64,000 bases of DNA from Polytrichum commune. Its lineage: Eukaryota; Streptophyta; Polytrichopsida; Polytrichales; Polytrichaceae. A program made the translations under genes and the position numbers. How positions within the stretch are numbered: the first letter of the stretch is position 1; every line of letters starts with the position of its first letter. The notes beneath the pieces were generated by a model. That model searched no databases, had not been told where the DNA came from, and saw only the letters and a list, made by a program, of their open reading frames with translations. The DNA lies in assembly GCA_950295325.1 (NCBI GenBank), contig OX485805.1, positions 21,439,501 through 21,503,500 on the forward strand. Direction: 5' to 3'. This document shows positions 1 to 64,000 of the stretch, piece by piece.

Positions 1-2390
1 CCAAGGAACTCATGGGGAGGCTAGGAAAGATGGGCCTCATCCAAACCACGTTTAGGGGATGTTGGTGAGATACAAGGATGTATTCACCAATGTGTTGTTC
101 AAAAAATTACCGCCAAAGAATGGTAAGCAATTTTGCTCAACGAGAGGTTGAGTTCTTGCGGTATGTGATGATAAACAAAGTTGGTGGACGGACATGAGGA
201 AGATTAAGGAAATTCAAGAAGGGAAGTGGCCCTTGACTTAAAATGGAATTAGGTCATTGCTTGGCCTAGCCAACTACTATCACTGCTTCGTTCGAGACTT
301 CTCTAAGGTTGCAAGGACCTTGTCCGACTTGTTGGGAGAAATGCTTATCCCAAGAGTGGGATGAGCCTTGTCACCAAGCCTTTGGGGAGCTTAAGAACAA
401 GTTGTCTTTGCCGCCCGTGCTCAAGTTCGCGGAGTATGACAAATCCATTGAGGTGCATATGTGGGCAAATGACTTTGCCATTGGCGGATTGTTGATGTAA
501 GATGGATGGCCATTACATATGGGAGCATGAAGCTCGATGGTTGTCAAAGGAGACGGCCAACTAATGAGAAAAAACTTCTTTGCCGTCGTGCATTACTTGA
601 AGATACGGCAACACTATTTGTGATTGCACAAAACCAAGTAGTACACGGGCAATGTGTCCTTGAAATATTTTGAGACACAAGCACAAGTGAGCACCAAGTC
701 ATTATGGTAGCATGATAGTTTGGCGCTTATGAAAGTGGATTTGATCCACAAACCGGACTGTGGCAATTTTGTCCGGTGAGCTAAGTAGACGCGAAGAGTT
801 CCAAGTAATGAGAACAATCGAAACCTTGTGGCTAAGGTTTATCGTTGAAGGAAACTTGTGATACAAGATACGGGAGGGATACATTAACTACCCCAAAGCA
901 CAAAGGCTTCTAGATGAGCTTTGCAAGAGCAAGGCGCTCAAAGAGGTTAAGTTGGTGGACGGATTGCTCAAATATAAGCAAAGTGGTGTGTATGTTCCAC
1001 AAGGCTAGTTTAGTTGAGGCTACCGGTTTTGAAAAAAAGAATATGATAGTCCCATTGCCGGCCATAGAGGAGAAAGAAAAAAACCACCATAGAATGGTGT
1101 CAAGGAGGTATCATTGGCGGTGCATAAAGGAGGATATAGCCCACTTTGTGAAGGCTTGGATGAAGTGCCAAGTGAACCAAGCCTCTTACCAAAAGCAAGG
1201 CGGCCTCTTGCAACCGTTGCCTATCCTGCTAAGGCCATGACATAGTGTGTGCATGGATTTGATCACAAGTTTGCTGGAGTCACAAGGGTATGATGCCATC
1301 TTGTTGATGATAGAGCGGTTTTCCAAGTTGGCACACATGGTGCTGATTGTGGAAACCACAACCATGTTGGACACCGCATAGCCTTTTCTCAAAGGATGGT
1401 TGAGGCACCACGGGTTGCCAAAAGTGATTGTGTTGGATCGAGATTCAAAGTTCACAAGTGCATTTTGGAGGCACTTCTCTAGGGAGGTTGGAACAAAACT
1501 AAGGTTTAGCACGGCCTTTCATTCCCAAACGGATGGGAAAATGGAGCGTGTGAATGGAGCCTTGAAGCAATACTTGAGGAACTTGGTGGGGACGGACTAA
1601 GGATATTGAGCGGACTATGTGAGTTGAGCAAAGTTTAGTTGCAATGTAGCCACACATTTGGCGACCAAGGGGTCGTCTTTTGTGGTGGATTATGGAGTGG
1701 ATGCGCTCCAACTTATTAACCTAGCTCTCGAGGGGGCACATTCAACACTACATTTCAACCAAGATGGTGAGGACTTGGCCAAAAAGTATGAACAAGTCTT
1801 GGAAATGACCAAGTTGTTGGTGGAGAAAGCCCAAAAGTGCTATGAAGAGCAAATCAATGCCGGAAGAAGCAAAGTGGAGTATGAGGTGGGCTGAAAGGTG
1901 TTGTTGATTATGAACAACTTCACCTTGCCCGAAGGCCCCACTCCAAAGTTCATGTCAAAAAATTGAAGCTCGGTATCCCATCGTGGAATGAGTGTTCAAG
2001 AACATGTAGAAGTTGGAGTTACCGCCCGAGATCAAAGTGCATTCGACATTCCATGTCTCATTACTAAAGCCATGATTTAATTAAGGAAGACAACTTGTGA
2101 CCTGATCGCAAGCAAGTGATTAGGCCACCTCCCAACATTGTAAGAGGTCATTTGAAATATGAGGTAGAGGGAATTCTCAAATGTAGGAAGCCCAAGTGAA
2201 CAAAAAAATACAAAGAAGTATCTGGTGAAATGACAAGGATACTATGAGAAAGAAGCCTCTTGGGTAGCGGCAGAGACATGGTGAACACCAAGGAATTGAT
2301 GAAGCACTTTGAAAAAACTAGGGCCTCTCGGTCCACGAGATGAAGTATTTAGGAAGTTGTACGGGTATACTGAACTCAATAAGTTAATTT
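1..2390 (+). mobile_element. Ty3/gypsy retrotransposon, decayed pol 3' part
   Basis: Broken coding frames appear in the order expected for the 3' part of a Ty3/gypsy pol. Around 255-300 the frame reads LGLANYYHCFVRDFSK, the end of reverse transcriptase. At 309-500 there is an RNase H-like stretch (QAFGELKNKL, then a DFAIGGLL block). Zinc-binding and linker remnants of integrase lie at about 1080-1240. At 1400-1600 the integrase core shows DRDSKFTS followed by FHSQTDGKMERVN. At about 1920-2080 an LPPEIKVHSTFHVS stretch resembles the C-terminal tail of chromovirus integrases. Frames are separated by stops and shifts, so the element is dead. The 5' part lies outside the window and I could not define a 3' LTR. 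Confidence 0.85.
1400..1600 (+). pseudogene. Integrase core fragment of the gypsy element
   Basis: This is the best preserved block of the gypsy element (66 codons). It contains the second catalytic aspartate region (VLDRDSKFTS), the FWR block, and HSQTDGKMERVNGALKQYL, in which the glutamate of the DDE triad is expected (MERVN). The first aspartate region (about 1250-1330) is in another frame, so no continuous integrase can be made. Confidence 0.8.
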
Positions 2391-2404
2391 GAAAATTTTG
2401 AACA

Positions 2405-3760
2405 TTTTTGGATTTGTACTTGGATTCTGCATGTTTATATCTAACCATTTTCCTCTTTTCTTTGTAATGTATTTTTGTATCTTAGCTGCCTTACCAAACG
2501 TCCCAAAGTGTCGTCAATGGCCCATCTGCATCTCCGTCGGGCCCCGACTCCCCTTCCCTTGGTATGAGCGATGTTGCAATGCCTTCATGATTCCAATTTT
2601 CGACCATCGATGCCGCCTATGTTGTCGATTACTCCAAAGACTCTGGGTTTATAAGACGTAGTTGTGGATAGCCCTCTTGCAAAGGTAGCAAAACTCAACT
2701 ATGCTCCATTCCCCTCCACAATGAGAAGCATGTTCGTATTATTGACAATGATGCGTCACCCTCCAAATATTCCATCCCCAAGGGCCGACGATCGACTAGA
2801 CGCCCTTGCATGGATGAATCCCGGATTGATGTCTAGATGTTTACGAACATGCTTATCGTGCTCGTATCTACCCCATCGATGACTCCAAAGCTCAAACCAA
2901 CACTCCCAAGGCCAAGGTGCCCAGCTTTTGGCCTTCTCAAGTTTTTTCTTATTGGTTTTTGTGTATTAGTGTATTTTTGTTTCTTGGGTTTTTCGGACTT
3001 GCATCCATAACTTGTGCCCACTTATACTAACCCACTTCATTTTATACATATGTGATCGTTGTTTCAGACCCCACTGTACTCGAATGTGGGTTGTCCATCC
3101 TCGACTTCGTCATTGGATAGGTGAACCCTGAAGACCGCTTCTTGTGAGTTGGATCATTGTTTGGCCCTTTGGAAGAGTGCAAGACATTCGGTTTCTCAAA
3201 CGCCTTCATATTCCACTTACAATACCACATCCCACAATTCGGTAGCGGGTTAGCAAGTATGAATGAGCGGCACATATTTCAGACCAGTGAACAAACATGG
3301 TTATAACCGCGGGTCCGAGATCTTCAAAGCCATGGAGGCCATTAAAGCAAAGGAAAAAGAAATGGCCTCAAAGGCTATCGCAAAAATAAAAGTAGTGTGT
3401 TGTATTGACGATCCAAATGTATAGGTAATATTAATATACATTTACTTGTTGAATGTACTGCTTGGTGATTGATTATATTTCAAGGACTTTGGCCTAATAT
3501 TAATAATTCCACTTGTATTTTGTATTTCAACCCTATACAATAAATATAATACCAATTTTGTATATGCAAATATTTTCATATATCCATTTTCTTATTTGAG
3601 TGTGTGTAGTTCCATGCATTTGAGTCTCATAATTGTATCCATAATTGGGAACATAGCATATTCGCAGTGTTTTTCTTCCTAGAAATGTGAAAGCCACGTC
3701 CTTAAATAGTCTCAAAATCATAAAAAGTCTCCGATTACTGAATATAGTGTTTTTAGTGTT
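2405..3760 (+). pseudogene. Unrecognised spliced gene-like unit, copy 1 (inverted partner at 61797-64000)
   Basis: This stretch matches the reverse complement of 61797-63064 along its whole length, including intron-like parts. Shared landmarks are a TTAG acceptor-like site at about 2485, a coding block containing SPLAKVAKLNYAP (2670-2715; SPPAKVAKLNYAP in the partner), a donor-like GTTTTT at about 2941, and a TTTCAG acceptor at about 3066 followed by ACCCCA. A second block runs to a GTAGTG donor-like site at about 3393. This copy has more stops and frame breaks than the partner. I do not recognise the protein. Both copies keep the introns, so duplication was at DNA level, not by reverse transcription. 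Confidence 0.6.
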
Positions 3761-4813
3761 TTAAGAATACAAGATTCTACATGTATTTAGAGGTTTAAAT
3801 TTTTATTTAGAATATTATATTATATCAAGGATAGAATTATAATATACTTGTAAGTGACATTGATGTTTAGAACACTTAATTTGTCATTGCATCCAGGGGC
3901 ATTCAAGTTGTCTACTTTAACCTAAATCTTCAATAGCAATTAGATAATCAACATATTTGAGAAGCGCACTTGAAGCATAATTATTGACTTGGATATCAAA
4001 CATAAATATGAGGCGTTGAAGGCTTAAGAAGAATTTCATTTGTTTATTTGATGTCAATACTCAAAATATTCATTGTGACATGGTTTACACCAAGGCATTT
4101 GTAAATTCAGCACAATTTCAAAACTACTTACAAGTCTACACATTTGGGGCTAATATTACATTATCATCATGCATCACACAAAAGGCTTAGGGTGGAAACA
4201 CAATGAAAGTGACTGTGTGTTCATAAACATAATACCCACTCCATGGCAATCTAGCCCAAAGCCATAATGCTTTGTCACTTATATATTGCGTATCGTTGCC
4301 CTTGCTTTGTAAACCCTAAACCCAAAAACCAAAAACACTAGTCTTGACAAAGTGGAATTGAAACCCAAGGTGTTGGCAAAAAATAGTGCATGATTGCAAA
4401 ATCAGGAAGACGATCAATTTTGAACGCTAGGATTTTCCATCCTTTTTGGGCATATGATGTTGCAATTTCGATCCAAATATCATGAAGCATGCGTGCAAAA
4501 CTAATCCTACTCAACATAAATAACTAGAATTTAAGTATATTTGGATTTATGCATGATTTTTGGACAATTCAACCACTAATATGATGTACGATAGATAGCA
4601 AACTACACAAATATAGTGTTGGCAAACATGGAGTACAAACATTCAAAGTTGTGGTTGTTTAGTTGTTTCTTTTGCTATTGTCCTTTGATGTTTTTGTCCC
4701 ACAAGTGCATATTCCTCTTTTTTTTTTGGACAAGTGAACATTTAACTAGATGTTTAACGTCTATTTGATATCTATTAAATAGTTAGAATTGAATAATTTT
4801 GCAGATATAACAT
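3761..4813. other. Gene-free AT-rich DNA
   Basis: I see no coding frame, RNA gene or terminal repeat here. Short A/T runs are common. The 3' end could include the 5' terminus of the following hAT element, but no inverted repeat was found. Confidence 0.5.
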
Positions 4814-7005
4814 ATGACTTCTCGAAATAACAAAACCCTTGGAAGAGCTCAACAACTCAATTTGAATGAGATGTATAATGATAGAGTTTCGTCTCAACCT
4901 TCAATTCAGTCATTTCAACAAACTTTGGGGGTTGAATTATCTAAGTTTTTTCCTCACAACATGAATATAGTGAAAGCAGAATTCAATCAAGTGAAGATAT
5001 TGGGAATGATGTAATTGGGGAACTTGCTTATGCTATTCCCAATCAACAAAGGTATAGAAGAAATTTTAAGGCTTTATGGAAAATAAGTAGGCCATGATTC
5101 TTACATTACACACCAAATCATGGGCCAACAACATCATTTATGAAATTGATTGTTTGCCAAGAAATGCATGTAGATTCTAGGTGGAGGACATGTATAGGTT
5201 GCAAGAATTTACAAAAAATTGTTGTTAAGGTTTATGAAAATAGTGTCGACCACAAAAATTCAGTAGCTCGTTGGAAGGCTATACATTTTCTTCAATGTGT
5301 AAATGCACCTCCAGTGATTCAAGGACTAAATGTCATGGTTGATAAAGAGCAATAAAAAATCATCACTGTGATGAAAGCTTTATATCTTACAATATAGAAT
5401 GATATTTTAATTTTTAGTTATCAAGACACATGTCAAATGTTTTCATCACTACAAATTCCAAATATGCCTATTAATGATGAATATAGCTCACATACTTTGG
5501 GTAATGCATCATTGGAATTTTTATGGGCATTTCAAACATATCAGTGATGGACTTCTAACATATGCATAATCCTCCTCATTTTATTTTTTGATGATAGATG
5601 AAGCTACCGATCGAACTCTTGAATAATATTTAATTGTTTATATTGTTTATTTATCAAATAATGAGAGAGGATCTCATATACTGAGTATTATTGAGCTTTT
5701 GGCTCTTCAAGATGGTACAACAAGATCTTTATATGAGGTTGTCACTAGATTATTGGAGAAAATGCATTGGATGTCTTTGCACCAAGTAGCTTTAGCCACT
5801 GATGGGGTTCTTAGTATGACGGGACCCTGTACAGGACTAGCGGCTATAATGGGTGTAGAGATTCCAACTCTCTCAAATGTGCATTGTATTGCGTATCGTG
5901 AAGCTTTAGCTATAAGAAATGCACCTAGAGCTTTTCCAGAGTTTCAAATGTTGGATCGTTTTGCCAAAAAAAATTATGAGTGGGTGGGTTGTAGTACAAA
6001 TCAACGCAACGAGCTGAAATGATTGTTGAGGGTTGTATTTGAAGAAGACTAAGTAGTGGTTTTACAAACTCATGCAATACGGTGGATTTCTTGAGGTAAT
6101 ATTATGACCCATTATTGACATTATTTAGAGATGAAGAGCCGCATTGGTATGAAATCATGTGCTCTTCTAAATTCCATTTTTATTTGAATATGCTTGTAAA
6201 TGTTTTGCAAGAGTTGAATAAACTGAATGTCAAATTTTAAAATGATATGTTTGATATCACAACTATGAGTGCAACCATCGATATCACTATCAGTGTTTTA
6301 TCCATGAATGGACCTACGTTTGGTCGTACAAGCAAGAACTTAAGAAAATTCTTGAGGGAATTTGCATGAATGTTCAGTTAAGTTATGTAAACAATACATG
6401 AGATCATATTATTCATGCATTGGCAATTGATGGACCCCATGAACTACAACAATGCCATTTATTGGGTGCATCTTGTGCAAAGAGTTGTTCATGCTTTGAA
6501 TGATCGTTTCCTAGACCTTCCAATATTTAATTCAACCAATTTTTTAGCCCTTGTAATTATCCAAACGATGATAGAAACCAAATCACAAATACCGAATTGT
6601 GGCTCGAAAGGATATTGTTGAAGTTTCAATACACTAAAGAAGAAAATGACATGTGTAAGGGAGAACTCTTGAAATTTACGGAAACACTTTGACGTGAGTA
6701 TGAGAACAAAATGATATTTGAGGCTTGGGGCATATATGGTAGCAATTTGGAATGGCACACAAATTGGCGTAAACTTATGCAAAGTTGGCAGAATGTTATA
6801 TTCATTTCATCAAGCATAGTTATTTGTGAGCGAAGAATTTCCAAACAAAATGCAATCAAAAGCCACTTGTGCAATAGGTTAAACTTGAAGACCCTTGATG
6901 CTCTTATGCGGATCTCTCTTTGTGGGTTCGAAGTGGATGCAATGGATTGTACCATCTTCAACATTTGGAGAAACATGCGAGACCAAAGGATACTTACGCT
7001 CGATT
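4814..7005 (+). pseudogene. hAT-family transposase, decayed (lineage separate from the 46-54 kb elements)
   Basis: Segments in order resemble a hAT transposase. The N-terminal block starts MTSRNNKTLGRAQQ at 4814. A middle block is at 5140-5355. An IDEATDRTLE motif (about 5593) corresponds to the first catalytic aspartate region, IDESTD, of hAT proteins. LATDGVLSMTGPCTGLAA (5790-5850) is the second conserved region, followed by an HCIAYREALA block. The C-terminal dimerisation region has ICERRISKQNAIKSHLCNRL (about 6820-6880). Several in-frame stops and shifts separate them (for example about 5025, 5355, 5550 and 6020). The element ends within 300 bases of the HAD/terpene-cyclase pseudogene. 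No clear TIR or target duplication was found. Confidence 0.75.
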
Positions 7006-8454
7006 GATATATTTTTGTTGTTACAAATCAAGATTGAATTTTGATTATTCAAAATATTAGCTTTTCTAAAATTTTGTGTAAACCAAAATTGAGATGACAT
7101 TTTAGAATAAAATGAATATGCAAATTGACATTCATTTTTGTTTCTGACAATGTCAGGTGACACTTTGGATTTGAAGTTGAACGTCAAATGAGATTTGTCA
7201 TACATACGCACTGGTCGGTGGGCATGCCTAGACACTGACGCCAAAGCTCAAATCCGTGCGTAGTGGTGGACGGTTGAGATGTTTCTGCCCTCTGTCCCTG
7301 GCTGGCATTTATGCTTCAAGCAGGGACTTGGCCAGGGACTTGGAATTCCGCACGTCACGATGAGTACTGAAAATTTTGATGATAGCCTTGCGAGTGCTGC
7401 TACTGCTGGCATTCCATTTCTTAGCTGCAGCGATTGCCGATTCAAGAATGTGTGCTTCGACATCGGCGGGGTGCTGCTTGTGCCGAACCTGGACATTGTA
7501 GGCTCGCCATTGTCACCCGCTCGGTTTAAACGAATGCTTTGAAGCCATGCGTGGCTCGAGTACCACGAGGGCAGGCTCTCGTGGAACGAAACCCGGCGTC
7601 GGCTGGCCCTCGAGATGAAGCAATTACAAGATCATCATTGTAACGAAGCCTCAGTGCAAGCGATTCTTGACGGTGCCCGAGCTTCCCTGCAGCCGGTGAC
7701 GGAGTTCGTGCGGCTTGTCAACGCATTACACGCGACGGGCAAGCTGAAGCTGTTCTGCATGACGAACGCCGCGAAGGAGGATCATGATGACATCCTCGCA
7801 CGGTTTCCGGACGTGTTTCGAAAGTTCGACCGGATCTTCTACTCGGCCGCCGTGGGCCTCCGGAAACCCAACTTCGGGTTCTTTGAGCACGCATTGCGCG
7901 AGATGGAGTGCGAGGCGTCGGAAACGGTGTTTGTGGATGACACGATCCAGAACGTGGTGGTGGCCGAGTCGTTACGGTTCACCGGTGTTCTCGTGCGCTC
8001 TCATGATGAAGAAGGCTTGAAATAGGCCGTTAATCTCGTGGTGTATCATCTTCGAAGCGTTGAGGAGAAGTGGGCGGCAGCCGCGGGATACTTGTCGGGT
8101 TTGCAAGGTTTAGGACCTGTGGTGGAGAAATGCCCCTCGCTTACTTCAGACGGCCTTCGAGTGCCGGTCCATTTTGACCACTTTCTGGTCGCGGAGCTTT
8201 TGGGGGACCCGGCCTTCCTTCCCATGCACAAAGCGCCTGTGTCCGGGACGCTCAACCATTTCCCTCCCATGGAACGACTGAATCAGAGAGACCCAAATAC
8301 CAATGCTGTGACGCATAAAAGCCTCCCCGACGACCTCGACGTCACCTCCATCGGATTGTCTGTTTTGCACAAATTCTCCAAAGTGGACATGGAGACAATC
8401 GATGCTGTCTTGGACAAAATGGTAGACACACAGAACGGCGACGGTATTTTCCAG

Positions 8455-9393
8455 GTCAGACGCATTATTAACTCTTTGATGCAACTTCATGAATTCCCTG
8501 TTCACGATTCATGCCGAGGTACCTCCAATTTGAGTTTATGAAGACATGATGGATTGTATAATCTTTGCAGATCTGATCATTAATTAATTATGTCAGGATC
8601 GGTTGGCTGCGTACGTGCACAGCATTGTGATTCACTATTGTCTCATGATCCACTGCAACTATTGTCCCAAGCAATGTAGGCAAATGAATGGGAGAGTCAG
8701 TCATGAGAAGTCAGAGCATTTCCTTTTGAGAAGAAGTGTGGTAAACTGTGATCGGCCTATGTCCAAGTCAAAAATTTAAGGTCCACGTGAACATGCTATC
8801 AGCTACCCACTTCCTACTATGGAATGAGATACCATGGTGATATTGGTTGCAACTTAATGGATCTTTGTGGCAGGTGGGTAACCGATCTTGTCTATAAGGA
8901 TAATAGCCTAGCTTGCCTCGTACCTATGCACATCATGAGCCATTTCCAATTAGATATTTTGGGTAACATCAGTCAACATCCAAGTGTTTTCAAGTCCAAC
9001 CGGTTGCATGTTGATATCTTTTGGTTTTCCTTTATTAATTTAGAGTATACTCTATAGATTCCTCTAAAATAGTTGTCAATTTGCCTTAGTCTTGAACCTG
9101 AACCGGTCATTTCTCAAACTCAACCGGTTCATCAGTGACTAGCGGTCGGATCTCTCCTAGTTCGTAGTTCCCAGTAATCAACAACACACATATTTAACAG
9201 AACTAATCTATGTGGCAATTTAATATCACGGCAGTCTTGGAGACCCGTAATATCAAGCACCTGTTAGCAATCTGAATCTGCCCCGTCCATTATTATCAGT
9301 ACGTACCATGCTCGAGTGACCAAAATTACAATGCTGTTTTTGTTGAACCAACATCATACGTATAATTTAATTCTGCTTCTTATGATCTGCCAG
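8455..9393 (+). other. Intron of the HAD/terpene-cyclase pseudogene
   Basis: The boundaries are CAG|GTCAGA and TTATGATCTGCCAG|ACT. Both sides are in phase 0 and restore the family-typical DGIFQ-TYFDSTRPRVD junction. The intron is AT-richer than the exons and holds a degraded MITE at about 8950-9175. Confidence 0.75.
8950..9175 (+). mobile_element. Degraded hAT-type MITE inside the terpene-cyclase intron
   Basis: The sequence aligns with the well-preserved MITE at 33029-33252. Shared parts are CCAAGTGTTTTCAAGTCCAA, the ACATGTTGATATCTTTTGG-like block, CTCAAACTCAACCGGTTCATC, and CTAGCGGTCGG. The terminal CTCC..GTTC end is decayed, so the exact borders and target duplication are not visible. Confidence 0.7.
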
Positions 9394-9925
9394 ACTTACT
9401 TTGACTCAACGCGGCCAAGGGTAGATGCGGTCTGTGTAGCCAATATCTGCTACCTGTTCCGCTTAGCCGGCCGAGTGGTAGATGTGAAGAAAAGCGAAGA
9501 GTTTCTCTACAATGTGCTGAAGAGCGAGGCCTATTTACGGGGCAGTCTGTACTATCCGCTGCCGGAAACGTTTCTGTGTCAGCTAGCTCGCCTCACGCAC
9601 AAATTCAAGGAGCACTTTGAGAGCATGGGCATGGCCAAGTTGTTGGCGGAGAAAGTGGGCAAGCGCGTGGGACTGCCAGGGACTGCTTTGGCTCTCGCAA
9701 TGAGACTGCTTGCTTGCGACATGTGTGGGGTGAAGAACGTCATCGACCGACAGCAATTGGCACGTCTGCAACCGACTGCAAAATGTGGATGGATTGTGGG
9801 ACGTCTGCCCCTTCTACTCTTACAATGACCCTACAAGTTGGTGGGGGAACGAGATGACGACGACGGCGTATGCTGCTGCTGTGCTCCAAGAATGCCATTT
9901 GGAAACTAAAAATCAGGTCAATTGA

Positions 9926-12900
9926 GGACTCTCCTCCTAGATGGAGGCCATCTATGATAATGTCCTTGTTAAATTCGACACTACATGGAGCGACAACCTT
10001 CTCTTCCATAGGTCGAATTTTAGAATCGTGTGGAACAATCAGGCGGTCAATGTTAACTTTAATTTCAATTTCATTAGTAATCAAATATCACATATACTTA
10101 ATTATAAGTATTTGTGATACTCCACATAATTATATGCAACTACATATAATTATATGAATAATGTAAGTGTAATAAAACTGTAATTATTTTGAGTTCAATT
10201 ATATTACATAATTCATATTACATGTAATTAAGTACATGTATTCCTCCTTGGAGTCTTGTGCTTATATAACATGTTTTCTCTTTTTGGGTCTTGTTGACCT
10301 TCTGTGTTTTTTACAATGAAATAAATTTTGCTACATTTTTCTCAACTATAAAAAATAATAGTGAATAAATAGGAGATTGCTCTAGGTCTTGAACACTTCA
10401 CAATTAGCAAGTGTTCAATCTTGTTGTCAATCATTTGCTCCAACGAAAGATGATTAGCTCCTTGTAGTTATTTGTATAAGGAAAGGAGCAGTTGGAAGTT
10501 GTAAGAGAGGGACACCTGTCAACTTGTCAATTTGGGAATTTCTGTAAACTAGGTTAATAATTTTAATAGTGGCATCGAGTTGAATTAAGCTTGAGGTGGG
10601 GCCTTTGAGAACCTGAACAATATGAAGCCTGGAGATTACTTCATATTGAAAAAGTAATCTCCGAGTTGCATATTATGTCATAGTTTTCATGTTGGATAAA
10701 TGAGAGGTACTTTTGTAATCAATGATTTCTTATCATCCATTATTACCGGCTAGAGTTTAGTGGTGTTGTAGGTAAACTTCTCAATGGGGGAGGTGAAATT
10801 GTAGTGAAGTCTTCTATAGGAATTAGCATGTGATATTCTAGATGGTGAGTTCTAATGACTCCAAAAAAGAGGTAAGGGGGGAAATTTTGCATACAAGCAT
10901 ACCTCTACACTCTCATCCCATTCAACATAAAAATTTGACCCCTATAGGTTTGTGGTTGGTTTATCTAAACTAACTAGAATTAGGCTAGTTTGAAGTTTTG
11001 GAGCTAATTATTATGTACATAATTTTTTTTTTAAAACTATTTCAAGGCTTTTATTTTGGATGAATGAAAAATATGATTGTATGCGATAACTCCCTCTCAC
11101 CACTCAATAATAGTATCAAAAACCCGAAATAAATCTTGCAAGGTCATGTTTTGGTGAATTAACCCTTAACCTTTGGGAGACTTGCCCAAGGCTTATTTTT
11201 ACTAGAGCTCCTTCATTCATGATGAGTGAGCTCACCTAGACACCACAAAGCCCAAGCAAGATTAGGTGTTTGCTTAAGCAGAGTGACCACAAAAGGCCCA
11301 CATATCTTATAGATTACCGAACTGTACTTGAGCACGAACTAATGGTCTTAAAAATCAGCTATGGTTTGTACTAATTCAAACCTTGAGGGACCAAAAGGCC
11401 CTCACATGGCTGAAGGGGGGGAGGGGTGCACCATCGTTAATACTAGACATATATGGCAAACTCAAATATAGGGTGACATTTGATTTTGGGAAGTAAAAAC
11501 ACTAAGGATATCTTAGTACCATAGGTTCCACAAAAATATATTGAGTTAAATAAAGAAGATTGAGAGTTTGGTCGCGTATGTCTTTAGTGCATCCTCAGTC
11601 ATGGAGTCACAAATGAGCCTCTACCGTTAGTTTGTTAGATTTTTCATGCCCTATTCTTCCCGAAAGTTCGTAAACATTCTAAATTTTTATGGCTTATTGA
11701 ATAAGTAATAAAGGGCCCTCTATCTCTCAAGTTGTATTTAAGTAAACTTGGACTTATTTTTGAAATCTAGACTTTTTGGTTGCTTTAATTCTATGGGCGG
11801 ATCCATTGATGCATTTCAGATATACCTAAGTTTTCTAGGAGGTGTGTGAAGCCTTGTTGATTGCTTGGATGTTACACTTATTAAAATATGACAATTAAGA
11901 AATTAGATATCTACCTTTTGATGTTAAATCCATATAAATAAATGTTGAGTAGTGAGAATATAATTTTAGAAATTATAATATTTTCATAATCAACTATGCA
12001 TCTCCTTTATATATTCTATTAAAGGATCTTACCACACAATCCTATTGTAGGATCCTATGATAGAATTCACTATGTTATGATTATGGACTTGGACTTAGTC
12101 TAGCTTTACTTGAATATGTTATTCTCACTTGTCAGCTCTTCAAATACACAGAGCCAAAGCAATTTTGAGAGAGGGCCTTTATAATGTAATCAATGGGCAA
12201 AATTAATCTAGGATGTATGTGGGCTGTGGGAAGGATGGGGTATGCAAACTTGCCTTAAAAGGTCAAAAAAACCAATGCTAGATACTTGTTTGTGGCTCCA
12301 TGAGTGGGGATGCTCTTAGATTACACTTGAGGCCTATAACCACAAAATGTAATATCAAATTTTCATGTTATAGCCTTTGGATGAGTTTCAAGGAGCCTCA
12401 CAATTTCATGGTCGTGGCCCTTAGCAGACATTTGGTCTTTTTGCTATGCCAAATGAACTTGTGATAGTTCACAAGAAAATTGGGCAATTTGCCACCTCTA
12501 GGAACATGTGGTAAAGTGGACAAAACCAAGAGAATGGAGCTCCTCTAACTACAATAGTCAATGAAATGATGTAATTTGCTATATACATCTTTATCTCCAA
12601 ATAAGGAAAGTAGATCTTAAATGGACACTTTTAGTTGTGCACCCACTTTTCGTAAGATACAAAATACGAAACCAATGCAAAATAATTAGCAAATCCAAAT
12701 TGTGCTTGGAATTATTTTCCTCATAGTTTCTGGAGCTCAAATGAATATCGTATTCATTATTAAAGCAAATTCCCTCTTTGCCTCCTCCAGAAGTTCTTCA
12801 GCAGAAGTTGCGTCCAAAATGCACACATTCCCACTCGTCCAAGCTTGCATCAGCCATCTTTGATTACAATTCATAGGAAAACTTGGGCTTCATGTCCTTA

Positions 12901-12970
12901 TGCGAGGCCAGGTTGGGTGTTGCAAATTCAACCTTGTGATTTTTCACAAGCACGATCCTCGTCACAATTG
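9926..12970. other. Gene-free DNA between terpene-cyclase pseudogene and copia element
   Basis: I found no supported gene. The region is AT-rich. Parts around 10680-10760 and 11160-11280 resemble segments near 32300-32460, the latter in inverted orientation, so dispersed non-coding repeats are present. No TIR pair was resolved. Confidence 0.5.
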
Positions 12971-13203
12971 TGTAGAAACCTCAATATACATGCCACGGTC
13001 TTCATTGATTCTGACAGTCAATAGTCACATAGGAGAATCTGTTAGGATATTAGTGTTAGCCGCTCACGCTAAGTGGACATTTAATTAGGAAAAGGTCTTT
13101 GAGGTTAGTTAGTCAAGCTCATGGTCGGGCTCACTTGTATATAATGAACAATTTTTCATTTGGAATATATGCACAGTTCCTATCGTAGGATTGTGATTCT
13201 TCA
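12971..13203 (+). repeat. 5' LTR of the copia element
   Basis: It begins TGTAGAAACC and ends GATTCTTCA, the usual TG..CA. It pairs with 17841-18065 and is preceded by AATTG. Confidence 0.92.
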
Positions 13204-13222
13204 CGGTATCAAATCGAGGCTC
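13204..13222 (+). other. Primer-binding site of the copia element
   Basis: Directly after the LTR the sequence reads CGGTATCAAATCGAGG. It resembles the TGGTATCAGAGC site complementary to the 3' end of initiator methionine tRNA, with a few substitutions. Confidence 0.7.
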
Positions 13223-13644
13223 TTTTGTTCAGTTATTTAGGAACCAAGATTAGTCCTTCCTCCAAGAGTGCAAATCAATTGAGTGAGCTTAACTCCTCAT
13301 TTCGTAAGATAGCTAGTTTCTTGAGAGTTGAATGGTCTTGTGGTATTGCTCTTGGCAAGATTGTCTGTGCATGTAAGGCGCCGAGCGGAACAGTGTCCAC
13401 GGAGATTGCTATGGAAAATCAGTCAAGATTTTGGTGTTTCTTAGTCCAACTAGTTCATCTATAACTAATAAGTCGGCTCTCCCTGCTGATTAGATCAAAA
13501 ATCTCCGAAGAGGAAATTGAGCTGTTGTGAATACGAGTGATGTGACCATATGGTAGTTGGCCAAAGAGAGAAGTTTAGAAGTAGAATTTGCAGTTATTTA
13601 CTTACCCAAGTTAGCTAGAATCTCGAAGTTAGCTACTTACTGCT

Positions 13645-14415
13645 GTGGCGATGGCCCTTGGTGATGGAGCAGTAACAAAGGTCTCTAAACTTGGAGGGTG
13701 CCACAATTACAGTTTTTGCAGTTTTAAAGTGAAGAATCTCCAAGAACGTGATAATTTGTGGGACCTAGTGACGATGGATACTCAGGCTGTGATATTTGTC
13801 GGAGACGTCGACACTGGTGCACAGAGAAAGCAGTGAAAGAAGTGAGCTCTATCCATTATCAATCTAGCAGTGAAGGATTGTGAGGTACCATATATCCTAG
13901 ACATGGTGGATCCTGTTGTGTGTTGAGAAAGATTGAAGAACTTGTACGCCACCAATAATAACGCAAGACACATGCTGCATCATCGGAAGCTTACAAACCT
14001 TCAGATGGAGGAAGGCTCCTCTATTTCCACATTCCTTCAGGGAATGCAAGATCTTGTGAATCAACTTGCCGGAATTGGAGAGAAGACCTCTGACAAGGAA
14101 GTTGTGGAACACATGTCGTCCGCATTACATGAGTCCTATGAGTTGTTGGTGAGCTCAAATGCCTACCGCAACGAGATGCCTACTCACTCGAAGCTCATTT
14201 CTCTTCTTCTCAATGAGGAAATCAAGCGTGAAGTGCGCAAGGTAGAAATCCTTATGGTGCAGGCTACACCCAAGGGGTTCCAACCACAATCACACCGACA
14301 TTTCAGTGGCCAAAACAATCAGAGAGGACCAACTAGAAAGATTGGGGTGTGCCAATTCTGTGGAGTTGAAGGTCACTTTATGTGCACATGTGAACAACGT
14401 CGAGGTTCTAACTGA
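13645..14415 (+). pseudogene. copia gag region with CCHC zinc knuckle
   Basis: The frame at 13933-14415 (160 codons) contains a gag capsid-like helix-rich block (ISTFLQGMQDLVNQLAGIGE, then EEIKREVRK). Near its end is the zinc knuckle CQFCGVEGHFMCTC (about 14350-14390), in the CX2CX4HX4C arrangement of retrotransposon gag. The first part of gag (13645-13930) is in a different frame and is split by stops, so this is a remnant. Confidence 0.85.
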
Positions 14416-14534
14416 AAGCGATCTCCGCCTAGGGCTCTAGCTAACTTGATCGACAATTTCTCGGATGCAGATAAGAAATGTTTCAATGCCTCAGACATGA
14501 TAGAAGCACAACTAACAAGTCTTGATTTTGGAGA

Positions 14535-17500
14535 AGACAAGTAGTATGTAGATAGTGGGGCTACAAAGCATGTAAGCCCTTACAAGAGAGTGTTTGGGAA
14601 GCTTGAAGCGGTAGAAGGATCATCCGTGAAGACTACCAGGGGTCAGTCTCTCTCTTGACGGCACGAACAGGCAAAGTCATTGGACTTCCCACTCTGAAAT
14701 TTACCCCTCACACATGTGAGGCTTGCCAACTTGGTAAGCAATGTCAAGAAAGGAAACCCAAAGATAAAGCAAGGCGATCGAGGTGTGCATTTGAACTTCT
14801 ACATACAGATTTGTGCGGCCCTTTCTCTGTTTCAAGTTCATCTATTACAAAATACATCTTGAGCTTCATTGATAATTTCACACGTTATACTTGGATTATT
14901 TTACTCAAAACAAAAGTGAAACTTTGGCTAAGTTCAAATCTTACACAAGCAAATTGAGATTCAATTTGGAAAACAAATTAAGTAGCTTCGCTCACATGGG
15001 GGAGGAGAGTATGTATCTCATGCTTTCTCAAACTTCAGGCATGAGAAATGATGGAACACCAAAAAAACTCAGACACACACACCACACCGAAATGGTGTGG
15101 CTAAGAGAAAAAAATAGAACTATTCTGGAAAAGGCTAGATCATTGGCTATAGGATGTCATCTTCTTATAGCACTTTGGTCAAAACCAATAAACAAAGTTA
15201 TTTATTTTCTTAGTTGTTCTTCTACTCGTGCAAATCAAGGCACTACACCATATGAGCATTTATTTTGTTGTATTCCAAGTGTAACTCATCTCAAAACCTT
15301 TGGTTGTTTAGTATACATTTTTATGACAGTTAATACCTGCAAGAAATGGGAGGATAAAGCATTGAAATGTGTGTTACTTGGTTATAGCAAGCCACTAAGG
15401 GATATTAGGTTTACAACTATGTGACCAAACAAACCTGGACTTTCAAGGATGTCCATTTTGATGAGACATGTTTTTAATTTACCTCGTTTATAGATATAGT
15501 GTCCAACTAAGGACTTAATTCGGTCAAAGTCTTTTGGCTAGGGGATTATCTTCTACAATCTCACGAGTCTTCATCAAATCCCTTGACATCTACTCAATCT
15601 AATCCTAGGCATGATTCCACTGAGACTTCAAGTTCTCATGCACTTAATTTTTGTGAATGGAATTTCCAAGAATCAAGAGACTTATCGCATCATGAGATCC
15701 TTGTCTATCAAATTATTCAAGATGGTCAATTTCATGTTCAAATTCCCATTCATTAGGAAGATTCTCCTCCTAATTGCTCACCTATTCTTTGCACTTATCA
15801 TGGAAGGCCTCAGCCAGTAGAGTTACCCTTTGTTCTTGACCTTAAAACTAGATACAAACATATCAGTATTCCTCCTTCTTGCCTTGCAAACTATGAGGTA
15901 GAGGCCATCACAATTGCTCCATCCTCTAATTTCTCTTCCTCCACACTTCTCTCTTACCCGGAGATATGTTATGATGTCCCTATAGCATTTGATTTGGTTC
16001 AAGAACCTCAAAGCTTTCTTGAGGATGCTACTCATCCAAGGTGGCAAGCAAGTATGGATAGGGAAATGCAATCAATTTATGACAATCATACATGGGAATT
16101 AGTTCCTTTGCTCCTAGGACATACTCCTATTATGACCAAGTGGGTATATAAGGTGATAAAAGATCAGGCATGAAATATCATAAAATTGAAGGCTTAACTA
16201 GTAACTAGAGGGTTCCCAAAAAAAAAAAAGGATTTTGAAGAGATTTTTGTACTAGTTGTCAAATGGAACACTCTACGCACATTAGTGTCTCTAGTTGCTT
16301 ACAGGATGTGGAAAATTATTTGGATGCAATCACTACATTCTTCAACGGGGACATTATTCAAAAACATTAATATTGAACAACCAAAGGGGTATGAAGTGCC
16401 AAGGATAGAAGAATTTGTATGCAAGCTTCTTAAGGCTCTTTATGGGCTTAAGCAAGCCCCAAGAGCAAGGTATAGTTAGATAGACTCCTTCTTGAGTGAG
16501 AAATGATTGTTAAATCAAATGCTAACTGCAATCTCTATTATTTAGGAGGGAGAATAGCTATATTCATTTTGTACATGAATGATCTTTATATAATTGATGA
16601 TCATGTTGAGAAAATCAATTGGCTGCAAGAAGAAATCAAGAAATAATTGTCTATAACAAACCTAGGAATTCTCTTTCACTCACTAGGATTTGAGTTCATA
16701 TTTCATGAGCGTGAAATTACTATGACTCAAAGGAGGTACATAACAACTACATTGGAGGAATTAGGACTCATTGACTACAATCTTCCCCCACTCCTATGCT
16801 GGAAGGAAATAAACTTAAAATAGATATGAAACAACCCTACGTTGATGCAAAACTATATCAAAGAATGGTGGGAAAAGTTTTTTATTTAACTCAATCTGGA
16901 CTTGACATAGCTTATTCAATTAACATTGTCAATAAATACATGAACCAACCTTAAGTACCTCATTTGCTAGCACTTAAACACATCTTTAGATATCTGAAGG
17001 GGACCAAGAACCTAGGTTTGTACTGTAAACAAGGTGATTCAAATATCTTAACTGGACATGCATGCGCAAATTGAGCGGGAGATTCACAGGATAGAAAATC
17101 CACTAAAAGATATCTCTTTAGGTTGGGAGAAACACCCATTACTTGGAATAGCAAAAACATACTACACTAACACTCTTTTCAACTAAAGTTGAATACATGG
17201 CACTTTCAAAAAGAACAAAGGAGGCCATATGGTTGCACAAACTACTTCAAGAAATTCAAATACTTCAGGGCACAACTCCAACAATGATTTGTGGGACAAT
17301 CAAGGAAGTCTAAAGTTAGCTCACAACCCCAATTTTCATTCTTGGACAAAACATGTGGATGTCCAACACCACTTCATTCAAGAAAAAGTGGAATTAGGTC
17401 AAGTTACTCTAGATTATGTTTCTACTGGAGACCAATTGACCGACATTCTAACTAAGTTGTTGGACAGTTACATTCGAGAGGTTGAAAGCTCAACTCAATT

Positions 17501-17540
17501 TGGAATGAATCACAGAATGTATTTATTCATAAGGAAATAG
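14535..17540 (+). pseudogene. copia pol region (protease, integrase, RT, RNase H), broken
   Basis: YVDSGATKHVSPYKR (about 14546) is the aspartic protease site. TCEACQLGKQC (about 14715) is the GAG-pre-integrase zinc motif, followed by ELLHTDLCGPF and FIDNFTRYTWI of the integrase core. At about 16050 MDREMQSIYDNHTWELVP opens the reverse transcriptase. The fingers end near LLKALYGLKQAPRA (16430). The catalytic YVDD position reads YMNDL at about 16575, which would remove one catalytic aspartate. RNase H remnants run to 17540 (KHVDVQHHFIQEKV, DQLTDILTK). Frameshifts are frequent. Confidence 0.88.
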
Positions 17541-17840
17541 ACCATATAAATTTAGAGTACTTCATGCTGAGCTGCGAGGATCGACTAAAGAACTTCCAAA
17601 ACTCACCAAATCTCCATCGCTCTCAAGTGCTGAAACAAACCACCTACCCACAACTAGGACACAATCGCACAGCTTGCGGAGAAATAAGTACAAGCTCCGT
17701 ACTGCTATCAAAAAGGTTGGGAAACTGACAACCTCTAAGCCTACTCACTCAAGGTTCAAATTGCTTTTATTTCTACCCTCACCATGGCCACTAATGCAAA
17801 ACTGAAAGAGCTCTAAGTCTTCGTCCCAAACGAGATGAGA

Positions 17841-18065
17841 TGTAGAAACCCCAATATACGTGGCACAGTGTTCACTGTTTCTGACAATCAATGGTCACAT
17901 AGGAGGATCATTAGTGTTAGCCACTCACCCTAAGTGAGCATTTAATTAAGAACAGTCTTCTAGGTTAGTTAGTCCAGCTCAAGGTTAGGCTCACTTGTAT
18001 ATAATTAACCATTGTTCATTTGGAATATTTTTGTACAGTTCCTATCGTAGGCTTCTGATTCTTCA
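17841..18065 (+). repeat. 3' LTR of the copia element
   Basis: It starts TGTAGAAACCCCAA and ends GATTCTTCA, followed by the AATTG target duplication. It matches the 5' LTR with scattered substitutions and a small deletion. Confidence 0.92.
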
Positions 18066-18070
18066 AATTG

Positions 18071-18820
18071 CTCCTTTGTATATACATGAGTGCAGTATAC
18101 TTTGAGGGACCTGTGGAACCTAACCTCAGGAGCTGTGATTTTCTCTACCCCTAGCCTTATTCAGAGACCTCACAATCAGTGTGGACATTGATCACTGCTC
18201 GTGAGAATGTGAGATCACAGAATCACAAACAAGAGCTATTTAGTCAGTTTAGTTGAATATCCTGCTTCAAGATTGTGTAGAGGCACGAGTAGTCTTGTTG
18301 TGAGGATATATAGCTAGGTCATTGCAAAGCTTTAAGAGTCACATACTCAATCCAAAGCAATTAAAGGAAAGCAATCAAAAACTTGAGTGAAATGCAAAAA
18401 ATTAAAACATGCGGTACCAGGAGAGATACACAATTACAGAACACATCCATGATGGAGAGTCGCCCAAACCCGTATGTGGATGTTACCAGAAATTTGGTCA
18501 GTCAACACTTCTTTTGAGAAGGGATTTTAGTGCCATTGCTTCTGATGAGGTTTTCTGTGTGATAATCATACCTAACAAATAAGTGACACATGACAATTCT
18601 ACTACTTGCTTATTAACCTTGCAGAAGTGAAATCAACATTGGCAGGATTCTCATGCACACTTCTCAGATGTCTCACAGCATTTGCTATCATTTGTTCACC
18701 TTACGTGATGACTGTTAATGTCTTTAAGCCATGGCAACATCTAAAATCAATTGACAGCAAGCTAAATTATGTTGATAGCACAAGGTGATATAATTCGACA
18801 TGCTACGGCATGCAATTCCA
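18071..18820. other. Spacer containing the 3' flank of the tRNA dimethylallyltransferase gene
   Basis: No gene is seen. The segment immediately below 18821 should hold the 3' UTR of the minus-strand gene. I could not choose a polyadenylation site. Confidence 0.5.
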
Positions 18821-21800
18821 TTAATAAAGAGTTTGAGGATAGTCAACTCCAACTTCAGAATCGTTACAATTGTCCTCCACCTGCTTGTGTCTCTGAGTAC
18901 TGTGAATCCACTCCAGAACACGTTTGCGCACTTCACTGTTCTTTAGAAATATCCTGATACCCACAAATTTCAGATAAAAAGAAATAAGGATGACAGACTT
19001 TGGTGATAAGTGTGCATTACTGAATATAGTTTAGCATACAAGACTACGATACGTTCAGAGGTAGGTCTAAAACTTCAATTTACACTAATCTGAAAGATGA
19101 CAAGCATAGTGTAGTTTCGACTTACTACTAGTGATGACTGCAACAATCTATATGATAACAGATCCATTGTGGAGGTATACTACTATTGGCCAAGAGAATA
19201 TCTGCGATGCAGATCAACTTACTAGAGCCTCATGTAAGAGCAATTCCTATGGTCACTTTAAAATGATTCTTAATAATTGGTGTCAAATTTTTAGGGCCCA
19301 TGCCACATGCTCATCCCACCCATAAAGTCCATACATATTAATCAACCTTCATTAGCCAACAATTATTGTGAGAGAGAGACAACCCTCTAAAGTCCTCAGT
19401 GAATCAATTTTCGAGGATGGGAAGACGTTAAGAGGGTTGCCTCTCCCAATAATTGATGGGCGATAAAGATTTGGATAACATTTGGGCTCCATGGGTGGAA
19501 GAGTATGCAACTTTGCTACCCAAAAGCCTTGAAAGTGGGTTATTGAGAAGTTCATTTCACAGTGATTGTTGGAGACGCTCTGGACTATGGTCCATAGCAT
19601 TTCGCAGGTCAAAATAAAATTAGTACCAACACCAAGTGTACGCAGGAGAACTCACCTATTTGTTGCTTGGTACACCTTCAATAGTTTCCCTTCCTTATAG
19701 CTGGCCTCCTTTGTGTCACTCGCCTTCAACTCACTGGAAACTTCATGAGGCCTTTCATACTCATTCGCCAACATGTCTACCATTGCATCCTACAAGAACC
19801 AACAGCATTTCAGATTCTTATTACAACCCCTCTGGATTCACTGAGACAGTCAGATCTGCTAAACCTTCTATCCTTCTACACAACGTCCATTTTGGCTCAA
19901 GGCCCAGGTTTGTTGCACATGTAAATGTTGTAATGCTATTTGAAACTCCTCTTCTGCAGATGTAGTTTCCTTCCAAATTTTCCGTAAAAGAGGCAACGAG
20001 GAATAAAATACAGAGGCAAACTCCAACGTCATGTAATGTGGGGACCCTTTAAATTGCAAATCAACTCGTATAGATTTCACCCACTTTGATACTTCCAGCT
20101 GTTGAGGAGATGAAGTTGCGCAATATCAAAGAAACTGTTGGGAAATGGAGGTTGGTGCTTACAAGGGGTTGGGTGGCATCAATCCAATTAAACAGACGCT
20201 CGCTGTGTCCTTCGTTGCGGAACCATGTTAACTGCCTCTTGACAAGGTTCCTGTCCACCAGAAAAATGTACACACTACAGCTGTAGGCACCCGTCTCCTT
20301 CCATCATAAATTTCCAGAGGGTGGTGTATAATGTAATTATCTTATTTATGTATTGAACTTATGTAACAGTTTGCTTCATGGTAGGATAATGTGGCACATA
20401 CTAGAATAGAATAAGAAATCATGCAGTTATTATGGCATTAATTGGCAACACATATTGTTTTTAGACGATAATTTGCCTCCGGAGGTTTGTGATTGTCCTC
20501 ATAAGCCTCAAGTAATATAGACTGGAGGTTTCCAGAAAGTTCGAAGGTTTGGAAATGCAACCTAGAGGCCTGTTGAAACGCTGCTAGAAACATTAAAAAC
20601 CTCTCTTCTGTGGTCACACCTTCCGATGCACGACACTCCAACAGAAATTTCATAGCCTGCAAGTTATTCCAAACATTAATGTTGCCTCCACAAACGGGCC
20701 ACCAGACATAAAGAAGAACCAAAATTTCACAGAACATGAGCTTTGGCTGCTGTAAAAGTTTTATTCCAAAACAAGGAAATGTTATCTGAATATAGTAAAG
20801 TATTGCAATGCCACTTGCTTTAAGTTACAAGAGAGGTAATTGTAAGGAGACTTCTAATATTGAAACATTCACACAAACCACAGTTGAGAACATAACATAG
20901 TGGTAAAGTAACTTCAGAATAAGAATGAAAGGGACCTGATTCACTTTAACAGAATAAAAATTATAAGGTTGACCAGCATAGACGCTGTAAAAAGTCCCTA
21001 CTCTAGGACAGCAGTGGCTCATCAATTGGACAAAGGTGCATACTAGTTCATAACCAATGGCACGAGAAGCTGAGTTTGTATTTGGCTGCAGGCCAGAATC
21101 CAGCAACCATGATGCCTCCTCCAGCATGCCCTCTGATTTCATCAAAATCCCTTCACCCTCAGTCTTCACTAACTCATATTATTAGGACTTCCATGCAATA
21201 GCTTGGAATTCAAGGCACCCAAACACCATCTATAACAACTCAAAAGCTCAAGTGATTGTTCACCAGCCTGGAATCAAACAAATACTGTATGAAGAACAGC
21301 CTTTGCTGAACCAAAATAAAATGTTCCACCGGTGAACAGATGAAAAAAATCACAGTAAAGATTGATGGGTACCCTTAGGGACTTCCATGCAGAAGATTAC
21401 AAATTCAGAGCACTCGAACACCATCTATTACAATTCAAAAGCTCAAGAGATTGTTCACTAGCCTGAAATCAGACAAAAATTGGGTGAAGAAGGATCTGTG
21501 CAAAACCAAAATGAAAAGTTCAACCTGGTGAAAAGGCGGAAAAAATAGGGTGAAGATTGATGGGTGCCCTGTACAACAGTCACGTTGACTCTTGCCACAG
21601 ACCTTGAGCACAACGGAAAGATCAAAAGTACCTTCTATCATTTGCTCACACCTCAAATCAATCCTCCGGTACAGGTCTGGACGAGGCTGGTATAGAAAAT
21701 AACATTGAAAATCATAATCCCAGTTGGGGTCGCTGATGGGGTTCTCATCACCATCACTTCTCAGTATTTGAAATGCACCACGCGGTTGACCTGATAACTG

Positions 21801-24800
21801 ATTTGCAGTTTCAAAGTCCACTGTAAGTTTCAATATTTAGAAATGGAATTTCTTAAAATAGAAACTAGAAGCTCAATTCATCAAGACATTTAGAACCACT
21901 AAACCAAAACCCGTCTTTTAAGAAGTACTAGCCTAGTAACACATCAGGCCATCACCATTGGCAAATGACGTGCACACAAAATCCACCTGAAATTAATAGT
22001 AACTCCAACTATGGTAATTTGAAGAAAACCTTGATAATCTCGAGAGCTCGGCGCAGCCTATACCAGTCGTTGCGGGCAAGGTTTTGACCAGTGATTGAGT
22101 CACCAGCATCCATTAGCATTGCTATTGCAGCATCCCAATCTCCTCCTCCACGCTGGAGTTTCTCAACTTCTTCCTCCACTGCCACAGTTACTTCTTTTGT
22201 GGCCTTTGGAGCTCCTACTTTACCATTCATGTACCTGAGCACTCAGGGAAGGCTTATATTATCATCCCATGATGATTGCACCATCTCATGATATGTATTA
22301 CATCTTGTGTAAAATGGAGGGAAACAAACAATGAAGTTCCACCACTCTTTGCAAGGTGCAGCAAAAGGACACACATAACAAGGTGTGGTCAAGATAAGTT
22401 CCAGAAGAGGCCAAGCTGTGATATGATTTAGTTTTGACAAGCTCATATTGAAGGTCCATATTGCTTGTCTCCAGGTAATAAGCTCAAGAGCATCCAGCTG
22501 CCCAACTACATGATGTGTCACCATTGACAACTAGATGTTACCATTGAGAAAGGCAGCCATTTTTTCTTGTTTTGACCAAGGAATATAATATAAAGTGGAC
22601 CCAACAGTAATCAAGTAAAATTAGTAAAAAGAAGAATTTGGACCACCCACCAGCGTAGATACATGCCTGTACCCCCAACAACAATGGGCACAGCTCCTTT
22701 AGCCAGAACAATTTCTGTAGCTGCCCTTGCATCGTCATAAAAACGTCCAGCATCATAGTCTGCACACACAAGCCAACAACTCAATTTAATATTAGGGTGG
22801 ATCGGCAGACTCGCACTCCCTCTGATCAAGGTGTTCTATCTGACCTTTCATACGTCAATGAATGCAAAAACCAGAAACCAGAAAATTATAGGCTGACAGA
22901 TGAATCAGGGAACATGGAAGAGTAACAAGGTCAGAAACCAGGACCATAACTATGGGTGCCCTGGCTCTTTGGACCGTCTGAATACATCTATTTACTAGAA
23001 TCAAGAGAATTTTAAATCTTTGACACAAGCAAATTGAAAGCCAAAAAACAGTTGTGGATATGGCTTTGCTGAAAGAGAATTGTGAGAGCCATTCCCAAGA
23101 GCAGCATACCTTCAGTTGACTCAACAATGTCGATCAAGTGATGTGGAATCCCCTGTATGTTCAATTGAAATACATCAACTTCCTGTAAAATCTGTGTTTA
23201 CAAATCCTCATAAACATCTCCTGTGCTTTCAGAATGATTGCAACTTGTGGTTTAACCCAACTAAATTACAATTAGTGAGATGCACAATCACTCTCTGTTT
23301 GGGAATTGGAGGCATCTTTTGCAAAACAATCAATGCTATTTCCAAAAAAATGGGGATGTAAACCCACCTCCCGCTCGCTCACCGGTGTCTTTGCACTCCC
23401 AACATCAAGGCCCTTATAAACCTGCAAGCATCATTAGTTTAATTCAAGGTGATTGTTCCTCGCCTGTACTTCACAAGAGATGTAACCCATCATCACAAGA
23501 TTAACGAGCACCCCTGAATGATGACACTTCAGACCCCAGCAATCCCTTCACTATCAAGCATACATAACATCACAGATTAGAATAAAGTTTTGTACATAGA
23601 CACAATCATAAACCATAAACCCTAAACCCTGACCCCAAAACAAGTCAGACCTTGCTCCATTAACAAGAGATTAAAACCCTGACAGAGTAGTCTTGCTTTA
23701 CTGAGAAGTATGCATGAGAAAGCAAATGCCTACAGCAATTACTGTGAGGTTTGCACACAACATCCATAAGGATTACGACATCCGTCGGCTTAAACCCCAC
23801 AACCCGATCCTTCCACTAAACTCTGCCGGCAGGGGAGATTTGGAATGTATAAGAATGGACACAAGAAGAATCCATGTTCTTGATTATACCCCTCTTCGAA
23901 AAGGGCGGTCTATTGATTCATCTTCCAGAGGTGAGAATATTACGTATAATGCTGAATCCAGATGCAGAATCAAAATTTGATACATAGAAGCAATTCTAAA
24001 CCCTAAACCTGAAAGAGGTCAGGCCTTGCTCCAGGAACGGCAGACGTTAAACCGTTGTAAAAAATTTACCAGAGGGATTTAAAAGGTTTGCAGAGGAATT
24101 ACGACATCCATCGGCTTAACTGCCACAATCTGACCCTTCCAGTATTTAACTCTGCCAACGGGGAAGATTTGGAATGTATGCGAATGGACCACAAGAAGAA
24201 TCTAAAATCTTGATTATACAGTTCTTCCAAAAGAACGTCCTCTAAAATCCTCTTCCGGAGGTGAGAATATTAGGTTTCATTTGGTGAATCCGGGAATAAA
24301 ACGTTGATTCATAGAAATAATCCTAAACCCTAAACCTGAAACAGGGCATACCTTGCTCCATTAACAGCAAACGCTAAACCCCGACGGAGGAACCTCGCTT
24401 TACTGAGAATTATGCAGGAGAATGCAACGACACAAGAAGAACCAATATTTGTCGAAAAGGACGTCCTGTACGTTCTTCTTCCGGATGTGAAGAAATTCAG
24501 GTTCAATGGTGGATCCGGATGCTGAAAACTGCAAAAATTCACCATTCATCTGGACATATACACTTGTTTGGAGGATTCGAGAGCTACCTGGACGGAATCA
24601 GCACTGATGATCTCGCCACCGAGACGCTTAGCCAACGCCAACGCCAGCCGAGTCTTACCCACCGCTGTTGGCCCCGCAATGATCACCACTCTTCCCTTCT
24701 CCTGATGCTGCAATTTTGCCTCGTCGGCCTCAACCTCCGCCATCGACACCTTCTTCTCCCTCCAATTCACCAAACTTTCCGTCTCTTGGCTCAATCCGCC

Positions 24801-25100
24801 TTCACTCAATATTCTATCCGTCGAATCCTCAGCTACTGCCGAGATTCTCAATTTTAGCGCTCTAATTTTCTCTCTTAACAACAACAAGGCTGTTCCGGAT
24901 TTTAGGTTGGGACAAGGTTTGGTAGACGATAAAAAATTGGAACCCGCATTCTGACCTAACGATATCACATGTAAAAGGGTCCGAGGCCTTTCAAAAAGTA
25001 TTTGCCGATGGAGTACATTAACGAGATTCAGATGTTTGGGAACCAATAACCTGCCGGTGCAACTGCACAGGCAGGCATGAGCACGTTGTGTCATCAACAT
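18821..25100 (-). CDS. IPT9: tRNA dimethylallyltransferase, IPT9 type (11 exons)
   Basis: The enzyme transfers a dimethylallyl group to A37 of tRNAs reading UNN codons; turnover of such tRNA yields cis-zeatin-type cytokinins. Minus-strand exons: 25100-24588, 23421-23368, 23152-23110, 22759-22651, 22234-22030, 21797-21632, 21132-21044, 20656-20562, 20250-20163, 19789-19656, 18953-18821. All phases match, giving 542 aa. Residues 1-140 form a basic, Ser/Leu-rich leader consistent with organelle targeting. The P-loop GPTAVGKT is at 143-150, followed by [52 protein letters not shown] and RQLTWFRN. There is no C-terminal zinc finger, which favours IPT9 over the IPT2 type. The gene appears intact. 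Exon 7 could start 18 bases upstream at another AG, adding six residues. Start 25094 is an alternative. Confidence 0.9.
19868..20080 (-). other. Open frame inside IPT9 intron 9, judged non-coding
   Basis: A 70-codon frame lies between exon 9 (ending 20163) and exon 10 (starting 19789). Including it would break the family match: exon 9 (DATQPL) and exon 10 ([12 protein letters not shown]) align directly with the continuous PLDEVLEFI-type segment of IPT9 proteins. I treat it as intron. Confidence 0.6.
21184..21570 (-). repeat. Tandem duplication (about 195 bp x 2) in and next to intron 6 of IPT9
   Basis: Two neighbouring copies share GGACTTCCATGCA, CACCATCTAT, CTCAAAAGCTCAAG-like blocks and AAGATTGATGGGT near the end. 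The second copy ends just before exon 6 (21632). It has no coding meaning. Confidence 0.7.
23590..24540 (-). repeat. Threefold degenerate tandem repeat in intron 1 of IPT9
   Basis: Three successive units of about 240-380 bp share CTAAACCCTAAACC, AGGCCTTGCTCCA-like, CATCCRTCGGCTTAA, and GGAATGTAT/CACAAGAAGAA blocks. The CTAAACCC pieces resemble the plant telomere unit but occur as short interstitial bits, once per repeat. The last unit ends about 50 bases before the exon 1 donor. Confidence 0.65.
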
Positions 25101-26816
25101 GTAACCTACTTTCCACCCTTAAAATTCGCGAGATAAGGAAAAGAATGTCTTGCTTTCAGAGGATAAGATTTATCATCATTAACCTGTTACATGAGGAACC
25201 ATGCGTGAAGACAATCCCAAGGAATATTATTATATTCTAGATTCTCGAACTTCATCAACTACTTCAGTTAGTGACCACATTCGGTGGTTCCTGTGAGGTT
25301 TTTCATAGGCCACTTCCAAAATCGACAAAGGAGTGCTTGTTTGTAAGTACCTTGAAAATGAAAATGATGAGACTCGCCAATCCTGGCAGCCTTGAAGGAC
25401 GTTAAAGACAGAAACCCAAATAACTTTTTGTCTCGGCGCATAACCTCCGATTCCCCTTAATAATGTGAAAGACTAGACATGCCTCAGACTTTGGCCCCTT
25501 TCTATGAAATTTCGGCCCCACAGACGTTGTAACAATGCTGTACTATTTGATAGTGGCTGTAAACTGGAGACCTTAGATAAGTGCAACCTACAGTTCGAAG
25601 TCTCGATCGGATCTTGCTCATATTCTGGAGCCAGACTGAAATCCTTGAACTAGAAAGAAGATATTGAAGATGGTGTTGGGGATAGCATGGAGCTGAAGGC
25701 AACTCTCCCAAAGTTTCTAAGGTCTTCCTGAAGTGCAGAGTGATCAGTATTTAATAATTACTACAATCCAGTCTCGAAGTAACCAGAATCTGCAAATCAC
25801 TTTCTAAAATCTACTGGAACCTAACTGTGTGATCGATGCTTTGGCAATTGCGCTTACAACTCCAATATGCTCTACCAAGGCCATGATAGCTAGAGTTGGG
25901 AAAGGCAACTCCTCCTTGATGCATGTAGTCTGATGCACTCTCATCATTCCCAAGCAGCATGACCCACGCTATCTCCTGTTGTCTTGCAAACTAGGTACTC
26001 TTTACTAGAAGGATGATTGCATCTATAGTACAATCAATCAACAAAAAGTCTATGGTAAAGAGAGAATTAGATTACATGTGTCACCGGCACACTGGCTAAT
26101 TAAGACAACATAATCCTGCTAGGAAAATTGGGGTAGCTTCATCGTAGGAGCTGTTTGAATGAACTATACCACCTTTAAGAGTAATTTGACGAGAATTGAC
26201 TCCAGTGAGATCGGTCATGAGGGATTATCTGTTCATTTCGTACAGTTGTTCTATGCAATGTATATGGAATAACACTTAAGACAGCACAATGTGACTCAGT
26301 TCGGGCATTTCCACATATTAATATAATGTGTATGCTGATTGATTGAAATTACCCATAACAAAAAAATAAACAAATAAACTCACCAGGTGCATACATACAA
26401 CAGGAGACCAAAAAGTCTCACTATTAAAACCTTGTTGGTACACTCTGGAAAGAGTCTTTCAAAAGAAGGTCCTGACTGAAAAGTGATGGCAATGGACGTC
26501 AGTTCGTTAGATGAATGACTAAAAAAGAAAGATTACTCATACTCACATGAAGGTAGCTCAGAGAACGCTTTCAAACTCTCAAAAGACAGCAAACTAAAGC
26601 TTCAAGAATTTGCACCCCACCATGTGACCTTCAGCAACAGGGACTGGAGCATGTATACTTCAAAACAAAATGTAACAAAATGTAACAAAAGTGTGTTTAC
26701 GAGGAAGAAAAATAGTGGATGGGGCACAATTCGACCCCTCCCATAGATTTTGATTGGTGTCAAAATAATTGGTTTACAATATACATATGTGCATGATAGC
26801 GATTGAGCAACCATCC
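25101..26816. other. Spacer between IPT9 and the membrane-protein gene
   Basis: It contains the 5' flank and presumably the promoter of IPT9 (just above 25100) and the 3' UTR of the next minus-strand gene (just below 26817). I could not recognise a specific promoter element or any coding frame. Confidence 0.5.
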
Positions 26817-27935
26817 CTACAATGGTGCCACGTGTGCCGAATCAATTGCACCTGTCTGATCCCCTGCTGCTACCACATGATGTGCGGCACGACCATCAGG
26901 TTCGGATGACTTACAAATGTAGTACAAGACACTGATCATAATGGCATCAAAGAGATACACAAAAGAGTGCATGCACACAAGTAGTGGTGCTTCCCAGTAC
27001 TTGTCATACACAATTGTTGCATCCGAGTTCCGAATGATATGAAACTCGAACAATATGTCCAGGAGCGTCCCATTCACGTTGGTAACCAGAAACAGCAGCA
27101 GGGCAACTTGCACCCTCCCTTTGAGGAGAGATTTGCTTTGCAACAGTGCCTCTCGGCCATGGAGACCTTCAAGTGCCGACACCACATACGCAAGGTTACA
27201 CATCACATTGGTATATGCAAAACCTGTAGCCAGAGCGAGTCCCACCAAGAGAGCACCTCCAAGGCCAAGGGTAATGACTAGACTGGATGATTTTCCAGTG
27301 CTGGAGGCATACCACAAGAGAATTGCAAATGCAGTAGCGAAGCTCAAATACACGGAACACGACCATGCGAACGTCTGCATCAGCCGGATCCATATCTTTT
27401 GCAAGGTCTCTGAAATCTCTGACAATTTTGGTTTCCTTCGCCCGTATGTCGATGCAACAATGTGTGCCACACCTGCCTTCAATAATGGAGAGAATAGTGC
27501 AGAAAAGGGGATGTCAACCACATTTGACATTATGATTTCTGCAAGCCTTCTGTATCCAGCCCTATGTGAATGATAATGCACTCTTTGCTCCGCCACGAGC
27601 TGCACATCCCGGACCAGCCGCTCCATAAAAGGGAACATAAGGAGCACATGTGACAGCAGAATTATAGAGAGGGGAATTGCCAAGGCAATCGCCAATGTGA
27701 AGAGGATGTCATTGTGTTTTCGCAGCAGTGTTGTGGATTCTTGAAGAATGTCCAGCACTTGTAATGAGGGGTTGGATTCAGAATACCCAGCCCACCTAGC
27801 AGTTTCCTGTTGCACCGGAGTATCCAGCAACGATTTCTTCTCCATGAAAGGTCCACTGCCATCATCAACCTGAGGCTGCTCAACAGTTTCCATCATCCCA
27901 AACCCCGGATCCCTTGCCTCATGATGCCGATCCAT
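26817..27935 (-). CDS. Plant multi-pass membrane protein, function unknown
   Basis: An uninterrupted 372-codon single-exon frame starts in a good context (GGAAGATGG). Residues 1-70 are hydrophilic. Then comes LQVLDILQESTTLLRKHNDI and the first hydrophobic segment (about 76-104). Further hydrophobic segments lie at about 140-165, 190-215, 220-245, 246-264, 280-303 and 320-346. The tail is hydrophilic. This layout and the LxILxES..LLRKH..I opening are typical of an uncharacterised plant family of intronless membrane proteins; placement in that family is from memory and not tested. No enzymatic motif is visible. The gene is in the same direction as IPT9, 1.7 kb apart, with no sign of a functional link. 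Confidence 0.85.
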   Translation of the reverse strand: MDRHHEARDPGFGMMETVEQPQVDDGSGPFMEKKSLLDTPVQQETARWAGYSESNPSLQVLDILQESTTLLRKHNDILFTLAIALAIPLSIILLSHVLLMFPFMERLVRDVQLVAEQRVHYHSHRAGYRRLAEIIMSNVVDIPFSALFSPLLKAGVAHIVASTYGRRKPKLSEISETLQKIWIRLMQTFAWSCSVYLSFATAFAILLWYASSTGKSSSLVITLGLGGALLVGLALATGFAYTNVMCNLAYVVSALEGLHGREALLQSKSLLKGRVQVALLLFLVTNVNGTLLDILFEFHIIRNSDATIVYDKYWEAPLLVCMHSFVYLFDAIMISVLYYICKSSEPDGRAAHHVVAAGDQTGAIDSAHVAPL

Positions 27936-28059
27936 CTTCCTTCACCTCTGGGCACCTCACCAATCCAACCCTGAATTCTTTCCCTCTCCCAAACTACTGC
28001 TCTCACCCTAAAGGGTATGGAAAATCTACTCTAACTGGACTCATTTCTTGCTCCAGTAT

Positions 28060-28710
28060 AACATATACCAGGAAGCATGAATACCTCTATGGGGAGCACG
28101 ATCTCATGAACAGATGTCACCTATAGTCCTACCACTCACACACACCTCTCTTGAGGAAATTCAGAAAAGAATGAACCCCCCAAAACAGACTCTATAATAT
28201 GAGAGACCTGAAACAATCCCTGGAACAATAACCCGAACTCAACAAACACATAATAATTCTCTATCAATTCACAACAAATTTGAGAATTCCAAAGAAAATC
28301 ACCACTTACTACACCACAAACAATGCAACCTCAAAAATCCCCCAACCCTAAAAAAATGATAAAGACATGACAAATATGCCAGATCTCTGTTTCCCAGCAA
28401 CACGCTCCTGAAGCATCTATGGCGAGAAAGATCTCATTTAATAAACGGCGGGGCTACCACTCACACACACCTTTCTTGGCCAAATTGGGAACAAAGTAAA
28501 CGACCTCAAGACACTCTTTAACACGAAAGACACCTGAACCCATCCTTCATAGGGCTCCGAACCAAACCAACACAGAACAATTCTCTTTCAATTCACATAA
28601 AATTTGAGAATTCGGAGTAAAATTAGGAATGTAGAAAACTAAATCCAGGAGAAAGGATGGAACCCATGAGCCTTAAAACAGGGTAAAAACGACATGGCAA
28701 AGCTCCCAGA
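28060..28710 (-). repeat. Tandem duplication (about 320 bp x 2) upstream of the membrane-protein gene
   Basis: Units at about 28060-28390 and 28395-28710 share GAAGCAT..CTATGG.GA, GATCTCAT, CTACCACTCACACACACCT, ACAATTCTCT.TCAATTCACA and AATTTGAGAATTC. They lie in the 5' flank or leader of the minus-strand gene starting at 27935, so the duplication may change its promoter or leader. Confidence 0.7.
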
Positions 28711-28789
28711 TCCCTGTTTCCCGGTGCCACAGTCCCGTCACCGACACAATGCGATGGAAGAATGAAGTCTGGAAGTTTTCCACTGAACT

Positions 28790-29215
28790 GGGACAGGACC
28801 CTTAGAGAGAAAGAAAACCGGATGTGAGGCTACAGATGAGAAAATCGAGCGGATGGAAAGGATCGGCCACAATCACTCGCCTGAGGTGGGAGGTTGAAAT
28901 TCTTGAGCGAATTGAACCCAGGGGGGCCGATATCCGTGTCAACCATCAAAATGACGCGCGTGAGACCGGGAAGTCAATCCCATTGCGCTGGAGGCGTGGA
29001 TGGGAGCGTGGATGGGAGCGTGGAAGTCGCAACGGATGGATCTGTGAGGCCATGGCGGAGGAGCAAGAAGACAGAGTGGGAAGAGTGGCAAGAAGAAGTG
29101 AAAGCCAAGCCGGAGCAAGGAAGAGTCGTGTGGACAGAGACAGAGTGATGAATCTGGGAATGATTTCTCTTCATCCATTACGTTTCATCCACTTCATCCT
29201 TTGGTCTTCGCCTTG
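28790..29215 (-). promoter_or_regulatory. GC-rich segment, possible leader exon or promoter core of the membrane-protein gene
   Basis: This segment is distinctly GC-richer than its flanks. Read on the minus strand it is CT-rich, as plant 5' leaders often are. It holds three short direct repeats of GTGGATGGGAGC-like sequence (28996-29030). Small overlapping frames on both strands look incidental. A non-coding first exon spliced to near 27940 is possible but not shown. Confidence 0.35.
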
Positions 29216-29592
29216 AAATCCTCGCTTCTAACCGCCAGGCTTTTCACCGCCCGGGAAAAGGAAAATTATCTGCATAAGCAAGGAATCAAGGCCCAAGCAA
29301 GGAATTATTTCATATGAGCATACTATACCTCTCATCTATCTACAGTCAGGACTCTATAAATGTTACAGATCGGGAGTAGCAAAAAAATAGCATATAAAGA
29401 ATTATCACAAGTAACGCTTATAGAATTCATACTGATGATTAATAACATAATTTTATAGAAATAACACTTCAAATTTCTGAAAATGAAGAACATAACGTTT
29501 TTTAAAAAATTTAAATGAATTTACAAATGATGATACATAATTTAGCTAAACTAAGTGAAAGAGATAATCTATGTAGTAGTAGATTCTTCCAA

Positions 29593-30000
29593 CTAAACTA
29601 ACCAAAAGAAAGAGTCTATAGTAGTAGTCTGACAAGAAGCTTCTAAATGATGAGATGAAACTTCCTTCTGGAGTCCTTGAATGCTCCTGATGTGTGATAG
29701 AGCATCATTTGGTCTTTGTTTAAAGTATTTCTTCAAAGTGTATAGAGAACGCTCAACAACACTCAATTCTACAACTTCTTCTACCACATCAACCATAACC
29801 TCATCAACATCAATTTCTTGATGTTCATAGGAATACATATCCAGAAACTCCTCATCGGTAGGTTCATAGGGGTTGTTTAAATCAAACTCTATCTCATAAT
29901 TGAGGTATTCATGAGCATTCATCACGTCACCCACCTCGCTATCAAATGACAACAATGTCAGTTGATGAAGTAGTGTAGCAACTTCATCAACCTCTATCAA
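29593..30000 (-). pseudogene. C-terminal remnant of a Tigger/pogo (CENP-B-type) transposase
   Basis: A 135-codon acidic frame ends with SLYTLKKYFKQRPNDALSHI, about 20 residues, then QTTTIDSFF. The pattern of a helical segment followed by QTTI(D/T)xFF at the extreme C-terminus is typical of Tigger/jerky-like DDE transposases. No DDE core, CENP-B helix-turn-helix or terminal repeat was found upstream, so this is a tail fragment. Confidence 0.55.
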
Positions 30001-30330
30001 GCGCCTAGCTTCCTCTATCTCCCTCTCAATACAGATCGAAAGAACACCCGTGTGCCTCCAACAATTTTGAATTGATCTCTAAGAGATAATATTTGACTTG
30101 TTCGCAAAGAATATGGGATAAATGTGATTACATGTTTAAAATGTATGCTCTCATATGTTATTACCTTGGTTTTCTCAAAATTAACACTTATAGAGATGCA
30201 ACTAACAAAGAAGGGAGTACAACATGTTATAACACTTGACACATAACACTCACTAGTCTTACCAATTGTAATTTTGTAGGGGAGTAAAATTTTCTTAACA
30301 TATGTGAAATTATATCGCTTATAAAGGTTG

Positions 30331-30536
30331 TCAGGAGTCATCCCTAAAGGATGAAAACGTTGATTATTAAGTTGGGATGAATACGCACCCAACTTCTAGG
30401 GGGCATGTCGTTGCTATTACCCATTCTACCTTTAAAGATCCCAAATTAATGTACTCAAGGTCATTCGAGACGAATTGGCAACAACCCCATAGGGGGTCAA
30501 GTTTTTATGCTACAGTCAGGAGTCATCCCTAAAGGA
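30331..30536. repeat. Direct repeat of 23 bp, about 182 bp apart
   Basis: GTCAGGAGTCATCCCTAAAG followed by GAT occurs at about 30331-30353 and again at about 30514-30536. The function is unknown. It could mark a small duplication or an insertion footprint. Confidence 0.6.
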
Positions 30537-30993
30537 TTAGTCAATTTGTATTGACAAATAAACAAACATTGATACTACATAAAATACAATCTCAATATTA
30601 TGTTGCACCCTAAATGCATTTGGGGTCATCTGCGGTGACCCCAAATTTCATATGATTTTTTGTTCTTAATATTGATATATCCAAAATGGCACGGATTTTG
30701 GTCACAAGTCACATGTGGCAATGAAGCATTTTCTCATGATTATTTTTGTGTTAAAAACAAAATAAATAGGTGAGGAATTTTATGTGGGAAGGGGGTTGCA
30801 TCATCTAGGAGAAGAATGTGTTGGGACTGGTCCATTATGAGGTGCCACATTACCAAACCAATAACATTCTAGGCCAGATAGTTTTTGAGGTTCTATCTGC
30901 AAGAACATGGTCTCACTAGAAGACCTTGGTCAATTGGGCTAAAATTTTGTATAGCAATGTTGATTGGCATTTTAAGAACATCCATTGTTGGGA

Positions 30994-31037
30994 CACACAC
31001 ACACACACACACAAATATATATATATATATATATATG
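30994..31037. repeat. Compound microsatellite (AC)n(AT)n
   Basis: An uninterrupted AC run is followed by an AT run and then a GCATAT repeat. Confidence 0.95.
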
Positions 31038-31614
31038 CATATGCATATGTAATTTGCATATTCACGCATTTAGTTGAATTTATGAACTCATTGGAGGCAA
31101 CATTTATGATAAGTCACCACTTTTTAGAAAGATTTCTAATGATACATGTTTTAAATCACCTCCTATGAATTTGTTATAATATACCTAAACATGACATGTG
31201 GACAACCACAAAATTTGCAAATGTTATAAACCACAAACATCTTGCATTCGTACATTGGTGATATTTCACTAAACATGCATCGATCTCCTTCAAACTATTT
31301 CTATACCCAATTTATTGACTTCACCCATTTTCACCTCAAAGCGCCTTAGACATTTAGGGGTTAAAGTTCCAAGACTACAAAACAATTCAAGATTGTGTTT
31401 TCACCTTTCTAATGGGTGATGGATTTACCTAGAGAGCATGGGAGGGAAGGGATTATTGTATACAAGCTTACATGTCATTCATCCAATATAAAAGCCATGC
31501 GATTAGTATGTATCCTAGAAATTACATTTTGTAGTTGACTTGACACCAAAATTAGATTCCAGACCTTAAATTAGTGTACTTGGATCATTTGAGATGAATT
31601 GGTAACAAACTTAT

Positions 31615-31865
31615 AGGGTACAAGTGCAAGCACGGTAAAGTGGACAAGTCTTATCCCTGCCTAGTGTTAAGTGAATGTGATTTAATTTTATGTACTAACT
31701 TTGAATTTGTGAAGAAAAAAATCATAGGCATTTTAAAAACATACATTTTAAAGACATGCAAAGCAAAGCAATTTATGATGACAATGAAAATTCCAAGAAT
31801 AGTCTACATATTTTAGAAGATGGTGCAAGTGGCGTACAAGTAGGTGATATTGCACAAGTGATTGT
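31615..31865 (+). repeat. Dispersed non-coding repeat, copy 1 (partner at 36232-36455)
   Basis: It shares blocks in order with 36232-36455: GCAAG.ACGGT, TTTGAATTTGTGAAG.AAAAA-like, and CTACATATTTTAGAAGAYRRTGCAAGT. It has no coding frame. The class is unknown. Confidence 0.65.
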
Positions 31866-32533
31866 TTAAAAATTGTTTAAAATATGATAAAAGTACATTA
31901 AATTGATGGTTTTCTACAAAGTTTTGTAATGATGCCCTCAAGTAGATAATGCATTCAAGGATTATATATTAATTCAAATTAATATAATATATTAATATAT
32001 TTTGTGTGTAATATAATATATTATATATATAAACTTCAACTTCAAAATAGTTAAGGTCATGAAATCTACGTCCAAAACCAGACTTAGCCATTTGCTTTTG
32101 AGCAATACTTTTGATGCTAAGTATTGAAGATCTCAACTTGATATTCTACGTTTGAGTATTTAACACAACAATAGAGGTCATCATAAAAAATGATTTAAAT
32201 GATGCTTTGCTACTACTTTTAGGCCTTTGACCAAAAAGTTTATGGTATTAGTGTACCAAAGCCCATTTTTGGTCCACCTTACCATGCTTGCACCTGTGTT
32301 AAGTTTCTATGTTGGATGGATGAGAGGTATGCTCATACATGATAATTCCCTCTCTCCAAGACCATGAAGCTCAACTTGGGATCCATGGCATCTATGAAAC
32401 TCATCCGTTGTGGATGAAGGGGCTCTAGGTGAAAATAAGATACCCTACAAGATTAGTGAGGGCCGATTCATCCCATTGAACACCACTCAACTAATTCGGG
32501 GCCTTTGACTCGGAATCAAATCTTCTAAAAGTA

Positions 32534-32803
32534 CATTGTTTTGTCTAATTTATGTGGGTGAAAGATTTATATGGGTTGGAATTTAGTGTGACCCACATTA
32601 ATTTTATAGCGCATGCCTTGGTTAACATTAGTCATTTTACAGTACTTGCCTTGCCTTGAACTTTCATCCAAATATGCAAACGCAAAAAACCCACACTGAT
32701 TTATCACACTGGAAATTGGAGTGGGCCACTTCAAATTATAATATAAAAAATAGTGTGGGTAACTTGGAACTGATGTGATCCACACTAATTAGACAAAACA
32801 TTG
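32534..32803. mobile_element. Short MITE with TA target duplication
   Basis: The left end CATTGTTTTGTCTAATTTA pairs with the right end, whose reverse complement starts CAATGTTTTGTCTAATTAG. Flanks are ..AAGTA and TAGTC.., consistent with a TA duplication as in Tc1/mariner-type MITEs. Length is 270 bp and there is no coding capacity. Confidence 0.7.
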
Positions 32804-33028
32804 TAGTCATCCACATGTTTATGAATTAAATCGTTGCGTTTTCACCTTCGAAATGGATGAGGTTATGTAGACACCATGAATCCCTAGCCATGAAGCTCTA
32901 TCGGGGAGAGGTACTCTTGTATGCAATAATTCGATGTGACTGACAAACATGTATGGTACATAGTAAGAACTTTAGTCTACAACATAGACCAATGCCCAAA
33001 GCTTCTTGAGTGGATGCTCAATTACTAA

Positions 33029-33252
33029 CAATGTTTGGGGAGATTTTTGGGCATGATGGGTTGAGATCCTAGTGTTCCCAAGTCCAACCATTTACATGTT
33101 GACATCTTTCGGTTTTATTATTATTTGTAGATATATTGTTAAAATTTCTCTAAATGATATGTAATTTTTCTTGAAGCCTTGAACTTCAACTGATTATTTC
33201 TCAAATTCAACTGGTTCATCTCTAACTAGCGGTCGGTGCTCCCCGTTCATTG
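33029..33252. mobile_element. hAT-type MITE with 8-bp target duplication ATTACTAA
   Basis: The left end is CAATGTTTGGGGAG and the right end is CTCCCCGTTCATTG. The 8-bp duplication ATTACTAA is exact (33021-33028 and 33253-33260). The ends match those of the 5.5-kb hAT at 47421-52959, so that element or a relative is the likely source of transposase. Length is 224 bp. Confidence 0.92.
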
Positions 33253-33260
33253 ATTACTAA

Positions 33261-35028
33261 GTTAGTGTGTATGGAGAGCAAGACAAGCATGGCAAGAAAT
33301 TCCCGAGATGTAACTTTCATGAATACATAAGTACTTATCGATTAAGGATGAGGCATCTATAACTGATAAAATAGGAGAGTTTGCATCTATTTAGGAGGGG
33401 TAATAGTGAGGAATTATTTCTATTGCATAGAGAAAAAAATTCTAAGGAGGATATAATTTTTTTTCCTTTCCTGAATATGGAAATTGCTATAAATTTTAAG
33501 GCGGTAAAATTACAGTGACACGTAGTTGATCTATAGGTTAGAGAAAAAACTTCGGTCTCCGGAGGAGGCCGACGTGAATTAAGTCCAATCCTTCCCCAGA
33601 TCTATAGGTTAAATCATAATCCCTCATCTAAATGCTAATGCTTGGTTACGATAGTTGTCAAAATTCTTATGAGGGTAATCAATCACAAGCCATCATCACA
33701 TAAACCTTCAACTTCGTTAGCATAAACAATATAGATCTCATCCATGTCGGCAATACATGACCCTAGTGAGCAGTCAAATGGACCTAGTTGACTATGGATG
33801 TCTCAAACTTACTACCTGGTACTTTGAGAGAGTTGATTGGGAAATCTTTGAAGCCATGAGTGGAATTTTTTTTCCCCGAGAACAAATTGTACTATGGATT
33901 TTGAGAGTGCTTCAAAAAATAACAAACTAGGTATGTAGGGCGGACGCTAAACCTCCCTTACGAATTATTAGAAAAAGGGTCTCTGCTAAGATAAGGGCTA
34001 GGGCCCGCGACCCACAACCCTCATGTAGCCCCCTAGATTTTTTTTTCGGAAACTGATCGAAAAATGCAAACTATCCCATCATACTTCAAACAAGAGTTGC
34101 CCTTGCATTCTTGAAGGCCGCCTTGTCCACAAAGCTCATATTGAGTACACCTCACCTTCAACGTCTGAAATCCAATATACATGTTCACTTTCAATTAGTA
34201 TATCAACAATTGATTGGGATTTCATTCCTGAAGTGAAACCATCGATTAAAAAACATGTAATCAACTTGGAAACAAGAAATAAGACAAGAAAAAAAAATTG
34301 CATTAGCAATGAGGTGATAATTTTGTTGACTCACATTTGAAAGGGCCTTTGTCATTCTTAAAATTAAACCTCAATATAATGTGCTAGTTTTTGTAGTGTT
34401 TGTTCTATAATAATTTAGTTAATGCCTTCTCCTTTCACAAGTAAATTTCTACAAGTATCGATACACATTCAAACTAAGTAAGCCTAACTAAGTGCAAGTA
34501 AGCGCATTAAGACGGATTAAAGTGTAGGTTTGAGTATTAGTTAAACATATCTCAATACTCTTTGTATTGTTTGATTCAGCAATCACTAAATCTAAACAAG
34601 TTCCCCTTGGTACCTAAAGGTCCCATAATATTTCTGCATTAGCCCAGACCCTACCAATGAAAATTAGAATTTTGTAAGACTTCATTGAAGACTGTGACAT
34701 TTTAGATTCAGAAATGAATTTCCTACAATTAATCTCTCTAATTCCCATTTTGGACACTATAATGTAAATCTTATTTCTAACACAGTGCAAGCGTCACATG
34801 CATAATAGTGTTACTTACCGTATTTTGAGGGCATATTTTACGTTACACGAATGGTCAACAACTTGATTATTAGTGTCACCTCATGACACTGGGCGTTCAA
34901 GTGCGCTTACTAATATCTTGGCATGAGTATGTTTAGTATTGTTATGAAGTGTATGCCTATGTTACACAATGGTCTACAAATTGACTAAAGTGTATACAAA
35001 TGACATTTGTCATTACTATGTTCAGGAA

Positions 35029-35061
<33 letters not shown>

Positions 35062-37429
35062 TACTATAATGTAAACACATGACACTTGTCATTAGTATGC
35101 TCAATAATATCTTCCCCTTGAATACTAAAACGCCAAACTATCATCTCAAGTATCCCAATGTGGTACGCTAAATGTCATAATGCAAATAAAATTTCACCTA
35201 AAAAAATGACTTGGTTGACAAATAGTGTCATATTGACAGTCAACAGACATGTCACTTTGTGACCTTTAGGTATCTAATTTAGGCCCTTTTTTAATCGCGT
35301 ATGGGATACTAAATACCATAAACGGTGTACTACGATCTGTAGATGAACTATGTATCACAACTTCTACATTTGATGAATCATTTTGTAACAATGAAGGGCT
35401 TTATAAGTATATGAATGCCCAGGGGATGCACTCCATTGTCAAGTTGAACATCGCGTGCGTACAAAAAAATATGTACATTTTCTAAGATGCATCACCAAAA
35501 TGGGTCAAGATTTTATCAAATTTTTTTCATGAGTAGATATACATGGTGTCTATTACATAGTAAAAGAACGGTAACCAAATTTGATGATTTTTTTATTTTT
35601 ATTTTATAAATCATACCGTTTCTAACTAGAATGACGCAAAATTGAACTAAAATAATTACGACAAGAATGAAGATGACTAAAAATTTCAAAAAACCATAAA
35701 AACATATTATCAATGGTTATGTATATGTAGAAAAAAATAGCATAATTTTAAAAATTATCTGTGCCATATAATATAGAGGTAGCAAACTTTGATCGCACGT
35801 GTGAGGGACAATCCCATGGAGTGCAAACCCCAGGTATGAATGCCTCAACCACTATCAGTGAGTAATAATTTGAAGAGCTGAGGTAAAACTTGTCGATTAG
35901 CATGTGACTTGGACTTTATAATGTCTTCACATGGCACTTGAATTTTTTCAAAAGCTTACATCCTACAAAATTGTATGGTTTGAAAAATAGGCCACTGCAA
36001 GACACCGGCATACATGTCTATTCATTAAGATCTTAGTTGGCTATGGAGATGCCGAGAATGACATGGGGTGTGATATAGACAAAGCGAGTCCCACATGGTG
36101 CCCTTAAATAATTGTCAATGAGAGTTTAACCATTGGTTGTCATTTAGGGTTTTGGGTAGAGCTCATCTACAAGCGTTGCATGCAAAGTGCTACGTTTCAG
36201 TGGTCACATTGCAGTGGATGTGGTATTAAGGGGCGCAAGTACGGTCAAGTACATAATTCTATTACCCTGCATAGGTTTAAGCGAAAGTGACTCAAAACTA
36301 TATATTAGTTTTGAATTTTGTGAAGGAAAAAACCAGAAACATTTTTAATACACGGTGATCTACAAAGCCCAAAAATTTATGTTGTCAAATAAAATTTCAA
36401 GAGTGTACATATTTTAGAAGACAATGCAAGTAGATATTTTGAACAAGTAATTGAACCACCACACATAATTTGTTGGCAACCACCTTCCAAAGCATCTTGG
36501 GCGTAGAGATTTGTAAATAATCACAAGTTTCAACTTGTTAGTGCCTATTGTGTTCACAACAAGAGCAAGAGTGAGAATGGTCCTTTTGTTGCACTAGTGT
36601 CTTGTTTGGTTTGCCACGATAAAATGAACTAGTCTCATCCATATTGTAAACATCTTCCAATGGCATAACCAATGTGGTGGAGGTTAGTGCTTACCAAATT
36701 GTGTGCAAGTTATTTTGTGTGAAGACGTGGTCATCAACACTAAAATTGTTGAAAATATAAGCGAAATGAAGAGCACCCGTCACAGAAGAACGCTGTCATC
36801 TCCGGAGCCAAGAATTTGAAGAATGGCACGGACAAATCTAGGAGTATAAGTTGGCGAGGATTGGAAATTCCAATCTAAAGAGATATGAGATTCATGTGTG
36901 AGGACTAATTTTGACTCAAGAAGAGGAACCAACAACTTCATAATTCTAGTTTGCAGTTCCAATAACCCCAAAACCCTTCAACCTCCATCCACACCCATAG
37001 AATCAAGAGTGTAATGTATGTTTTGAAACCAAGGTTTCAAACAATTAACTTTAGCTAACTTAAGCTAACCCATTGATGAATTTATCATATACTCCCTAAT
37101 CCCACGGCAAATCCTCGTGTGAACGTCCCACCACATGCATCCATCAATTACCTCTAATTTATGACAAATCAGACCTAAAAATGTCATATTATAAGCGCCG
37201 TAGTCGTAATATCAGGGTAAATCAACGCTTTAAGAAAAAAATTGGTTGATGAAAATTGTGTTGTATAATCAAGGTGTCGTATTATCGGTGTTAGAGTGTA
37301 ATCGTATGTTTAAAACTTGACAGCTATATATGATGCATCAGGTGCTCTCTCATTGTTTAATCAATTGCAGTTGGCCCTCGAGAATCTGTACTAGGGATGT
37401 GAGAAGGTAGGTGGACGAGAGACACATTC
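33261..37429. other. Gene-free AT-rich DNA
   Basis: No supported gene. It contains a (TC)n(AC)n microsatellite at about 35029-35060 and the second copy of the dispersed repeat at 36232-36455. Short frames here are not conserved or motif-bearing. Confidence 0.5.
36232..36455 (+). repeat. Dispersed non-coding repeat, copy 2
   Basis: A direct-orientation match to 31615-31865, with substitutions and small indels throughout. Confidence 0.65.
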
Positions 37430-38155
37430 CACCAGTGCCAGGGAAGTTTGTGGGCATCTATAGTCGGTCAAGATCCATGTGATTCTAAATCCGGCCGGTT
37501 ACATGTTGACATAATCTTCCAGTTTTGCTTCATTCAGGGGCGGTTTACACTATGGACCAAGAGCCATGACCAAGAAAATTAAATCATTTTCATGGTCATA
37601 GCTCTTGGCCAAGAGCCATGACCATGAAAAATCAAAAATGGATTTTTGAGTGGCTTGGTCACTCTTGTAGTGTAAAGTGGATTTGGACCGGGACAACTTT
37701 GGGCTGATTTTTTTAATATAAATACAGTAACGACAAAAATAATCGGGAAAATAATAATATTAGAAACAAAATTCAGCCAATGGCTGATTTTCAGCCTTAC
37801 GGCTCCCTTGATTTCCGTTGAGTCGAGCATTTTGCCTCGCCTCAACGGAAAACCCGTTGGACCATGGCACATTATCCAAATGGCAGATTTTAGTAGTTTT
37901 TTGGGACCTCAAAGTTAGTGGTCATTCTCCTTTTTTCAAGGTAGTATAAAGCCAAATGGGACCAAGAGCACTTTACTCTCCAATCACAAATTTTAGAATT
38001 TCATGGTCATGGCTCTTGGTCCATAGTGTAAACCGCCCCTCATACGGGGTATATTCTTCAATAGATTCCTCTAAAATGATCAGTAATTCTCCGGAAGTGT
38101 CGAACTTCAACCGGCTATTTCTCAATCTCAGTTGAGCAGTGCATTGCACGCTTAA
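37430..38155 (+). mobile_element. Degraded hAT-type MITE split by a younger MITE
   Basis: The left piece (about 37430-37536) has CCGGCCGGTTACATGTTGAC and the right piece (38043-38155) has TTCAACCGGCTATTTCTCAA. These are the two halves of the repeat family seen whole at 33029-33252. The insertion between them is the element at 37537-38039. Confidence 0.75.
37537..38039. mobile_element. MITE with perfect 36-bp TIRs and 3-bp target duplication TCA
   Basis: Ends start GGGGCGGTTTACACTATGG and are perfect inverted repeats over 36 bp (37537-37572 and 38004-38039). The flanks are TCA on both sides. A 3-bp duplication with G-rich TIRs suggests PIF/Harbinger, though TCA is not the usual TWA. Just inside the left end, 37587-37630 is a nearly perfect 22-bp-arm palindrome made from the same CATGGTCATRGCTCTTGG sequence. 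Internal DNA has no transposase. Confidence 0.9.
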
Positions 38156-38159
38156 TCTG

Positions 38160-39108
38160 ATGAATTCACCAACTTAGGTTTCGACGATGATCAATAAAAC
38201 CTGGATTGAGCTAAGAGAGTGCACAAACTCCAATTCCAGCCAGATATCGGTCATCACCCTTCCAGATCATCAGCTGGTCTATGGGGTAGATCGATCTCTC
38301 TTAAACTAGATTTCTAGCTGATTGAAATGGTCGTATAGATGGTCCGAGACAAGCCTAAACTACCAGATGATGGTGGAGAGATACCCAAATCTCAAGGAAG
38401 AGGTTGGCAGTTTGATTCCCGGGTGTGAAATCTCCTCTCTATTTGACGGAAAACTTGTCAGGTGGTCAACTACCTCTCGTGCTTTGGTGCTGGCCTATTG
38501 GCCTTCAGTCTCAAAAAAAAAGAGAAGAAAAGGGAGAAAGAAATGGTTGTATAGGTCTTGTGTGTTTTTTACATGGTCATACATGTCCTCCCAATTATGT
38601 TGACTATCGCGTCTAGAATGGTTATTATATTTTGAGCATGCGATCCAATCTCTTGTAAACACATGTCTTCTTGGGATTCATTATTGGAGTCACACCAAAC
38701 CACATACGACTCAAGTATAGGTGTCCTAATAAGAAAAAAGGACTAAGTAAGGGTTGTTTACCTTATCGCGTTGGAATGCATACCAACTGATGTTTCACCA
38801 CAAAAACTTCTCAAAAGTAGTACAGGAATAGACAAAATTGTTCAAACACCACACAATTCCCCAACTTCACTCTAAATTGATTCTTGGCAAGAGTGGGAAA
38901 ACGCAATTTCATACTAGTTGAATGAAATATATGTCATGGTGAAGAGGATAACAACTTAGAGCAACACCAAGCATGAGATATTTTTCACAACTCCTACAAC
39001 GTGACGTGTCGTCGCATTGATCCACATCCTAGATTCTTGTGTGATTTCTACATGTCCACAACAATTGCTATATAAGTATACGTGGGACGAGGTGCGGGAG
39101 GACATGAA
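38160..39108. other. Spacer, 3' flank of the P450 gene
   Basis: No convincing gene. The part just below 39109 should be the 3' UTR of the minus-strand P450. Confidence 0.5.
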
Positions 39109-42100
39109 TCATGCCAAGGACTTGAGGATGAGGGGCATACCATACTTTGGCTTTGACACCATCATCAACAAAGGGTGATGCTTGTAATTTGGTGACATAA
39201 CGATTTGGAATCGCTTAAGAATCATGGACAAAATAATCTTCATTTCATTCATCGCGAATCCAATGGCGATGCATGTCTTGGACCCATAACCAAACGGTAT
39301 GAACGCTTGTGGATGGTTATACGCCTTCAAAGCAACATTTGCAAATTGTCCGGGATTGAACTTCCCAACATCTTCACCCCAATATTCCGGATCTTTGTGC
39401 ATGACTTGGCGAGCAAACTCAATGACCATACCTTTGGGGATGATTAGATCTCCCACCTCTACATCCTTTTTAGCGATCCGGGTATTGACACTCGTGACGT
39501 TCAAAAACAACCGCATAGTTTCTTTCAATATATTCTCTACCTGCAAACAAAATACACAAACTGTTCAACAACTTGTCATAAGTATGCATACTTCAAGAAA
39601 AGGAAATAAAATTCAGAGATCTACACCAGATAATAAGATATTGCATCTAGTGTCATATGTTGTTTTATGTCATCGTGGTAACTTTTCTAATGACACTATT
39701 TACGAATAAGTTTACAAGTACTCTCATCCCAACTTACTTCTAGTTCATCCACTTTTAGTTTGATAGATTGTGCATCCTAACAATTCTATAATGAAACATT
39801 GTCATGGGTGTTTGTAATTTGGATGAAAAATCACTTAGTAGTTGATAGTAATTGCAACTCTATGATGCTCAAATTTCTTACAAGGAATGACAAATAATGT
39901 TAGGTCTACATTTGGTGTTAGTGACACTACATGGGTAGTTTACAATTAATAATGGGCAAGACAAATAGAATATGTGACACTAAATACAATATTTAGTGTA
40001 TCGATGGACTATAAATTCTAATTTTCACCTCTTTTCTTCCCTGGAGGGTGGATTCTCATTGTAAACTTAAATGAAGTGTGTAGGTTACTATGAAATTAAA
40101 CTCCCTATATACGAAAATTTTGTAGAGACGTACTAGAAAATGGATTCATCTATTTATACTAAGCTTTTCAATATATCTGATAAATGCCTCCACTACATAT
40201 ACAAAATATGAATTATTAATTAAATAAGCCTATAGTACACACAAAATCCACTTTCACTTTCCAATGAGGAAGTCATTGATTTTTTTTTAATTTTTTTTTT
40301 CCCATCCATAGCATGTAACTCAACGATTGTATCAAACCAACAAAGACGAGATCATAACAAGTCAACTAGAATCCGGAGAAAAAAACTCAAGGAAGCCTAT
40401 GAGTGCTCCAAGAGCCTCTAGTATGTAGATACTAAAAACTCAAAACCCAAATGCAAACCCTATGAAGAACATACATGGTAGCCATTAAGGACTATGACTA
40501 TATGACAACAATACTCGAAACTAACACATCTATTGTCGAACAAAAGTCTCTAAACCTAAGGGGCCCCTTTTGTACATCTACCTTTACTTCAAATATCCTT
40601 TCTAGATGCACACACTAGACCCAAAAAAAAAAAAAATCTCCCTTATGTATACTTTATATGCTGATGCCTCAAATACTACCCCTTCTTACCTAACATTAGT
40701 TTGTACGTGATATGAAGAGTCCACCCCCCATGTTTGCCTCCAATACATTGTGTATGGTATTTATTGTCACTTACTATATGCATTGATACAACTATTTGTT
40801 AAAGATCTCAATTTTTACCAACAATGGTCAAATTGGTTGTTTAGACATCATAAATTCTTATCATTTTTACTTGATAAAATATTTTAACAACACAAGTATA
40901 AGAGTGCGTACTTTCAGATATTAAGTGATACTAAATACTGTAAACAATGAACTGGATCCCTCTACACAATATCCCACTAATGTTAAGAGAAAGAGAAATT
41001 TGTAGACTTGAGGTGTCACACCATCATAAAGATGACTATATATAGATGAATAAGAAACCACCAACTTCCTTTCTCTCCTCCTCTTTCCTTGTACTATTGT
41101 CCTCCTTTCTCTCTCCCTTGTTGCCTACTTTATACATGCTTGGGTCTTCCCTTGAACTCTCATATACATTAATTGTGTACATTCAAGCTCTAGCATGCTC
41201 AAAGATTATGGATTACTTTGTTTAATGGATGTTGATTATGCTCCAAGTTAATGCTGCAAGTTATTGAATTAATTGTTTCTAATTATTCACATGGAGCTCC
41301 AAAAAGTAATGGCAAGCCCACACTCACTGGTGGTGGACGGCTCCCACTAGTAGGGGCACCTCTTTGTTGGCTTTTAGCCACAATATAAAATTGAATTCAT
41401 GTTTCGGAATATCATGTCACCTAATGTTGGCCTAGTTTATGTTTGGTCGTCTTGTTATCCATCTTGGACTTGTTTGATTCCATAGTCTATGTGCACCAAG
41501 CTAGAGAGTGGAGTTTCCCCATAAATGGGGAGAACCGATGGCTAGTTACAAATGACCTGGTTGAGTTTGAAGAAGAACATGTTCTAGTTCAAGACTTAAG
41601 GAAAACTTCTGATTATTTTAGAAGAATCTAAAGAACAGACCCTCTCTATATTTCGGGCACTGGTGGCCTTGTATGTGTTTTGGCAGGAAAACAAATTTGT
41701 TCATTTGTTCCCAAATAAAGGAGAACAACAAAACAAATGAAACAAAGCCCATACATTACATACGGACACCACTTCTGCAGATATCCAACTTATGCATTCG
41801 TACGCATCAAGTCATTTGTAATAATCACTAAACTTATAAATGATCAAGGAATCATTGAGTGACTTACAATCTTCATGTCATGAAGCTTTCTTGTATCGAA
41901 CTTATCGTCATTGCCAACCACGTTCAAGATCTCTTTGCGAGCCCGGTCTTGCCACTCCGGGTACCGTGCCAGCATCAGCATTGTGTACAGGACTGTTGTT
42001 CCCACGCTGTCTTGTCCAGCGATGAATAGTAATTTGCAATTATTGAACACTGATGCAAGGTTGAAATCCAGCACATCCTCGTCCTCTCCATCCACTGCAG

Positions 42101-44924
42101 CTGTGAGCATGCGTCCAAGAAGGTCATCTCCGTAGGGACTCCCCGTCTGTGTTTGCAGGGGGGATTTGCGTCTGTTGTCAATTATTTCGTGCAACAACGT
42201 GTTGATTTTGGTGTCGAGGTATTGCCTAAGTTTGTTTTGTCTCGTAGGCAAAAACCTGCACATGAGTGGGCCAGTGTTTCAGAGACATCAGTTTTTTTGT
42301 TTAACTATGGTGTTTCATCCCAAGTTGAACATTTAGAAAACACACACACACATATATATAAATGTATAAGAAAATGAAATGTTTCATTTCATTTTCAAAA
42401 CAAATTCAATATTTTCATGGGTGTAATTCATCCCACGTTCAAGTTTCACGTAGTGTACGATTGTCAATGCCTGGACTAAATCCTCGTTGACTTAAATTTT
42501 CAGCTTCCAATTGGTGTTCGAAACGACATTTATATTGAACATAAAAATTATTCTAGCATCAGTACACCTGTATGAGATTCATTACCACCACAAACCAAAG
42601 ACTTGATCACCTGAGATATCAGTTTCTTACTGAACATGTGATTGAGTGAAGGATATGTAATTGGAAGGCAGTGAATATGTTTGTTACGTACCTGAAGCCT
42701 GGAATCCAAAATGTGGGTCGTCGATGACATTCGAAGAGAAGTTGTGAATATTGCATCTGGAGGTTATAAATCTGTTGACCCTTTTCAAACGAATCGTATC
42801 CAAAGGATGTATAGAAGAGGATTCTTCCAGATAGGGTGTGCATATCGTCCTCCACGTCAAAGTCGAGTGAGCCACCTGCTTCCGCTACCCTGTGCTCCCA
42901 GTCTCCAAGCTCCACACTCGCCGCCTTCACCATAGCTTCCACGTAGCTCTACAACAACATTGGTACAGATTTAGAGGAAGAATAATCGAGAGGAGAATCG
43001 ATGATCTTCCTCTCACCCCTAAGCCCCTCGTTTATTCATATGGAGGAAGTCTCTTCAAACACCGTGTCAAGAATCGAGAACACCAATGACTTGGGTTGTT
43101 CACCTGGGGTGACAACTCTCTCCTTTTGAATAGTTGTTTCTAACTCAATTGTAATCATTCTAATGAGTTGATGGTTTGTTATTTCACGATTTAAGAGAGG
43201 CACCATGGTTGGAAAGCTAAGGGCATTGAGAATGATCCATTGATACACTTTGTGTCTAGACTAGAAAAGGTTTGTACTTCCAAATGTGATTTTTAGAACC
43301 AACTAGAAGAATTGTTTTAAAACTCAGGTAACCTTCCAAACCCCATAGATATTGAATTTCACTTCTAAGAAAGTACCATTTAAGACCCCTCTACCTTAGA
43401 TATTCTTAGATCCAGAGGTGATGATTTCAGTGCTAAATTCACCTTGAGTGTGTCGTGGTGGAAGAAAGGATTCAGTGTCTGCCGCTCTATGGCCCACTTG
43501 GGACCAAACAAATGGAACACTCCATTGCCAGCAATCAGGGAGGTGAGAACATTCTCCTTTTCCGATCTCATGAAATCTTCATGTTTCGCTCCAAACACTA
43601 TTTTCGCAATCTCTGGCTCTTTCACCACTAGCCGCGTTTCGGAGCCAGTCCAATACACAAAGCGCTTCCCTGCACGCAATCATCATCATGTCACTAGAGT
43701 CACAAAAAATTAGCATTGAATGCAAATATGTGATTCAGGTACGAATAGCATTAAATGATTAAATCCACTTTCATAACGTGAGTCGGGAGCACGTTGTATG
43801 AGGGTTGCCCTATTTGCACACGATTAGATATTGCTTCTGATTGGTTTCCAGAGCATCGACATTTCAATAAGGTGCAAGGTAGACAGCACCTTATCCAATA
43901 GATTCATGTCAAAGCCCTCTTTCCAAGCACGTTGCTGGTCTTTGTGAAATAACAAATCATTAGTCCATTAGATTCAACATTGGAAGTGATTCAAAAACTT
44001 ATGTTCAAAAGGAGCGAGTTGGCATCCCCGAAAAAAATAGCTTCTAATGAGTTTAAAACTTGACAGTTGGGAATTGTAAACCTCTCCAATTCAAAGTCCA
44101 CAAACGGTATCAATGGACTCCTCTCTCTCTCTCTCTCTTCAAGCACACCGCTCCTCTTTATGAATTAACAAATCACCAAATCACTAGCATATTCAGCATC
44201 AGATATGATCCACAAACAACTATTGCCTGAGAGTTGCCGACACGGACAATTTGCCTCTCATAAGTTCTAAAAACGGCAACTGCTGAAAGTGTGAACCTTC
44301 TCTAGTAATCTAGAACCCGAAATGGTATCAATGCAATTCTCTCATCTGCACATGCTCTTCCTGAGCCTCACATTGCTCCTCTTTGTGAAGAAATTACAGT
44401 ATATTGATTTATTAGATGCAACAATTTTAGAAGTGAGTTAAAAACAACTGACATTCAAGAGGGGAGAGTTTCCAATCCTGGAAAAATATGCTTCAAAGAA
44501 GTTTTAAAACCGGAAACTGTTGAAGGTGTAAACCTGAATTCTTTCATTTCAGAGTCTGCACATTAAAGGTATCAAGGGGTTCCTCTCAATGTCAGCTAAT
44601 TGATTGTGTACCATATTTGGGGAAATACAAGGCGTAATGCGGCGTCATGGTGGGTGAGTAGTGCCCAAACTCGTCGTCAAGAGGCAGAGCCTCAGGCAAT
44701 GATTGTGCATATGTGGCGACCTCGGGTCTGTTTCCGACAAGAAATCGGAAGGGCGGTCCTCCCACGCCTTGCTTTGCCATGAACCGTTTCAACCTCAACG
44801 GCTCCCATAAAACATTCCGCAACCACGTGAGCAATCTCACGAGTATCGCACTTGCTGCAAGAGTCAGTGCCACCACCACAATTGCATTCCTCACTTCAAA
44901 CTCGAGATGTCCCATCTTCGCCAT
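39109..44924 (-). CDS. Cytochrome P450, CYP72 clan (5 exons)
   Basis: Minus-strand exons 44924-44612, 43669-43443, 42948-42692, 42255-41868 and 39540-39109 join in phase with GT-AG borders to give 538 aa without stops. The N-terminus is a membrane anchor (VVVALTLAASAILVRLL) followed by the RFMAKQGVGGPPFRFLVGN hinge typical of the CYP72 clan. Other marks are C-helix WAIER, I-helix FIAGQDSVGTT and ExxR as ETMR. The PERF-like motif reads NPGQF and the haem loop reads FGYGSKTCIA. The cysteine ligand is present, but the usual PERF Arg is Gln, the haem-propionate Arg is Lys and the Gly two after Cys is Ala. Five exons fit the clan. It would act at the ER as a mono-oxygenase; the substrate is unknown. 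It could be a diverged active enzyme or an early pseudogene. Confidence 0.88.
41490..41640 (-). mobile_element. Degraded hAT-type MITE in P450 intron 4
   Basis: It contains GGTTGAGTTTGAAGAAGAAC and CTAGTTCAAGACTTAAGGAA, the reverse-oriented core of the 33029-33252 family, next to GAACCGATGGCTAGTTAC. Ends are not preserved. Confidence 0.65.
43900..44570 (-). repeat. Threefold tandem repeat (about 220 bp) in P450 intron 1
   Basis: Three consecutive degenerate units share TTTRTGAA..AACAAATC-like, TTAGATKCAACA and CTGAAAGTGTGAACC / GTTGAAGGTGTAAACC blocks. Units run at about 43900-44120, 44120-44340 and 44340-44570. Confidence 0.6.
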
Positions 44925-45219
44925 GACTCACAATGGAATTGTTCAAATTGGTGATCAAATTTATAATACCAGCCCAACGCAGTGTTATACTAAACTATCC
45001 GCCTATAACCACAATAAATATGATATTTAACCTAACTTCTGTCCCAAAATGAAAGGTAGATATAAATGCCGGCTCCCTTGGAAGACGGCATGAATAAAGA
45101 TTCTCTATGGCGGTGAGCTACTGCCCCCTTTCGGAGCTTTTTGGGTGATGACCTCAGCCATGCATCTTTGACATCTATGACAATTGTTTTCCGTACGGAA
45201 TGTATGACAATGTATGACT

Positions 45220-45328
45220 TTCCCTATGACAATTGTCATATATTGACATCATACATTGACATCATACGTTGACATCATACGTTGACATCATACAATGCAT
45301 GACAATGTATGACAATTGTCATAGGGAA
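45220..45328. promoter_or_regulatory. Palindromic repeat array upstream of the P450
   Basis: Perfect 21-bp inverted arms at 45220-45240 and 45308-45328 each contain the self-palindrome TATGACAATTGTCATA. Between them are four 13-bp units of TTGACATCATACR (45242-45293). This lies 296-404 bases upstream of the P450 start. TTGAC is the W-box core bound by WRKY factors and CAATTG is an E-box-like core. Any regulatory role is an inference from sequence and position. Confidence 0.55.
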
Positions 45329-45339
45329 TTGTTTCCCAT

Positions 45340-45650
45340 GGGCAACTTTAGCTTAACCGATCGGGTCCGCGTGCCTGCCAGGAAAAATCTTGATGGTTTC
45401 CATCTGCATGAAGTCCATTCAGTTACAGAGAATGGAGAACCAAATGCTAGTTACAGTTGAACAGGTTGAGTTTGAGAAAAAACTGGTTGAAGTTCAAGAC
45501 TTCAGGAAACCTACCCATCAATTCAGAGGAAATTATAGAATATGTCTCAAATTAATGAAGAAAATCCGAAAGATGTGAAGATGTAACCAGTTGGACTTGG
45601 AAACACTGGGATCTCGACCGGATATGCCCAAAAAGCTCCCTGGACACTAA
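45340..45650 (-). mobile_element. Degraded hAT-type MITE upstream of the P450
   Basis: On the reverse strand it contains CCAGGGAGCTTTTTGGGCAT, CAGTGTTTCCAAGTCCAACT and TTCTCAAACTCAACCTGTTC, matching 33029-33252. It lies 0.4-0.7 kb upstream of the P450 start codon. Confidence 0.7.
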
Positions 45651-45702
45651 GGCTTTGCAGCTTATGCACTGAAAGACCCGCTTAGTTAGCTTTATGAATG
45701 AG

Positions 45703-47412
45703 CAGAGTCCGGGGAGATTTTTCACACAAACCCTCTAATAATTGATTAAAATGGGCCCCAACCGGTTATTATATATTTTTTTGTCGGTTTGGGTTGGATC
45801 CATGAAGTTCATCTAGTTCATTTCTCCCACTTCACATTTTACCTCGGTTGAAAGCCGTATGTAAAAAAAATGACTGGTAAAAAATTTGGACGTAAAAAAA
45901 CCATCCAGTAAAAAAATTTAATGTGAAAAAAATTGGCCCAAAAAAAATCCATTCAAATAATATTTTTCCCGGTTTTCATGTTTTTCTGAACTAAATTACA
46001 TTCCCTTATCAAAATACTCAATTTATCCTTACCAAGAATTGAACCTGGTTCAAATACCCCCCACCGGTTGTGGGCTAAGGATTTACAACCCTGCAAACCA
46101 CCAATGGCTTTAATTATTCTATGACTACAAATATCAACAAATTCATCTTACACACATATTCTTATACACATGTCATCCAATAGAATACAAACTTACAACA
46201 ATAAACTTCTTTAATCTAAGAATAAATTTACATGTTCTAATACAAAATAAAATAACACAAATTCATGATCCTTCTACATCTTTAAACGATTTGAAGCCAT
46301 TGAGGACAAGAGGAGTTTAAATTATTACAAATAACCACCAACACAATAATTTACTTTTCATGTACAAATTATACCAATTTATTATCTTCTTGCTCGAAAC
46401 CAATAACTCCACATAGATACCGTTTGGGGTGAGACAATAAATACCTAAATTTGGTGTTATTTTTTCATATTCCTATAGCTTTATTAATGATTTCATGATA
46501 ATCATTGATTGGTCCTTCTAAAACAACCCGTAAAACACTCTTCAAATTGTTTGTTAACATTTTATTTATTTATTTGGTTTTTATGCAATTTTGGACTGAA
46601 AATGCCCTCTCACAATTTACCGTGTTAATGCATTATACTCTAGCTATCTTAGCTAAAACTAACAAGTTCTCATACTTGATTTTAAAGGTGTGATCTCAAG
46701 TGATCATTGACCAAACATCTTCGAAGTTTTTATTCAACAAATTGGTAGTTGCTTATAATTTAAACGTAAAGAACTCTCTCTTTATTGCAATAAAATTTAT
46801 TAATGAGTGTATCTTTCTTCCTCCAATTTCACGCTCAATTCCATATTGGCCATATAACAACTCCAAATCACCACCCTCCAATTGGCCAAACTAACTTATT
46901 TATACAACATATTAGTCGGATCCAACACTTTAAAAGTTGTCATGATGTGGTTGTCTTCAAATCTAGATTCTAATGCATTACATACGGCTAAAGCCAAAAT
47001 ACTTTTGAAATGCCACTGCATGTATAAGGTCTTGTTCCGTTCTATCCCCTATTATTTCAATATCATGAAATTTGCCTATTCTAATCTCACTCAATAGCCT
47101 CCTCAAATATCCTCCTTGAGAAAATAAATTCCGATAGAATGTGTTATCCGATCTGCTTATTGAAGGTCCCACTATTCAAATCCGCAGTCCCTTCAATGAA
47201 GTACATACAAATTTGTACAATATCGGTCTTTATCATCTATCATATTATAGTTATGTTCATGAATTTATTTTGAAATAGATGTGATAACATAGATAAAATA
47301 TGCAAAATATCCCCAAAAATTAAAACACATAGTAAACTTAAAGGTTTGAAGTTTTCTAGATATATTCGATCCAACTCCATCCTGTATAGTATCGTGATGG
47401 TCCCGAAAGTAA
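45703..47412 (-). mobile_element. Older hAT element, 3' half (C-terminal transposase remnant)
   Basis: A terminus-like CAGAGTCCGGGGAG sits at 45703. At 46490-46700, read on the minus strand, lies the degraded CERAFS-type dimerisation region, aligning with 47990-48180 of the younger element. 46978-47172 aligns with the younger element's GGHLRKLSSEIHEK block (here GGYLRRLLSEIRIG). A shared 3' segment with GAATTGAACCTGGTTCAAAT-like sequence (46035-46085) matches 47705-47760. Stops are frequent. The 5' half continues at 52968. Confidence 0.75.
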
Positions 47413-47420
47413 GTTAGAAC

Positions 47421-47640
47421 CAATGTTCGGGGAGTTTTTTACAAAAATTGGTAGATTTCCGATCTTTTATGAAAAAATTCGGATTTTTATTTTTTTGATC
47501 GGAAGCTACCTAAATCTAATTTTTTTTGTCGGTTAAATTCCGATATTTAACTTTCTCATTCGGTAATTTTCTGATTTTATGAATTTCAATTCGGTATGTT
47601 TCCGAATATTTGTATTGTATGTCGGATTTGTTTTTTTTTT
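47421..47640. repeat. Left subterminal TCGG/CCGA motif array of the hAT
   Basis: Repeated TTCGG, TCGGA, CCGAT and CCGAA words occur at intervals of about 15-35 bases, as subterminal transposase-binding repeats do in hAT elements. Confidence 0.6.
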
Positions 47641-47836
47641 TTATAAAAAATTGGTATTATGCTTTTAAATGGGTGAATTTGTGTTGATATAAAATCCAAG
47701 TATCCTTAGAAGGATTTGAACCTTGCCAAGCCCCCACCAACTTGGGGCCAAAGATTTAGCCTTGAAAAAATATATAAATCCAAAAAGGGTTCATACATTA
47801 TTAAGAGGCTAGTTAGTTCAACTATACATGCATCTC

Positions 47837-50042
47837 TTAGATATCCGTATCCTCAAAATTAGAAAACATAGTTGAACTTACTGAACAAGATGCATCACTT
47901 CCCAAAGACACATAAAGTGAAGGATTAACATATAAAAACCGGCATTCAGTTTCACTTTTCCACAAAGGAATTGCCTCTTCAATAATATTATCAAAGTTCT
48001 CATTTGGTCTCTCTAAAGCAATTCTAAGCATAGCTTTCAAATTTTTACTTCTAAGTCTATTTCTCATTCGTGTTTTTATTAAATTTTGGACACTAAACGC
48101 CCTTTCACAAGTAGATGTTGATACACATTGTACTCTAGCCAAATCAGCAAGGATAAGCAAATTAGGATATCGGGTTTGCAAAGAATGATTCCATGTGATC
48201 ATGCCCCATAAATCTCTACAAGTCTTATCTCTCCATTCAGTGGTGGCTTACAATTTGAAAGCTAGAAATTCACGCTTACAAGCCATCACATCAACGAAGG
48301 GGAGAAATTTTAAACCTTCTTGGGAGCGATCATATCCATAGTGTGCTAGTAATATCTCCAATTCAACCACCTCCCAATTTTGGAGGCCTATTTGCTTTGA
48401 AGGCATATTAGTAGGATTTAAGATTTTAAAACATGAAATAAGATCATTGTCTACAAATCTAGCATCCAAGCCTGCACAAACAGCTTCCGCAAAGGCATGT
48501 TAGAATTTAAGTGCTTTCTCAAGGTCATCTCCTAATCTAGACCGGTTTATTTCAAAACCGTGATACATTTTTTCATGAATTTCACTTGAAAGCTTTCGAA
48601 GATGACCCCCAAAAGGGCCATATTCGGAAATGACATGATAGCCAGTGTTTTCGTTAAATGTGGAAGTATTCAAATCAGTTTGCTTAACAATAAACAACAT
48701 TCTAATTTGTGCTATCTCGGTTCTAACAATACTACCAATAGTTGTAACATCCACAAATTTGTTTTGAAAAATCTTTGATAACAATGCTAAGGAATGTAAG
48801 ATATCAGCTAGAAAATACAATATATATATGTATTTAAATTGTTTTAACTTGGCAAAAACAACCTTCGTTTGACCAAGACTTTTTTGTCTTTCATATTACG
48901 AAAAAAACACAAAATAAACTCTAACGAATCACATATGGTAGTCACAGCTTGCCATCTACTAAGCCATCGTATCTTATGATACCGTTTCATAATTTTTTTA
49001 GCATAAAAAAATATTGTTTGCAAGGTTATGAGTGCATGTTTACGCTTACTTGACATATTAAAGTATGAAGCAATTGCATTCAAAATATTATCAACCTTAT
49101 CGGATATTATCTTGCAATCTGATGCTTTAGATGCATCAAGTGCAGCTAGATTAGTCTTATGAGCAACACAATGACAAGACAAAATGAATGGATTTAGGTT
49201 GTTTTTCAATTTTGTTGCTACTCCACCATGAGATCCCACCATGGTGCTTGCACCATCACTGCCAAATGCCACACACTTGTATAAATTAAGTTCCCAAATC
49301 TTTAAGTGATTGACTAAACATTCAAAAATAATACTAGCATCTTTTTTCACACCCTCAATCTCTAACAAACCTAAAAAAAACAGTCAAAGGCATACCTTCC
49401 TTTATAATTGTAGCAAATACAACAAGATGACCGGTAATACTTATGTCCGTAGATTCATCAATCATGATATCATAGAAAGGAGAATTTCGAATCCTATATA
49501 TGATTTTTTTTATGACATTAGACATATATTCAATTAAATCAGCACATGATTTTTCATCATGATACAAAGATGTAATGATAGGAGCCTTTACACTAGCAAG
49601 CAATGAACACAAAGGAGGAAATTTTGCATAAAGGAGGGATTGCTTTCCTATAAAGTAGGCAGCACGAAACAATGATGACAATGATTCATCACATGCACGT
49701 TGCCCTTATTTGATCGCCTTCTCCAACACTTTGTAAATCCAACAAATTTTTTTATGTTCACTAGAACATGCATGATCATGAAATGCACTTACCTTTAGAT
49801 TTTTGGATCCCTCTTTGGCATATAGCGAACGTCCACCCTTCTCCTTGCAGATTTTACAACACACTCTTCCCGAATCGGGAGAAAAATCTAGCCGATTGGT
49901 CTTTCCATATACCTTGTGCATTTGAAACTTGAGAAGAGGGTAAATCATCCAATGCACATGTTTCAGATGCTAAATCATCTGTGTCAATATTTCGAGGAGT
50001 GGTCAAAAAATGTTCCTTTAAGGACCTTTGTCGTTTTGCCAT
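47837..50042 (-). pseudogene. hAT transposase with N-terminal zinc finger, broken
   Basis: It starts MAKRQRSLKEHF at 50042. Next come a zinc-finger-like CCKICKEKGG..HDHACSSEHKK (about 49870-49740), YDIMIDESTDISITGHL (first catalytic Asp), FGSDGASTMVGSHGGVA (second Asp region), and SCHCVAHKTNLAALD. The C-terminal dimerisation domain has CERAFSVQNLIKTRMRNRL, with the expected Glu. The overall plan resembles the KIAA1586/zinc finger 862 type of hAT protein. Lesions include in-frame stops near 49706, 48500 and 48248 and frameshifts near 49880, 49370 (poly-A run) and 48830. It cannot encode an active enzyme as it stands. Confidence 0.88.
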
Positions 50043-50479
50043 TCCTAATTCCAAGCCCACATTTCATGTAAGAAAATTGGGAGGACCTACGTATTCAATC
50101 AAGAGATAAACGAAGCTACACTTATGATACCTATATCATATAACATACACAATTTTCTAAACTACACACTAAGTCACTGAATACACATAGCGGTATATAT
50201 ACTTCCGCAGTACCCTCCACATTTCACAAATATGCATCACATATCTTCTTAGTTTTGAAGAACAAGTACATTCGGTTACTGTAACCGAACAAGCAGAACT
50301 AAGCACATTACAATAACCAAAAAAACAGAACAAACACATTCCAGTAAGCGAACAAGCACAGCAAGCACATTACAGTAACCGAACAAGCACATTAGGTTAG
50401 TTGAAGATCAGGTTGAAGAAGAGTATCATGTATTGTAAGAAATAAAGTCTTCCTCTCGTCGCGACTACCAATTGAGGTC

Positions 50480-51480
50480 ATGTCCTTCAAATGCGAACTT
50501 CAACAACAATGCACCGAGTCCACCGCTGTCTCCATGGATACCTCGTTCTATCTCGAACTACAACTTTTCATTACCAGCAAAGCACCGGGCTACTCGACTT
50601 GACCGAAGCTACTTCAGCGGATTTTTACCTAGCATGGCGAACATGACCTTTGATTTTTAGCAGATCACCACTTCCATGTCTAAATATCCAACGTCGCCCA
50701 AAGAGCAAGAATCCAGCAACAAGTGCCCATAAGAGCTTGCAAACCCCTCAATCTTACACTGGACTCTCTGTTTGATCTCAGTCCATGAGATAAAGAGAGA
50801 AAGAAAGTCCTAAGAAGAAACGAAAAAAGAAGCTCAACACCACCTCTTGTGGAGCGGATGTGTAAGGAGTAGATGTAGATGATTGGAATGACAAAGATAA
50901 AACGACGTGAGTAGTGAGAGAGAGAGAGAGAGAACGATGGATTAGTTAAGAAAGAGGGAGTCAGCCAACAGACGTAATCCCAAGCTACAACCAATGCCGA
51001 GGTACCCACAATGTACACACAGGTGGGAGGGAGAGCTTGGAAACCTCTGAGAGAAAGGGAGAGAAAGTCCCAAGGATGAACCCAAGAAAAAGCTCAGAAC
51101 ACCACCTCTATGGAAAAGGTATAGAAAGGATGACTGAGTAGAAACTAGAGTAGATAGAGGGGATTGAAAGAATGGAAAGGACTACGAGGGAGTAGATTGA
51201 TAGAAGGACGATTTATTACTTGAAGAGAGTCTGCAATCCAGCCAAGCTACAACCAATGCTGAGAATCCCACAATGTAGTACGTGCACTCACTCATGCATC
51301 AACACCTCGGTCCTTTCCATTACCAGTGCCGATTTTTTCAACAACGGAGCAAACAATTTCCATGTTCAACATCAACATCATGAACAGTGCAACGAAAGCT
51401 CTCTGCGTGGAACTCCCGAGGTTGGATCCAGTAGGCATTCCAGCTTTCGTGAACTCGATGACTTTGAACTTTGATCAGGT
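50480..51480 (+). repeat. Mirror-ordered duplication (A-B-B-A) inside the hAT
   Basis: Blocks A (50560-50660 and 51390-51480) encode similar short peptides (RLDRSYFSGFLPSMANMTFD; RLDPVGIPAFVNSMTLNFDQ). Blocks B (50720-51015 and 51025-51275) share GAGCTTG.AAACC, GAGAGAAAGTCC, CAACACCACCTCT-like sequence and CAAGCTACAACCAATGC. The whole is GC-richer than the element's ends. The origin is unknown; it may be captured DNA. Confidence 0.55.
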
Positions 51481-52048
51481 TGGCGAAGATGAAATTTTGC
51501 ATCATCAGATTCGACTCAAAATAATGGGCCGGTGGACGAAGGTGTCCGAAATGAGGCAGGGCAAAACATCTACTAAAATCCTCGATTTGGATCTAAACCC
51601 GAATCTCGGTCGATGGATGGGCATGAGGTTTCTCAGCATCGACATCGACAAGATCATTGTCGTTCATCGTTGTGTTCTCGTCAAGCTCATGAGAATTCAA
51701 CTTGCCGGGAACAATCTGCTCGGATGCGATGCAATTGACGTGTTTCTAGACAAACTTGGTCACAAAGCGACAATGCTTGATCACCACATCCAACTGCATC
51801 TCCTTCTTGAGATGGGGCTAGGTTTCAATTTTTTGTCCTTACCTTTGCCTCAGAGATCACAGACTAGTGCTTCATGGCGACGTACAAGTGGCGAGATTGG
51901 AAGAAGTATTACCGAATCGGTGACATACCCACATGTGGTAAATGTTGCGGTGAGTTCGGAAGCTAAAGAGCGATCTGTAGATGAGAGGAGTGACCATGTT
52001 AGCAGACGAAGACCCTCGGCGATGATTGCGTGGCACAACCCTACGTGA
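51326..52048 (+). other. Open frame of 240 codons within the hAT, uncertain
   Basis: The longest frame in the GC-richer part of the element, opposite to the transposase. It contains block A2 (RLDPVGIPAFVNSMTLNFDQ) and ILDLDLNPNLGRWMGMRF. I recognise no domain and composition is mixed. The block-A peptide pattern also appears at 50560-50660, so the N-terminal part might derive from a real coding sequence that was captured and duplicated. Confidence 0.25.
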
Positions 52049-52734
52049 CATACACTAGCAAGCAACCGGTGCAGATGATGAACAAGTGGTAACAAGTTTG
52101 AACCTCATGATTACGGAGTCCCTGACCTTCGAACTAGTAGCAGCATGCAACAGCTTAAAGTGCGCAGACACAACGATGGATGTATGTCGAAATCTGATCT
52201 CCTCGCAGGATCGGACCCAATGAACAGGGAGTGCCGATCTTTAGCTGAGCTAGCCGTTACAGATAGAAATCCCAGTAGATCGCAGGTGGAGCTCACACAA
52301 ACGATCGCCCCCCTAGCAGGTTCTTACAACAGTGGATCGATCAGATTGCACCCACGAACTGTTACAAATTCCTCCTCGCATGCTAGCACCCACATCAAGC
52401 AGAAAGATCCATCACCCACAAAGATCTTCCCAAAGGCTACAAACTCCTATTCGCACCCAAATCAAGATGAATCTAGCAGAAGCGGAAGAGCAGTAGAGAG
52501 AGCACTCAGCACAGAGAGAAATCCCGATGGAAGAGTGAGATACTCTGCAGAAAGGACTCCAGCTCCTTATACTCGTGACAGAGGGTCCTTGGATGTTTAG
52601 AGCGGCTCAAAACCCTAATTGGCCTTGTGAACGGAACCTTCCCTAAATTACTTAGCCTTCATGGTTCTTAGAATCTTAACCTTATGAGTTATGACTCTAG
52701 TATTACCCTAGTAAAAACTTCCGCCCTATCCCTA

Positions 52735-52959
52735 ATCCCTTCGGTTACTTGCCTAAAATTTAAAAATTGGCTCGGTAAATATCCTAAAATATGATGCCTC
52801 AACCGGCTATATTGCCGATATTTTCTCATTTCAATCGGTCAATTTCCGACCTTTTAAATTTTAAGTCGGTACCTCGTCCGAATCATTGCAAATTCATTCA
52901 GAAATCTTCAAAAAAATTCGGCTAGCTCGTAACTAAAGTTCGGTACTCCCCGTTCATTG
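52735..52959. repeat. Right subterminal TCGG/CCGA motif array of the hAT
   Basis: TCGGT, CCGGC, GCCGAT, TCGGTCAATTTCCGA, GTCCGAAT and TTCGGCT words are spaced along the terminal 225 bases, mirroring the left end. Confidence 0.6.
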
Positions 52960-52967
52960 GTTAGAAC

Positions 52968-54123
52968 GTTTTTTAAAGAATCACAAAGGCTTGTCACGGC
53001 TTGTCACCGTGATAACCACCTAATTTTGTAGTATTTTTTCAAACATTTTGTAGAATCAACAAGTTCTTATTACAATAAAAGCAATGCATGTTTTTTGCAC
53101 GATTTCTTGAAATGTGTGGCTACTGAATTCAAGAGTCCATATATTTATCTAAACATGTCTTTGCAAGGTCCAACCTTTATTGCATCTATAGGCGTTAAGT
53201 TTGTTCTATGTGTCGCACAATGGACGGAAATTAAGAAATGATTTACCTTCTCTTTCAAATGCACGGCAACCCCATTTTGTTTGCCGATCATGGTCAACGC
53301 TCCATTTGAGCCAAATCCCACATATTTATCAAAATTTAGTCCCCAATCCTTCATGCTTCTTGTTAATATTTCAAATATTATGCATGCATCTTTCTTTCCC
53401 TCTTCAATATATAATAATTCAAGAAAAATACAAAGAACAAGGCTTTTCTTTATAAAACTAGCAAAGATAACAAGATGATATGTTACTGTTATATCTATGG
53501 ACTCATTAATTATAATATTAAAAATCTAGAGTGTCGGACTTTATTTAATATTTTTTTGAATCACTGATGAAATGCAAAAAAAAATTACCACAATTTTTCT
53601 TATCATAACAAAATTTCTCCGTCATATTAGCTTTAACCTTTACAAACAAACAACACAAACCTGAAAACTTATGAAAGGGAATGACTTCCTTCCTTATATA
53701 ATAGAATGTTTAGAACAAAGAATGCATGGCTTCATCGCATGTTCGATTCGCCTCTGCAATACCTTTATCCATTGTTCGCTCTCAATTTTGTATTGCCCAA
53801 GTCAAACGTCCATGCTCTGCCCTCTTCCCATGGTCTTATAGGTTGATATTTGAATGTTAATGTTGCCCACAGTGACAAAGGTTGATCTATTTCATTTTTG
53901 TCTACAAATTTTGCAAAAAATCCTATCCATTGCAAAATCAAATTCAATCCAATCAAACTTACTATACCATGCATCCTTCCACATACTCACATCAATTTCC
54001 AATGAAATCATTTCCAAACGAGAGGTGTAACCCTCAGATGATGATGATGTCTAAATAAATGTTGAGTCATCACTCTGTGAATTTATACAACATAGTGCGC
54101 GTGCATTTTTGTCTTTTCGCCAT
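52968..54123 (-). pseudogene. Older hAT element, 5' half (N-terminal transposase remnant)
   Basis: On the minus strand MAKRQKCTRTMLYKF starts near 54123 (MAKRQRSLKEHF in the younger copy). 53145-53354 reads DKYVGFGSNGALTMIGKQNG and VHCATHRTNLTPIDA, aligning with the FGSDGASTMVGSHGG and CHCVAHKTNLAALDA region. The Asp of SDG is Asn here. It stops where the central part should follow, and the C-terminal part is found 5.5 kb away at 46.5-47.2 kb, on the far side of the younger insertion. Confidence 0.75.
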
Positions 54124-54224
54124 GACAAGATAAAAATGCTAGACTGCACAAATACCCTAGAATAAAATCCAATTTCAATGTGCCCGTGAATTAAAATAAC
54201 ATGTTGTTGCACACCCAACCCGCA

Positions 54225-54695
54225 TCAATATCCAACATGAAACCAACAACCACAAACATTCAAACTAAACTACACATGCACTAACATTCAAACTAAACCA
54301 GCAACCACTAACATCCCTATTAAACCAACAACCACTACCATCCAAACTAAAGCAGCCTACAATAACATTCCCACTAAACCAGCAAACACAAGCATTCAAA
54401 CTAAATCAACTTACACTAACATTCAACCTAAAGCAGCATGCACTAACATTCCTAGTAAACCATCAAACACAAACATTCAAACTTAACCAACATTCATTAT
54501 CATCCAACCTAGACCAGCAACGACTAACATTCATAGTAAACCAACAATCATAAACACTCGACCTAAAATATCAAACACAAACATTCAAACTAAACCAACA
54601 TTCATTAACATCCAACCTAAACCAACAACCACTAACATTTACACCAAAATCAACATCAACTAACATTCAACCTAGACCAACAACCATTGTGGTAC
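54225..54695. repeat. Degenerate CA-rich tandem repeat
   Basis: About 15-18 imperfect copies of a 25-32-base unit built on AAACCAACAACCACTAACAT and TCAAACTAAACCAGCA. There is no coding potential. Unit length varies, so this resembles a decaying minisatellite. Confidence 0.8.
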
Positions 54696-54699
54696 TTTT

Positions 54700-55950
54700 G
54701 GGCACCCCCCTGTGAAGGAACCTAAAAGTATCGCAATAGCCCTTCGGTAAGGGTGGCTTGCCTTGGCAGGTGCCCAAGCCAAACCTGAGTGTTATGATAT
54801 TTAATGAGTATTTTAGGTTTGTGGAGGAATTTGATAATCGCGTCATATCCTTCTGATAGGTTGTGCCTAGATTTTAAATGCCTAAGATAATTATCAATTT
54901 CCCTAACCTAATGCCTAATCTATCTTAGTCTATACGCAAACCCACTAGCCTTGGGATCAAGGCAACCTAACCCTAATGAATGAAATAACCTTATTTTTTA
55001 CATGGGGCCACATTTAAATCTTTACTTCTTATATATTAAATTCTCTAAATAGGGAGACCTTAATTAAGTTCTCACCCTCTCAACTTTCATTCTTAGTTTA
55101 TGGTTGATTGAACAAAACCTATGTTATTAAGTTTATAATTTATGGCACCACCACCTACCTCTTTGGTGCATGCCCTAATCCGAACCCTTCAAGGTTCTGT
55201 GTGGGTCTATTGAAGGTTGATTGATACTTACACCTTCTGATCTTTACCACCGGAGAGATAGTCTCAATCCTCCGAGTTAAGTTTCCGGTTGGTTTTTGCC
55301 CACGGGAATTGTATAAATTTTGTTGGTTATTAATTAGTTTAACACGGTTTGACCACGAAAATTCAATTTAATGGGACCGGGGAATAAGGCAACTTGTGTG
55401 TTCAACCTGTTGAAAAATCTTCAAGGATTAAGGCCATCACTTTTAATTATTGGGACCAATAACATGATGTTGGTTTCATGGGTCATTACTCCCACCTTAC
55501 TACCTACAGACATGCAGAGTGGTCATGCTGGTGATTAACTCAGCTTCACCACACACGAACGAGATATTTATGGAAAATTATTACCACAACACTTAACCGA
55601 GAAGCTCCGCACATATGGGAGTTGGAATCCCCCTCGGCGGCTAGGTGGGTGATGCCCCCCTAGCCTTACATGAATAGTTGGGTTGGATGAGAATTTACCT
55701 TTGCCGCGCTCCCTCCAACCCTAATTTGAAGGGTGTAGGGTTATAAAGCTTACCAATTGACTCCCATCTTGACTTGGCGATGATTGGTGCAAAATTCCTA
55801 TTCCAACGCTCAGCTGTCCATAGCACCAACTTGTATCCACCGGCCTTGGATGGACGAACCTCTTATTGTAAGGCAGTAGACACCCTTCGCTTAAACGGCC
55901 ACAACTTTTGCTCCCAAGCTTTAATTGGAGCAATTATTAATAATATGAAA
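54700..55950. other. Unassigned moderately GC-rich DNA
   Basis: No gene with a recognisable domain. The sequence is less AT-rich than its surroundings and holds long unbroken non-repetitive stretches, so an old LTR or untranslated part of a retroelement is possible, but no paired repeat was found. Confidence 0.3.
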
Positions 55951-55954
55951 AAAT

Positions 55955-56245
55955 AACAATAAGAACTATAATTCATCCAATTATCAAAGTAATTATATAT
56001 ATCTCCTTAAAGATATAAGCTTACAAAGTCAGTTCTTATATTTTAAGAGGTAGTTCAGATACCTTCATTAAAATACTTATAACTTCTACACATCAAATTA
56101 TATTCTAGCAAGTTTATAACAAGAACTATAACACATCTATATATCAAAGCAACTGAATAATTCTTCGTTTAGTTATGTGCTTACAAAGTTAGCGCTTGTA
56201 AATTGAGTGGCAGCTGAGATACCTTCACTCAAACCCTCTATGAGC
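55955..56245. repeat. Tandem duplication (about 160 bp x 2)
   Basis: Both copies contain AACAAGAACTATAA.ACATC-like, ATCAAAG.AA, GCTTACAAAGTYAG and GATACCTTCA..AAA blocks. Confidence 0.65.
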
Positions 56246-56588
56246 CCAAAATGGTTGCTCATATTTGTTTTATGCTTAGAATTTACTTAGAATTGCATTT
56301 GAATTTGTTATTGAAACAATTAAAAGTATTAAAAAGAGTGAGGTTTGGTGTGGAGTTCGGTTTTAGGCCTTAGGCTTATTTTGTGTGGTTAATTAGAAGT
56401 TTAGCAACATTAGTGGGTTGGTTTGATTAAGTTAAGTGTGTGTGTTAAGAAAGGGGAAGGGCCTTGGGTTTAATTGATTGATTTGAGGCCTTTCCTTGTT
56501 GCTTTAAGGGTGGAGGGTTTAGTGGATAGGCTTGATCTAATTTTAGTTGGGTAAGGTTAGGGGGTGTGTGGCTTTGGGTGCACCTACC

Positions 56589-56632
56589 TTCCCTCTCTCC
56601 TTCTCTCCCCTCTCTCTCTCCCTCTCCCTTCT
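56589..56632. repeat. CT-rich low-complexity tract
   Basis: Runs of CCCTCTCTCC and (CT)n immediately precede the minisatellite at 56645. Confidence 0.9.
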
Positions 56633-56644
56633 TCATCCTAAAGA

Positions 56645-57185
56645 AGCCAGCAGCTGAGTTAAGGATTCGGGGAGCTGCAGACAGCAGCTGAGTTAAGGAA
56701 TTCGGGGAGCTAAGCCAGCAGCTGAGTTAAGGATTCGGGGAGCTGCAGACAACAGCTGAATTAAGGAATTCGGGGAACTGAAGCCAGCAGCTGAGTTAAG
56801 GATTCGGGGAGCTGCAGACAACAGCTGAGTTAAGGAATTTGGGGAGCTGCAGATAGCAACTGAGTTAAGGAATTCGGGGAGCTGAGCGAGCAGCTGAGTT
56901 AAGTAATTCGGAGGAGTTGTAGCCAACAGCTGAGTTAAGGATTCGGAAGGGCTGCAGCCAACAACTGGGTTAAGGAATGCAGGAAGGGCTGCAGCCAACA
57001 ACTGAGTTAAGGATTCAGGGAGCTGAAGCCAGCAGCTGAGTTAAGGATTCGGGGAGCTGCAGACAACAACTAGGTTAAGGAATGCGGGAAGGGCTGCAGC
57101 CAGCAGCTGAGTTAAGGATTCATGGAGCTGCAGACAGCAGCTGAGTTAAGGAGTTTGAAGGAGCTGCAGTCATTCGGCAGCTGGG
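56645..57185. repeat. Minisatellite of about 35-bp units
   Basis: About 15 copies of a unit containing AGCAGCTGAGTTAAGG, ATTCGGGGAGCTG and CAGACA/AGC. Copies differ by short indels. On the minus strand part of it reads as a repeating peptide (SLTQLLSAAPRILNSAAG) with no start or flanking gene, so it is not treated as coding. Confidence 0.92.
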
Positions 57186-57189
57186 TCGG

Positions 57190-58070
57190 TACCTAAGGGT
57201 TGAGACTAAATAGTAGAAAGGAGGACACTTACTAGTGTGACACTAGATTAGGTTATAGTTAGTTAATAGGGTATTTACGTAATATTAATTAGATAATTAG
57301 TTCATTAGCAAGTTAGGTGACTACAAGGCATTAGTAGGTGGCATTAGGGAGGTGGACTTGTGATTGAGTTGTGTGGGATTGTAATTGAGGGCGCTAATAG
57401 TGCCATTATAGAGAAGAGTGTTTCTTAACACTTGTAATCTTGATATGGAATGAATTGGGATGCCAAACATTGATGTGAAATGCAATGGAAGTAAATGACA
57501 TTGGAATGATTTAGCTAGGTTAGTATGAATGTGATCCCCACTCCCTCACCCGGACTAGGACGCTTAAGGGTGGGTGGTTTGGCCTCACACCCTCATAACG
57601 TTTTGCTCTCTAACTTAGATTCTAACAAGTTTAGGTTTTTTGAGAGCTAACATAAACTCATAGAGGACTAGATTTACTCAAAATTTGAAGGCTAAATTAT
57701 ATTTTTTGTGTCTACTATACTTGATTGAAAGTGGTACAACGACTTAGGGATGTGTTAAAAAACACACTACCTTCTCTCACAAGTTATAACTATAAGAATT
57801 CTAACTTATGCCTATATTGAATGAATGAAAATGTTTTATCCTTCTAACTAAAATTCTAGAGGGCTTCGCCGTGCTAAAATAAGAATTCGGAGAAAAGACC
57901 GAAAGGGGAAGAGAAGCTTCCTATCTTGTCATACAAAGGTAGATGGTTCTTAAATGGTTACATTTTCCAACTAACCCAATTCTCCAAGGATATGAAATGC
58001 ATCATTAATATGAAATGGTTAGCAAATCCAATTCAAGGCCATAGCCAATTCCTTATAATTGTCGGAGCTC
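57190..58070. other. Gene-free DNA
   Basis: No supported gene, RNA or terminal repeat apart from the target duplication of the following MITE at its end. Confidence 0.5.
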
Positions 58071-58078
58071 ACATGAAT

Positions 58079-59076
58079 CTCGGGGAGTTCACTAGACATG
58101 TATATATGTATACACGTGCGTGACAAGGGTATTTATTCAAGGGGTATTTAATTATCCATCCTCAATTTTTTGTACCGTAGTATTATATAATTTGCTAATT
58201 TCTTGTTTTTTAAATGACCCTATAATTACTTTTAAATTTGATGAAGCTCTAATTTTAAGCTAGGTATGTTTATTATAATTATTTGATTTTGCTCCAAAGG
58301 GTTTAAGAGCATTAAAAGTACTAAGTCACCAAAATCCAAGGCACAACAAGGTTTTACATTAAGAGTGTTCATAAACAGTTTCAAACAACAAAATCAACCC
58401 ATGTTCCTCAATCAAGTTACACGCACAATTAAACACAACGGTACTGAGTGTAAAAAAAACAATTAAAACACCAACAACAAAGCAAGAAAAAATAGGGTCC
58501 ATGCAATAATGTAGAAGGGTATAGAGTTAATACTACAACATCTTGCTTGAAGCAGATAGACACAAGACCAACCAAAACTCCTCTAATTTATCTTGAGAAA
58601 TTGTTTCTAGCATTAAAAAATACTAGCAAAACTGTTCATAGCAAATGAAAGATGTCATGTTCGTCTTGCAAAACAATTCCTAGCTTTTAAGAACACTAGT
58701 ATATAATCAACAAATAATGCATGCCTTTAATCCTAAACCTAGGAATCCGTTATCTGCCCTCATCAATCTTTCATCCCATTTTTTCAACTGAATCGACGTA
58801 GTTTTTCATCCAAAATCTTCCTGCCTCTGAACACAAAGGACACCCTATTTAAAAAAAAAAACCTAAGATCCTTAAATCCTATGGTATATTTTTACAAATA
58901 TTTTAAAAATATGCGTTATTTGTATCAATCCTATATTATTTATAATACAAATTTTATCATACATACTCACCTATATTACTTCTAAGAAAATTCTAAGTTT
59001 TTCCTTTTGTGAATATAAATTACCCTATATTTTCCCGCACGTTGTTTTCTAATATTATCGCAGTGAACTCCCCGAG
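58079..59076. mobile_element. hAT-type non-autonomous element with 8-bp target duplication ACATGAAT
   Basis: The termini are the perfect inverted repeat CTCGGGGAGTTCACT. The 8-bp duplication ACATGAAT is exact (58071-58078 and 59077-59084). The 998-bp interior is AT-rich with no transposase frame. The CGGGGAGT core is shared with the hAT termini at 47421 and 63900. A related stray end (AGTGAACTCCCGGGAG) is at about 59825. Confidence 0.93.
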
Positions 59077-59084
59077 ACATGAAT

Positions 59085-60200
59085 ATATTACTATTCAACA
59101 TCAAAGTGGAGATTCTTGTGTTCATTGGATGGTCATGTAGGCCCCCCAAATTAACTTGATTATTGAGCTTAGAGTGGATGTCATATATATTAAGGTAGAT
59201 ATATAGAGAACAGTGAAAATAAGTTGAGTTGAGCAAAAATAGTGGCTTGAAAATTGTGCAATATTTTTCAAAGATTGAGTAGAGGGGATGATGAGGAATG
59301 CAAGTTGTTTTGTAGTTTTATTTCTTGTAAATAATTAATCACAATTTCTTAAAGAGGCAAGTAAGTCAACCCCCTTATTTGTACACTAGAGCTTGGGGGG
59401 CACACTTCCAATATTTCCAAAAGGGGTGGAATATAACATAGGTTGGCAATTATTTTTCAAAAGGAAAAATTCTAATTTCTATAATTTCCATCATCCAAGA
59501 GAATCTCCATACAAAGAGGCAGAAATAACCTTGTCATCAAGGGTACATCCATAGTTCCACATAAAATGTAGCATTATTTCATTCATTTCCACTAAACCTA
59601 CTGTAGGAAAAAATTGCGATATGTTACACACGCTACACAAAAACACACACTACATTGAAAACAATGTAAGTTAATATTGTGACAATTGTAAAATGCTATA
59701 TTACATACAACTCTAATATGGGGTTTGAATCGACACTATGTTACTCCTTCTCCAAATATAGTAATCATCTTGAAGGTATGAATTGCAAACTAAATTATAA
59801 ATCATGTCATTTGCTAATTCCCACCTAGTGAACTCCCGGGAGATGAAGGATAGAAGAGTTAACAAAGAAGTAATAGTTGAGGTGGACTTAACGAGGTGGG
59901 TCGAGAATGAAACATTTTCCATTTCGTGTCATGTAGGACTCCACGTAGGATTTGTTCATCCCTTCAAACTTCTTTGGTCACGTAGGCCCTCAAGCTCTAG
60001 TGTAAAAGTGAGGTGGGAGGGTCTCCGCAATAAGAGGATTTTGAATAGTTGGTCACGGGCCCTCAAACTCCAGTGTAAAGTGTCCCGTAAGAGTTCACCC
60101 CACCCCAGTTAGCTGCCATCCCGCGATGATGAATTGAACGTTTGGCGAAGAAGAAGGAGAAGAAGAAGAACGGTAGCGATGGCGGCAGAGTGATGGCGGG
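59085..60200. other. Spacer with no recognised gene
   Basis: It contains the isolated MITE end at about 59825 and a purine-rich GAAGAAGAAGGAGAAG tract near 60155. I see no supported coding frame. Confidence 0.45.
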
Positions 60201-60214
60201 GTGGTTTGGAGGAC

Positions 60215-60535
60215 GTCATGGTCAAGGTTTGTGCACTTCACGGGGTTCAGGCCCGAGGCAGGATGGTGAAGGAGACCGGTGTATGAGTTCAGGATCGTAA
60301 AATTTGGACTATCATGGTGAAGGTGTCGTCCGGGAGCGTCACTTTGCATGGGTTAGCATTCAATGTGGACCCTGACCTAGGGATTTACAACTACATTGTG
60401 CCATGCGGGATTGCAGACAAAGAGGTGACGTCTCTCAGTAGAGAAGTGGTTTCAACCGTTCCAGATATGGATATGGTCACTGAGGAGCTCATTCAAGCAT
60501 TTGCAGATCAATTCGGGTTCGAAGCAATCGAGTAA
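60215..60535 (+). pseudogene. Octanoyltransferase (LIP2/LipB-type) C-terminal fragment, copy A
   Basis: Octanoyltransferase moves octanoate from acyl carrier protein to lipoyl domains. The fragment reads VKETGV, a stop in place of the conserved Trp, then VQDRKIW, and then TLHGLAFNVDPDLGIYNYIV, PCGIADKEVTSLSRE and a C-terminal helix ending FGFEAIE. These correspond to the ETGVWV..KI, HGLAFN(V/I)xPDL and PCGI.. catalytic-cysteine regions of the family (Cys in PCGI; the Lys position is in the RKI segment). The N-terminal half of the enzyme is absent. The TGG-to-TGA change and missing parts make it a pseudogene fragment. Confidence 0.75.
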
Positions 60536-60559
60536 CTGGAATCTCCTAATTGAGATTTA

Positions 60560-60965
60560 TCTGTACTTCATGGGGTTCAGGCCCAAGGAAAGATGGTGAA
60601 AGAGACCGGTGTATGGGTTCAGGATCGTAAAATTTGGGCTATCGAGGTCATCAAGGAGTGAGAGGAAGATCATTAGCTTATGTGACTTCCTTCTCTAAGG
60701 TTGGGTGGAGAGTCTTTGTCACATTTCTCTTTCTCTCTAGTTCTAACATAGTATTAGAGGGTTTAGCATTCAACTTGGACCCTGATCTGGTCTTTGTACA
60801 AGCACATTGCGTTGTGAGAGATTGCGGATAAGGAGGTGACATCCTGAGTAGAGAGGTGGTTCAAGCCGTTCCGGATGTGGAGGTGCTCACTGAGGAGCTG
60901 ATGCAAGCATTTGCAGATTAATTCGGGTTCGAATCAATTGATGAATTGGAATCCCTTAATTAAGA
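60560..60965 (+). pseudogene. Octanoyltransferase fragment, copy B (tandem duplicate)
   Basis: It repeats copy A: GGGGTTCAGGCCCAAGGA.AGATGG, then KETGVWVQDRKIWAI with the Trp intact, a stop after VIKE, an insertion of about 100 bases, then GLAFNLDPDL. The PCGI motif is lost (the equivalent segment reads AHCVVRDCG), and a stop replaces Gln before FGFESI. The two copies carry different lesions, so they diverged after duplication. Confidence 0.7.
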
Positions 60966-60969
60966 GTGA

Positions 60970-61796
60970 GATGGAGACCTACTATTTCAAGGGCCACCTT
61001 AGAATTATTTCTTGATCTTTCATCAGCGTGGATGGTGTTGGAGAATATGGTAGTTCATTACTGGCGTTGGTATTTGGGTTCCGTTCCAATTCCATATCAA
61101 AGGAGTGGCTTTAAACACAACTTTCGAGAGTTGTGCCATCTTTGGGCAGCTTAAAAAGTGGGCAAGCGGAGCTCAATCAGATTCAGGTAGCAGAAGGGTG
61201 AGAATTTATTGATCATCCCTATTTGGAATGAATTTAATCTTGCACTATTGGCGAAGGCGGACCTCTACATTCGAGGAGATATCCATTGGTAAGACGTTTC
61301 GAACCGTGATGTCTTCTTCCATTCTCATGATTCAATGGTACATGTAAAGTTTAGTTCTCAGAGTGTGTAGTCAGATGACCTGTACTAAAGTTCTCTCATG
61401 AGAGGTTGATCTATTTTGTACCTATGGATATGCATACTTGGGCAACAAGGAAGGGACTCTTGATTCGAGTATTGGCTGGCTGAAGTACTTGATTTGAGTA
61501 TTAGCATGTGATCAAATCACCTAGCGAGAGGATTCCTCATGCAGGGCCAAGTAATGAAGTGAGATCTAACTACTTTGAAACAATTTTGACAAATATGTAA
61601 TACTTCTGGACAATTTGTGCGGGAATCTGTCATGCGGGAAGCCTATCCAGTCCTATTGCATTACTACCAGTGGCACCGGAAAGTGATACGTCCATTGAGT
61701 TGCCAGGCAATCCTTAATCTGGCTGGAATGAAGGTTCATTGAATGTATTTTAACTTCACGCTCTTGAAAGGGTCGGTGACAACGTACTGCATTAAA
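60970..61796. other. Spacer with no recognised gene
   Basis: I see no domain or repeat pair here. Short frames such as 60966-61154 have no recognisable motif. Confidence 0.4.
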
Positions 61797-63064
61797 CACT
61801 ATATTCGTTAATTGGAGACTTTTTGTTGATTTTGAGACTATTTAAGGACGTGGTTTTCACAATTGTAGGAAGGAAAACAATACAAAGATGCTATGTTCCC
61901 AATTTAGGATACAAATATGAGACTCAAATGCATGGAACTACACATACGTAAATAAAAAAACGGGATATATGAAAACATTTGCATATACAAAATCGATATC
62001 ATATTTATTGAGTAGGGTTGAAGTACAAAATACATGTGGAATATCCAATATTAGGCCAAAGTCCTAGAAATATAATCCCACAACTAAATGTATGTTAATA
62101 ATAGCCTATACGTTTGGATCGTGAATACGACTCACTACTTGTATTTTTGCAATAGCCTTTGCGGCCGTTTCTTTTTCTTTTGCATTAATGGCATCCATGG
62201 CTCTAAAGATCTCGGATCCGCGGCTATAACCTTGTTTATTGACTGGTCCCGAATATGTGCCATTTGCCCATATTTGCTGACCCGTTACCGATTTGTGGGT
62301 TGTGGTATTGTGAGTGGAATACGAATGTGTTTGGGAAACCGAATGTCTTGCGCTCTTCCGTAGGGCCAAACAACGATCAGACTCGCAAGAAGCTGTCTTC
62401 AGTGTTCGCCTATCCAATGACGAAATCGAGGATGACCGGCCCACATTCGTGTATATTGGGGTCTGAGCAATGACCATAAATATATATAATGAAGTGGGTT
62501 AGTATAAGTGGTTAAAAATTACGGATGGAAGTCCGAAAAACTCAAGAAGCTGAAATGCAATAATACACGAAAATCATCAAGGAAAAACTTGAGAATGCCA
62601 ATAGTTGGGCACCTTCGCCTTCGGGGCGCTGGTTAGAGCTTCTGGGACATCGAGGGGGGTAGATACAAGCCCGAGAGGGACGTTCGTAAACACCGGGACA
62701 TCAATTTGGGGTTCATCCATGTAAAGGCGTTTGGTCGACCGTGGGTTTCGGACGTGCTTCTCACTGCGGAGGGGAGATGGAGATGGAGATGGAGCGTAAT
62801 TGAGTTTTGCAACCTTTGCAGGAGGGCTATCCACGACTCCGTCTTCAAACCCGGAGTTTTGGAGTAATCAACCGCAGAAGCGGCATCAACGGCCGAAAAT
62901 TGGAATAGTGAGAGCATTGCAACGTCGTTCATACCAAGGGAAGGGGATCTGGGGCATGGCCGTGATGCATACATGCCATTGACAACACTTTGGGGTGCTT
63001 GGTGAGGCAACTAAGACACAAGAATACATTACAAAGATAAAGGGAGAAATGTTAGATATTTACA
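61797..63064 (-). pseudogene. Unrecognised spliced gene-like unit, copy 2 (better preserved)
   Basis: On the minus strand, after a TTAG acceptor at about 63013, a frame runs through DGVVDSPPAKVAKLNYAP to APKAKVPNYWHSQ at about 62588, with a GTTTTT donor. It is joined in phase after CTCAG (about 62468) to TPIYTNVGRSSSISSLDRRT and on to EIFRAMDAINAKEKETAAK, ending at about 62124 with GTAGTG. The polypeptide is Ser/Pro-rich with a charged helical end. I do not recognise it. It is the inverted copy of 2405-3760, 58 kb away. Upstream the unit continues past the MITE at 63065-63873 to about 63899. Confidence 0.6.
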
Positions 63065-63873
63065 GGGGGCATTCACGGTTGAGGTACTACTTTTGGGACA
63101 AAGGACTTAAGGACTTAAGGACTAGTGGATTTCGGCGTTTATCATGATTTACTATTATTTGATCAATAAAATTTAAATAAATAAGTAGATAGTTCATAGG
63201 CTATATCAAGAAAGATATTATTTCTTATTAAATAATCACCAATAATAGAGAAATTTCCTATGAAATAAGTAGATAAGTCATAAAACTTGAAAAGGGGTCA
63301 AATGACTTGTTTGGGCCACACCAATGGCATTTTTCGCTATTTAGGTGTGTATTGGTGGTCAATTATTTCATGTTTTGCATCTTGGTACCTTAATATAAGT
63401 GTCATGTGTCCATTTATATAAATTTTTTGTTCAATTCTAATACTAGACGTTCCTTTTAGGTGTGGCCGTGATTATATGTATTTTTGGCCATGTTTGGTGC
63501 CACATGTAAAGTTGGGCAATTGGTATTCAATACATTTTTGGTATGTTGGTACACACTTGAACAAGGATTGTGAGGAAAAAAATTGGGATCGTTTCGATTA
63601 ATTCTTGTTGTCATTTTTCATTCCTTGATCCTAAGGTGAACAATTAAGACAACACTCATAAATATCCTTTAAGGAATCAAAATGATATCTTAGATGACCC
63701 TATTCCTTCTAAATTAACTTTGTCGGTGTACTCAATATGGAGTATGAATTGTAGGTATGATCCAAAATATGCTTCACAATACAAATCTAAGCATACCAAG
63801 CATGTGAAGTTATCTAAAAAAATCTTTTTTCCGTTAGACACCCAAAAGTAGTACCCCAACCGTGAATGCCCCC
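63065..63873. mobile_element. MITE with 33-bp TIRs and TACA duplication
   Basis: Ends begin GGGGGCATTCACGGTTG and are inverted over 33 bp with one mismatch (63065-63097 and 63841-63873). TACA flanks both sides (63061-63064 and 63874-63877). The homologous unit near 2430 lacks the element and shows the empty site (GCATGTTTATATCTAACC). The 809-bp interior is non-coding. The superfamily is unclear because a 4-bp duplication is unusual. Confidence 0.9.
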
Positions 63874-63899
63874 TACATGGAGAGTCCAAGTACAAACCA

Positions 63900-64000
63900 C
63901 AGTCCGGGGAGTTCTGTAGAGAAACCGGCTAATTGCCGAGGTTTCTGGAGATGGCTCGGATTTTACAAATTTTACCCGGAAGTGGCCTAAAGAGTGCAAA
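63900..64000. mobile_element. Terminus of another hAT-type element, cut by the window end
   Basis: CAGTCCGGGGAGTTCTG begins the element, followed by subterminal ACCGG, GCCGAGG, CTCGGA and CCCGGAAG words as in the 47421 hAT. It starts where similarity to the unit at 2405-3760 stops (TTTGTACTTGG just outside), so it is inserted in or abuts copy 2. Confidence 0.6.

Follow-up and report, generated by a model that had tools for sequence, protein, structure and literature searches.

A dead copy of a HAD-TC-beta terpene cyclase gene in the moss Polytrichum commune and its probably working paralogues

The DNA considered here is a stretch of 64,000 nucleotides from the moss Polytrichum commune (contig OX485805.1, positions 21,439,501 to 21,503,500), referred to below as the window, and it carries a pseudogene of the HAD-TC family, in which a HAD domain is fused to a class II terpene cyclase domain. 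The explanation that fits best, and that we consider likely, is that this is a dead copy of a moss HAD-TC-beta terpene cyclase gene, that its paralogues B and C are probably working drimane-type cyclases, and that the family was exchanged early with fungi and then suffered losses. Homology, domain architecture, residue conservation, open paralogues, a single plant clade and a fold predicted on a plant relative, P0006, support it directly, and the matching position of an intron does so indirectly. Because the window copy no longer codes for an intact protein, it is the paralogues and the relatives that carry the claim.

Two known enzymes have the same fusion of HAD and TC-beta and serve as reference points: AstC, the fungal drim-8-ene-11-yl pyrophosphate synthase with a DxDT motif (PDB 22tz, 22ty, 22ua), and AsDMS, the drimenol synthase of Aquimarina spongiae (PDB 9m7d, 9m7e, 9m7f; also 9mhs, 9mlo). 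The parts of the window copy are as follows.

7342..8454, + strand: exon 1 of the dead HAD-TC copy, with the HAD domain and the first part of the class II cyclase domain; 5' truncated
7459..7461, + strand: codon of the HAD nucleophile Asp, equivalent of AsDMS D43
7540-7542 and 8023-8025, + strand: in-frame stops of exon 1
8329..8349, + strand: DDLDVTS class II motif
8332-8334 and 8338-8340, + strand: Asp codons of the class II motif, equivalents of AsDMS D331 and D333
8455..9393, + strand: phase-0 intron of 939 bases, CAG/GTCAGA ... CTGCCAG/ACT
9394..9925, + strand: exon 2, with the remaining cyclase domain; terminal stop at 9923-9925
about 9550-9555, + strand: Tyr of exon 2 matching AsDMS Y427
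near 9770-9790, + strand: frameshifting insertion in exon 2
9939..10223, + strand: 3' flank common to the window copy, B and C, 86% identical

With its two in-frame stops, its frameshift and its missing 5' end, the window copy no longer has an intact coding sequence. Exon 1 ends with GIFQ/GTCAGA (8454/8455), and coding restarts at 9394 with TYFDSTRPRVDA after CTGCCAG; this intron was read from the DNA and from homology, and its splicing is a prediction. After the insertion the last 47 residues, up to the stop, lie in a different frame. Similarity to the intact paralogues sets in at 7342, a point that lies about 21 bases into their coding sequence, which indicates that the start and the part upstream have been lost; the preliminary description of this DNA had placed the start at 7279. 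Read from that position, the HAD residues that it had numbered (D61 in FDIGGV, T162, K196, D220-D221) are present as given, and the class II motif does follow downstream in the same frame, the one interrupted by the two stops. It had also placed the C-terminal blocks in that continuous frame, and here it was mistaken, as they come after the intron.

As for the family, a phmmer search of the PDB with the window reading matched AstC at 4.5e-46, in one alignment spanning residues 55-560, and 9mhs (1.2e-45) and AsDMS 9m7d (7.9e-45) over both domains. At the level of sequence this similarity is far above chance, and the proposed likeness to AstC and to drimenol synthases holds. Pfam families tell less: the window pieces match HAD families only (PF00702, 5.8e-11), and none of the three has a terpene synthase family match at E<=1, which sets them apart from the canonical plant TPS and MTPSL enzymes. 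A search of the moss genome with PF01397 gave no match, but its controls were silent too, so that this result has no bearing on the point. MTPSL is presumably Pfam PF19086, for which five matches occur elsewhere in the moss genome (C1:41793010, C1:41809654, C1:73887362, C2:67768411, C4:11021211). Passages of PMC13364417 present MTPSL as likewise microbe-like terpene enzymes of non-seed plants; their family differs from HAD-TC.

The protein search returned 10 matches in all. Five of them (P0001-P0005) are 85-91% identical and extend as far as this intron or enter it; the others include P0006 (49%), a protein of the liverwort Riccia sorocarpa (46%), one of the fern Adiantum nelumboides (31%) and P0009 (35%), together with P0010, which has HAD families only. 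A profile built on the cyclase domain, scored against 8000 candidates, gave 137 matches, and the best 120 of the 137 include a second Riccia protein, P0038, many fungi and a few bacteria; as these are the best 120, absence from other plants is weak evidence. Nearly all of those listed carry the precomputed domain PF28380. In the predicted structure of P0006, which is 50% identical to B and stands in for the moss proteins, a HAD Rossmann fold and an alpha6-alpha6 barrel both appear. The best structure match of this model is AsDMS, with a whole-chain rmsd of 18-19 that probably reflects differing domain placement; AstC is not among the VIA-align/Foldseek structure rows, an absence that carries no information.

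Scans beyond protein sets were less productive. In genome contigs, none of 31 pattern matches with the plant/fungal profile was confirmed; in viral contigs none of 12 was, and plasmid sequences gave one ordinary HAD match. With the bacterial profile, 55 pattern matches in genome contigs led to 14 confirmed loci, of which two (L020, L023) had no usable frame and seven entered the tree described below. Five proteins with a cyclase domain of the same family and no HAD domain (L019, L021, L022, P0148, P0153; three from myxobacteria loci) are possibly, by their sequences, of an unfused type.

A search of the moss genome (407.8 Mb, 64 contigs) found seven exon matches, which make up three gene copies, all on contig C3: the window copy and two that look intact. 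The fusion that had been claimed for a plant genome is thus present three times on one contig, with relatives in other plants, and the suggested search for intact paralogues was successful.

C3:21566043-21568514, same strand as the window copy, about 119 kb downstream: paralogue B, 551 codons, two exons, intron of 942 bases
C3:15235552-15238027, opposite strand, 6.2 Mb from the window copy: paralogue C, 551 codons, two exons, intron of 946 bases

In both, a HAD domain is fused to TC-beta. B and C share 96% protein identity and 3.6 kb at 96.9%, and on these grounds they are duplicates; the window copy is 92% identical to B over 538 residues. B and C probably encode working enzymes. Between them dN/dS is 0.44 (p 0.017 against neutrality), with 0.22 in the HAD part and 0.61 in the cyclase part, and between the window copy and B it is 0.49 for exon 1 (p 0.008); for window exon 2 the point estimates are 0.57 and 0.77. 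The intron is 97.8% identical between B and C, against about 97.5% for the coding sequence (41 differences in 1653 sites), and 93.5% identical between the window copy and B. An intron conserved as much as the coding sequence means that selection on the protein has not been strong, and constraint is at most moderate. In the 12-15 kb on either side of B and C, where ORFs were read by eye, mostly retroelement and low-complexity frames are found beside several without an assignment, and no terpene or P450 gene was recognised that would make up a gene cluster.

What chemistry would these enzymes perform? Residues were compared in an alignment of 26 sequences with AsDMS numbering, the roles of the AsDMS residues being taken from passages of PMC12365925. 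B, C and the window copy keep all seven HAD catalytic residues (D43, G45, S/T138, N139, K171, D195, D196), position 138 being T in the moss and S in AsDMS, as well as D331 and D333 of the class II DxD[T] motif and the partner Tyr, Y427. The residue after the second Asp of that motif is Val in the window copy and C, and Thr in B; the DLDVT of copy C, in place of DLDTT, counts against the best reading.

In the proposed mechanism, farnesyl diphosphate would be bound by the C-terminal alpha-alpha barrel, where the second Asp of DLD[TV]T, aided by the first Asp and by the Tyr of the G[ST]xYY block, would protonate the terminal double bond. The ensuing class II cascade would close a trans-decalin, giving a drimane-type (drimenyl or albicanyl) diphosphate. 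This would then move to the N-terminal HAD domain, where Asp, Lys and Asn, with the acidic Mg ligands, could remove one or both phosphates to leave a monophosphate or an alcohol. Substrate, product and dephosphorylation by the moss enzymes are all inferred from sequence.

An alternative that we find unlikely is that the moss proteins have the HAD-TC fold but act on another substrate or give another product, and are not drimane synthases. The selectivity positions 319/509/511/518 lend it some weight, being F/Y/Y/W in the moss against Y/F/A/F in AsDMS and F/Y/F/A in AncC (AncC residues from passages of PMC12365925), so that the exact drimane is not predictable; the partial likeness to AncC ends at the last position, W in the moss and A in AncC. 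The plant branch is also long, with 0.77 and 0.93 changes per column in the two trees considered below. On the other side, the catalytic acid, its partner Asp and the Tyr are conserved, and the characterised HAD-TC members covered in passages of PMC13244436 and PMC12365925 yield drimane skeletons. Among these are the fungal AncC (albicanol synthase) and AacA (albicanoyl monophosphate synthase), which cyclise and dephosphorylate according to the same passages, and beside which the moss enzymes can be set by description.

A drimane-type cyclase remains the favoured function, and the kind of enzyme is already known; it is the plant branch that looks new. The phylogeny legend of a 2026 HAD-TC study covers bacterial and fungal members only, and the plant drimenol synthases named in its passages are class I enzymes only (PMC13244436). 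Two of these, VoTPS3 and PhDS, have the same kind of expected product as the moss enzymes but belong to class I (passages of PMC13244436), whereas the window pieces match no terpene synthase family. In the titles, abstract openings and passages of the open-licence literature, no report of a plant HAD-type terpene cyclase was found. AstC is described in passages of PMC13244436 as without phosphatase activity, whereas in the moss copies the HAD catalytic residues that were examined are conserved. The fern-type proteins recall AstC in this respect: at positions 43/45/196 they have E/A/C (P0038) and D/M/S (P0008, from Adiantum) and keep the cyclase residues, and their phosphatase function looks doubtful from these substitutions.

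The origin of the plant branch was approached with two trees, both rooted at the midpoint. In the first, with 54 rows, the 14 from plants group together as a single clade (100/99), in which fern-type rows branch first, then Riccia, then P0006 and P0092, then the moss. This clade adjoins a fungal group of 32 rows (99/96) that has Pendulispora among the basidiomycetes, and the Aquimarina-type and TC-only bacterial rows fall outside the plant and fungal groups; the program warned of two long bacterial branches meeting. The second tree, from which 13 of the 54 rows were dropped (TC-only, two long fungal, partial and window rows), has 41 rows and agrees, with plants at 100/99 and fungi at 99/93. 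Fungal-length rows (440-560 aa) had been thinned at about 58% identity, 31 of 89 being retained, and the set called fungal includes P0040, placed there by similarity. As the roots were drawn at the midpoint, the trees give no direction of transfer. Taken together, the sequences indicate that the land-plant HAD-TC-beta branch was probably exchanged once, early, with fungi, and then lost in many lineages; the liverwort and fern relatives suggest that plants have carried the gene for a very long time.

Related to this question is the position of the intron. Peptides of rows matching the TYFD/TFFTDF block pattern were read by eye, their fungal type being assigned by similarity. In five ORFs (P0009, P0121, P0122, P0126, P0140) an insert opens with V right after the residue preceding the block and closes with Q right before the block, as would arise from an unspliced phase-0 GT...CAG intron at the exact moss site. 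Five more (P0113, P0136, P0138, P0141, P0146) have other residues, or just two residues and a start, before the Q at the block, and P0084 of Suillus weaverae has three extra residues at the site. P0006 and P0092 cross it with no intron, which counts against a shared intron. On these peptides, the moss intron appears to sit where unspliced fungal-type ORFs have theirs, and chance is an unlikely reason for such an exact agreement at a single site.

A plant family of this kind would also be explained by several later and independent transfers from fungi to the lineages of moss, liverwort and fern, a reading that we rate as quite unlikely. The spread is patchy: no Physcomitrium, Ceratodon, Sphagnum, Marchantia or seed-plant name occurs among the matches listed (10 from the protein search and the best 120 of 137 from the profile, many without a species name). 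In an AU test on the 41-row tree, with groups picked after the first tree had been inspected, joining plants to basidiomycetes was rejected (p 0.024) and joining them to ascomycetes was not (p 0.28). Against separate transfers stands the single plant clade of both trees, whose branching order agrees with that of plants provided that the root is on the side of fungi and bacteria.

A bacterial source, such as the marine carriers of drimenol synthases, is very improbable. HAD-TC genes do occur in Aquimarina, Flavivirga and a Rhodobacteraceae (from the contig scan) and in Pendulispora (from the cyclase profile), but the Aquimarina-type enzymes are distant, Pendulispora lies inside the basidiomycetes, and the moss intron matches the apparent site in fungal-type ORFs. 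The Pendulispora rubella protein itself, P0124, is a myxobacterial HAD-TC protein that looks, from its nesting within those fungi, like a case of fungus-to-bacterium transfer.

An ordinary plant HAD protein with an unrelated downstream frame, or fungal contamination of the assembly, is next to impossible: the Pfam matches are to HAD families only, yet the single AstC alignment runs end to end, a 59 Mb contig carries all three copies, relatives exist in other plants, P0001-P0005 reach the same intron, and the cyclase part resembles AstC and drimenol synthases.

The preliminary description had offered either a microbial entry or an ancient gene lost elsewhere. The best fit is the two combined, given a single clade of moss, liverwort and fern-type proteins beside fungi and an intron position seemingly common to fungal-type genes; the microbial side is then fungal, with bacteria disfavoured. 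A fuller scenario can be put forward tentatively, with slightly less than even confidence: an intron-bearing HAD-TC gene crossed a single time between fungi and the land-plant stem lineage and was kept in scattered liverworts, mosses and ferns, where it would make their drimanes, and ferns then disabled the phosphatase half, in parallel to AstC-type fungi.

Drimanes are found in liverworts, mosses and ferns. If the reading is true, plants have a drimane route unrelated to the class I enzymes that make drimenol in flowering plants, and it would explain the drimanes long used as chemical evidence tying liverworts to ferns. With a plant branch whose active sites are complete, this long-standing chemotaxonomic puzzle becomes a question of genes that can be tested directly. 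The branch is also a further gene family that may have passed between plants and fungi no later than the land-plant radiation, and a source of new candidate bifunctional cyclases.

The rest of the window holds a few other features.

39112-44927, - strand: pieces of a cytochrome P450 gene, with PF00067 in three of five exon-like frames, about 29 kb from the window copy (A) and between it and B
26820-27941, - strand: single-exon membrane protein
24549-25118, - strand: frame matching isopentenyl transferase (PF01745, 2.1e-05)
13927-14412, + strand: Copia-type gag remnant (PF14223)
47840-48247, - strand: C-terminal remnant of a hAT transposase (PF05699)

The P450 could be a candidate drimane oxidase, and no link to the HAD-TC genes is claimed. 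The membrane protein has 25 matches, and all five that carry a species name are from mosses, which points to a moss genome that is probably none of theirs: Physcomitrium (58-63% identity), Ceratodon (62%) and Sphagnum balticum (58%) are represented, and one further protein is 97% identical.
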